Positions 1 through 33,985 of a DNA stretch of 33,985 bases are shown piece after piece; the stretch's first letter is position 1, and each line of letters begins with the position of its first letter. Position numbers and translations under genes: made by a program. Source of the DNA: an uncultured Ruminococcus sp. (GTDB taxonomy: Bacteria; Bacillota; Clostridia; Oscillospirales; Acutalibacteraceae); the NCBI GenBank assembly GCA_902796225.1, contig CADBOO010000059.1, positions 1-33,985 of the forward strand, written 5' to 3'. The notes under the pieces are model-generated. The model made no database searches. It was not told where the DNA came from and saw nothing but the letters and a program-made list of their open reading frames with translations.

Positions 1-13
1 GCTTACGGCTTGA

Positions 14-107
14 CACGCTCGCCTTCGATTCCAATAGTTTCCACTGCTCTAATGAAAAACAGGAGTTCCATAAAGGAACTCCTGTTATCCATATGGTGGA
101 GACTATT
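14..107. repeat. First copy of a ~94-bp direct repeat with tRNA-Val 3' fragments
   Basis: Matches 245-338 at a constant offset of 231 bases with only about two mismatches. It contains a plus-strand stretch (24-44) that copies the T-arm and acceptor end of the tRNA-Val gene, then a terminator-like hairpin (59-85, arms acaggagttcc/ggaactcctgt), then a minus-strand copy of the last bases of the same tRNA (about 94-107). The tRNA homology then stops, so no intact tRNA is present here. Confidence 0.8.
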
Positions 108-244
108 TCCGTGTAATCTTTCGATAGTCGGGTACCACGTCTTCGGAGCGCCCGGCGTTTGGAAATGCTTTATCTACGCTCTCCCTCAAAACGCTCCGCC
201 GGAGCGTTTTGACCCGCAAAATGCGCTTACGCTTATTTTGCGCG

Positions 245-347
245 CACGGTCGCCTTCGATTCCAATAGTCTCCACTGCTCTAATGAAAAACAGGAGTTCC
301 ATAAAGGAACTCCTGTTATCCATATGGTGGAGACTATTGGAATCGAA
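245..347. repeat. Second repeat copy; 21-bp inverted repeat shared with tRNA-Val
   Basis: The stretch at 255-275 is a perfect inverted repeat of 327-347, which is the 3' part (T-arm to CCA) of the tRNA-Val gene on the minus strand. The two arms flank the tRNA terminator hairpin. The unit therefore looks like two head-on tRNA 3' ends sharing one bidirectional terminator, of which only the minus-strand tRNA is intact. Confidence 0.8.
290..316 (-). terminator. Terminator of the tRNA-Val gene
   Basis: An 11-bp perfect stem (acaggagttcc / ggaactcctgt) with a five-base loop is followed on the minus strand by a run of T. It lies just past the tRNA CCA end. An identical hairpin at 59-85 belongs to the first repeat copy. 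Confidence 0.85.
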
Positions 348-401
348 CCAATGACCCCCTGCACGTCAAGCAGGTACTCTAACCAGCTGAGCTAAGCCTC
401 C
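325..401 (-). tRNA. tRNA-Val (anticodon GAC)
   Basis: Read on the minus strand, the gene folds into a full cloverleaf. The acceptor stem ggaggct pairs with agtctcc, the D-stem gctc pairs with gagt, and the anticodon stem cctgc/gcagg encloses loop ttgacgt, giving anticodon GAC for valine GUC codons. The T-arm is attgg-ttcgatt-ccaat. The terminal CCA is encoded (325-327). A terminator hairpin follows and a good promoter precedes it, so this is a functional single-gene unit. Confidence 0.95.
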
Positions 402-412
402 GTGTGCTATAT

Positions 413-441
413 ACTTTACCACATCTCTTCGGAAAATGCAA
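413..441 (-). promoter_or_regulatory. Promoter of tRNA-Val
   Basis: On the minus strand a ttgcat -35 box (436-441) and a taaagt -10 box (413-418) are separated by exactly 17 bases. The tRNA 5' end begins 12 bases after the -10 box, as expected for a short tRNA leader. Confidence 0.65.
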
Positions 442-560
442 GCTTTTTTTATTTCTTTTCTGATTTTGGTGGCATCCGACGCCGCCCGGCATAGGATAAA
501 ACAGGCGGGACGGCGGTAATCATCGCCGTCTTGCCGAGAAAAACAAAGAAAGGAATCATC

Positions 561-1430
561 ATGGCTACACCCTTTACGAACGTAGCGACTTTGAGCTACA
601 ACGGCAGTCAGATCCGATCCAATACCGCTGTCGGTATGATCGAGAGCATGCTGAACGTCACCAAGTACGCGGTCAACGAAACCTACGGCGCAGGCGATAC
701 CCTGACCTATGTCGTGAGCATCGTCAATCATTCCGACAGTCCTCTCAACGGACTGACCGTCAGCGACGACCTCGCCGCCTATCCGTTCGGTACCGGTACG
801 GTACAGCCGCTTGATTTTGTCGGGGATTCTCTGCAATACTATCTCAACGGCGTGCTGCAGCCCGATCCCGCCGCATCGACCGACGACGGTCTTGTCCTCA
901 GCGGCATCTCCGTCCCTGCGGGCGGTAATGCGACGATCGTCTACTCGGCTTCGGTCAACGGATATGCTCCCCTGGAGACCGGCGGCGCGATCACCAACAC
1001 CGTGACTGTTGACTCTCCGGCGATCACGGCGGTCACCGCAGAGGAATCCGTCGCCGTCACCAACGCGGCCCAGCTATCGCTCGTCAAATCCGTCACGCCG
1101 ATCCCGGTTGCCGAAAACGGCGAGCTGACCTATACCTTCCAGCTCATGAACTCCGGCAACACGGCGGTCGTTGACACCGAAAACGCAACGATCACAGACG
1201 TTTTCGATCCCGCCCTGACCGATATCAGCGCCACGCTGGACGGCGTCGCGCTGGTCGAAGGCGTCGACTACACCTATGATGAAGCAACCGGCGAATTCGC
1301 CACTGCGAACAGCGTTCTTTCGATTCCCGCAGCAACCTATACGCAGGATGAAACCACCGGCGAATGGCGTATGATCCCCGGCTCTGTCACTTTGGTCGTC
1401 ACCGGCCGCATCAGCGCTTCTGCGCCGTGA
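561..1430 (+). CDS. DUF11-repeat surface-type protein
   Basis: Protein of 289 residues with no obvious signal peptide or membrane segment. It is rich in Thr, Val, Ala and Ser and acidic, and resembles two tandem DUF11 (conserved repeat) beta-sandwich domains, at about residues 22-165 and 172-287; each has the type of motif seen in V-N-x-S-D/G-x-T with later T-N-T-V-T-V and V-T-N strands. Such domains are common in Gram-positive surface or spore-associated proteins. The ATG at 561 is chosen because aaagaaagg lies upstream; an earlier in-frame start at 531 has no ribosome binding site. The upstream string CATAGGATA (490-498) resembles a mother-cell sigma-K -10 element, but a clear -35 partner is missing. 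Expression in the spore coat is therefore only a guess. Confidence 0.7.
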   Translation: MATPFTNVATLSYNGSQIRSNTAVGMIESMLNVTKYAVNETYGAGDTLTYVVSIVNHSDSPLNGLTVSDDLAAYPFGTGTVQPLDFVGDSLQYYLNGVLQPDPAASTDDGLVLSGISVPAGGNATIVYSASVNGYAPLETGGAITNTVTVDSPAITAVTAEESVAVTNAAQLSLVKSVTPIPVAENGELTYTFQLMNSGNTAVVDTENATITDVFDPALTDISATLDGVALVEGVDYTYDEATGEFATANSVLSIPAATYTQDETTGEWRMIPGSVTLVVTGRISASAP

Positions 1431-1465
1431 TCCGATACCGGATCCTCTGAACAACCTCCAATCCC

Positions 1466-1500
1466 GGGGCTGTCGCATCATTCTTGCGGCAGCCCCTTTT
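1466..1500 (+). terminator. Terminator after the DUF11 gene
   Basis: The hairpin ggggctgtcgca / tgcggcagcccc (one G-T pair) is followed by four T, 36 bases after the stop codon. Confidence 0.85.
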
Positions 1501-1558
1501 CAGAATCACTTTCATATGCTAATACATAAAATCGTTAAAATTTTTTTCGAAAAAACTA

Positions 1559-1587
1559 TTGACAAATGCAATTTTATGCGCTACAAT
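1559..1587 (+). promoter_or_regulatory. Promoter of the T-box/trpB2 transcript
   Basis: TTGACA (1559-1564) and TACAAT (1582-1587) are spaced by 17 bases. An A/T-rich tract just upstream (1536-1558) could act as an UP element. Confidence 0.85.
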
Positions 1588-1591
1588 ACAC

Positions 1592-1876
1592 CCAAAGTGA
1601 AAAACCCGAAACCGATGACGAAGAGTGAGTAGGCTTTACCTCTTATCTCAAAGAGAGCTGCGGATGGTGGAATCGCGGCAGATAACATAAGGCTGAATGG
1701 ACTTCCGAGGGCGAGCAGAAATGTGGCTTTTGCAGAGTATGCGAGACGGTCCGACCTACCGTGACACAGGTCAGCGTATGTCAGTACGTGTTGAGAGGGC
1801 GCAGAGATGCGCCAAGCAGGGTGGCACCGCAGGAATTTTCCTGTCCCGGCATTTTATGCAGGGACAGGTTTTTTAT
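1592..1876 (+). promoter_or_regulatory. Tryptophan T-box leader with terminator
   Basis: The leader has the classical T-box landmarks: the gaagagtgagta element near 1619-1630, a distal stem-loop with ggtgg at about 1665, the specifier region tgaaTGGactt with the Trp codon at 1698-1700, and the T-box sequence agggtggcaccgc at 1818-1830. A terminator follows (arms cctgtccc at 1840-1847 and gggacagg at 1861-1868, then six T). Uncharged tRNA-Trp binding should favour the antiterminator. The downstream trpB-type gene agrees with the TGG specifier. Confidence 0.93.
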
Positions 1877-1913
1877 TTGGCAGCAATTCTTTTTATATTT
1901 CTTGGGAGGAATT

Positions 1914-1946
1914 ATGAAAACCGTGCTTTTGACCAAACGATGGTAA
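1914..1946 (+). CDS. Ten-residue peptide ORF ending in Trp
   Basis: A strong ribosome binding site (gggagg, 1905-1910) precedes ATG and the ten codons MKTVLLTKRW, then TAA. It lies after the T-box terminator and before trpB2. The last sense codon is the only Trp codon, and the sequence TGGTAA (1941-1946) can pair with ttacca at 1961-1966. This suggests a second, translation-based Trp sensor or a simple coupling peptide; neither is shown by the sequence itself. Confidence 0.5.
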   Translation: MKTVLLTKRW

Positions 1947-2021
1947 ACGAAACGCTTTTATTACCATCAACCACCAATCATTTATTCACATTCATTACGG
2001 AAAAGAAAAGGAGAATTTATC

Positions 2022-3404
2022 ATGGCTGAAAACAAGATCCCTTATAAGATTTATTTAGACGAAGAAGACATCCCGAAGAAATGGTATAACCTGCGCGCGG
2101 ATATGAAGAACAAGCCCGCGCCGCTGCTCAACCCCGGTACCGGTCAGCCTTTGACCGCTGAAGAAATGAGCGGTATTTTCTGTGAAGAGCTGGTTCAGCA
2201 GGAGCTGGACGACACCACCGCTTACATCGACATCCCGCAGGAGATCCAGGATTTCTACAAGATGTACCGTCCGTCGCCGCTGATCCGCGCATACTGTCTT
2301 GAAAAAGCGCTCGGTACGCCGGCGAAGATCTACTACAAATTTGAAGGCAACAACACCTCCGGCAGCCACAAGCTGAACTCCGCGATCGCGCAGGCGTATT
2401 ACGCGAAGAAGCAGGGACTCAAGGGCGTTACAACCGAGACCGGTGCAGGTCAGTGGGGCACGGCGCTGTCCATGGCGTGCGCGTACCTCGGACTCGATCT
2501 GAAGGTCTTCATGGTCAAGGTCAGCTATGAGCAGAAACCGTTCCGCCGCGAGGTCATGCGCACCTACGGCGCAGACGTCACACCCTCGCCCTCAATGACG
2601 ACCGAGGTCGGCAGAAAGATCCTTGAGGCGCATCCCGGCACCACCGGTTCTCTGGGCTGTGCAATCAGCGAAGCGGTCGAGGTCGCGGTCACCAATCCCG
2701 GCTACCGCTACGTGCTCGGTTCTGTTCTCAACCAGGTGCTCCTGCACCAGTCCGTCATCGGTCTTGAGACAAAAGCCGCGCTTGATAAATACGGCGTCAA
2801 GCCCGATATGATCATCGGCTGCGCCGGCGGCGGTTCCAACCTCGGCGGTCTGATCGCTCCGTTCATGGGCGAAAAGCTCCGCGGAGAGGCTGACTATCGG
2901 ATCATCGCTGTCGAGCCTGCATCCTGCCCGAGCTTCACCCGCGGCAAGTACGCGTACGACTTCTGCGATACCGGCATGATCTGCCCGCTCGCGAAGATGT
3001 ACACCTTAGGCAGCAGCTTTATCCCGTCCGCGAATCACGCAGGCGGCCTGAGATTCCACGGTATGTCCACCACCCTCAGCCAGCTGTATCACGACGGCTA
3101 TATGGAAGCAAGAGCCGTCGAGCAGACTTCCGTCTTTGAGGCGGCAGAGCAGTTCGCCCGCGTAGAGGGCATCCTGCCTGCTCCCGAAAGCAGCCACGCG
3201 ATCCGTGTTGCGATCGACGAAGCGCTCAAGTGCAAAGAGACCGGCGAAGAGAAGACCATCGTCTTCGGTCTTACCGGTACCGGTTACTTCGATATGGTTG
3301 CGTATGAGCAGTTCAACAACGGCACCATGACCGACTATATCCCCACCGACGACGACCTCAAAGCAGGCTTTGCAGCACTGCCGAAGGTTCCCGGTCAGGA
3401 ATGA
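2022..3404 (+). CDS. trpB: Tryptophan synthase beta chain, TrpB2 type
   Basis: PLP enzyme of 460 residues that joins indole and serine to give tryptophan. The N-terminal extension and length are typical of the TrpB2 (TrpB-related) family rather than the ~400-residue TrpB1. The PLP lysine is K117 in GSHKLN, the GAGQWG loop is at 141-146, and the phosphate-binding GGGSN is at 269-273. The start follows aaaaggag. No trpA or other trp gene is nearby, so the enzyme may salvage free indole or work with a distant TrpA. Expression should be set by the tryptophan T-box upstream, and a terminator follows directly, making this a one-enzyme transcript. Confidence 0.93.
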   Translation: MAENKIPYKIYLDEEDIPKKWYNLRADMKNKPAPLLNPGTGQPLTAEEMSGIFCEELVQQELDDTTAYIDIPQEIQDFYKMYRPSPLIRAYCLEKALGTPAKIYYKFEGNNTSGSHKLNSAIAQAYYAKKQGLKGVTTETGAGQWGTALSMACAYLGLDLKVFMVKVSYEQKPFRREVMRTYGADVTPSPSMTTEVGRKILEAHPGTTGSLGCAISEAVEVAVTNPGYRYVLGSVLNQVLLHQSVIGLETKAALDKYGVKPDMIIGCAGGGSNLGGLIAPFMGEKLRGEADYRIIAVEPASCPSFTRGKYAYDFCDTGMICPLAKMYTLGSSFIPSANHAGGLRFHGMSTTLSQLYHDGYMEARAVEQTSVFEAAEQFARVEGILPAPESSHAIRVAIDEALKCKETGEEKTIVFGLTGTGYFDMVAYEQFNNGTMTDYIPTDDDLKAGFAALPKVPGQE

Positions 3405-3410
3405 TTTCCA

Positions 3411-3442
3411 CAGCCTCTCCCAAATCGGAGAGGCTGTTTTTT
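3411..3442 (+). terminator. Terminator after trpB2
   Basis: Perfect 11-bp stem acagcctctcc / ggagaggctgt with loop caaatc, then a run of T. Confidence 0.92.
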
Positions 3443-3471
3443 GATAGGATACTATATCAAATTGTATCATA
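3442..3471 (+). promoter_or_regulatory. Possible promoter of a short transcript
   Basis: TTGATA (3442-3447) and TATCAT (3466-3471) are 18 bases apart. They are followed by the small inverted repeat acggt-atga-accgt (3472-3485) at the expected transcription start. Only the short ORF at 3508 and structured RNA lie downstream. Confidence 0.4.
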
Positions 3472-3507
3472 CGGTATGAACCGTTAGTATTTGAATCAAG
3501 GAGACAT

Positions 3508-3531
3508 ATGACAGTCATTCCGATCAAATAG
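3508..3531 (+). CDS. Seven-codon ORF with good ribosome binding site
   Basis: ATG is preceded by aaggagac and encodes MTVIPIK before TAG. The region after it (3547-3580) can fold into a GC-rich hairpin (cccg..cgcgc / gcgcg..cggg). It could be a leader peptide with an RNA element, or a broken gene start. No downstream gene on this strand explains it. Confidence 0.25.
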   Translation: MTVIPIK

Positions 3532-3606
3532 AATATGTGTTACAGTACCCGCACGGCAGCGCGCCTGATGCGCGAACGGGTGATGACTACGCGAAAGCGC
3601 ACAGCA

Positions 3607-3632
3607 AAAGGGAGGGTGTTCACCCTCCCTTT
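3607..3632 (-). terminator. Terminator after rubredoxin
   Basis: Perfect stem aaagggagggtg / caccctcccttt with a two-base loop; on the minus strand it is followed by a T-containing tract. It would also stop a plus-strand transcript from 3471. Confidence 0.8.
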
Positions 3633-3654
3633 ACTCATGCGTTATGATGAAGAA

Positions 3655-3792
3655 TTATTCCTCTTCAAAATCCTCTTTGCCTACGCCGCACAGAGGGCAG
3701 ACATAATCGTCCGGAAGATCTTCGAACGCGACGCCGCCGTTCTCTTCGGGGTCATAGACATAACCGCATACGCTGCATACATACTTTTTCAT
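3655..3792 (-). CDS. Rubredoxin
   Basis: A 45-residue one-electron carrier. It has the two iron-binding knuckles CSVCG (Cys6, Cys9) and CPLCG (Cys32, Cys35), the aromatic core motif [11 protein letters not shown], and the acidic tail usual in rubredoxins. The start is fixed by caaaggagaaaaaac upstream. It lies 79 bases after the flavodiiron fusion on the same strand, with no clear terminator between, so the two may share a transcript. Its likely role is electron supply to oxygen or peroxide reduction, possibly to the adjacent flavodiiron protein, although that protein already carries its own rubredoxin domain. Confidence 0.95.
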
Positions 3793-3871
3793 GTTTTTTC
3801 TCCTTTGTTTTGATTATCTGAATTGTATCAGGTGCGGATGTACCGCCCTTAATGATCCGTTATCGATTGCT

Positions 3872-5662
3872 TTAGCCTATCGGCTCAAAGTCGGCTACGC
3901 CGTGCTTACACAGCGGACAGATGAAGTCGTCCGGCAGATCCTCGCCCTCATAGACATAACCGCAGACCTTGCAGACCCAGCCTTTTTTGCCCTCGGTAGC
4001 AGGCTTCGGCTTGACGTAGTTCTGATAATAGGTGTAGGTCATGGTTTCGAACTTGGTCAGGACGCGCGCCTCGGTCACGGCACAGATGAACATGCTGTGG
4101 GTATCGAGATCAACGATCTGCTCGACCTTCAGCGACATGAAGCTGTTGATATATTTGCCGAGGAATACGACGCCGTTATCGGATCTCAGCAGTCCCTCGC
4201 CGACGATCTTGTCGACGTCTCTGCCGCTCTGGAAGCCGTAATGCTCGAATACCTCGAACGGCGCCTCGACGGACAGACAGTTGACGTTCATCACGCCGGT
4301 CTTCTTGACCATGTCGTGGGTCAGATTCTTCTTGTTAATGCATACCGCGATACGGTTGGGCGTATTGGTTACCTGCGATACGGTATTGACGATACAGCCG
4401 TTGTCCTTGTCGCCGTCGCGGGCGGTAACGACATACAGACCGTAGCCGATGTTGAACAGCGCGGTAAGATCGTTCTTGTCGGCGGTCTCGTCCTGCTTTG
4501 CCAGATAGTCCTTGGTCAGCTCGGCGCACAGCGCGTCGATCTCTTCCATGTTCTTGTCGTTCAGCGCGGACTTGATATGCACATGGTTGTCGGTATAGGT
4601 GATGTGTTTGCAACCCTCGAGCATCTTGCGCATGGTTTTCTCGGCAAGAGGCGCCCATGAGCCGTTCTCAATGAAGGCGACGGTCTTGTTCTGGAAATTG
4701 CGCTCGGTGAGGTGGTTGATGAATTCCTTCATGAACGGGAAGATGTCTGCGTTGTAGGTGGTGGTAGCGAGAACGATCTTGCCGTAGCGGAACGCATCCT
4801 CGACGCACTCCGCCATATCCTCGCGGGCGAGGTCGTTGACAGCAACCTTCGGACAGCCGTTCGCACGCAGCTTGTCGGCGAGCAGCTCGACAGCCTTTTT
4901 GGTGTGACCGTAAACAGAGGTGTAGGCGATCATGATGCCGTCGGTCTCAACGCCGTAGCTCGACCATGTGTTGTAGAGATCGAGGTAGTAGCCGAGATTC
5001 TCGGTCAGGATCGGGCCGTGCAGCGGGCAGATGATGTCGATCTCAAGCCCCGCGGCTTTTTTCAGAACATTCTGCACCTGAGCGCCGTATTTGCCGACGA
5101 TACCGATGTAGTAGCGTCTTGCCTCGCACGCCCAGTCCTCGTCAACATCCAGCGCGCCGAACTTGCCGAAGCCGTCGGCGGAGAACAGGACTTTGTCGGT
5201 GCTTTCATAGGTCATCAGCACCTCGGGCCAGTGGACCATCGGAGCGCCGACGAAGTTCAGCGTATGCGCACCCAGCTCAAGGGTATCGCCCTCTTTGACG
5301 ACGATGCGTCTGTCCTCATACTCGGTGCCGAAGAAGTTCTTCATCATGGCAAACGCTTTCTGAGACGAAACGACAGTCGCTTTCGGAAACACATTGAGGA
5401 AGTTGTCGATATTCGCGCTGTGATCGGGCTCCATATGCTGGACGACCAGATAATCCGGCTCGCGGTTACCCAGCACGCCTCTGAGATTGTTCAGCCATTC
5501 GTCGCCGAAGTGCTGATCTACGGTATCCATCACGGCGATCTTTTCGTCAATGATGGCATAGGAATTGTATGCCATGCCGTTGGGTACGACATACTGACCT
5601 TCAAAAAGGTCGATATTGTGGTCATTTACGCCGATGTACTTGATGTCATTTGTAATTTTCAA
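3872..5662 (-). CDS. Flavodiiron protein fused to flavin reductase and rubredoxin
   Basis: A 596-residue fusion predicted to reduce O2 (or NO) to water with electrons from NAD(P)H. Residues 1-250 form the metallo-beta-lactamase-like diiron domain, with ligands in HMEPDH (76-81), H144, D163 and H215. Residues 243-390 are a flavodoxin domain (YTSVYGHTKKA), 400-550 a flavin reductase-like FMN domain, and 561-596 a C-terminal rubredoxin with CKVCG and CPLC. The start is TTG at 5662: it sits eight bases after caggaggag and begins MKITNDIKYIGV, the usual N-terminus; the longer open frame upstream has no such signal. The whole electron path is therefore on one chain. It protects an anaerobe from oxygen. 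Confidence 0.93.
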   Translation of the reverse strand: MKITNDIKYIGVNDHNIDLFEGQYVVPNGMAYNSYAIIDEKIAVMDTVDQHFGDEWLNNLRGVLGNREPDYLVVQHMEPDHSANIDNFLNVFPKATVVSSQKAFAMMKNFFGTEYEDRRIVVKEGDTLELGAHTLNFVGAPMVHWPEVLMTYESTDKVLFSADGFGKFGALDVDEDWACEARRYYIGIVGKYGAQVQNVLKKAAGLEIDIICPLHGPILTENLGYYLDLYNTWSSYGVETDGIMIAYTSVYGHTKKAVELLADKLRANGCPKVAVNDLAREDMAECVEDAFRYGKIVLATTTYNADIFPFMKEFINHLTERNFQNKTVAFIENGSWAPLAEKTMRKMLEGCKHITYTDNHVHIKSALNDKNMEEIDALCAELTKDYLAKQDETADKNDLTALFNIGYGLYVVTARDGDKDNGCIVNTVSQVTNTPNRIAVCINKKNLTHDMVKKTGVMNVNCLSVEAPFEVFEHYGFQSGRDVDKIVGEGLLRSDNGVVFLGKYINSFMSLKVEQIVDLDTHSMFICAVTEARVLTKFETMTYTYYQNYVKPKPATEGKKGWVCKVCGYVYEGEDLPDDFICPLCKHGVADFEPIG

Positions 5663-5695
5663 TGGAATCTCCTCCTGACATAATTCGTTGCTTTC

Positions 5696-5724
5696 AGTAT
5701 ACCGAAAAGCTGAACAAATTGCAA
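5696..5724 (-). promoter_or_regulatory. Promoter of the flavodiiron gene
   Basis: On the minus strand TTGCAA (5719-5724) and TATACT (5696-5701) are 17 bases apart, 34 bases upstream of the TTG start. It lies back to back with the promoter at 5735-5763, ten bases away, so the two genes may compete for or share regulation. Confidence 0.75.
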
Positions 5725-5734
5725 CAGGTTTATG

Positions 5735-5763
5735 TTGAAAAAGACCGATTTTTTTGTTATAAT
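5735..5763 (+). promoter_or_regulatory. Promoter of the DUF6472 gene
   Basis: TTGAAA (5735-5740), 17-base spacer, TATAAT (5758-5763), 36 bases before the GTG start. Confidence 0.8.
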
Positions 5764-5799
5764 ACCAATAGAATTTCCACATATGCGGAGGTGACCCCT

Positions 5800-5982
5800 G
5801 TGGCGGGCAAAACGAGCTGTGAATTTTGCGCATACTACAACTATAACGAAGCCTATGACGACTACGAATGCGCGGTCAATCTCGACGAGGACGACCTTGC
5901 GCGGTTTATGAGCGGCAGCGACACGAGCTGTCCGTACTTCCGCTTCAGCGACGACTATAAGATCGTGGAGAAGCAAAACTAA
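5800..5982 (+). CDS. Small four-cysteine protein, DUF6472 type
   Basis: A 60-residue acidic protein with cysteines at 7, 10, 24 and 44 (C-x2-C, then two spaced Cys), suggesting a metal site. The pattern SCEFCAYYNYNEAYDDYECAVNLDEDD followed by CPYFR and YKIV resembles the DUF6472 family, recalled as widespread in Clostridia and of unknown function. GTG at 5800 is chosen because gcggagg precedes it; the open frame runs upstream across the promoter but lacks a start with a ribosome binding site. It is divergent from the flavodiiron gene, which may hint at a redox link. Confidence 0.75.
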   Translation: MAGKTSCEFCAYYNYNEAYDDYECAVNLDEDDLARFMSGSDTSCPYFRFSDDYKIVEKQN

Positions 5983-6067
5983 TTGACAAGCGACAATGAA
6001 CAATGGACGATTTCGGGATACGCTTCGCGTTTTGAATTCCTGATTTCTCCGTACCGAAAGAAATGAT

Positions 6068-6631
6068 ATGAAACAAAAACTCAGACTTTGCTTACAGCTT
6101 TTGCTCACGTTCATGAAGATCGGCGTCGTCACCTTCGGCGGCGGCTACGCGATGATCCCGATCATCGAGAACGAGACTTCAAAAAAGAAAAAATGGATCG
6201 ATCCCGACGATCTGGTCGACGTAATCGCGCTGTCCGAGTCCACCCCCGGCCCGATCTCCATCTGCGCGGCGACCTTCATCGGCTACAAGGTAGCGGGACT
6301 GCTCGGAGCATTCTGCGCGACCTTAGGCGTCGTGCTGCCGTCCTTTATCATCATCTATCTGATCTCGCTGTTTCTCAGGCAGTTCGAAGAGCTGAAGATC
6401 GTCAGATATGCCTTCTTGGGCATCCGCGCGGGCGTGCTTGCGCTGCTGATCAAGGCGGTCGTGTCTATGTTCAAAAAATCCCCGCATAATATCGTCGCGT
6501 ACTGCATCATGGCGGCGTCGCTTGCCGCGGTGGCGTTCTTCTCCTGCAACGTGATCATCGTGCTGTTGTCAGCGGCGGTCATCGGACTTTGTGCGACCCT
6601 GATCATGAAGAAACGGGGGAGAGAGCTATGA
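6068..6631 (+). CDS. CHR-domain transporter, first half of a pair
   Basis: A 187-residue membrane protein with the chromate-transporter (CHR) family signature: FMKIGVVTFGGGYAMIP near residues 16-32, followed by LSESTPGPIS and several hydrophobic helices. Short single-domain CHR proteins normally come as pairs that together equal one full ChrA. Its stop overlaps the start of the second half (ATGA), so translation is coupled. Family members export chromate, but in an anaerobe the true anion may differ. The ribosome binding site is weak (gaaagaa), and no convincing promoter was seen in 5983-6067. Confidence 0.85.
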   Translation: MKQKLRLCLQLLLTFMKIGVVTFGGGYAMIPIIENETSKKKKWIDPDDLVDVIALSESTPGPISICAATFIGYKVAGLLGAFCATLGVVLPSFIIIYLISLFLRQFEELKIVRYAFLGIRAGVLALLIKAVVSMFKKSPHNIVAYCIMAASLAAVAFFSCNVIIVLLSAAVIGLCATLIMKKRGREL

Positions 6632-7221
6632 GCATATATCTCCTGTTGTTCCTCGAATTCTTCAAGATGGGCGCGCTGACCTTCGGCGGCGGCTACGCGA
6701 TGATCCCCTTCATTGAAGAGACCGTCATGGCGCACGGCTGGCTGAGTAATCAGGAGCTGGTCGACTTTATCGCCGTCGCGGAAAGCACCCCCGGCGCCTT
6801 CGCCGTCAATATCGCGACCTACGTCGGAAGCGAGGTCGGCGGGCTGTTCGGTTCGCTGTGCGCGACCGTCGGACTGGTACTGCCGCCGTTCCTCCTCATC
6901 CTGATCATCGCAAAATGCTATGAGAAGTTCAAAGAAAGCCTGATCGTGCGCGGTGTGATGCTCGGTCTGAAAAGCACCGTTGTCGGACTGATCGGAGCGA
7001 CTGTCCTCAAGGTAGGCTATGATGTTCTTTTCCCTGCCGGATTTGCCGTTGACAGCTTTTTCGGCACGGAATTGCTCAGCGCGAACTTCTGGTTCATTAT
7101 CGCCGTGTTCGCCGTGATGCTGTTTCTGCTGCTGTATAAAAAACTCAATCCCATCCTCGTGATCGTCCTGTCGGCGGGCGCGGGGATCGTCGCGGGATAT
7201 ACAGGATTGATCAGCGTATAG
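6628..7221 (+). CDS. CHR-domain transporter, second half of a pair
   Basis: A 197-residue homologue of the preceding protein, with FFKMGALTFGGGYAMIPF at the N-terminus and AESTPGAFAVN in place of the first copy's ESTPGPIS. Five to six hydrophobic segments are visible. The start ATG overlaps the upstream stop by four bases, and gggggagag lies just before it. The two halves are expected to form a heterodimeric anion transporter. The likely substrate is uncertain. Confidence 0.87.
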   Translation: MSIYLLLFLEFFKMGALTFGGGYAMIPFIEETVMAHGWLSNQELVDFIAVAESTPGAFAVNIATYVGSEVGGLFGSLCATVGLVLPPFLLILIIAKCYEKFKESLIVRGVMLGLKSTVVGLIGATVLKVGYDVLFPAGFAVDSFFGTELLSANFWFIIAVFAVMLFLLLYKKLNPILVIVLSAGAGIVAGYTGLISV

Positions 7222-7257
7222 ATTACAAAACTTTTATCAAAATAACACAAAAATTAG

Positions 7258-7286
7258 TTGCATTTTACAATGGTTTTTGTTATGAT
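7258..7286 (+). promoter_or_regulatory. Promoter of the aquaporin gene
   Basis: TTGCAT (7258-7263), 17 bases, TATGAT (7281-7286), 51 bases before the ATG. Confidence 0.7.
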
Positions 7287-7336
7287 GATACTGTAACAGT
7301 AGTTACTATCCAAATAAAACAGAAGGAGAGTAAAAA

Positions 7337-8005
7337 ATGCAATTAGTCAAAAAATTCTGTGCTGAATTCATCGGCACCTTTGTGCTGGTACTGATCGCCT
7401 GCGGCGTTGCAACCGTTCTCGGCTGCTCCAACGAGCCGAATACCGCTTATGCGCTGACAGCGATCGCTTTCGGTCTGGTTATCGTCGCGATGGCGTATTC
7501 CATCGGTAACGTTTCCGGCTGCCACATCAACCCCGCGGTATCCCTCGGCGTGCTGATCAACGGCGGAATGACCATTACGGAATTCATCGTTTACATCATC
7601 GCTCAGTTTGCGGGCGCTACTGCAGGCGCAGCTGTTCTCGGCGGTCTGGTCGGCTTTGACAAGAGCCTCGGCACCAACGGCCTGTTCGACGGCAGCACCG
7701 TCAAATCCCTGATCGTGGAATGCATCCTGACCTTCATCTTCGTTCTGGTCATCCTGAGCGTTACCTCGAAGAAGAAATTCGAGAAGTTCGCCGGTCTGAT
7801 CATCGGCTTCACCCTGACGCTGGTCCACATCTTCGGCATCTACTTCACCGGCACCTCCGTCAACCCCGCGCGTTCCTTCGGACCCGCGATCTTCAAGGGC
7901 GGCGATGCACTGAGCGCACTGTGGGTCTTCATCGTAGGCCCGCTGGTCGGCGCCGCGATCGCAGCGATCGTCTATCGCTTCCTCATCAAAGCCGACGAGG
8001 ATTAA
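7337..8005 (+). CDS. Aquaporin (water channel, AqpZ-like)
   Basis: A 222-residue MIP-family channel with six predicted helices and both NPA boxes: HINPAVSLG in the first half and SVNPARSFGPA in the second. The selectivity filter appears water-type: a His in LVHIFGIYF, the small residue in FTGTS and the Arg of NPAR. The residue after NPAR is Ser, not the Asp usual in glycerol facilitators. The start follows agaaggagag. It has its own promoter and ends at a strong terminator, so it forms a single-gene unit for osmotic water flow in the cytoplasmic membrane. Confidence 0.92.
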   Translation: MQLVKKFCAEFIGTFVLVLIACGVATVLGCSNEPNTAYALTAIAFGLVIVAMAYSIGNVSGCHINPAVSLGVLINGGMTITEFIVYIIAQFAGATAGAAVLGGLVGFDKSLGTNGLFDGSTVKSLIVECILTFIFVLVILSVTSKKKFEKFAGLIIGFTLTLVHIFGIYFTGTSVNPARSFGPAIFKGGDALSALWVFIVGPLVGAAIAAIVYRFLIKADED

Positions 8006-8072
8006 GCGGCGTGATGCTGCGGCAGGTCTTCTGCAGCGGCAGACTCGCATGCAATACGTAACCGATAAAATC

Positions 8073-8104
8073 AGCCGGACTGTTTTTCGCAGTCCGGCTT
8101 TTTT
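8073..8104. terminator. Bidirectional terminator between aquaporin and VanZ genes
   Basis: Perfect 10-bp stem agccggactg / cagtccggct followed by T on the plus strand. It separates two convergent genes. Confidence 0.88.
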
Positions 8105-8650
8105 CTACGCTTTATTCTTGTTTTTGTGCTTTTCCCTGAGCTGTATCCACAGCAGCGACAGCGGGTAAGCGCACGCTCCAAACGCCGTGCCGAGCGAGTT
8201 GCAGATCACATCATCCGTCTGTGTCATCCCCACGAGCATGAAATGCTGCGCCAGCTCAATTCCCGCTGACAGGCATCCGCCGATCAGAACGCTCAGCAAG
8301 ATCCTGCGGAGGGGAGATCCCGTGAACAGGTGGGGCAGCATCATCCCGAGCGGAACGAAAAGAAAGATATTCATGACCGCCGCACGATACAGCTCCGGAT
8401 TCTGCGGTCCCAACGTCAGCGTGGAAAAAGGTCTGATCTCGTGCGAGATCGGTCCCTTTCCGCGTGAAAACAACGTAAAATACAATATCACCGCCGCATA
8501 TAAGACGGCGATCACCGCACCGATGATCTTCATTTTCTTCCAAAGCAGCGCGCCGAATACCGACCACACGAGGATCAAGCCCAGAAACATCGCGGCAGCG
8601 GCAAACAAATCCATATAGTAGATCCCGTTATAAAGCTGTTGAATCATCAT
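8105..8650 (-). CDS. VanZ-like membrane protein
   Basis: A 181-residue integral membrane protein with about five hydrophobic segments. The VanZ-family signature is seen in LYFTLFSRG, NIFLFVPLGMMLP and the SAGIELAQHF...TQTDDVICNSLGTAFG block. VanZ raises teicoplanin resistance in enterococci, but most chromosomal homologues have no known role. I chose the ATG at 8650 because tgaggt precedes it; a longer reading frame would need a TTG at 8719 with no ribosome binding site. It stands alone, convergent with the aquaporin gene. Confidence 0.8.
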   Translation of the reverse strand: MMIQQLYNGIYYMDLFAAAAMFLGLILVWSVFGALLWKKMKIIGAVIAVLYAAVILYFTLFSRGKGPISHEIRPFSTLTLGPQNPELYRAAVMNIFLFVPLGMMLPHLFTGSPLRRILLSVLIGGCLSAGIELAQHFMLVGMTQTDDVICNSLGTAFGACAYPLSLLWIQLREKHKNKNKA

Positions 8651-8755
8651 ATACCTCAAACCGTTTTGCATCCAGTCACACGAGGGCGTCGTCGGCTTCT
8701 GATCAAATACGAAGTGCAAATCATTGACGCGCCCGTCGTGACACGATACGATTTC

Positions 8756-8786
8756 AGGGCTATCGCACGCAGCGCGACAGCCCTGT
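8756..8786. other. Stem-loop between alanine dehydrogenase and VanZ genes
   Basis: An imperfect inverted repeat (cagggctatcgcac / gcgacagccctg) lies after the alanine dehydrogenase stop. It lacks a T run on the minus strand, so it is at best a weak terminator. Confidence 0.4.
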
Positions 8787-8803
8787 TTCTAATAATACCT
8801 GTT

Positions 8804-9916
8804 TTACACTAGGGAATCAAGCGCCGTCCACTCGCGGCCGTGTGCCTGAGCAACATTCTCGTTGGTGATCCTGCCCAGATAGCAGTTCACGCCGGAAGCA
8901 ATGACTTCACTCTTTTTGCAGGCTTCCTCAAGTCCGTTTGCGGCGATCTGCAGACCGTAGCGCAGGGTCGCATTGGTCAGCGCGATGGTGCTGGTTCTCG
9001 GGACCGCTCCCGGCATATTGCCGACGCAGTAATGTACCACGCCGTCTTCGATATAGACGGGATCGTCATGGGTGGTGACATGGCTGGTCTCGCCGCAGCC
9101 GCCCTGATCGATTGCGACGTCTACGAATACCGCGCCGTTTTTCATCTCGGGCAGATATTTTTTCTTGAACAGCTTCGGAGTGGAAGCGCCGGGGATCAGC
9201 ACAGAGCCGATGACGAGGTCGGCGTCTTTGAGAACGCGCTCGATATTGCTGTCCGTGCTGACAAGAGTCTGGATATGCGCGCCGAAGAGATTGTCCAGCT
9301 CTTCCAGACGCTTGAGGTTGATGTCGAGGATGGTGACGTTCGCGCCCATGCCGACAGCGATCTTGCACGCGTTCAGTCCGACGGTACCGCCGCCGAGGAT
9401 GACGACGTTCGCCTTGGGCGTACCGGGAACGCCGGCGAGCAGAATGCCTTCGCCGCCGAAGCGCTTCTCCAGATACTTTGCGCCTTCCTGGATCGACAGA
9501 CGGCCCGCGATCTGGGACATCGGCGCAAGCAGCGGCAGCGAACGGTCGGTTTCCTGCAGCGTCTCATACGCGACCGCCTTGACCTTACCGTTCAGCAGCG
9601 CGTCCATCTGTTTTTCGTCCGCCGCAAGGTGCAGATAGGTATACAGGATCAGACCCTCACGGAAATAGCCGTATTCCTCCTCAAGCGGTTCCTTGACCTT
9701 GACCATCATATCGACGAGATTCCAGACGTCCGCCGCGTTGTCGATCAGCGATGCGCCCGCATTGACGTATTCGGTGTCCGCAAAGCCGGAACCGACGCCC
9801 GCGCCTTTTTCGATGTAGACATGGTGACCCGCCGCGACATATGCCGCAACATTATCCGGAGTCATGCCCACGCGGAACTCATTGTTTTTGATTTCTTTAA
9901 CGCAACCGATTTTCAT
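8804..9916 (-). CDS. ald: Alanine dehydrogenase
   Basis: A 370-residue enzyme that interconverts L-alanine and pyruvate plus ammonia with NAD. The length and residue numbering fit the family: R15 in FRVGM, K75 in VKVKEP and H96 in TYLHLAADE match the known substrate residues. The Rossmann motif is GGGTVGLNACKIAVGMGAN with an acidic residue ending the next strand (LDIN). MPGAVPRTST near the C-terminus is typical. The start follows aaaggcagg with a spacing of about ten bases. Alanine dehydrogenase often serves alanine catabolism, including during sporulation and spore germination; the nearby sigG gene is suggestive only. Confidence 0.96.
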   Translation of the reverse strand: MKIGCVKEIKNNEFRVGMTPDNVAAYVAAGHHVYIEKGAGVGSGFADTEYVNAGASLIDNAADVWNLVDMMVKVKEPLEEEYGYFREGLILYTYLHLAADEKQMDALLNGKVKAVAYETLQETDRSLPLLAPMSQIAGRLSIQEGAKYLEKRFGGEGILLAGVPGTPKANVVILGGGTVGLNACKIAVGMGANVTILDINLKRLEELDNLFGAHIQTLVSTDSNIERVLKDADLVIGSVLIPGASTPKLFKKKYLPEMKNGAVFVDVAIDQGGCGETSHVTTHDDPVYIEDGVVHYCVGNMPGAVPRTSTIALTNATLRYGLQIAANGLEEACKKSEVIASGVNCYLGRITNENVAQAHGREWTALDSLV

Positions 9917-9936
9917 AACGATACCTGCCTTTCAAA

Positions 9937-9964
9937 AGTGTACTCTCATATAGTAAAGTTGCAA
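9937..9964 (-). promoter_or_regulatory. Possible promoter of ald
   Basis: On the minus strand TTGCAA (9959-9964) and TACACT (9937-9942) are 16 bases apart, 20 bases upstream of the ATG. The leader would be short; the region further upstream is AT-rich and could hold an alternative. Confidence 0.45.
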
Positions 9965-10033
9965 CGCTCTATAACATTACACGACTATAATAACGAATCA
10001 ACAGACTTTTAATTTTCTGAATTAGAATAATAA

Positions 10034-10071
10034 TCAGGAAAATGCACAGATTCGGTGAAAAATCTGTGCAT
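10034..10071 (-). terminator. Terminator after sigG
   Basis: Perfect 11-bp stem atgcacagatt / aatctgtgcat, followed on the minus strand by ttttcc. Confidence 0.85.
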
Positions 10072-10089
10072 CGGTTTCGATTCTGTTTG

Positions 10090-10872
10090 TTACAGCTCGC
10101 GCTTGATACTGTCGATCGCGCCCTTTTCGATCCGGCTGACTTGAGCTTGAGAAATCCCGATTTCTTCGGCGACCTCCATCTGTGTCTTGCCGCAGAAATA
10201 CCGCAGGTGCAGGATCTTCTTCTCGCGGTCGGAGAGCTTTCTCAGCGCCTCCTTGAAAGCGATCTCCTCCAGCCAGTCGCGGTCGTCGGACTTGTCGCCG
10301 ACCTGATCCATCACATAGATGGTATCCGCGCCGTCGCTGAATACCGGCTCATAGAGTGATACCGGCTCCACGATCGCCTCGAGCGCCAGCACGACGTTCT
10401 CTTTGTCTGTGCCGAGCCGCGCGGCGATCTCCTCCACGGTCGGCTCGCGTCCGAGGCTGTTCGTCAGCTCTTCCTTGACCTGCATCGCGTGATAGGCGGT
10501 GTCCCGCATGGAGCGTGACACATGAACTGCTCCCATATCCCTGAGATGTCGCCGGATCTCGCCCATCACCATCGGAACGCCGTAGGTGGAAAACCGCACG
10601 TCCAGCGACGGATCGAAGTTGTCGATCGCCTTGATCAGCCCGACCACCCCGACCTGGAAGAGATCGTCCATGTTCTCGCCGCGTCCGGAAAAGCGTTGGA
10701 TCACGCTCAGCACCAGCCGCAGATTGCCGTTGATCATCTCTTCACGCGCCTGCTTGCGCTGTGACGGCGAACCGCTGTGCATTTTTGTGAACAGCTCCCG
10801 CTTCTGCGCTTCGGTCAGCACAGCGAGCTTTGCGGTATTCACCCCGCAGATCTCGACTTTGTTATACTGCAA
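10090..10872 (-). CDS. sigG: Forespore sigma factor SigG
   Basis: A 260-residue sigma-70 family factor that directs late gene expression in the forespore. The N-terminal tag NKVEICGVNTAKLAVL is diagnostic of SigG. Region 2 contains NGNLRLVLSVIQRF and DDLFQVG...FDPSLDVRFSTYGVPMVMGEIRR. Region 3 is VSRSMRDTAY, and region 4 ends with GKTQMEVAEEIGISQAQVSRIEKGA. I place the start at the TTG at 10872, six bases after gggggag, which gives the same length as the Bacillus protein. spoIIGA and sigE, often next to sigG, are not in the window. Upstream, aatacta preceded 18 bases earlier by tgtatg loosely resembles a sigma-F/G promoter. Confidence 0.95.
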   Translation of the reverse strand: MQYNKVEICGVNTAKLAVLTEAQKRELFTKMHSGSPSQRKQAREEMINGNLRLVLSVIQRFSGRGENMDDLFQVGVVGLIKAIDNFDPSLDVRFSTYGVPMVMGEIRRHLRDMGAVHVSRSMRDTAYHAMQVKEELTNSLGREPTVEEIAARLGTDKENVVLALEAIVEPVSLYEPVFSDGADTIYVMDQVGDKSDDRDWLEEIAFKEALRKLSDREKKILHLRYFCGKTQMEVAEEIGISQAQVSRIEKGAIDSIKREL

Positions 10873-10886
10873 AAAACTCCCCCCGA

Positions 10887-10908
10887 TCAATACTGTAACT
10901 AGTATTGA
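10887..10908. promoter_or_regulatory. Perfect inverted repeat upstream of sigG
   Basis: tcaatact-gtaact-agtattga, eight-base arms, lies between the sigG ribosome binding site and its probable promoter. It could be an operator or an mRNA hairpin limiting sigG translation. Confidence 0.55.
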
Positions 10909-10945
10909 CCCGCGCGGGCGGTTTCATACAGAAAACAACTCTCAC

Positions 10946-10975
10946 TTGTCAAGCGCGCACATGCTGTGGTATACT
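10946..10975 (+). promoter_or_regulatory. Promoter of the SNF2 gene
   Basis: TTGTCA (10946-10951), 18-base spacer, TATACT (10970-10975) with an upstream tg. The GTG start is 31 bases further on. Confidence 0.7.
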
Positions 10976-11006
10976 CAATGTATCATTCAGATAAGGGTGT
11001 GATCAT

Positions 11007-13157
11007 GTGGCACGCAGTTACTCTTCTTCCGAGGTCAGGTCATTCCGGCGCAAGTATCAGGAGCTGTACGCAAAGTTCCGTCAGCTGGACGGTCTTGTAC
11101 AGCGCAGCCGTTCCGAGATCCAATCAGCCGCATCCAAAATCGCTGCCTCCGGCTCTGCAAAGCTGCTGGCGACCATTCCCGCCGACGAGTTGACACGACA
11201 CAAAAAAGGCGTCCGCGTCAAGTCGCTTCATGACGCCGGCTTCCACACGATCCTCGATATTCTCAACGCGAGTCCGTTCCAAATCTCCGCGATCAACGGG
11301 ATCAGTCCCGAAGGCGCACGAGAGATCAAAACAATCGCTGCTCAGATCGCCGACACGGCGCAGAAAGGCGCAAAGATCCGCCTGAGCGCGGACGAAAAAA
11401 CGCCCGCGTCGACCGCGCTGGTGACGGAGCTGTGCAAATACAAAAAGCTTATGCCCGCGGTCAATGCCGCCGCGCAATTCCGGCAGTATTATGACAGTGC
11501 GCTGACCCGTGCGCTCGAAGCGTCAAAGCCCGCGTCGGGCGGCATTCGATGGATGTTTGCCTCCGCGGCGAAAAAAGCGGATGCAGACGCAGCGTGCGCC
11601 GAATTGTCACAGATCCTGTCCGACGCAAATCTTCAGCCGGTCAACGAAGCCATCGACGGCGTGATGCGCCGATTCGGTTATACTTCGGCAAACGAAGCGT
11701 GGGCGGATTTTTTGAACGACAGCATCTCTTATGTCAAACTGCTCGAGACCATCCAGCCGGACAGGGTAGGAACAGGCGACGGGATGTACGGACTTCCCGA
11801 AGATCTTGCAGAATCGGTCGCCGCTGTCGATCTCGATCTCACCGGCCTCAAGTGCAGTCTGCGCCGCTATCAGGAATGGGGCGTCAAATACACCGTTGCC
11901 CAGGGTCGCATCCTGCTGGGCGACGAGATGGGCTTGGGCAAGACCGTGCAGGCGATCGCCGCCATGGTTCACCTCAGAAATCAGGGCGCAAACCACTTTG
12001 TCGTCGTCTGTCCGGCGTCGGTGCTGACCAATTGGTGCCGCGAGATCGCAAAGCACAGCGATCTTGATGTAATCAAGGTACATGGCAGCAATAAGGAAGC
12101 CGCGCTGATGCAATGGAAGACACAGGGCGGCGTGGCGGTGACCACCTTTGAAACGACCGCGGCTTTTACCCTCGGCGAACGGTTCCGGCTGCCGATGCTG
12201 ACCGTGGACGAGGCGCATTATATCAAAAACCCCTCCGCACAGCGGACCGTCAATGTCAAGCGGCTGTGCGAACACGCCGATAGGCTGCTGTTCATGACCG
12301 GTACCGCGCTGGAAAACCGGGTCGAAGAGATGGCGACGCTGATCAACATCCTGAATCCCGCCGTTGCGAATAAGATCAAGCCAATGCTGTCGCTGTCATC
12401 CGCGCCGCAGTTCCGCGAGGCAGTCGCGCCGGTGTATTACCGCCGCAAGCGTGAGGACGTGCTGACCGAACTGCCCGAGCTGATCGAAAGCTGCGAGTGG
12501 TGCGATCTGCTCCCGAAGGAAAAGACGATCTATCGGGAAGCGATCGAAGAGCAGAACTTTATGGCGGCGCGCAGAGTGTCGTGGAATGTCGATGACCCCG
12601 CGGATTCCTCCAAGGCGCGCAGACTTTGTGAGATCGTGGAGGATGCAAAGGCGCAGGATCGCAAGGTGCTGATCTTCTCCTTCTTTCTCGATACCGTTTC
12701 AAAGATCGCGGCGATGCTCGGCGAGGCGTGTATGGAGCCTATCACGGGATCGGTCAGTCCCGCCCGCAGACAGGAGATCATCGACGAATTCGCTCAAGCG
12801 CCCGCGGGATCGGCGCTGGCGGCGCAGATCCAGTCCGGCGGCACCGGGCTGAATATCCAGAGCGCATCGGTGGTCATCATGTGCGAACCCCAGCTGAAGC
12901 CCTCGATCGAGAATCAAGCGATCTCCCGCGCGTACCGAATGGGTCAGGCGCGATCGGTGCTGGTCTACCGACTGCTGTGCGACGACACCATCGACGAAAG
13001 GATCATGGAGATCCTGAAGAAAAAGCAGAAAGAATTCGACGCCTTTGCCGATGAATCCAAGGCGGCAGAAGACACCTTTGAACTGGACAAGGCGACGATA
13101 TCCGATATCATGCGCGCAGAAAAGCAGGCACAGCAAGCCTCCTCTGCCGCAGAATAA
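11007..13157 (+). CDS. SNF2-family DEAH helicase/ATPase
   Basis: A 716-residue superfamily 2 DNA translocase. Motif I is DEMGLGKT (306-313), motif II DEAH (401-404), motif III TGTALENR (431-438). The C-terminal RecA-like half shows LIFSFF, GSVSPARRQEIIDEF, GGTGLNIQSA and the arginine motif NQAISRAYRMGQ. The first ~280 residues are family-specific: residues about 70-115 look like a helix-hairpin-helix (LHDAGFHTILDILNASPFQISAINGISPEGAREI). The start is GTG at 11007, preceded by aaggg. The gene has its own promoter and no partner genes, so it seems to be a housekeeping-type SNF2 rather than part of a defence operon; its target is unknown. Confidence 0.92.
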   Translation: MARSYSSSEVRSFRRKYQELYAKFRQLDGLVQRSRSEIQSAASKIAASGSAKLLATIPADELTRHKKGVRVKSLHDAGFHTILDILNASPFQISAINGISPEGAREIKTIAAQIADTAQKGAKIRLSADEKTPASTALVTELCKYKKLMPAVNAAAQFRQYYDSALTRALEASKPASGGIRWMFASAAKKADADAACAELSQILSDANLQPVNEAIDGVMRRFGYTSANEAWADFLNDSISYVKLLETIQPDRVGTGDGMYGLPEDLAESVAAVDLDLTGLKCSLRRYQEWGVKYTVAQGRILLGDEMGLGKTVQAIAAMVHLRNQGANHFVVVCPASVLTNWCREIAKHSDLDVIKVHGSNKEAALMQWKTQGGVAVTTFETTAAFTLGERFRLPMLTVDEAHYIKNPSAQRTVNVKRLCEHADRLLFMTGTALENRVEEMATLINILNPAVANKIKPMLSLSSAPQFREAVAPVYYRRKREDVLTELPELIESCEWCDLLPKEKTIYREAIEEQNFMAARRVSWNVDDPADSSKARRLCEIVEDAKAQDRKVLIFSFFLDTVSKIAAMLGEACMEPITGSVSPARRQEIIDEFAQAPAGSALAAQIQSGGTGLNIQSASVVIMCEPQLKPSIENQAISRAYRMGQARSVLVYRLLCDDTIDERIMEILKKKQKEFDAFADESKAAEDTFELDKATISDIMRAEKQAQQASSAAE

Positions 13158-13170
13158 AACCGATCATATG

Positions 13171-13206
13171 CAAAAATCCCCTGCGGTAAGCATCACCGCA
13201 GGGGAT
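13171..13206. terminator. Bidirectional terminator between SNF2 and rmuC
   Basis: Perfect 13-bp stem aatcccctgcggt / accgcaggggatt between convergent genes; the T run is best on the minus strand. Confidence 0.88.
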
Positions 13207-13226
13207 TCTGTTATGCATCATCTTTG

Positions 13227-14438
13227 TTATTCTTCCTTCAGATCCTCAAACAGCGCGACAGGCGTACTCTGATTGCTCTGGACTGCCGACAGTTTGCGGC
13301 TGATCTGGCGGGAGCGCACGCCGACGAGCTTGTCCAGCTCTTTGTTAGCCTGATCGATGCGCTGCTGGGTCATGACAAGCACATCGTTGAATTTGTCGAA
13401 CTCCGCCTTGACCGAGCCGAGGATCTCCCAAACCTCTGCCGATCGCTTCTGGACGGCGAGGGTCTTGAAGCCCATCTGGATGGAATTGAGCAGCGCCGCC
13501 ATCGTGGACGGACCGGCGATGTTGACCTTGTAGTCGCGCTGCAGCAGTTCGACCAAGCCGCGGTTGACGACCTCGCTGTACAGTCCCTCGAACGGCAGGA
13601 ACATGATGGCGAACTCGGTGGTATCGGGCGGGCTGATATACTTATCGCGGATGTCCTTCGCCTCGCGGCGGACGGTGTTTATCAGGTTTTTGGCGGCGGC
13701 GTCGACAGCTTCTTTGCTGCCGCTGTCATACGCGTCGCGCAGGGCGGCATAGGAGTCGCCCGGGAATTTGGAATCGATCGGCAGCCAGATGAAGCCATCG
13801 TCGCGCGCGGGCAGCTTGATCGCGAATTCTACGACCTCGCGCGAGCCTTTCTTGGTGCAGACGTTGGTTTCGTACTGTTCGGGGCTGAGGATCTCTTCGA
13901 GAATGCTGCCCAGCTGGATCTCGCCGACGATACCGCGGGTCTTGACGTTCGACAGCACCTTCTTGAGGTCGCCGACGCCCACCGCGAGCGACTGCATCTC
14001 GCCCAGACCCTTATAGACCTGTTCGAGGCGTTCGTTGACCAGCGAAAAACTGCGGTTCATCTTTTCCTCCAGCGTTTTCTGGAGCTTTTCGTCGACTGTG
14101 GTGCGCATCTCGGCAAGCTGTTTGTTGTTGTCCTCGCGGATATCCGAGAGCCTCTGCTCCATGGTGCGGCGGATGTTATCCAGCTTTTGCTCGTTCTCAA
14201 GCGAAAAGGTTTTCAGCCGTTCCTCCATATGGGTGAGCTTCTCGCTTTGGGACGCAGAGATCATCTCGCCCATATTTTTGACCGAGCTTTGGTTGGCGGC
14301 GACGATCTCCGTGCGCAGACGACTCAGCTCTTCATCGTTATTATTTTTCTTCTTCGGAATTATAATGATCCCGATGATCCCGACAGCGATCGCGGCGATC
14401 AGCAGGATAAGCAGCAGGATGAATTGATACAGTTCCAT
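13227..14438 (-). CDS. rmuC: RmuC-family protein
   Basis: A 403-residue protein. Residues 2-28 form a membrane helix, residues 40-170 a long coiled coil rich in Glu, Arg and Lys, and residues 180-390 the RmuC domain with the motifs RGIVGEIQLGSILEEIL, KLPARDDGFIWLPIDSKFPGDSY, YISPPDTTEFAIMFLPFEGLYSEV and GPSTMAALLNSIQMGFKTL. RmuC proteins limit DNA inversion and rearrangement in E. coli; the domain is thought to be nuclease-like. The ATG at 14438 is preceded by aagaggtg; an earlier in-frame start lies inside the promoter. Confidence 0.93.
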   Translation of the reverse strand: MELYQFILLLILLIAAIAVGIIGIIIIPKKKNNNDEELSRLRTEIVAANQSSVKNMGEMISASQSEKLTHMEERLKTFSLENEQKLDNIRRTMEQRLSDIREDNNKQLAEMRTTVDEKLQKTLEEKMNRSFSLVNERLEQVYKGLGEMQSLAVGVGDLKKVLSNVKTRGIVGEIQLGSILEEILSPEQYETNVCTKKGSREVVEFAIKLPARDDGFIWLPIDSKFPGDSYAALRDAYDSGSKEAVDAAAKNLINTVRREAKDIRDKYISPPDTTEFAIMFLPFEGLYSEVVNRGLVELLQRDYKVNIAGPSTMAALLNSIQMGFKTLAVQKRSAEVWEILGSVKAEFDKFNDVLVMTQQRIDQANKELDKLVGVRSRQISRKLSAVQSNQSTPVALFEDLKEE

Positions 14439-14459
14439 AATGCACCTCTTTTCGGGATC

Positions 14460-14488
14460 ATTATACACCCTGCGCGCACGATTGTCAA
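14460..14488 (-). promoter_or_regulatory. Consensus promoter of rmuC
   Basis: On the minus strand TTGACA (14483-14488) and TATAAT (14460-14465), both perfect, are 17 bases apart. It sits immediately after the stop codon of the S1-domain gene, so rmuC can be transcribed on its own. Confidence 0.9.
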
Positions 14489-14489
14489 A

Positions 14490-15419
14490 CTATTGTTCTA
14501 GGAAGTCCGTGATGATGGTTTTTTCACAGTCTGCGGGCGAATAGACAAAGCGGTCGATGTGACCGCCTGTGATATAATACCGCGGCTGAGCCGGTATCGG
14601 CGGTTGGTCGAAGGTATCGATGATGATGAGCTTGATCTTCATGCGGCGGGGGATGATGCTCTTGATGTACACGCTCGCCGCCGTACCGACGCGAAGGTGA
14701 TCCCGCAGCTCTGCCAGACCCGCCAGATTCGGCGTCAGCTCGACAAACGCACCGTAATTCTCGATAGATCGGATCACGCCCGCTACGGTCTCGCCGACCG
14801 AAAAGTCTGCGGCGTTTTCCTCCCAAGTGCCGAGCAGTTCTTTGTGACTGAGGGTGATCCGCGTTCCGACGCGGGACTTGATCACCGCCGTGATGTCCTG
14901 ACCGACGACAAAGCGTTCGTCCGGATGCTCGATGCGCGACACGGAGATGGTGTCGATCGGCATGAGCGCGACGACCCCGCAGCCGATATCGCAGAACGCC
15001 CCGAACGGCTCCAGGTGGGTCACCCTTGCTTTGATGACGTCGCCCGCATGCAGGGTGTTTACATACTCCTCGATACACCGACGCTGGGCTTTTGCGCGCG
15101 AGAGGATCGCCAGCTCCCGCCCGGCGGCGTCCGTGACAATGTCGCTGACGACAAAGCAGATCACCCGCCCGACGCGCGAGATCACCGCAATATCCCTGAC
15201 CGTCCCCTCGCGGATGCCGACCGCGCCTTCTTCGCGCGGGACGAATCCTCGCATACAGCCGAGGTCGACGATGAGATTATGCTCGCTGTCGCACATCACC
15301 GCCTTTGCCTCCAGAATCTCGCCGCGTTCCATCGCTTCTTTCAGCTTTTGCGGCGTACGGAGCATTTCGGGATTGTGAACGGTACAAAACCGTTTTCCCT
15401 CGGGGAGATAGGCTGTCAT
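14490..15419 (-). CDS. Triple S1-domain RNA-binding protein (ribosomal protein S1-like)
   Basis: A 309-residue protein with three S1-type OB folds, at about residues 29-110 (GEILEAKAV...LIVDLGCMRGFVP), 122-195 (GDVIKARVTHLEPFGAFCDIGCGVVALMP) and 205-270 (GETVAGVIRSIENYGAFVELTPNLAGLAEL). It is shorter than E. coli S1 and resembles the RpsA-like proteins of Clostridia, which bind mRNA or the ribosome. The start follows caggagg. A weak promoter (ttgcaa...tacagt) may lie at 15445-15475. Confidence 0.88.
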   Translation of the reverse strand: MTAYLPEGKRFCTVHNPEMLRTPQKLKEAMERGEILEAKAVMCDSEHNLIVDLGCMRGFVPREEGAVGIREGTVRDIAVISRVGRVICFVVSDIVTDAAGRELAILSRAKAQRRCIEEYVNTLHAGDVIKARVTHLEPFGAFCDIGCGVVALMPIDTISVSRIEHPDERFVVGQDITAVIKSRVGTRITLSHKELLGTWEENAADFSVGETVAGVIRSIENYGAFVELTPNLAGLAELRDHLRVGTAASVYIKSIIPRRMKIKLIIIDTFDQPPIPAQPRYYITGGHIDRFVYSPADCEKTIITDFLEQ

Positions 15420-15623
15420 TCTTTTTCCTCCTGAGCTTTTTTCACTGTATCAATCTATGAATATGAGTTGCAATATATGACAAATCCGTTGGAACTGCAC
15501 CCCCCGGCGTCCCGATCATGAGGATATCATCCCGTACGACGTGAAGGAGCTGAATGATTCTTGAGGGGAGCAGCGGTTTCGACCCGTCATTTGTGAAAAA
15601 TCCGTAAATCAATACATGGACTA
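15420..15623. other. Divergent intergenic region with no convincing gene
   Basis: About 200 bases between the S1-like gene and the cyclophilin promoter. A 64-codon minus-strand frame exists (15442-15636) but it needs a TTG start without a ribosome binding site. No terminator or known RNA motif was recognised. Confidence 0.5.
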
Positions 15624-15652
15624 TTGAAAATGGCAATAAAATGTATTACAAT
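15624..15652 (+). promoter_or_regulatory. Promoter of the cyclophilin gene
   Basis: TTGAAA (15624-15629), 17 bases, TACAAT (15647-15652), 63 bases before the ATG. Confidence 0.8.
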
Positions 15653-15715
15653 AGATGGGAAATCACAGTCGGCGGCACGGACTGCATCCGGCTGGGTAAA
15701 GGAAAGGAAATCAAT

Positions 15716-16465
15716 ATGAAAAGATTCATTTCGATTGCGCTTTGTCTGATGATGATCGCTGCGACGCTTGTCGGCTGCGGCAAAAAGGTCGTCTCTACCG
15801 GCACCACCAAGAAGGGCGGTTCCGGCAGTGAATCCTCTGCGACAGAGGCTGAAAATCAAGGCAGCAACACAACAAAAAAAGGAGATTACAGTATGGTATT
15901 ATCCGGCAGTTACACAAAGCTCAGCGAGGTTCCGGCAGCGGATCTCTCGAAGATCGACACCGAGTATCAGAGCACAGCTCCCAAGAAGGGCGAAGTCGTC
16001 GCGATCCTCCACACCAGCTACGGCGACATTAAGATGAAATTCTTCCCCGAGGTCGCCCCCAAGGCGGTCAACAACTTCATCGCGCTTGCAAAGGCAGGCA
16101 AGTATGACAACACCATCTTCCACCGCGTGATCGAGAACTTCATGATCCAGGGCGGCGATTATACCAACTTTGACGGAACCGGCGGCGAGTCGATCTACGG
16201 AGAAAACTTCGGCTACGAGATCAGCGACTATGTCCTGAACACCCCCGGCGCGGTATCGATGGCGCACAGCTCGCTGCCCGATTCCAACGGCTCGCAGTTC
16301 TATATCAACCAGGGTAACAACGACTGGCTCAACGGCGACTACACCGTTTTCGGACAGGTATACGAAGGCATGGACGTCGTCAATAAGATCGCTGCGTGCG
16401 AGAAGAACGGCGAAAGCCCTGTTGAGAAGATCACCCTGAAATCGGTAGAAGTCACTACATATTAA
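15716..16465 (+). CDS. Lipoprotein peptidyl-prolyl isomerase (cyclophilin)
   Basis: A 249-residue exported folding catalyst. The signal peptide MKRFISIALCLMMIAATLVG ends at a lipobox with Cys21, so the protein should be anchored to the outer face of the membrane. Residues 22-90 are a Ser/Gly/Lys-rich linker. Residues 97-249 are a cyclophilin domain, with FHRVIENFMIQGGDY, GAVSMAHSS, NGSQFYI and VFGQVYEGMDVVNKI, the standard active-site blocks of the family. The ATG at 15716 follows aaaggaaa. It likely assists folding of secreted proteins. A GC-rich hairpin without a T run separates it from the HAD gene. Confidence 0.94.
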   Translation: MKRFISIALCLMMIAATLVGCGKKVVSTGTTKKGGSGSESSATEAENQGSNTTKKGDYSMVLSGSYTKLSEVPAADLSKIDTEYQSTAPKKGEVVAILHTSYGDIKMKFFPEVAPKAVNNFIALAKAGKYDNTIFHRVIENFMIQGGDYTNFDGTGGESIYGENFGYEISDYVLNTPGAVSMAHSSLPDSNGSQFYINQGNNDWLNGDYTVFGQVYEGMDVVNKIAACEKNGESPVEKITLKSVEVTTY

Positions 16466-16475
16466 TGAGGACTCT

Positions 16476-16498
16476 GCGGGCGGCCGACGGTCGCCCGC
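16476..16498 (+). terminator. Weak terminator-like hairpin after the cyclophilin
   Basis: Stem gcgggcggcc / ggtcgcccgc with loop gac, but no T run follows. Readthrough into the HAD gene is likely. Confidence 0.4.
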
Positions 16499-16529
16499 CT
16501 GCCAATCTTGATTGAACCGGAGGTTCCCC

Positions 16530-17375
16530 ATGGACAGACCTGTTGTCGCGATCATGTACGACTTTGATAAGACCCTCTGCACAAAGGATATGCAGGACTA
16601 CGGTTTTATCCCCAGCCTGAATATGCAGCCGGGCGAGTTCTGGCAGAAGACAAACGACTTCGGCACAGCGCAGGAGATGGACAGCGTGCTTGCCTATCTG
16701 TATACGATGATCGGCGAGCGCCGCCGTATGGGCGATCCCGTTACCCGCGAAGGACTGGTCGACTGCGGCAGATCGATCGAGCTGTACGAAGGCGTCGACA
16801 AATGGTTCGACCGCATCAACCTTTACGGCGCGGCGCAGGGCGTTCTGGTCGAACACTATGTGATCTCGTCGGGACTCAAAGAGATCATTGAGGGTTCCGG
16901 TATCGCGGACAAGTTCACCAAGATCTATGCCTGCGAGTTCTGCTACGACGATGACGGCGCCGCCATCTGGCCGAAGACCGCCGTCAACTATACCAACAAG
17001 ACCCAGTTCGTCTACCGCATCAATAAGGGCGTGCTGGACGTCAGCAACGACGTCGATCTCAACCGATCGATGCCCGAGGACGACAAGCGTGTTCCGTTCA
17101 CCAATATGATCTACATCGGCGACGGACTGAGCGACGTGCCGTGTATGAAGATGATGAAAGCATACGGCGGCACGGCAATCGCGGTATATCAGGAAAACAA
17201 CAAGTCAAAGGTCGAAGAGCTGCTGCTCAGAGATCGCGTGGACTATATTTTTCCCGCAGACTACAGCGAGAAAAGCCAGCTCAACCATACGGTGCATAAC
17301 CTGATCAAAAAGATCGCGATATCCGACGAGCTGACCAAAGAAAACGTCCGTCAGCTCAGAGAGATCAAGGGCTGA
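16530..17375 (+). CDS. HAD-superfamily phosphatase
   Basis: A 281-residue cytoplasmic hydrolase. Motif I is DFDKT (11-15) with nucleophile D11 and acid D13, motif II the serine of ISSG (112-115), motif III the lysine region around K165, and motif IV GDGLSD (197-202). The DFDKT and GDGLSD pattern resembles phosphoserine phosphatase-like HAD enzymes, but the cap (residues 20-110) is not one I can assign, so the substrate is unknown. The start follows ccggagg. It probably shares the cyclophilin transcript, separated by 64 bases. Confidence 0.85.
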   Translation: MDRPVVAIMYDFDKTLCTKDMQDYGFIPSLNMQPGEFWQKTNDFGTAQEMDSVLAYLYTMIGERRRMGDPVTREGLVDCGRSIELYEGVDKWFDRINLYGAAQGVLVEHYVISSGLKEIIEGSGIADKFTKIYACEFCYDDDGAAIWPKTAVNYTNKTQFVYRINKGVLDVSNDVDLNRSMPEDDKRVPFTNMIYIGDGLSDVPCMKMMKAYGGTAIAVYQENNKSKVEELLLRDRVDYIFPADYSEKSQLNHTVHNLIKKIAISDELTKENVRQLREIKG

Positions 17376-17412
17376 TCGCTAGAAAAAAGAATCGAATAAG
17401 ATAAATGAAAAC

Positions 17413-17450
17413 GGGCTGCCGCAAAACAAGACGTTTTGCGGCAGCCCTTT
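17413..17450. terminator. Terminator between the HAD gene and metY
   Basis: Long stem gggctgccgcaaaa / ttttgcggcagccc followed by ttt on the plus strand and by gtttt on the minus strand; serves both convergent genes. Confidence 0.88.
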
Positions 17451-17489
17451 CGCTGTGCTGTAAGGGGATCACAGGAAATTTGTACGGAA

Positions 17490-18773
17490 TCAGTCGAGCG
17501 CGGCAAACGCGCCGGAAAGATCTTCGAGGATGTCATCAATATGCTCCGTGCCGATCGACAGGCGGATCGTGTTCGGGCGGATACCCTGATCAAGCAATTC
17601 TTCGGTCGACAGCTGGGAGTGAGTGGTGGAGGCGGGATGGATCACAAGGCTCTTGACGTCCGCGACATTCGCGAGCAGAGAGAAGATCTTGAGATTGTCG
17701 ATGAACTTCCACGCTTCGTCCTGACCGCCCTTGATATCGAATGTAAAGATAGATGCGCCGCCGTTCGGGAAATACCGTTTGTACAACGCGTGATCGGGAT
17801 GATCCTCGAGCGCGGGGTGGTTGACCTTTTCGACAAGCGGATGATTGCTGAGGAATTCGACGACTTTCTTGGTGTTTTCTGCGTGACGCTCCAGTCTGAG
17901 CGACAGGGTCTCGACGCCCTGCAGCAGCAGGAACGCGTTGAACGGCGAGATTGCGGCGCCGGTATCGCGCAGCAGGATCGCGCGGATGTAGGTGACAAAG
18001 GCGGCCGCGCCGACTGCATCGTAGAAGGATACGCCGTGATAGCTGGGGTTCGCGTCGGCGATCTGGGGATACTTGCCGCCGGCTTTCCAGTTGAATTTAC
18101 CTGCTTCGACGATGACGCCGCCGAGGGTGGTTCCGTGGCCGCCGAGGAACTTGGTCGCCGAGTGGACGACGATGTCTGCGCCGTGTTCGATGGGACGGAT
18201 CAGGTAGGGAGTGCCGAAGGTGTTGTCGACGACGACCGGCAGACCGTGCTTGTGAGCGATCTCAGCGATCGCGTCGATATCCGGAATGTCGGAGTTCGGA
18301 TTGCCGAGCGTTTCGAGATAGACGGCGCGGGTGTTATCCTGTATCGCATTCTCGAGTTCTGTCAGATCGTGCGCGTCGACAAAGGTCGTGGTCACGCCGT
18401 ACTGCGGCAGGGTGTGGGAAAGCAGGTTATAGCTGCCGCCGTAGATGGTCTTCTGTGCGACGATGTGGCCGCCGTTCGCGGCAAGCGCTTCGATGGTATA
18501 GGTGATCGCCGCGGCGCCTGAGGCGACTGCCAGCGCGGCTGTACCGCCTTCCAGAGCAGCGACGCGTTTTTCCAGTACATCTTGTGTGGAATTGGTCAGT
18601 CTGCCGTAGATATTGCCTGCATCGGCAAGACCGAATCGGTCTGCGGCGTGCCGGGAGTTGCGGAATACATAGGATGTAGTCTGATAGATCGGGACGGCTC
18701 TGGAATCGGTAGCGGGATCGGGTTGTTCCTGACCGACGTGGATCTGTTTGGTTTCAAAACGATAATTACTCAT
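17490..18773 (-). CDS. metY: O-acetylhomoserine sulfhydrylase (PLP)
   Basis: A 427-residue Cys/Met-metabolism PLP enzyme of the MetY type, making homocysteine from O-acetylhomoserine and sulfide. Diagnostic blocks are the N-terminal [24 protein letters not shown], the PLP-contact [18 protein letters not shown] and the PLP lysine K208 in [11 protein letters not shown]. The length fits MetY (about 430) rather than MetB/MetC (about 380). The start follows aaagg. Three layers of control are visible upstream: an inverted-repeat operator shared with nifS, a 35-codon leader peptide, and an intrinsic terminator 48 bases before the start that can be replaced by an antiterminator. Confidence 0.93.
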
Positions 18774-18820
18774 GGTTGTTTTCCTTTCATTTCATCATAG
18801 TTTTTTGAGAGTGTTTAAAG

Positions 18821-18856
18821 CTAAAATAAAACGCCCGAAAGCGCAGGCTCCCGGGC
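18821..18856 (-). terminator. Attenuator terminator in the metY leader
   Basis: On the minus strand gcccgggagc / gctttcgggc forms a ten-pair stem (two G-T pairs) followed by gttttatttt, ending 48 bases before metY. Its 5' arm contains agcctgc (18843-18849), complementary to gcaggct at 18883-18889. It also contains gcccgggag (18848-18856), complementary to ctcccgggc inside the leader ORF (18939-18947). Either pairing would abolish the terminator. Confidence 0.8.
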
Positions 18857-18895
18857 AAAGAGGAAAAAGCATACTGTCATTCAGCCTGCAGTCTT

Positions 18896-19003
18896 TCAGA
18901 GCAGGGTGATACAGCCGAATGCTTCTGCCGTGCTATTCGCCCGGGAGTTGAACATTCGACACCACATCGCGGTATACTGCTTGCGGGTTGTGACAGTGAA
19001 CAT
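18896..19003 (-). CDS. 35-residue leader peptide of metY
   Basis: The ORF starts with ATG 9 bases after aaggag, right behind a perfect promoter, and stops 39 bases before the attenuator stem. It starts MFTVTTRKQY and contains the segment AMWCRM (residues 12-17), with two Met, one Cys and one Trp codon in five consecutive codons, and another Cys at 31. The stop codon lies six bases before the antiterminator element gcaggct. A ribosome that finishes would cover this element and let the terminator form; one stalled at the Met/Cys codons would leave it free. This layout implies control by sulfur amino acid supply. No similar known leader was recalled. Confidence 0.7.
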   Translation of the reverse strand: MFTVTTRKQYTAMWCRMFNSRANSTAEAFGCITLL

Positions 19004-19044
19004 CTTGATTTCTCCTTCATTGATTTTGTCTTGACGACAATGGT

Positions 19045-19080
19045 ATTATAACACCACTTACCTACTATGTCAATAGGTAA
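19045..19080 (-). promoter_or_regulatory. metY promoter with inverted-repeat operator
   Basis: On the minus strand TTGACA (19068-19073), 17 bases, TATAAT (19045-19050): a full consensus promoter. The inverted repeat ttaccta-n9-taggtaa (19058-19080) covers the -35 box and half the spacer. The same element at the same place precedes nifS. The form suggests an Rrf2-family repressor (IscR- or CymR-like), which is not encoded in the window. Confidence 0.85.
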
Positions 19081-19097
19081 ATGGTATTTTTTTGAAA

Positions 19098-19478
19098 TTA
19101 CTGTGATTTTTTCTTGCGATAATCTTCAATCGCGGATTCGATTGCCTCCTGTGCGAGGACGGAGCAATGCATCTTATAAGCCGGCAGACCGTCCAGCGCT
19201 TCTGCTACCGCCTGATTCGTCAGCGTCAGCGCTTTGTCAACGGGCTGACCCTTGATCAGTTCGGTCGCCATGGAGCTTGATGCGATCGCACTCGCGCAGC
19301 CGAAGGTCTCGAACTTGACGTCTTCTATGATTTCGTCGTCGTTGATTTTCAGATACATCCGCATGATATCGCCGCATTTGGCGTTGCCGACCTCTCCGAC
19401 GCCGTCGGCGTCTTCGATCACGCCGATATTCTTCGGGTGGAGAAAGTATTCCATTACCTTATCGCTGTATAATGCCAT
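19098..19478 (-). CDS. nifU: IscU/NifU-type iron-sulfur scaffold
   Basis: A 126-residue scaffold on which Fe-S clusters are built. The three ligand cysteines are C35 in AKCGD, C61 in FGCASA and C105 in MHCSVL, with D37 following the first, as in the family. The start follows aggagg and lies 13 bases after the nifS stop, so both are co-transcribed. There is no Fd, HscA or HscB gene nearby, which is usual for the minimal two-gene system in Clostridia. Confidence 0.96.
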   Translation of the reverse strand: MALYSDKVMEYFLHPKNIGVIEDADGVGEVGNAKCGDIMRMYLKINDDEIIEDVKFETFGCASAIASSSMATELIKGQPVDKALTLTNQAVAEALDGLPAYKMHCSVLAQEAIESAIEDYRKKKSQ

Positions 19479-19491
19479 ATTGTGCCTCCTG

Positions 19492-20679
19492 TTATAAGAT
19501 GAATTCTTTTTTGCCTTCTGTCAGATCGCGCCAGACGGGGGAGAAGCCGCGCAGATACGAGACGATCTCTTTGACGGCGTCGATGATATAATCCGCTTCC
19601 TCGGCTGTCGCGTCTTCGCCGAGACTCAGCCGCAGCGAGCCGTGGGCGACTTCGTGCTTGCGTCCGATCGCGAGCAGAACATGGCTGGGATCGAGCGACC
19701 CGGAGGTGCAGGCGCTTCCGGAAGAGGCGCAGATGCCTTTGCGATCCAGCAGGATCAGCAGGGATTCGCCCTCGATGCCTTCAAAGCTGAAGTTGACGTT
19801 GCTGTACATCCGTTGATCCGGATCGCCGTTGAGGGCGCTGTGCGGGATCTCGTTCAGACCCTTGATGATCCGGTCGCGTACCGGGGTCAGGCGCGCCTTT
19901 GTCTGTTCCATGTTTTCGACGGATTCACTCAGTGCCGCTGCCATCGAAGCGATTCCTGCGACATTTTCTGTTCCCGCGCGTTTACCGCGCTCCTGCGCGC
20001 CGCCTTCGATCAGGTTTTGGATGCGCACGCCTTTTTTGACATATAAAAATCCTACGCCTTTCGGTCCGTGGAATTTGTGCGCCGACGCAGAGAGCATATC
20101 GATGTTCTGCGCCGCTACGTCGATCGGCAGATGTCCGACCGCCTGTACCGCGTCGGTGTGGAACAATACGCCGTGCCTGCGGCAGACGGCGCCGATCTCG
20201 GTGATCGGCTGGATGGTGCCGATCTCGTTATTGACCGTCATCACGGTGACCAGACAGGTATCTTCGCGGATCGCCGCTTCAAGCTCGTCCACTCTGACAA
20301 TACCGTTTGTATGAACCGGGAGCAGCGTGACCTCAAATCCGCGCTCTTCCAGCTTTTTCAGCGTATGCAGCACCGCGTGGTGTTCAAAAGCGGTCGAGAT
20401 AATATGCTTTTTGCCCTTACGTTCTCCTGCCGCTGCTGCGGACAGCAGCGCCTGATTATCGGCTTCGCTGCCGCCCGAGGTAAACAGGATCTCGCGGGGC
20501 TGTGCGTTGATGATCCGCGCGATCTGTTCACGCGCTTCTTCCAGCTTTTCCTTCGCGTATTGACCGATCCCGTAAAGGCTTGACGGATTTCCGTAGACGT
20601 TCTCCATATAATCGAGCATTGTCGCGATCGCCGCCTTGCTCATTTTTGTGGTGGCGGCGTTATCGGCATAGATGTTCAT
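19492..20679 (-). CDS. nifS: Cysteine desulfurase
   Basis: A 395-residue PLP enzyme (NifS/IscS class) that takes sulfur from cysteine for Fe-S cluster assembly. The N-terminus MNIYADNAATTKMS is diagnostic. The PLP histidine and lysine are in EHHAV (100-101) and SAHKFHGPKG (K202). The sulfur-carrying Cys324 sits in the SSGSACTSG loop, longer than that of SufS-type enzymes. The ATG is preceded by ggaaggag. First gene of the nifS-nifU operon; its promoter carries the same operator as metY. Confidence 0.96.
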   Translation of the reverse strand: MNIYADNAATTKMSKAAIATMLDYMENVYGNPSSLYGIGQYAKEKLEEAREQIARIINAQPREILFTSGGSEADNQALLSAAAAGERKGKKHIISTAFEHHAVLHTLKKLEERGFEVTLLPVHTNGIVRVDELEAAIREDTCLVTVMTVNNEIGTIQPITEIGAVCRRHGVLFHTDAVQAVGHLPIDVAAQNIDMLSASAHKFHGPKGVGFLYVKKGVRIQNLIEGGAQERGKRAGTENVAGIASMAAALSESVENMEQTKARLTPVRDRIIKGLNEIPHSALNGDPDQRMYSNVNFSFEGIEGESLLILLDRKGICASSGSACTSGSLDPSHVLLAIGRKHEVAHGSLRLSLGEDATAEEADYIIDAVKEIVSYLRGFSPVWRDLTEGKKEFIL

Positions 20680-20704
20680 AATCTCTTCTCCTTCCGTTAG
20701 GCGT

Positions 20705-20740
20705 ATTATACTACCATTTACCTACTATGTCAATGGGTAA
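20705..20740 (-). promoter_or_regulatory. nifS promoter with inverted-repeat operator
   Basis: TTGACA (20728-20733), 17 bases, TATAAT (20705-20710) on the minus strand. The inverted repeat ttaccta-n9-tgggtaa (20718-20740; one mismatch) has the same sequence core, tacctactatgtcaat on the plus strand, and the same position as at metY. Confidence 0.85.
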
Positions 20741-20820
20741 ATAGCATTTTTCCCTCATATCTCGTATGATTATCGGGCTTCACGCATTCCCGGATCGCGC
20801 AATGGGATGGCTGCGCACGC

Positions 20821-20858
20821 AAAAAAAGAGAGCGGTCACAGTACGATCGCTCTCTTTT
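20821..20858 (-). terminator. Terminator after the pyrophosphatase
   Basis: Stem aaaagagagcg / cgctctctttt followed on the minus strand by seven T. Confidence 0.85.
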
Positions 20859-20894
20859 GAATATTCAGTATTGACGGCGCGATGATCGCCCGGG

Positions 20895-22535
20895 TCACAG
20901 CTCGTCGATGGCGGCGATGAGAGGGGCGATGATCTGCTTTTTTCGGCTGACGACGCCGGGAAGAAAAACGCTGTCCTTCTTCGGCTCGCAGCTGAAGGCG
21001 ATCTGTACGACGGTATGGGAGTTCTGACCGACGAACAGCAGCTCGGTGCTCTGGTCGATGATATTCGTCAGCATGACGAACAGCATATCGGCGCCGGCGT
21101 TCGGGAGCTGTTTTTCCATATAGGGCAGCAGCTTGCGCTTGACCTTGTCGAGTTCCTTTTCGCTGACGGATGTGACCTGCGACACGGTGAATGACGCAGT
21201 GGCGGCGTTGAAGCGTTTGCAGTCGATGTGGAAGATCTCGTCGGGCGTTTTTTTGCCGAGGCGCGAGCCGGCGTTGAACATCGCCATGGCATGATCCTTG
21301 ATATCGATTCCGGCGATCCCGGCAAGGCTGCGCGCGACGGCTTCGTCGACGGGAGTGCAGGTCGGCGAACGGAACATCAGGGTATCGGAGAGGATCGCAG
21401 AGCAGAGCAGTCCTGCGATAGTGGGCTCGATCTCGATATTGCGTTCGCGGTACATCAGTGAAATGATGGTAGCCGTGCAGCCCAGCGGCTGGGCGCGGAA
21501 ATAGATGGGGTTAACGGTCTCGACCGAGTCGATGCGATGGTGATCGATGACCTCGACAACGTCGGCATTCTGGATGCCGTCGACCGCCTGACCCTTTTCG
21601 TTGTGATCGACAAGGATGACCGGCTGGCGCTCAATGTCCAGCAGGTTGCGCTGGGACATCATCCCGATGTAGCGACCGTGGCTGTCGAGGACGGGGAAGT
21701 AGCGGATACGCAGCTTTGACACCGTTGCTTTGACGTCGGTAACCAGTTCGTCTGTATTGAAGCAAATGACCTTATCCTTGCGCATCACATGCGAAACAGG
21801 CATTGCCTGTGTGATCAGCTTGGCGCAGGAATACATGCTCATCGGGGATACGATGACGACACATCCGGCTGCTTCTGCCAGCTTGCGGATGGCAGGCGTG
21901 ACCTTGGAGCCGACGCAGATAACGATGCAGGAGGCGCCGCGCTCGATGGCGTGCTTCTGGATCTCGGTATTGCTGCCGAGGATCACCAGATCGCCTTCGT
22001 TGATATTGTCCTCGATCATCGAGGGGTGATAGGCGGCAACCGTGATTTTTCCTTTTGTAAACTTTGCTTCCGTGTCGCCGACGATGATATCGCCCCACAG
22101 TGTAGCGGCGATATTGGAGAACGGGGTAGAGGCTTTGGACAGTATACGGGCGTCCTGATTTTCCAGATAAAAGCGCGCCTCGTCACCGAGGGTGATAACG
22201 CCTTTGATCTTACCTTGCTTGGTGACGACCGGTACGCTCTGGATGTCGAAATCGCGCATATGCTCCCATGCGCGTTTGAGCGAGATATTAGCCGGAATTC
22301 CCTCTACCTCGCGGATCTGGATGTCGCTGATGGTGGGCTCGAGCGATTCGATCAGCTCCGGAGGCTCGACGCCGAATTTATCGAGGACATACTGCGTTTC
22401 GTTATTGATCTCGCCCGCGCGGCAGGGAACGTAATTCTCGCCGGTGAGCGCGCGCTTGAAATGGGCGTAGCTGATGGCGGAGCAGATGGAATCGGTATCG
22501 GGATTTTTGTGGCCGATGACGATGGTCGTTTTCAT
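20895..22535 (-). CDS. ppaC: Manganese inorganic pyrophosphatase with CBS and DRTGG domains
   Basis: A 546-residue family II pyrophosphatase. The N-terminal GHKNPDTDS (8-16) and the later VIDHHR motif bind the metals of the DHH catalytic core. A regulatory insert at about residues 65-305 has a CBS domain, a DRTGG domain (NEGDLVILGSNTEIQKHAIERGASCIVI) and a second CBS domain (VMRKDKVICFNTDELVTDVK...YFPVLDSHGRYIG). Such inserts are known to bind adenine nucleotides, with AMP or ADP inhibiting and diadenosine polyphosphates activating. The DHHA2 part (SRLGKKTPDEIFHIDCK, ending in SRKKQ) is intact. ATG at 22535 is chosen because gaaggagg precedes it; the longer frame upstream lacks one. Confidence 0.95.
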   Translation of the reverse strand: MKTTIVIGHKNPDTDSICSAISYAHFKRALTGENYVPCRAGEINNETQYVLDKFGVEPPELIESLEPTISDIQIREVEGIPANISLKRAWEHMRDFDIQSVPVVTKQGKIKGVITLGDEARFYLENQDARILSKASTPFSNIAATLWGDIIVGDTEAKFTKGKITVAAYHPSMIEDNINEGDLVILGSNTEIQKHAIERGASCIVICVGSKVTPAIRKLAEAAGCVVIVSPMSMYSCAKLITQAMPVSHVMRKDKVICFNTDELVTDVKATVSKLRIRYFPVLDSHGRYIGMMSQRNLLDIERQPVILVDHNEKGQAVDGIQNADVVEVIDHHRIDSVETVNPIYFRAQPLGCTATIISLMYRERNIEIEPTIAGLLCSAILSDTLMFRSPTCTPVDEAVARSLAGIAGIDIKDHAMAMFNAGSRLGKKTPDEIFHIDCKRFNAATASFTVSQVTSVSEKELDKVKRKLLPYMEKQLPNAGADMLFVMLTNIIDQSTELLFVGQNSHTVVQIAFSCEPKKDSVFLPGVVSRKKQIIAPLIAAIDEL

Positions 22536-22674
22536 GCGACAGCCTCCTTCATCCAATGAGATATAATACATCATCATTGTACCATAAGGGAGGATGGAAA
22601 GTAATAAGAAAAAGGAAAAAACGCCTGCTGTATCCTACAAGATTTGCGGAGGTTTTTTATTCAAAGCGACGAAA

Positions 22675-22707
22675 AGAAACGCTTCTCAGGCACGTGGCTG
22701 AGAAGCG
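22675..22707 (-). terminator. Terminator after diaminopimelate dehydrogenase
   Basis: Stem cgcttctcag / ctgagaagcg followed on the minus strand by tttcttttc. Confidence 0.8.
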
Positions 22708-22727
22708 CTGTTTGGTCGTAAACAGTA

Positions 22728-23708
22728 TCAGAGATAATGGGCGCGGAGATCGTCGCCGGTTTTCGCGCTGAGATAGGCGGGAGCGATATCAAGCAGGGTC
22801 TTTGCGCCGGAGATACCCTCGGCGTTCATGCGGTATGCGGCGCGTGCGCAGGCGGCGAGAACCGAGCCGGTGAACTCGGGGTTGGAGTCGAGCGTGAGCC
22901 TGTACTCGATGACCTGATTGACGCCGTCGCTGGTTGTACCCGAATGGATGACGCTGCCGCCGTGGGGCAGACCGCTGTGGTCGCGCTTCATCTCTTCCAT
23001 GGAGATGAAATGCACGGTGGTATCATAATCGGCAAAATAGTTCGGCATCGTGACGATGGCTCTTTCGATCGCAGCTTTGTCAGCGCCGTCTGCCGCGACG
23101 ACAAAGCATTCGCGGGTGTGCTTCTGGCGGGTGGTCAGTTCGGGATTCGCACCGCTGCGGACAGCGTCGAGCGCGGCTTCGACCGGGATGGTGTACTGGC
23201 GCGCATCGAGTACGCCCTCGATACGGCGGATCGCGTCGGAGTGTCCCTGGCTGACGCCTTTGCCCCAGAAGGTGTAGGCTCTGCCGCAGGGCAGGATCGC
23301 GTCGGCATAGACGCGGTTGAGCGAGAACATCCCCGGATCCCAGCCTGCAGAGATGATACCGACCTTGCCGGACGCTTTCGCGGCGGCGTCGACATTTGCA
23401 AAGTGAGCGGGGATATTGGCGTGGGTATCGAAGCTGTCGATCACGTTGTACATTTTAGCAAACTTCGGCGTCATGACGGGCAGGTCGGTCGCCGAGCCGC
23501 CGCAGATGACGAGAACGTCGATATCGTCGACGCCGGCTTCCAGCTCTGCCTGAGAACGGACGGGCACGCCATCGGTTGCGATCCTGAGGGTCGCGGGATC
23601 GCGGCGGGTATAGACGCCGGTGAGCGTCAGATCATCGTTTTGCTTGATAGCGGCTTCGACGCCTCTGCCGAGGTTGCCGTAGCCGAGGATTCCGATTCTG
23701 ATTGTCAT
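22728..23708 (-). CDS. ddh: meso-Diaminopimelate D-dehydrogenase
   Basis: A 326-residue NADPH enzyme that makes meso-diaminopimelate from tetrahydrodipicolinate in one step, for cell wall and lysine. The Rossmann start is IGILGYGNLGRGVEAAI with YTRRDP after the second strand, which binds the NADP phosphate. Substrate blocks VIDSFDTHANIP, SAGWDPGMFSLNRVYADAILP, FWGKGVSQGHSDAIRRI and SGLPHGG are typical of the family, whose length is 320-330. The start follows ccggagg. Single-gene unit, divergent from the oxoamine synthase operon. Confidence 0.96.
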   Translation of the reverse strand: MTIRIGILGYGNLGRGVEAAIKQNDDLTLTGVYTRRDPATLRIATDGVPVRSQAELEAGVDDIDVLVICGGSATDLPVMTPKFAKMYNVIDSFDTHANIPAHFANVDAAAKASGKVGIISAGWDPGMFSLNRVYADAILPCGRAYTFWGKGVSQGHSDAIRRIEGVLDARQYTIPVEAALDAVRSGANPELTTRQKHTRECFVVAADGADKAAIERAIVTMPNYFADYDTTVHFISMEEMKRDHSGLPHGGSVIHSGTTSDGVNQVIEYRLTLDSNPEFTGSVLAACARAAYRMNAEGISGAKTLLDIAPAYLSAKTGDDLRAHYL

Positions 23709-23744
23709 GGATATACCTCCGGATGAGTAAAGTTTTACGAATCA

Positions 23745-23773
23745 ATTCTACCATTACAGGGAATTTCTGTCAA
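23745..23773 (-). promoter_or_regulatory. Promoter of ddh
   Basis: On the minus strand TTGACA (23768-23773), 17 bases, TAGAAT (23745-23750). Confidence 0.85.
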
Positions 23774-23814
23774 CCGGATCCGCTCGCACGATCATGACAT
23801 TTTTGTGCTTTTTC

Positions 23815-23843
23815 TTGACACTTTGCGGCGCGGGTAGTATTAT
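23815..23843 (+). promoter_or_regulatory. Promoter of the oxoamine synthase operon
   Basis: TTGACA (23815-23820), 17 bases, TATTAT (23838-23843). A perfect hairpin acgggca-gctgat-tgcccgt (23873-23892) lies four bases before the ribosome binding site. Confidence 0.8.
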
Positions 23844-23910
23844 TACAATGCATGAGTGTAATACGGAGACTTACGGGCAGCTGATTGCCCGTAGGCAAAG
23901 GAGTAGGACA

Positions 23911-25095
23911 ATGGCAGATATTTTTGAGAAATGCTTTGAATTCACAGCGGTTGAGGAAATCAAAGAAAAAGGGGTCTATCCTTACTTCCACGCGCTGGAA
24001 AGCCGTCAGGACGTCGAGGTCATTATGGAAGGTAAACGCCGCATCATGCTCGGCTCGAACAATTACCTCGGTCTGACGACCCATCCCGACGTGATCGAAG
24101 CGGGCGTCAAGGCGCTGGAGCGTTACGGCTCCGGATGCTCCGGCTCGCGCTTCCTCAACGGCACGCTGGATCTGCATCTGCAGCTGGAAAAAGAACTGGC
24201 GGAGTTTTTGCACAAAGAGGCGGTCGTGACCTTTTCGACCGGTTTCCAGAGCAATCTCGGCATCATCAGTGCGATCGTCGGCAGACATGATTATGTGATC
24301 TGCGACCGCGAGAATCACGCCAGCATCTATGACGGCTGCAAGCTGAGCTTCGGCAAAATGCTGCGTTATAAACACGCCGATATGGAGGATCTGGAAAAGC
24401 AGCTGAAAAGCGTCCCCGAATCTGCGGGGATCCTGATCGTGACCGACGGCGTTTTCAGTATGGGCGGCGATATCGCAAAGCTGCCCGAGATCGTTGCGCT
24501 TGCCAAAAAATACGGCGCAAGGGTCATGGTCGACGATGCGCACGGTCTGGGCGTTATCGGCGAGGGCGGCAGAGGTACCGCCAGCTACTTCGGTCTTGAG
24601 GACGAGGTGGATATCTACATGGGTACCTTCTCAAAATCACTCGCGTCCCTCGGCGGCTATATGGCGGCGAGCGAGAGAGTGGTCAATTTTGTGCGGCATA
24701 CTTCGCGCCCGTTTATCTTCTCGGCGTCGATCACTCCCGCAAGCTGCGCAACTGCTTTGGCGGCGCTGAAGGTGCTGCGTGAGAATCCCGATCTGCCCGA
24801 CAGGCTGCAGGCGATCTCTGCCAGAGCGAGAAAAGGTCTGCTGGATAAGGGAATCAAGATCCGCATGAGCGATACGCCGATCATCCCGATCTATACATAT
24901 GACGCGGATTCTACTCTGATCCGCGCCAAGCAGCTGTACGAGGCGGGCGTGTACGTCAATACCGTGCTGCCTCCCGCGACGGCGCCGACCGAATGCCTGC
25001 TGAGAACCAGCTACATGGCGACGCATACCGAGGCGCTGGTCGACGAGGCGGTGGAGATTATCGCCGAAGTCCTCAGCCATCCGATCGGGCTGTGA
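23911..25095 (+). CDS. Alpha-oxoamine synthase (serine palmitoyltransferase/KBL-like)
   Basis: A 394-residue PLP enzyme of the family that condenses an acyl-CoA with an amino acid. Visible blocks are GSNNYLGLT (48-56), SGCSGSRFLNGT, the PLP-stacking NHASIYDG (H136), DDAHGLG (208-214) and the PLP lysine K242 in TFSKSLASLGG. Compared with remembered sequences it seems closer to Bacteroides-type serine palmitoyltransferase (PYFxxLExxQDxEVxxxGK start; SGSRFLNGTLDLH) than to BioF. Threonine-pathway KBL is an alternative. It is translationally coupled to a short-chain dehydrogenase, as expected for a 3-keto-sphingoid reductase step. Start chosen for aaaggag at 23897. Confidence 0.85.
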   Translation: MADIFEKCFEFTAVEEIKEKGVYPYFHALESRQDVEVIMEGKRRIMLGSNNYLGLTTHPDVIEAGVKALERYGSGCSGSRFLNGTLDLHLQLEKELAEFLHKEAVVTFSTGFQSNLGIISAIVGRHDYVICDRENHASIYDGCKLSFGKMLRYKHADMEDLEKQLKSVPESAGILIVTDGVFSMGGDIAKLPEIVALAKKYGARVMVDDAHGLGVIGEGGRGTASYFGLEDEVDIYMGTFSKSLASLGGYMAASERVVNFVRHTSRPFIFSASITPASCATALAALKVLRENPDLPDRLQAISARARKGLLDKGIKIRMSDTPIIPIYTYDADSTLIRAKQLYEAGVYVNTVLPPATAPTECLLRTSYMATHTEALVDEAVEIIAEVLSHPIGL

Positions 25096-25886
25096 TGGAA
25101 AAGATCGCGATCGTCACCGGCGCATCCGGCGGCATCGGCAGAGAAACAGCCGTGATCCTGAGGGACAGAGGCTGTGTCGTATATGATTTCAGCCGCAGCG
25201 AAAAACCGCAGGACAAGATCAGACATATTCCCTGTGATGTGACCGACGAGGATTCGGTCAAAGCCGCGGTGGACGCGGTGATCGGTGAAAAGGGAAGGAT
25301 CGATATCCTTGTTTGCTGTGCCGGAATGGGCGTCAGCGGCGCGGTGGAATTCACCGATCCCAAGGACAGCTATCGCCAGATGGACGTCAACCTGTTCGGA
25401 ACGGACAGGGTCGTCAGAGCGGTACTGCCCCATATGCGCCGTCAGCGCAGCGGCAGGTTGGTGATGACAAGCTCGGTCGCGGGCGTCACGCCGATCCCGT
25501 TCCAGACATGGTACTCCGCATCCAAGGCGGCGATCATCTCCTATGCGATGGCGCTCGGCAACGAGGTGCGCCCCTATGGGATCCGTGTAGCCGTGGTTAT
25601 GCCCGGCGATATCAAAACCGGGTTTACGGCGGCACGAAAAAAATCAGCCGCCGGTAACGAAGAATACAGCGGGCGGATCGAACGGTCGGTCGGTAAAATG
25701 GAAAAGGATGAGCAGAATGGACTTCCTGCGGCATACGCCGGAAAGATCCTTGCTGACGCGGCGACAAAAAAGCGCCCGAAGCTGCTGTGCTCTACCGGCT
25801 TTGTGTACAGTTTTTTATGCACGCTGGTCAAGCTCCTTCCCACACGGTTTGCACAGTGGGTGCTGTACCGGCTTTATGCAAAATAG
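25095..25886 (+). CDS. Short-chain dehydrogenase coupled to the oxoamine synthase
   Basis: A 263-residue SDR oxidoreductase. The cofactor motif is TGASGGIG (8-15), the acid-strand is CDVTD, the NAG motif is replaced by CCAGMG, and the catalytic residues are Ser in TSSVAG and YSASK. The C-terminus (about 235-258) is hydrophobic, FVYSFLCTLVKLLPTRFAQWVLY, suggesting membrane association as in lipid-acting SDRs. The start ATG shares its A with the upstream TGA stop, so expression depends on the oxoamine synthase. The best guess is reduction of that enzyme's 3-keto product; a general SDR role cannot be excluded. Confidence 0.85.
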   Translation: MEKIAIVTGASGGIGRETAVILRDRGCVVYDFSRSEKPQDKIRHIPCDVTDEDSVKAAVDAVIGEKGRIDILVCCAGMGVSGAVEFTDPKDSYRQMDVNLFGTDRVVRAVLPHMRRQRSGRLVMTSSVAGVTPIPFQTWYSASKAAIISYAMALGNEVRPYGIRVAVVMPGDIKTGFTAARKKSAAGNEEYSGRIERSVGKMEKDEQNGLPAAYAGKILADAATKKRPKLLCSTGFVYSFLCTLVKLLPTRFAQWVLYRLYAK

Positions 25887-25891
25887 TTATT

Positions 25892-25926
25892 TCAGCGGTT
25901 CATATGAGCCGCTGATTCTTTTTTTG
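25892..25926 (+). terminator. Terminator after the SDR gene
   Basis: Stem tcagcggttca / tgagccgctga followed by a T-rich tract. Confidence 0.88.
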
Positions 25927-26142
25927 ACAGGAAACGGCAGCAATTTGTATACCGATGATGATACAGTATGGAAAATCCGAATAGGAATATGACAGTAACT
26001 CCTGTCAAATGAATAATGATTGATAGCGCCCGCCCGGAAGCACGCTTTCTTGTTAGGCGGGTCAATCATTGCATGCGGGGATAACATCAATCTTTCGACA
26101 ATATGCCCCGACAGAAAAAAGAAGGTTTTTTGCCCGATATTA
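25927..26142. other. Intergenic region with a long bipartite stem-loop
   Basis: No gene recognised. The stretch 26015-26070 forms a stem with two paired blocks, aatgattga (26015-26023) with tcaatcatt (26062-26070) and cccgcc (26029-26034) with ggcggg (26056-26061). A smaller hairpin, gacag / ctgtc, is at 25991-26005. This could be a small RNA or a remnant element. Confidence 0.45.
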
Positions 26143-26171
26143 TTGCATATTTATTTTGGTTCGTTTATAAT
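26143..26171 (+). promoter_or_regulatory. Promoter of the zinc-ribbon cluster
   Basis: TTGCAT (26143-26148), 17 bases, TATAAT (26166-26171), 71 bases before the GTG start. Confidence 0.8.
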
Positions 26172-26242
26172 AAACGTGTATATCATCAATCAGTATGCCC
26201 GCCGACGGCTGTTTCGGCGGAATTCGAAATAGGAGGGATTCG

Positions 26243-27613
26243 GTGTTTTGTCAATCCTGCGGCAGCAGAATAGGCGATCATGACAGGTTTTGTTCCGTGT
26301 GCGGCGCGATAGTCCCCGCATCCGGTGCTCCGCATCCTGATGCAGCAGGGGCGCCGGAGTACGTCGCCGCTCCGACACAGGTGTACGGCGGCACTCCTAC
26401 ACAGGTATACGGCGGCACTCCTACACAGGTATACGGCGGCACTCCTACGCAGGTATACGGCAGTGATCCGACACAGGTATACGGCAGTGATCCGACACAG
26501 GTGTATGGCGTTACAGAGCAGACTGCAGGTCCTGCTCCGGTTGAACAGGAAAACATGACAGTCGTTGTCGATCCCTGGTCAGACCGGTATGCCGAGCCGC
26601 TGAATCCGGATAATCCGTATCCGATCGGCTCTTCTCAACAACAGCAGCCTCCCGTCGACTATCAGGATTCGTTTGAGATCCGGAACACACCGCGCTTTCA
26701 GGAGAGCAACTGGCAGGATCCGTCCCGTTCAAAAAAGAAGCAGTACCGGAAGACCACCGCCGGACGCAGGATTGCCTCGATTTTTGTGTGTCTGCTGTTC
26801 CTGCTTTTCAGCTTTCTGGCGTTGATAATCGGCACATGCCGCATCGCCCTTTCGGAGAGCAAGGTCCGCAGCGCCTACAACAAGGGCACGCTGGCGGATC
26901 TGAAGATCGACACGGATGAAGGCGAGAAAACGCTGGCGCAGATTCTGATGGATAATGTAGTCGACGCCGATACCAATCTGCCGATCCCGCTTGAGGGAAA
27001 AGCGGTCAACCGATTCCTGCAGGGCAGCCGTATCAATGCGTTCGTCGAGAATCTGGTTGTCGATTTCACCCAGTTCTTTATCTTCGGCAGAACGCCTTCG
27101 CTGCTCAACGGCACGGCGATCTCCGAGTTTATGTCTTCCATCAGCGACGAGATCAACAACGAGATCTCGTATTCGATGTCCGATGAGGATATCCGCTATA
27201 TCGGCCGGCGCGTTGACGGCGGAGACCTGAGCTTTTTGAGCATAGATAAAAACGGCGGTTATTTCAAACAGAAGTACGGCGTGGATCCCAATATGATCTC
27301 ATCCTTGTTCTCTGTGTGGGTACTGAGCATCAGCGCAGGGCTTGCACTGATCTGCGTTGTGCTGGTTTTTGTGATCAATCACCAGAACCTGCCGGCAGGA
27401 TTATCGTTCAACGGCAGCGCGATGATCGTATTCGGCGTACTGAACACCCTGATTGCGGCGTCGCTCCTGATTCTGTCGTTTATCAAAGACATCTTTCTGT
27501 TGTCTGAGCTGCTGCGCGGATTTGCGCTTGCGATGGGCGGTATCAGCATCGCCGTACTGGTGATCGGCATCATTTTTGCCGTGATAAAATCCGTACTCAA
27601 AAACAGAATTTAA
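26243..27613 (+). CDS. Zinc-ribbon membrane protein with TQVYG repeats
   Basis: A 456-residue protein. Residues 1-22 form a zinc ribbon (Cys3, Cys6, Cys17, Cys20). Residues 45-89 carry six TQVYG motifs with a period of eight residues. A Pro/Gln-rich stretch and the basic patch KKKQYRKTTAGRR lead into a first membrane helix (about 177-200). An extracytoplasmic region of about 150 residues follows (203-353), then three more helices (about 355-378, 391-414, 427-449). The ribbon should be cytoplasmic. The GTG at 26243 follows aggaggg and puts the ribbon at the very N-terminus. I do not recognise the outer domain. It is first of four zinc-ribbon genes on this strand. Confidence 0.8.
   Translation: MFCQSCGSRIGDHDRFCSVCGAIVPASGAPHPDAAGAPEYVAAPTQVYGGTPTQVYGGTPTQVYGGTPTQVYGSDPTQVYGSDPTQVYGVTEQTAGPAPVEQENMTVVVDPWSDRYAEPLNPDNPYPIGSSQQQQPPVDYQDSFEIRNTPRFQESNWQDPSRSKKKQYRKTTAGRRIASIFVCLLFLLFSFLALIIGTCRIALSESKVRSAYNKGTLADLKIDTDEGEKTLAQILMDNVVDADTNLPIPLEGKAVNRFLQGSRINAFVENLVVDFTQFFIFGRTPSLLNGTAISEFMSSISDEINNEISYSMSDEDIRYIGRRVDGGDLSFLSIDKNGGYFKQKYGVDPNMISSLFSVWVLSISAGLALICVVLVFVINHQNLPAGLSFNGSAMIVFGVLNTLIAASLLILSFIKDIFLLSELLRGFALAMGGISIAVLVIGIIFAVIKSVLKNRI
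26375..26509 (+). repeat. 24-bp tandem repeat, about six copies
   Basis: In-frame units encode TQVYGGTP (first three) and TQVYGSDP (next two), with a final TQVYG. The first units are nearly identical at DNA level, differing mainly at the last bases of aca/acg, so the copies are recent and may vary in number between strains. Confidence 0.9.
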
Positions 27614-27719
27614 GGCAATACCGCATCATTCAGGTGTGCGGAATGCAAAGAAAGATTCAAGCAAGGCGCGTGCCGCAATTTGTGCGGTGCTCCCTTAATA
27701 TACCAAGAAGGAGTTTATT
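27614..27719 (+). other. Spacer with two small hairpins
   Basis: About 100 bases between the first two zinc-ribbon genes. ccgca / tgcgg (27622-27642) and gtgccgca / tgcggtgc (about 27669-27691, with G-T pairs) can form hairpins. There is no T run and no promoter, so transcription probably continues. Confidence 0.4.
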
Positions 27720-28634
27720 ATGTCGAACGAAATCAATAATATCAATAGCGTTGAAGAAGCGGAATCCATGATCGCTTTGGAGGAAGAGAAAAAGCAGTCG
27801 ATCTATCTGGATCTCGGCAAACAGTATTTTCTCAGACACAGTTCGGACTGCGAGCCTGAACTGAAGTCGTATGTCGACGAACTGGTTGCCTGTTCCGGCA
27901 CCATCGCCGAGATCAATCAGAGGATTCTTGCTTTGAAAGGTCCGACCTGTCCGACCTGCGGAATGCCTGTTAATGAAGAAAGCTTCTTCTGTTCCGGCTG
28001 CGGCACCCGTCTGAAGGGTGAAGAACCTGCCCCCGAGGAACCGGCAGCATCCGACGTTGTTATCTGCCCGCAATGCGGCAGCGAAATGAAGAAAGATATG
28101 CGCTTTTGCACGGTGTGCGGCTGTCCGATCCCCGATCAGGACAACGCGTCTCAGGCGTCGCCGACACAGGAATACATCCCCCAGTCACAGCCAGAACCCG
28201 TTGAGATGAACGAACCCGCCTCCGTGGAAGATATCCCCTATTATGCTCCCGAGGCAGCTCCTGAGCAGGATCCGTATTACGCGGCCGAGCCTGTTGCCGA
28301 GCAGGATCCCTATTATGCAACCGAGTCTGTCGCCGAGCAGGATCCGTATTATGCAACCGAGCCTGTCGCCGAGCAGGATAGCTATGACACGCCCGACTCC
28401 GGCGCTCAGCAGAGAGCGTATGTAGCGCCTGAGCCTTCGAATATCTGCCCTGTATGCGGCGCTGTCAGCGCTCCCGGCATCAGCTACTGCTTCAATTGCG
28501 GTCATCCGCTGGAAGAAGACGTCGCTCCTGCCGCGCAGGCGGATTACGGTGTTCGCCGCTGCCCTAACTGCGGATTCATTTCCTCTGACCCCAATATGCC
28601 GTTCTGCACCGAATGCGGCACGCTGTTGAGCTGA
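27720..28634 (+). CDS. Protein with four zinc ribbons and 12-residue repeats
   Basis: A 304-residue soluble protein with no membrane helix. Residues 10-73 are probably a coiled coil rich in Glu and Leu. Four ribbons follow: Cys77/80/91/94, Cys116/119/130/133, Cys243/246/257/260 and Cys281/284/296/299. Between the second and third lie imperfect 12-residue repeats of the form EQDPYYATEPVA (about 170-230). The start follows agaaggag. The ribbons resemble those of the membrane proteins on either side, so it may be a cytoplasmic adaptor for them; function unknown. Confidence 0.8.
   Translation: MSNEINNINSVEEAESMIALEEEKKQSIYLDLGKQYFLRHSSDCEPELKSYVDELVACSGTIAEINQRILALKGPTCPTCGMPVNEESFFCSGCGTRLKGEEPAPEEPAASDVVICPQCGSEMKKDMRFCTVCGCPIPDQDNASQASPTQEYIPQSQPEPVEMNEPASVEDIPYYAPEAAPEQDPYYAAEPVAEQDPYYATESVAEQDPYYATEPVAEQDSYDTPDSGAQQRAYVAPEPSNICPVCGAVSAPGISYCFNCGHPLEEDVAPAAQADYGVRRCPNCGFISSDPNMPFCTECGTLLS
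28227..28409 (+). repeat. 36-bp imperfect tandem repeat in the four-ribbon gene
   Basis: Four to five units encode variants of EQDPYYATEPVA; the central three are nearly identical in DNA (gagcaggatcc-tattatgc). They lie in an acidic, Tyr-rich linker. Confidence 0.8.
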
Positions 28635-28656
28635 GTACGGCGTCATTGGATTACTT

Positions 28657-29373
28657 ATGACAAACCCTTGTCCGATTTGCGGCCGGCTGACAGACAGCCG
28701 GCATGCTTTCTGTGTTTACTGCGGTCATCCTCTGAACGCGGGCGCCGTCATGCCCTCAGTATCCGCTGCTGCCGAACCGGCGGCTGAGACAATCGTCGTC
28801 GAACAAAAGGCCGCCAAGCGTAAAAAGAAGAAAAACCCGGTCGGATTTTTCATAGGTCTGGGCGCTGTACTGGTGATCCTCGGTATTGCGGCTGCGGTCG
28901 TGACGATCTACTTTTTCGGCACCGCCGATAAGCTGAAAAGTCCGCAGGCAGTGCTGGATCGGGTGATCGATACCGTCCTCGACGGCGATTATGAGCAAGC
29001 CCTCGACTGCATCTATGAGTATCACTATTCTTCCGCCCTCAGGCAGGAAGCCGAGGAGAGCCTCGGTTTGTTTTCCGTCAAATCCTTAGAGGAGTTCGGC
29101 GTTAGCAAAGATTCGATCAAGTCGCTCCTGACGGTGCGGGTGAAGGATCAGGAGGCTGTCGGCAAGCAGGATAAAGAAGCGATTCTCAATACGCTTGCGG
29201 AAAGCGGTGTGACCACCGACCCGATCGAAGAGATCGTCAGAGCCGAGGTCACGATCAGCGTGATGGGAGAAGACAGCAGCGTCAGGATGGCTTTTGTAAA
29301 AGCAGACGGAGGCTGGTATCTGCTGATCTCCGATAATCCTCTGTCGGATTCAGACGGCAGTCTGTTTGAATAA
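28657..29373 (+). CDS. Zinc-ribbon, single-helix protein with an extracytoplasmic domain
   Basis: A 238-residue protein. A zinc ribbon (Cys5, Cys8, Cys19, Cys22) is followed by a linker, the basic patch KRKKKKN (55-60) and one membrane helix (62-87). The outer domain (95-238) contains DGDYEQALDCIYEYHYSSALR and ends with FVKADGGWYLL. The same pattern occurs in the next gene, so the two are paralogues. The architecture, cytoplasmic ribbon, one helix and outer domain, is that of TcaA-like and similar Gram-positive envelope proteins. It starts 22 bases after the previous stop with a poor ribosome binding site, which implies coupling. Confidence 0.78.
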   Translation: MTNPCPICGRLTDSRHAFCVYCGHPLNAGAVMPSVSAAAEPAAETIVVEQKAAKRKKKKNPVGFFIGLGAVLVILGIAAAVVTIYFFGTADKLKSPQAVLDRVIDTVLDGDYEQALDCIYEYHYSSALRQEAEESLGLFSVKSLEEFGVSKDSIKSLLTVRVKDQEAVGKQDKEAILNTLAESGVTTDPIEEIVRAEVTISVMGEDSSVRMAFVKADGGWYLLISDNPLSDSDGSLFE

Positions 29374-29419
29374 TGTGCGGTATTTTTTCGGCCGCCCGAA
29401 GAATGAAAGGATTTAGATT

Positions 29420-30211
29420 ATGGCGAAATTTTGTCAGAGATGCGGCAATCTTGTCGACGACAATGCGTATGTGTGCAATGCCTGCGGCGCGCCGATGAAT
29501 GATGATTATCCCGATGACGCTAAGACTGTCAGCGCTGAGGGTAATCCGTATGCCTATACGCCTGCTCCGCAGCAGCCGGCGGCGCCGAATCCGTACGAGT
29601 ATCATCCTCAGCCGGTTTATGCAGCTGTGAATACACCCGCGCCCGTTCCGACTCCCAAGAAAAAGAAAACCGGTCTGATCATCGGGTTATCCGCCGTTGC
29701 GCTTGTGTTGGTCGCTGCGCTGGTGCTGCTGGTGATCCTTCCGCTGGCGGGAACGGATGTGTTCGGACTGAAGTGGTTCAAATCTGCTAAGAATGCTACA
29801 CCGAAAGAATGCGTCGAAACCTTTTTCCTGGAGATTGCGGATAATAATACCGACGGCGCCCTTGATTGTATTTATGAGGCAACGTATTCCGAGTCGATGC
29901 GGAGTCTGTTCAAGACGTATCTGTCAAGCGAAATGGACTCCAACTCCAGTTTCCGGGCGATCAAATCGATGGGCAAGGATAACATCAAAAACATGATGAA
30001 TATCACGATCACCGACGAAAAGACAGTTTCATCCTCGGATGCGGCGGCCTATAAATCGCAGTTGTCCACCTATGGGATCCCGACCGATAAGATCGAGACC
30101 ATCGAGAGCGCCGCGCTCACCATTAACGGTCAAAAGCAGGAAAACGAGTGGATATTTGCCAAGGCGGACGGTCAGTGGTATATCCTTTCATCTGCCATGT
30201 CAGGTTTCTGA
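29420..30211 (+). CDS. Zinc-ribbon, single-helix protein, paralogue of the preceding gene
   Basis: A 263-residue protein. The zinc ribbon is Cys5, Cys8, Cys19, Cys22, followed by a Pro/Tyr-rich linker (41-80), KKKK and one membrane helix (about 84-110). The outer domain shares DGALDCIYEATYSESMR, GIPTDKIETIESAALTI and FAKADGQWYIL with the previous gene (there DYEQALDCIYE, GVTTDPIEEIVRAEVTI, FVKADGGWYLL). The outer domain may be NTF2-like or DUF4878-like, but I cannot confirm this. Start preceded by aaagg. It is the last gene before the cluster terminator. Confidence 0.8.
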   Translation: MAKFCQRCGNLVDDNAYVCNACGAPMNDDYPDDAKTVSAEGNPYAYTPAPQQPAAPNPYEYHPQPVYAAVNTPAPVPTPKKKKTGLIIGLSAVALVLVAALVLLVILPLAGTDVFGLKWFKSAKNATPKECVETFFLEIADNNTDGALDCIYEATYSESMRSLFKTYLSSEMDSNSSFRAIKSMGKDNIKNMMNITITDEKTVSSSDAAAYKSQLSTYGIPTDKIETIESAALTINGQKQENEWIFAKADGQWYILSSAMSGF

Positions 30212-30276
30212 TTCTGACAATTCAATCATACAATCTAAGAGTGCGAAGGAGCTTTCTGAGCACTGTAACAGCACAT

Positions 30277-30306
30277 AAAGAGTCGGGTTTTCCCGGCTCT
30301 TTTTTT
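30277..30306 (+). terminator. Terminator of the zinc-ribbon cluster
   Basis: Stem aaagag-cggg / cccg-ctcttt with a tttt loop and a long T run. Confidence 0.9.
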
Positions 30307-30430
30307 GCACACAAGGAGATGATCATCAGTCAAACGAAACAAACAGCGCCGCTGTGAGTTTTCATGATAAATAGAAAAAGGTGTAAAAACCCGTTAGAAA
30401 TAGTTAAAAATCTGAAAACATAGAAAACAA

Positions 30431-30552
30431 GCCGTTTTTTGGGCGTAATTTTTCTTTACGCTTCGAAAACGGCGTTATTTTTCTCATTTAGTGCGAAAAG
30501 AAAATGACCGAGTTCTCCGGCTGATCGTCGGGGCGCTCGGTCTTCTTTTTTT
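30431..30552 (+). other. Two consecutive terminator-like stem-loops without a gene
   Basis: First: gccgtttt / aaaacggc enclosing cgtaa / ttacg (30431-30473), then gttattttt. Second: gaccgag / ctcggtc (30506-30542) with an inner ccg / cgg, then ttcttttttt. No ORF precedes them in 30307-30430, which suggests a short noncoding RNA or the edge of an inserted element. Confidence 0.55.
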
Positions 30553-30754
30553 GCGTTTAATAATTGTTTAAAAATCTATTAAAACGGCTTTAATATGCGA
30601 TTTTGGAAAGATGCCAGGGCGATGCTTCTGAAATGTTCGCAAGTTTGAGCAATGCGAACAAAAAAGCACTTCATAACGAACTGGTTCGGATTAAGAAAAT
30701 ATCTATGTTTTTCGCTCCTTCTCAGTAACCGCAAGTTCGCTATAAAAAATACAG
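30553..30754. other. Probable left-end region of the prophage-like element
   Basis: AT-rich stretch with repeated motifs: tgttcgca / tgcgaaca inverted repeat (30634-30660), cgcaagtt twice (30638-30645 and 30730-30737), and cgaac-tg-gttcg (30677-30688). Such motifs may be transposase sites, but the exact end cannot be fixed without the other end of the element. Confidence 0.35.
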
Positions 30755-30787
30755 TATCGTGCATAAAAGTTGAAAACATGCACGATA
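30755..30787 (-). terminator. Terminator after the repressor gene
   Basis: Perfect 10-bp arms tatcgtgcat / atgcacgata with a 13-base loop; on the minus strand tgtatttttt follows a few bases later. Confidence 0.7.
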
Positions 30788-30798
30788 ATAAATGAATA

Positions 30799-31452
30799 TT
30801 ATTGCAAATTTATTGTGCCGATCACTTTTCCAGCGCATTGAATACTATCATATTCATGTAATTCGATGGGTGCATAGGCAGGATTTAAAGAAATTAAACG
30901 CCCTTCCCCCATCTTTTTTATGAAAGAATCACCATCTAAAACGAACACCCCGATTTCACCAGCTTGAATAATTCTATCAGCTGCTACGAGTACATGATCG
31001 CCATTATAAAACTGCGGTTCCATACTGTCACCACGAACCTCAACCACAAAATCCGCTTTCTCTGTTTCAGCATTCTTAGGTACATTGATGTACTCGATAG
31101 GGACATCATCAAACAGAATAGATCCGGATCCAGCTGATGAAGGTGTTCGGTAAAAAGGCAGGATTGTCATTTTTACACCAGAAGCACTTCGAGAAACTGC
31201 TTGTTTATGAGAGGGGTACGGTTTTGGCGAATTTGTTCTTCCTAGTAGATAATCGACAGAACAGTCTAAGCAATCAGCAATTTTTGCTAGATTCTTCGAG
31301 TAAATATCTGTACCAAGAGCGAGTTTTGATACTGTATTTATTCCTAACTGACATTTAGTAAGTAATTCTTTAATGGTAATACCTTTGGCTTTAGCTTGCG
31401 TTTTTATATTGTTAGCGATTATTGACGAATCATACAATTGTTGAACATACAT
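30799..31452 (-). CDS. Phage-type repressor with S24 (LexA-like) protease domain
   Basis: A 217-residue repressor. The N-terminal helix-turn-helix is at about residues 9-72 (IKELLTKCQLGINTVSKLALG). The C-terminal S24 domain has the cleavage dipeptide Ala107-Gly108, the catalytic serine S143 in VRGDSMEP, and the catalytic lysine in DSFIKKM (179-180). Such proteins cut themselves when RecA filaments form, releasing the lytic genes. I use the ATG at 31452, preceded by cggagg; the earlier in-frame start lies inside an operator. It is divergent from the Cro-like gene with two operators between. Confidence 0.9.
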   Translation of the reverse strand: MYVQQLYDSSIIANNIKTQAKAKGITIKELLTKCQLGINTVSKLALGTDIYSKNLAKIADCLDCSVDYLLGRTNSPKPYPSHKQAVSRSASGVKMTILPFYRTPSSAGSGSILFDDVPIEYINVPKNAETEKADFVVEVRGDSMEPQFYNGDHVLVAADRIIQAGEIGVFVLDGDSFIKKMGEGRLISLNPAYAPIELHEYDSIQCAGKVIGTINLQ

Positions 31453-31470
31453 ATTGTGCAAACCTCCGAA

Positions 31471-31524
31471 AATCACCTATCAAGGTGATTTGTTATTGAA
31501 ATTCACCTAAAAAGGTGATATTAT
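31471..31524. promoter_or_regulatory. Rightward phage promoter with two repressor operators
   Basis: TTGAAA (31496-31501), 17 bases, TATTAT (31519-31524). Two palindromes with the same core tcacct-n4-aggtga lie at 31473-31488 (extended arms aatcacct / aggtgatt from 31471 to 31490) and 31503-31518, with centres 30 bases apart (three helical turns). The second fills the spacer between the -35 and -10 boxes, and the first lies over the leader of the repressor gene, so one protein could shut off both directions. Confidence 0.85.
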
Positions 31525-31574
31525 TAACTAAAGTTATTACCTTGCACCCCTTTAAAGGTTAATAACTATAGTTA
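31525..31574. promoter_or_regulatory. Pair of second-type palindromes before the Cro-like gene
   Basis: taactaaagtta (31525-31536) and taactatagtta (31563-31574) share the core taact-aa/at-agtta and differ from the repressor operators. They may bind the Cro/Ner-like protein encoded just downstream. Confidence 0.5.
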
Positions 31575-31614
31575 ATGGTAACACATTTGTAATCATATTA
31601 CAAGGAGGAATTTT

Positions 31615-31821
31615 ATGAATTTTGGCAAGAACTGCAAGACGCTCCGCGAGAGTCGCGGAATGTCTCAGAGCGAATTAGCTGACAAGGTCGGGGTAAGACC
31701 GCCGATGATCAATTACATCGAGGCGGGAACGAAGCTGCCGTCTTTAGCACTCGGATTAAGAATTGCAGATATTCTCGGCACTACTGTCGATGAACTTTGT
31801 CGAGGTGATCTTTGCGCATGA
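31615..31821 (+). CDS. Cro/Ner-like helix-turn-helix protein
   Basis: A 68-residue XRE-type regulator made up almost only of the DNA-binding domain: LRESRGMSQSELADKVGVRPPMINYIEAGTKLPSL with helix-turn-helix residues about 16-37. The start follows caaggagg. Its position as first rightward gene opposite a protease-type repressor is that of Cro in lambdoid phages or Ner in Mu. Its stop overlaps the next start (ATGA). Confidence 0.9.
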   Translation: MNFGKNCKTLRESRGMSQSELADKVGVRPPMINYIEAGTKLPSLALGLRIADILGTTVDELCRGDLCA

Positions 31822-32354
31822 GTCTAGATAAAGGCGTCGTTATCGACATCAACTTCCTTGATGGTTCACAATCTGAATCACCTCAACCCGCTTATAGCTA
31901 TCATAACGCACAATTAAAAATACTGTGTCGAGGTAAACGTGTTGATAACGGAGAATGGATAATCGGATACGTTTATCGACTAAACGAAAACTTAAACCCA
32001 TTCATTATGTTGTTCGATGGTCATGGGGTATCGTATGAAGTTGATCCATCTACTATTGGACAATGTACCGGGATCCAAGATGCACGTGATAATCTAATTT
32101 TTGTAGGAGATCTAGTTTCCCCCATTCATAAATGGATGAATGAAGAGCATGGTGAATCCGTTGGTATTGTTAAGTTTGGAAAATACAATGGCTTTTGCAG
32201 AGATGAGATAGGCTTTTATGTTGACTGGATATCAGCATCCAAATGGCGACATGATTTGGGCTTTTGGGAAGATGAAAAATCACTCGTTATCATAGGAAAC
32301 ATTGATAAGTCATTAAAGAACACTGGAAAAAGGAGGATTCCGAATGACACTTGA
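31818..32354 (+). CDS. YopX-family phage protein
   Basis: A 178-residue protein of unknown function. It shows the YopX order of motifs: LKILCRGKRVDNGEWIIGYV, VDPSTIGQCTGIQDARDNLIFVGDLV, a GIVKFGKYNGF strand and a final WEDEKSLVIIGNI. YopX proteins are common in Gram-positive phages near the early region. The ATG at 31818 overlaps the upstream stop and uses gaggtgat inside the cro-like gene as ribosome binding site. The codon use is AT-rich compared with the host part of the window. Confidence 0.85.
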   Translation: MSLDKGVVIDINFLDGSQSESPQPAYSYHNAQLKILCRGKRVDNGEWIIGYVYRLNENLNPFIMLFDGHGVSYEVDPSTIGQCTGIQDARDNLIFVGDLVSPIHKWMNEEHGESVGIVKFGKYNGFCRDEIGFYVDWISASKWRHDLGFWEDEKSLVIIGNIDKSLKNTGKRRIPNDT

Positions 32355-32916
32355 TGAAGCAATCGAACATTGCAGAGAAAAAGAGAACTGCTCAGTGTGT
32401 GGACAAGAACACAAACAGCTAAGGCTGTGGCTCGAAGAATTGAAAGAAAGGAGAAGAGATATGAGACCTGAAACTTTAAGACCCTGCATGATCGACGAAA
32501 ACGAAACCGCTTTTTTCCATGAATGGACACACAGATCCCAGGTTATTGAACCTTCACCTTTAGTCGGTGGTCATCCCGGCGGTGTGGTGTCAAGAACTTT
32601 CGCCATTGTGGAATTCTTAGACGGTTCCGTCGACATTGTTGATCCTCCGCTCATCCGTTTTACTGATATCAAGGTTATGAATGACTGCGAGAATAGCAAA
32701 GAAGCCCCGTACATAACACGGGACCTCCTCAATGAAACTATTGCATACTTGGCAGAACACCATGCGTTTAGTATGGAAGACGGACAGTTGGCTTATCACC
32801 ATGACCGCGTTCCTGAGAATTCAGTAAGAGTATGCAACGGCAGGTCAAAACTGATATCGAGGATTAAAAGTTTTTTCGAGAAAACGTCGGCAGACCCTTC
32901 AACCAGTAATCGTTAA
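32344..32916 (+). CDS. Phage hypothetical protein, apparently two units in one frame
   Basis: A 190-residue frame starting inside the YopX gene (11-base overlap; aaaaaggagg-like signal at 32326). Residues 1-38 (MTLDEAIEHC, then Cys16/Cys19 and QLRLWLEELKERR) look like a small separate phage protein. Residue 40 is a Met at 32461 with its own strong signal gaaaggaga, and begins a second unit (RPCMIDENETAFFHEW, GGHPGGVVSRTFAIVEF). Either the full protein or a second internal product, or both, may be made. Functions are unknown. The last 53 bases overlap the convergent gene. Confidence 0.65.
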   Translation: MTLDEAIEHCREKENCSVCGQEHKQLRLWLEELKERRRDMRPETLRPCMIDENETAFFHEWTHRSQVIEPSPLVGGHPGGVVSRTFAIVEFLDGSVDIVDPPLIRFTDIKVMNDCENSKEAPYITRDLLNETIAYLAEHHAFSMEDGQLAYHHDRVPENSVRVCNGRSKLISRIKSFFEKTSADPSTSNR

Positions 32917-33256
32917 GCAATGTAATAAAATTCGTTTTTGGGGAATTCGACGGAAGCCGGATATCATGATTTGATTCTAGGTATTCCCATAGCACGTGAT
33001 AACGACAATACAGATCAAACATGAGATCGCAGGATTGTTGAAGATATAGATTAGTCAGTTCATCCAGATTTTCTAAATGTTCGCTCAAATCTTTTACAAG
33101 TTGATCTGTTTCCTTATAAGGTTGAATTCTAACCTTATCCGTGCCAATAAGACGGTCGAATAGTCCAGTGTATTTTACATAAAAACTATCGGTAAAGAAT
33201 AAAGCGTCGAAAATTGGTTCAAAGTCATAAAGTATCGTGCTGCTTTTATATTTCAT
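32864..33256 (-). CDS. Hypothetical protein, leftward gene inside the phage early region
   Basis: A 130-residue acidic, helical protein with many Leu, Tyr and Asp and no motif that I recognise. The ATG at 33256 is preceded by a very strong gaaaggaggtg. Its 3' end overlaps the end of the rightward gene at 32344-32916 by 53 bases, so the two transcripts would be antisense to each other. A lone reversed gene between the repressor and transposase genes is a typical site for an accessory (moron-type) gene. Confidence 0.7.
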   Translation of the reverse strand: MKYKSSTILYDFEPIFDALFFTDSFYVKYTGLFDRLIGTDKVRIQPYKETDQLVKDLSEHLENLDELTNLYLQQSCDLMFDLYCRYHVLWEYLESNHDIRLPSNSPKTNFITLLNDYWLKGLPTFSRKNF

Positions 33257-33329
33257 TTTGTGCACCTCCTTTCTGGAACTATCATACCACAAAGTCGGAA
33301 CCGCTACAAGTCAGTTGATTGGAGTTTAT

Positions 33330-33503
33330 ATGTATTTTATCACGGAGTATTATGACCCTCTTATTGATTTTGATATCATACTCGATCCAGAGGATTATCT
33401 GATCAGACGACTTCACCGCGCGGTCTTTTGCGTGAGAGTCCTCTGTCAGGTCAGAAGATATCGCCGAATAATCGAATGCCGCAGCAGATCGCCCCCGCTG
33501 TGA
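33330..33503 (+). CDS. Possible 57-residue hypothetical protein
   Basis: The frame begins MYFITEYYDPLIDFDIILDP after tggag (33319-33323) and ends in a basic tail. Nothing is recognised. An overlapping minus-strand frame exists (33282-33545) without a good start, so this reading is preferred, but weakly. Confidence 0.35.
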   Translation: MYFITEYYDPLIDFDIILDPEDYLIRRLHRAVFCVRVLCQVRRYRRIIECRSRSPPL

Positions 33504-33649
33504 GCCATATAGCACGGGGCAAATGAATATTAATCTTGAATGCACAGTCGAAACCGCCTTACCGGAAACACTGCGATATATCCGGTAAGACGGTCAACAG
33601 GAAATGACCTACCTGTTCTGATGATGACAGGTCAAAAGGAAGTGATGGC
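33504..33649. other. Spacer before the transposase gene with two inverted repeats
   Basis: cttaccgg / ccggtaag (33558-33589) and acctgt / acaggt (33610-33633) can form hairpins; the second lies just ahead of the ribosome binding site of the transposase gene. A 21-codon frame at 33523 has only a poor ribosome binding site. Confidence 0.4.
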
Positions 33650-33985
33650 TTGATTTATCTCACAATCAAAGAGGTAGCAGATGCAAGAGGCGTTTCAGAA
33701 CGATATATTCAGAGGCTGGCATCTACAGGTGTTATTCTAAGCAAGGTTCAACCAACGAGAAACAATATTAAGAAGTATCTGATCCCGCTGACCGAGCTGA
33801 CGGAAGAAGAACAGCTTCAGTATTACCGGAAAAATAACATTCCGGTACCGGAGGAGCTTCTCCCGAAAAAGGATACAAAGGCAAGACGCCAGCGCCGAAC
33901 GCTTGAGCAGTTCACAGCCGATCAGCGCGAAGAGATCGCTGACTGGATACGGATAATCAAGGAATGGGAAAGCTACTGCGCGAGA
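33650..33985 (+). CDS. Mu-type transposase, N-terminal part (cut by window end)
   Basis: 112 codons are open to the last base of the window. The start is TTG at 33650, eight bases after aaaaggaag. Residues 1-50 look like a MerR/excisionase-style helix-turn-helix (LTIKEVADARGVSERYIQRLASTG). The part RRTLEQFTADQREEIADWIRIIKEWESYCAR is like the region before the catalytic core of phage Mu MuA-type transposases, where a conserved W-E-x-Y/F-R pattern occurs. The DDE catalytic core is beyond the window. With the repressor and Cro/Ner-like genes upstream this gives the Mu early order. Confidence 0.65.
   Translation, partial: MIYLTIKEVADARGVSERYIQRLASTGVILSKVQPTRNNIKKYLIPLTELTEEEQLQYYRKNNIPVPEELLPKKDTKARRQRRTLEQFTADQREEIADWIRIIKEWESYCAR

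Follow-up and report, generated by a model that had tools for sequence, protein, structure and literature searches.

Ribosome-mediated attenuation is classically represented by the trp, his and ilv leaders of enterobacteria, and the sulfur amino acid genes of Clostridia are usually said to be controlled by SAM riboswitches, T-boxes and Rrf2-type repressors. The available text of a 2010 survey states that, to its authors' knowledge, leader-peptide attenuation had not been demonstrated outside Proteobacteria and Actinobacteria except for ermC, and the survey itself adds a His leader in bacilli (PMC2965389); a leucine-rich attenuator of S. aureus ilv was, according to the accessible part of its report, described later (PMC5794164). 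For sulfur amino acids, the accessible description of the uORFC-8-2 motif places it before cysS of Rhodobacterales, with tandem Cys codons at about positions 14-15, a terminator and a proposed sensing of Cys-tRNA (PMC8632094). Leader ORFs with runs of Cys codons precede actinobacterial cys genes, as excerpted from PMC1262725, and the mycobacterial Cys-leader study is Canestrari 2020, as cited in the available portion of PMC13236596.

The stretch analysed here, referred to as the window, comprises 33,985 nucleotides from an uncultured Ruminococcus sp. and contains a metY gene preceded by a leader with a short ORF (uORF) and a terminator (Table 1). Sequence comparison and computation reveal a uORF family with a cluster of sulfur codons, a fixed spacing, a conserved pairing and a predicted structural flip. 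The metY leader is, with a probability of roughly 0.72, a transcription attenuator of the ribosome-mediated kind, one that would respond to the supply of the sulfur amino acids Met or Cys. As judged from the sequences collected, the design is common to many Clostridia and to several genes beyond the metY of the window.

Table 1. Features of the metY leader and its surroundings, in window coordinates.
Feature	Position	Strand	Remarks
metY, O-acetylhomoserine sulfhydrylase, controlled gene	17490..18773	(-)	scores 627 bits with TIGR01326 (cut-off 495)
Leader region	between nifU (19098-19478) and metY (17490-18773)	(-)	
Promoter	19045..19073	(-)	TTGACA 19073-19068, 17-nt spacer, TATAAT 19050-19045; direct reading
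Inverted repeat TTACCTA-n9-TAGGTAA spanning the -35 box	19058..19080	(-)	candidate Rrf2/CymR-like operator
Shine-Dalgarno sequence of uORF, aaggaga	19017-19011	(-)	
Leader ORF (uORF), 35 aa	18896..19003	(-)	ATG 19003-19001, TGA stop 18898-18896
Control region of uORF	18953..18967	(-)	codons ATG TGG TGT CGA ATG (M13-M17)
CGA-AUG	18958-18953	(-)	core common to whole uORF family
Antiterminator 5' arm CTCCCGGGC	18939..18947	(-)	inside uORF; +11 from C of CGA
Shared arm GCCCGGGAGC	18847..18856	(-)	antiterminator 3' arm and terminator 5' arm
Intrinsic terminator	18823..18856	(-)	arms 18856-18847 / 18842-18833, loop 18846-18843, T tract 18832-18823

Read on the minus strand, the uORF encodes MFTVTTRKQYTAMWCRMFNSRANSTAEAFGCITLL, with M13 W14 C15 R16 M17. 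The preliminary description had recognised the cluster of Met13, Trp14, Cys15 and Met17 as well as an intrinsic terminator ahead of metY, and both are confirmed; comparison with related leaders supports M13, C15 and the CGA-AUG pair (R16 M17) as the key codons, which corrects the earlier account of the cluster. That this cluster holds a single Cys and also a Trp weighs against a sulfur attenuator. The same description had proposed gcaggct (18889-18883) as an antiterminator arm. This segment does lie six bases past the uORF stop and is complementary to agcctgc, but agcctgc falls partly in the terminator loop, a post-stop GCAGGC occurs in 3 of 45 leaders of the window's class (type A, see below) and GCCTGC from the shared arm onwards in 1 of 45. 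Both halves are present together in one of the 45, that of the window alone, and we attribute the pairing to chance. The proposed layout for sulfur attenuation is nevertheless upheld with a different arm: a second segment, inside the ORF, had also been noticed to match the terminator arm, and it is this segment that constitutes the conserved antiterminator arm listed in Table 1. Compared with shuffled sequences, the window leader folds more stably (z -2.8; 1 of 200 shuffles as good).

No Rfam family reaches its gathering score in the leader, in keeping with the earlier remark that no known riboswitch was recognised, and a search of eight loci, the window's included, gave no Rfam match to E 0.5. 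Five leader peptides searched against NCBIfam at E up to 5 returned 0 families, peptides this short being hard for such models. The SAM riboswitch has 26 matches in 18 of 29 relatives; a by-eye comparison of coordinates places none of them beside a metY match, and of the 6 riboswitch loci read, 5 precede metK. In the incomplete genomes G000, to which the window belongs, and G004, the SAM riboswitch (RF00162) was not found; it is present in 16 of the 18 same-genus genomes searched, a set that includes the window's own.

The inverted repeat that overlaps the promoter is a candidate Rrf2/CymR-like operator. Of the 179 metY upstream regions that contain TTGAC, 35 have 6 or more of the 7 arm pairs around it, as against 3 of 179 at random positions, and the window's genome has one Rrf2 gene above cut-off (G000:C24). 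One could hold that an Rrf2-type operator and an ordinary terminator alone matter and that the uORF is a chance ORF, the more so as a uORF of this family is missing from 91 of the 226 metY upstream regions, among them 40 of the 80 from named loci, a count that also weighs against attenuation. Set against the excess of CGAATG, its frame bias, the bias in CGA codons, the spacing and pairing of the arms and the crowding of Met and Cys codons, all documented below, this explanation is scarcely credible.

Upstream regions of metY were collected from 137 loci and 89 stretches (226 in total, sampled unevenly, the nearest set contributing 30). Removal of near-duplicates and of very short regions left a non-redundant set of 212. 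CGAATG, read as Arg-Met, occurs in the last 300 nt of 133 of these 212, compared with 20.9 expected from a first-order Markov model. The most frequent 7-mer of the same regions is CGAATGT (96), the next cited being AAAGGAG (81). Of 140 CGAATG sites examined, 136 lie in an ORF that starts behind a Shine-Dalgarno sequence and is read in the CGA frame; for the two remaining frames the counts are 9 and 12. Translation of the uORF is predicted. Other Arg codons before ATG are found at only 9-15 sites each. The base after CGAATG is a pyrimidine in 140 of 143 rows, and CGATGT too lies mostly in the CGA frame (43 in frame versus 5 and 10; 54 sites). The prominence of the heptamer might suggest that CGAAUGU in the mRNA is a binding site for a protein or small RNA and that translation of the uORF is incidental. 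Such a binding site would not account for a hexamer confined to one frame of an SD-started ORF, nor for CGATGT mostly sharing that frame, and the type B peptides described below keep their amino acids while synonymous bases vary; we consider this explanation very improbable.

Conservation of the ORF across metY leaders, which had been named as a check, is borne out by a uORF family in 135 of 226 upstream regions and in 27 of 30 from the nearest set; by another division, a uORF precedes metY at 95 of 146 loci of the window's order and genus and at 40 of 80 named loci. The 135 uORFs fall into type A (46), type B (48) and others (41), some of the last with KRCC...RM. Type A, the window's kind, encodes M-C-C-R-M-x-x-S-R-A with a median length of 40 residues; R-C or R-C-C closes the peptide in 18 of the 46, and 17 of the 18 use CGA-UGU there. 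Type B encodes [LM][LV]RxNFRxGRM, mostly followed by stop, Cys or Trp, with a median of 21 residues. The rule for type A, Ser-Arg-[ATVD] soon after RM, conditions part of the antiterminator 5' arm (arm1) and its place, and leaves the shared arm (arm2) and the Met/Cys codons unconditioned; that for type B, N[FYC]R or GWR before RM, conditions those columns. A looser 'SR' rule, used for residue comparison and terminator search, gave 49 type A leaders.

Genome searches with the two patterns extended the family. With one mismatch allowed, the type A pattern yields 18 matches in 18 of 295 genomes of the order, 6 of them exact, against 7 for the reversed control; two inexact matches (L197, L198) lie in other contexts, look like chance and were set aside. 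The only exact match in the window's own genome is the window site. In the 32 of 80 named loci whose genomes were searched, type A patterns give 29 matches in 23 genomes, a control pattern 1. The type B pattern has 47 matches in 45 of the 295 genomes of the order (reversed control 0) and occurs in 9 of 148 genomes of the class (control 1 match). One locus, L035 in G255, carries about 185 nt upstream of metY a type A leader with CGAAGG for CGAATG (Met to Arg) and both arms intact; it is either a degenerate sensor or a sequence error.

In all 46 type A leaders, arm1, CTCCCGGGC, begins at a distance of 11 nt from the C of CGA; it is complementary to GCCCGGGAG, the terminator 5' arm. Paired cells between arm1 and arm2 amount to 98.4% (433 of 440, 44 rows, with L078 and L081 left out of the 46), and the pairing had likewise been named as something to be checked for conservation; 300 arm swaps between leaders gave a mean of 95.5 and a maximum of 96.8%. 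Two pairs show A-U in place of G-C, three show G-U or U-G, and there are a few mismatches at the end. The margin over swaps is small and the covariation modest because the arms vary little. Met or Cys occupies codons -3, -2 and -1 before CGA in 89, 67 and 85% of the 46 leaders, respectively, compared with 0-2% at codons -10 to -7. A terminator-like hairpin is present in 43 of the 49 leaders classed as type A by the looser rule, and type A leaders fold more stably than shuffles (mean z -2.1). The distance from the uORF stop to the shared arm ranges from 14 to 82 nt in 44 leaders. By eye, an inner hairpin GGGGCG:CGCCTC lies between the arms in many type A rows. A second pairing, ATGGC:GCCA(T), extends the antiterminator, with a duplex below -4 kcal/mol in 38 of 44 leaders.

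The effect of a ribosome on this structure was modelled in the 44 type A leaders whose arm2 was recognised within the searched stretch: everything as far as the leading edge was deleted and what was left was folded. When the RNA is free from +11, 39 of 44 form the antiterminator; from +14, 11 form the antiterminator, 30 the terminator and 3 neither; from +17, the antiterminator is formed by 0 of 44 and the terminator by 42 of 44. The window leader flips from antiterminator to terminator between +14 and +17. According to folding, then, the position of the ribosome would select the leader structure, with the flip falling within two codons. Leading edges of +11 and +15 are both in conventional use; at +15, a ribosome held with AUG in its A site would tip the fold towards the terminator, and only M13-C15 would give the ON state. 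Folded without a ribosome, the window leader adopts the antiterminator, and therefore the OFF state needs a ribosome over the arm at the right moment. A weak 5-bp hairpin ahead of the T tract persists in the window's antiterminated fold. The uncertain leading edge, the fold adopted without a ribosome and this residual hairpin count against the attenuator reading. Before arm2 is synthesized, arm1 pairs locally with a mean probability of 0.53, which may help or hinder the switch.

These results suggest the following sequence of events. RNA polymerase would make a leader containing the 35-codon uORF. If charged Met- or Cys-tRNA runs low, translation would stall within Met-Trp-Cys-CGA-AUG, with the ribosome just upstream of CTCCCGGGC; the free arm would pair with GCCCGGGAG, the terminator would be blocked and metY transcribed. 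When the supply is good, the ribosome would advance and cover or open arm1 while arm2 emerges, so that the terminator would form and transcription stop. A ribosome waiting at the Met/Cys codons would leave the arm free and one two codons further on would not, which is the logic of a starvation-sensing attenuator. We infer the stall, whether Met or Cys or the two together are sensed, and the direction in which expression responds. Perhaps attenuation is sharpened by wobble pauses at CGA.

The choice of CGA is itself unusual. In the 135 uORFs, Arg before Cys is encoded by CGA in 44 of 61 cases, whereas before residues other than Met and Cys CGA accounts for 29 of 341 (Fisher 1.9e-25), and the bias before Cys holds both inside and outside type A. 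Arg before Met is CGA in 138 of 145 cases, but this column is conditioned on the CGAATG search, the Cys column being unconditioned. For comparison, in long frames (340 open frames of at least 250 codons from L058-L137, taken stop to stop on both strands, some of which are not genes), CGA accounts for 10% of the Arg codons that precede Met, 14% of those that precede Cys and 6% of those that precede any other residue; the 137 metY genes have 38 CGA among 1836 Arg codons followed by residues other than Met and Cys. The bias before Cys, relative to other residues, to the long frames and to the metY genes, thus indicates that CGA is placed before sulfur codons. The genome of the window has a tRNA-Arg with anticodon ACG, and anticodon TCG was found in none of the 14 (of 22) scanned stretches that yielded tRNA genes, an incomplete set. 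Inosine in tRNA-Arg is made by TadA, according to the available part of PMC8266599. CGA may sensitise the following codon in Clostridia. More tentatively, and at somewhat less than even odds, CGA would be an amplifier: the inosine-adenine wobble in the P site would tie translation of the next Met or Cys codon to its charged tRNA, and a single CGA-AUG or CGA-UGU pair would be the sulfur sensor that drives type A transcription attenuators and type B translation attenuators across the sulfur regulon.

Type B and the other short leaders behave differently from type A. Terminators are found in 9 of 86 non-type-A leaders, and hence another mode of control is more likely there; their folds are little better than those of shuffles (mean z -0.6 for type B and -0.1 for the remainder), a point against the attenuator reading. 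In 76 non-type-A leaders, pairing of the segment from +6 to +18 is stronger with the downstream RNA of the same leader than with that of swapped partners (-6.74 versus -5.34 kcal/mol, sd of the swap means 0.14), and so is its pairing with the region of the ribosome-binding site (-4.59 versus -3.39, sd 0.19). The segment from +14 to +32 of the short leaders has no pairing excess (-5.00 versus -4.96 swapped). We also considered CGAAUG itself as a hairpin arm and rejected it, the first 9 nt giving -4.85 with own and -4.70 with swapped RNA (sd 0.06). In type B, a ribosome stalled at CGA-AUG would cover the +6 to +18 segment and could free the metY start site, which would turn expression on upon stalling. 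The type B stall may thus act on translation, on evidence weaker than that for type A.

The type B peptides also raise the question of an arrest peptide. SAM causes such an arrest at plant CGS1, and a nascent chain ending in Arg-Met, such as LLRANFRFGRM of type B, could halt the ribosome when SAM, Met or Cys is plentiful; in type A, the AUG would then be in the P site, the ribosome would cover the antiterminator arm and metY would be off, as agrees with the terminator found in 42 of 44 leaders when RNA is free from +17. The conservation of type B over about 10 residues (Arg at -7 and Gly at -1 each in 47 of 48), the free third positions at the codon before CGA (over all uORF rows, GGA 25, GGG 18, GGT 8 and GGC 2) and the 18 of 48 type B uORFs that lack a Cys codon speak in the same direction. 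The lack of Cys in these 18, of which 14 have one internal Met only, also weighs against sensing of Met/Cys supply. However, the residues ahead of RM vary by class while the CGA codon is fixed; an arrest dependent on the peptide only should tolerate the other Arg codons, so rare before ATG, and the run of Met/Cys codons in type A resembles hungry-codon attenuators. We therefore regard an arrest peptide as unlikely, and retain attenuation by Met/Cys supply as the preferred reading of the metY leader.

Behind these leaders lie metY, MetQ/NlpA-type and sulfonate-type transporter genes, which favour a sulfur reading, and amino-acid transporter genes. Of the 47 type B matches in the order, 36 adjoin metY and 11 lie elsewhere (coordinates compared by eye); at class level 9 of 9 lead metY. 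MetQ/NlpA-type lipoproteins follow type B leaders at L183, L187, L190 and L191 by HMM and at L184-L186 by resemblance, and sulfonate/taurine-type transporters at L188, L192 and L193 by HMM and L189 by resemblance; the best Pfam matches of these transporter genes are above cut-offs and the NCBIfam matches below, and the substrate types are predicted. In the MetQ-type leader of L186, CGAATGTGA is repeated once, 28 nt further on. Eleven type A matches in the named-locus genomes were read: 4 lead metY and 7 lead other genes. These comprise MetQ-type proteins (L292, L311), family 3 amino-acid-binding proteins (L313 by HMM; L314 and L316 by resemblance) and a permease (L315, by resemblance). The seventh, L312, has a type A leader with terminator ahead of a gene whose 145 aa, all that precede the end of the stretch, show no Pfam match. 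Downstream of the type A leader in L313, a family 3 solute-binding domain and an NlpA/MetQ lipoprotein domain are fused in a single open frame (L313:692-1918); its product is perhaps a dual receptor. In three further genomes an amino-acid ABC transporter lies behind a type A leader (L194 by HMM; L195 and L196 by resemblance). For L194 the best NCBIfam match is the Lys/Arg/Orn-binding subfamily, with cystine-binding second, both below cut-off; cystine as the substrate of L194-L196 is a guess. The sulfur cargo of the amino-acid transporters behind some type A leaders is only putative, and this weighs against a sulfur reading.

Taken together, the leaders seem to represent a leader-peptide system that reads translation itself, in Clostridia, before metY and elsewhere in the class. 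With CGA placed ahead of Met and Cys codons, the family is a natural example on which codon-pair stalling as a bacterial metabolic sensor can be tested directly, and the uORF signature can help to annotate the transporters with which gut bacteria take up methionine and other amino acids. Our literature search found no published account of a CGA-AUG leader family; most subscription journals lie outside its coverage, so that an unpublished status is unproven.

Leader-peptide attenuation is itself classical, and the CGA-AUG family has the features of an attenuator that sequence and folding can test. As in the classical attenuators, the metY leader combines a short ORF containing codons for the end product with a terminator and an antiterminator that share one arm. 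Unlike them, its uORF runs well past the antiterminator arm and ends ahead of the shared arm, CGA-AUG stands at a fixed distance from the arm and two sulfur amino acids occur together. The SAM (S-box) riboswitch and the T-box of Firmicutes control the same pathway, whereas the metY leader has no Rfam match. The uORFC-8-2 motif, as far as its accessible description goes, is similar in joining a sulfur-codon uORF to a terminator, but belongs to Alphaproteobacteria and to a tRNA synthetase gene, and that description (PMC8632094) mentions neither a CGA-AUG core nor Met codons; the two are set apart by description rather than by sequence. The actinobacterial leaders, in the available parts of their reports, likewise have a leader ORF with Cys codons in front of sulfur genes, with Cys runs near the stop and, in mycobacteria, no conserved terminator hairpin. 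The metY leader, by contrast, sets Met and Cys codons together ahead of a terminator switch, and does so in Clostridia.
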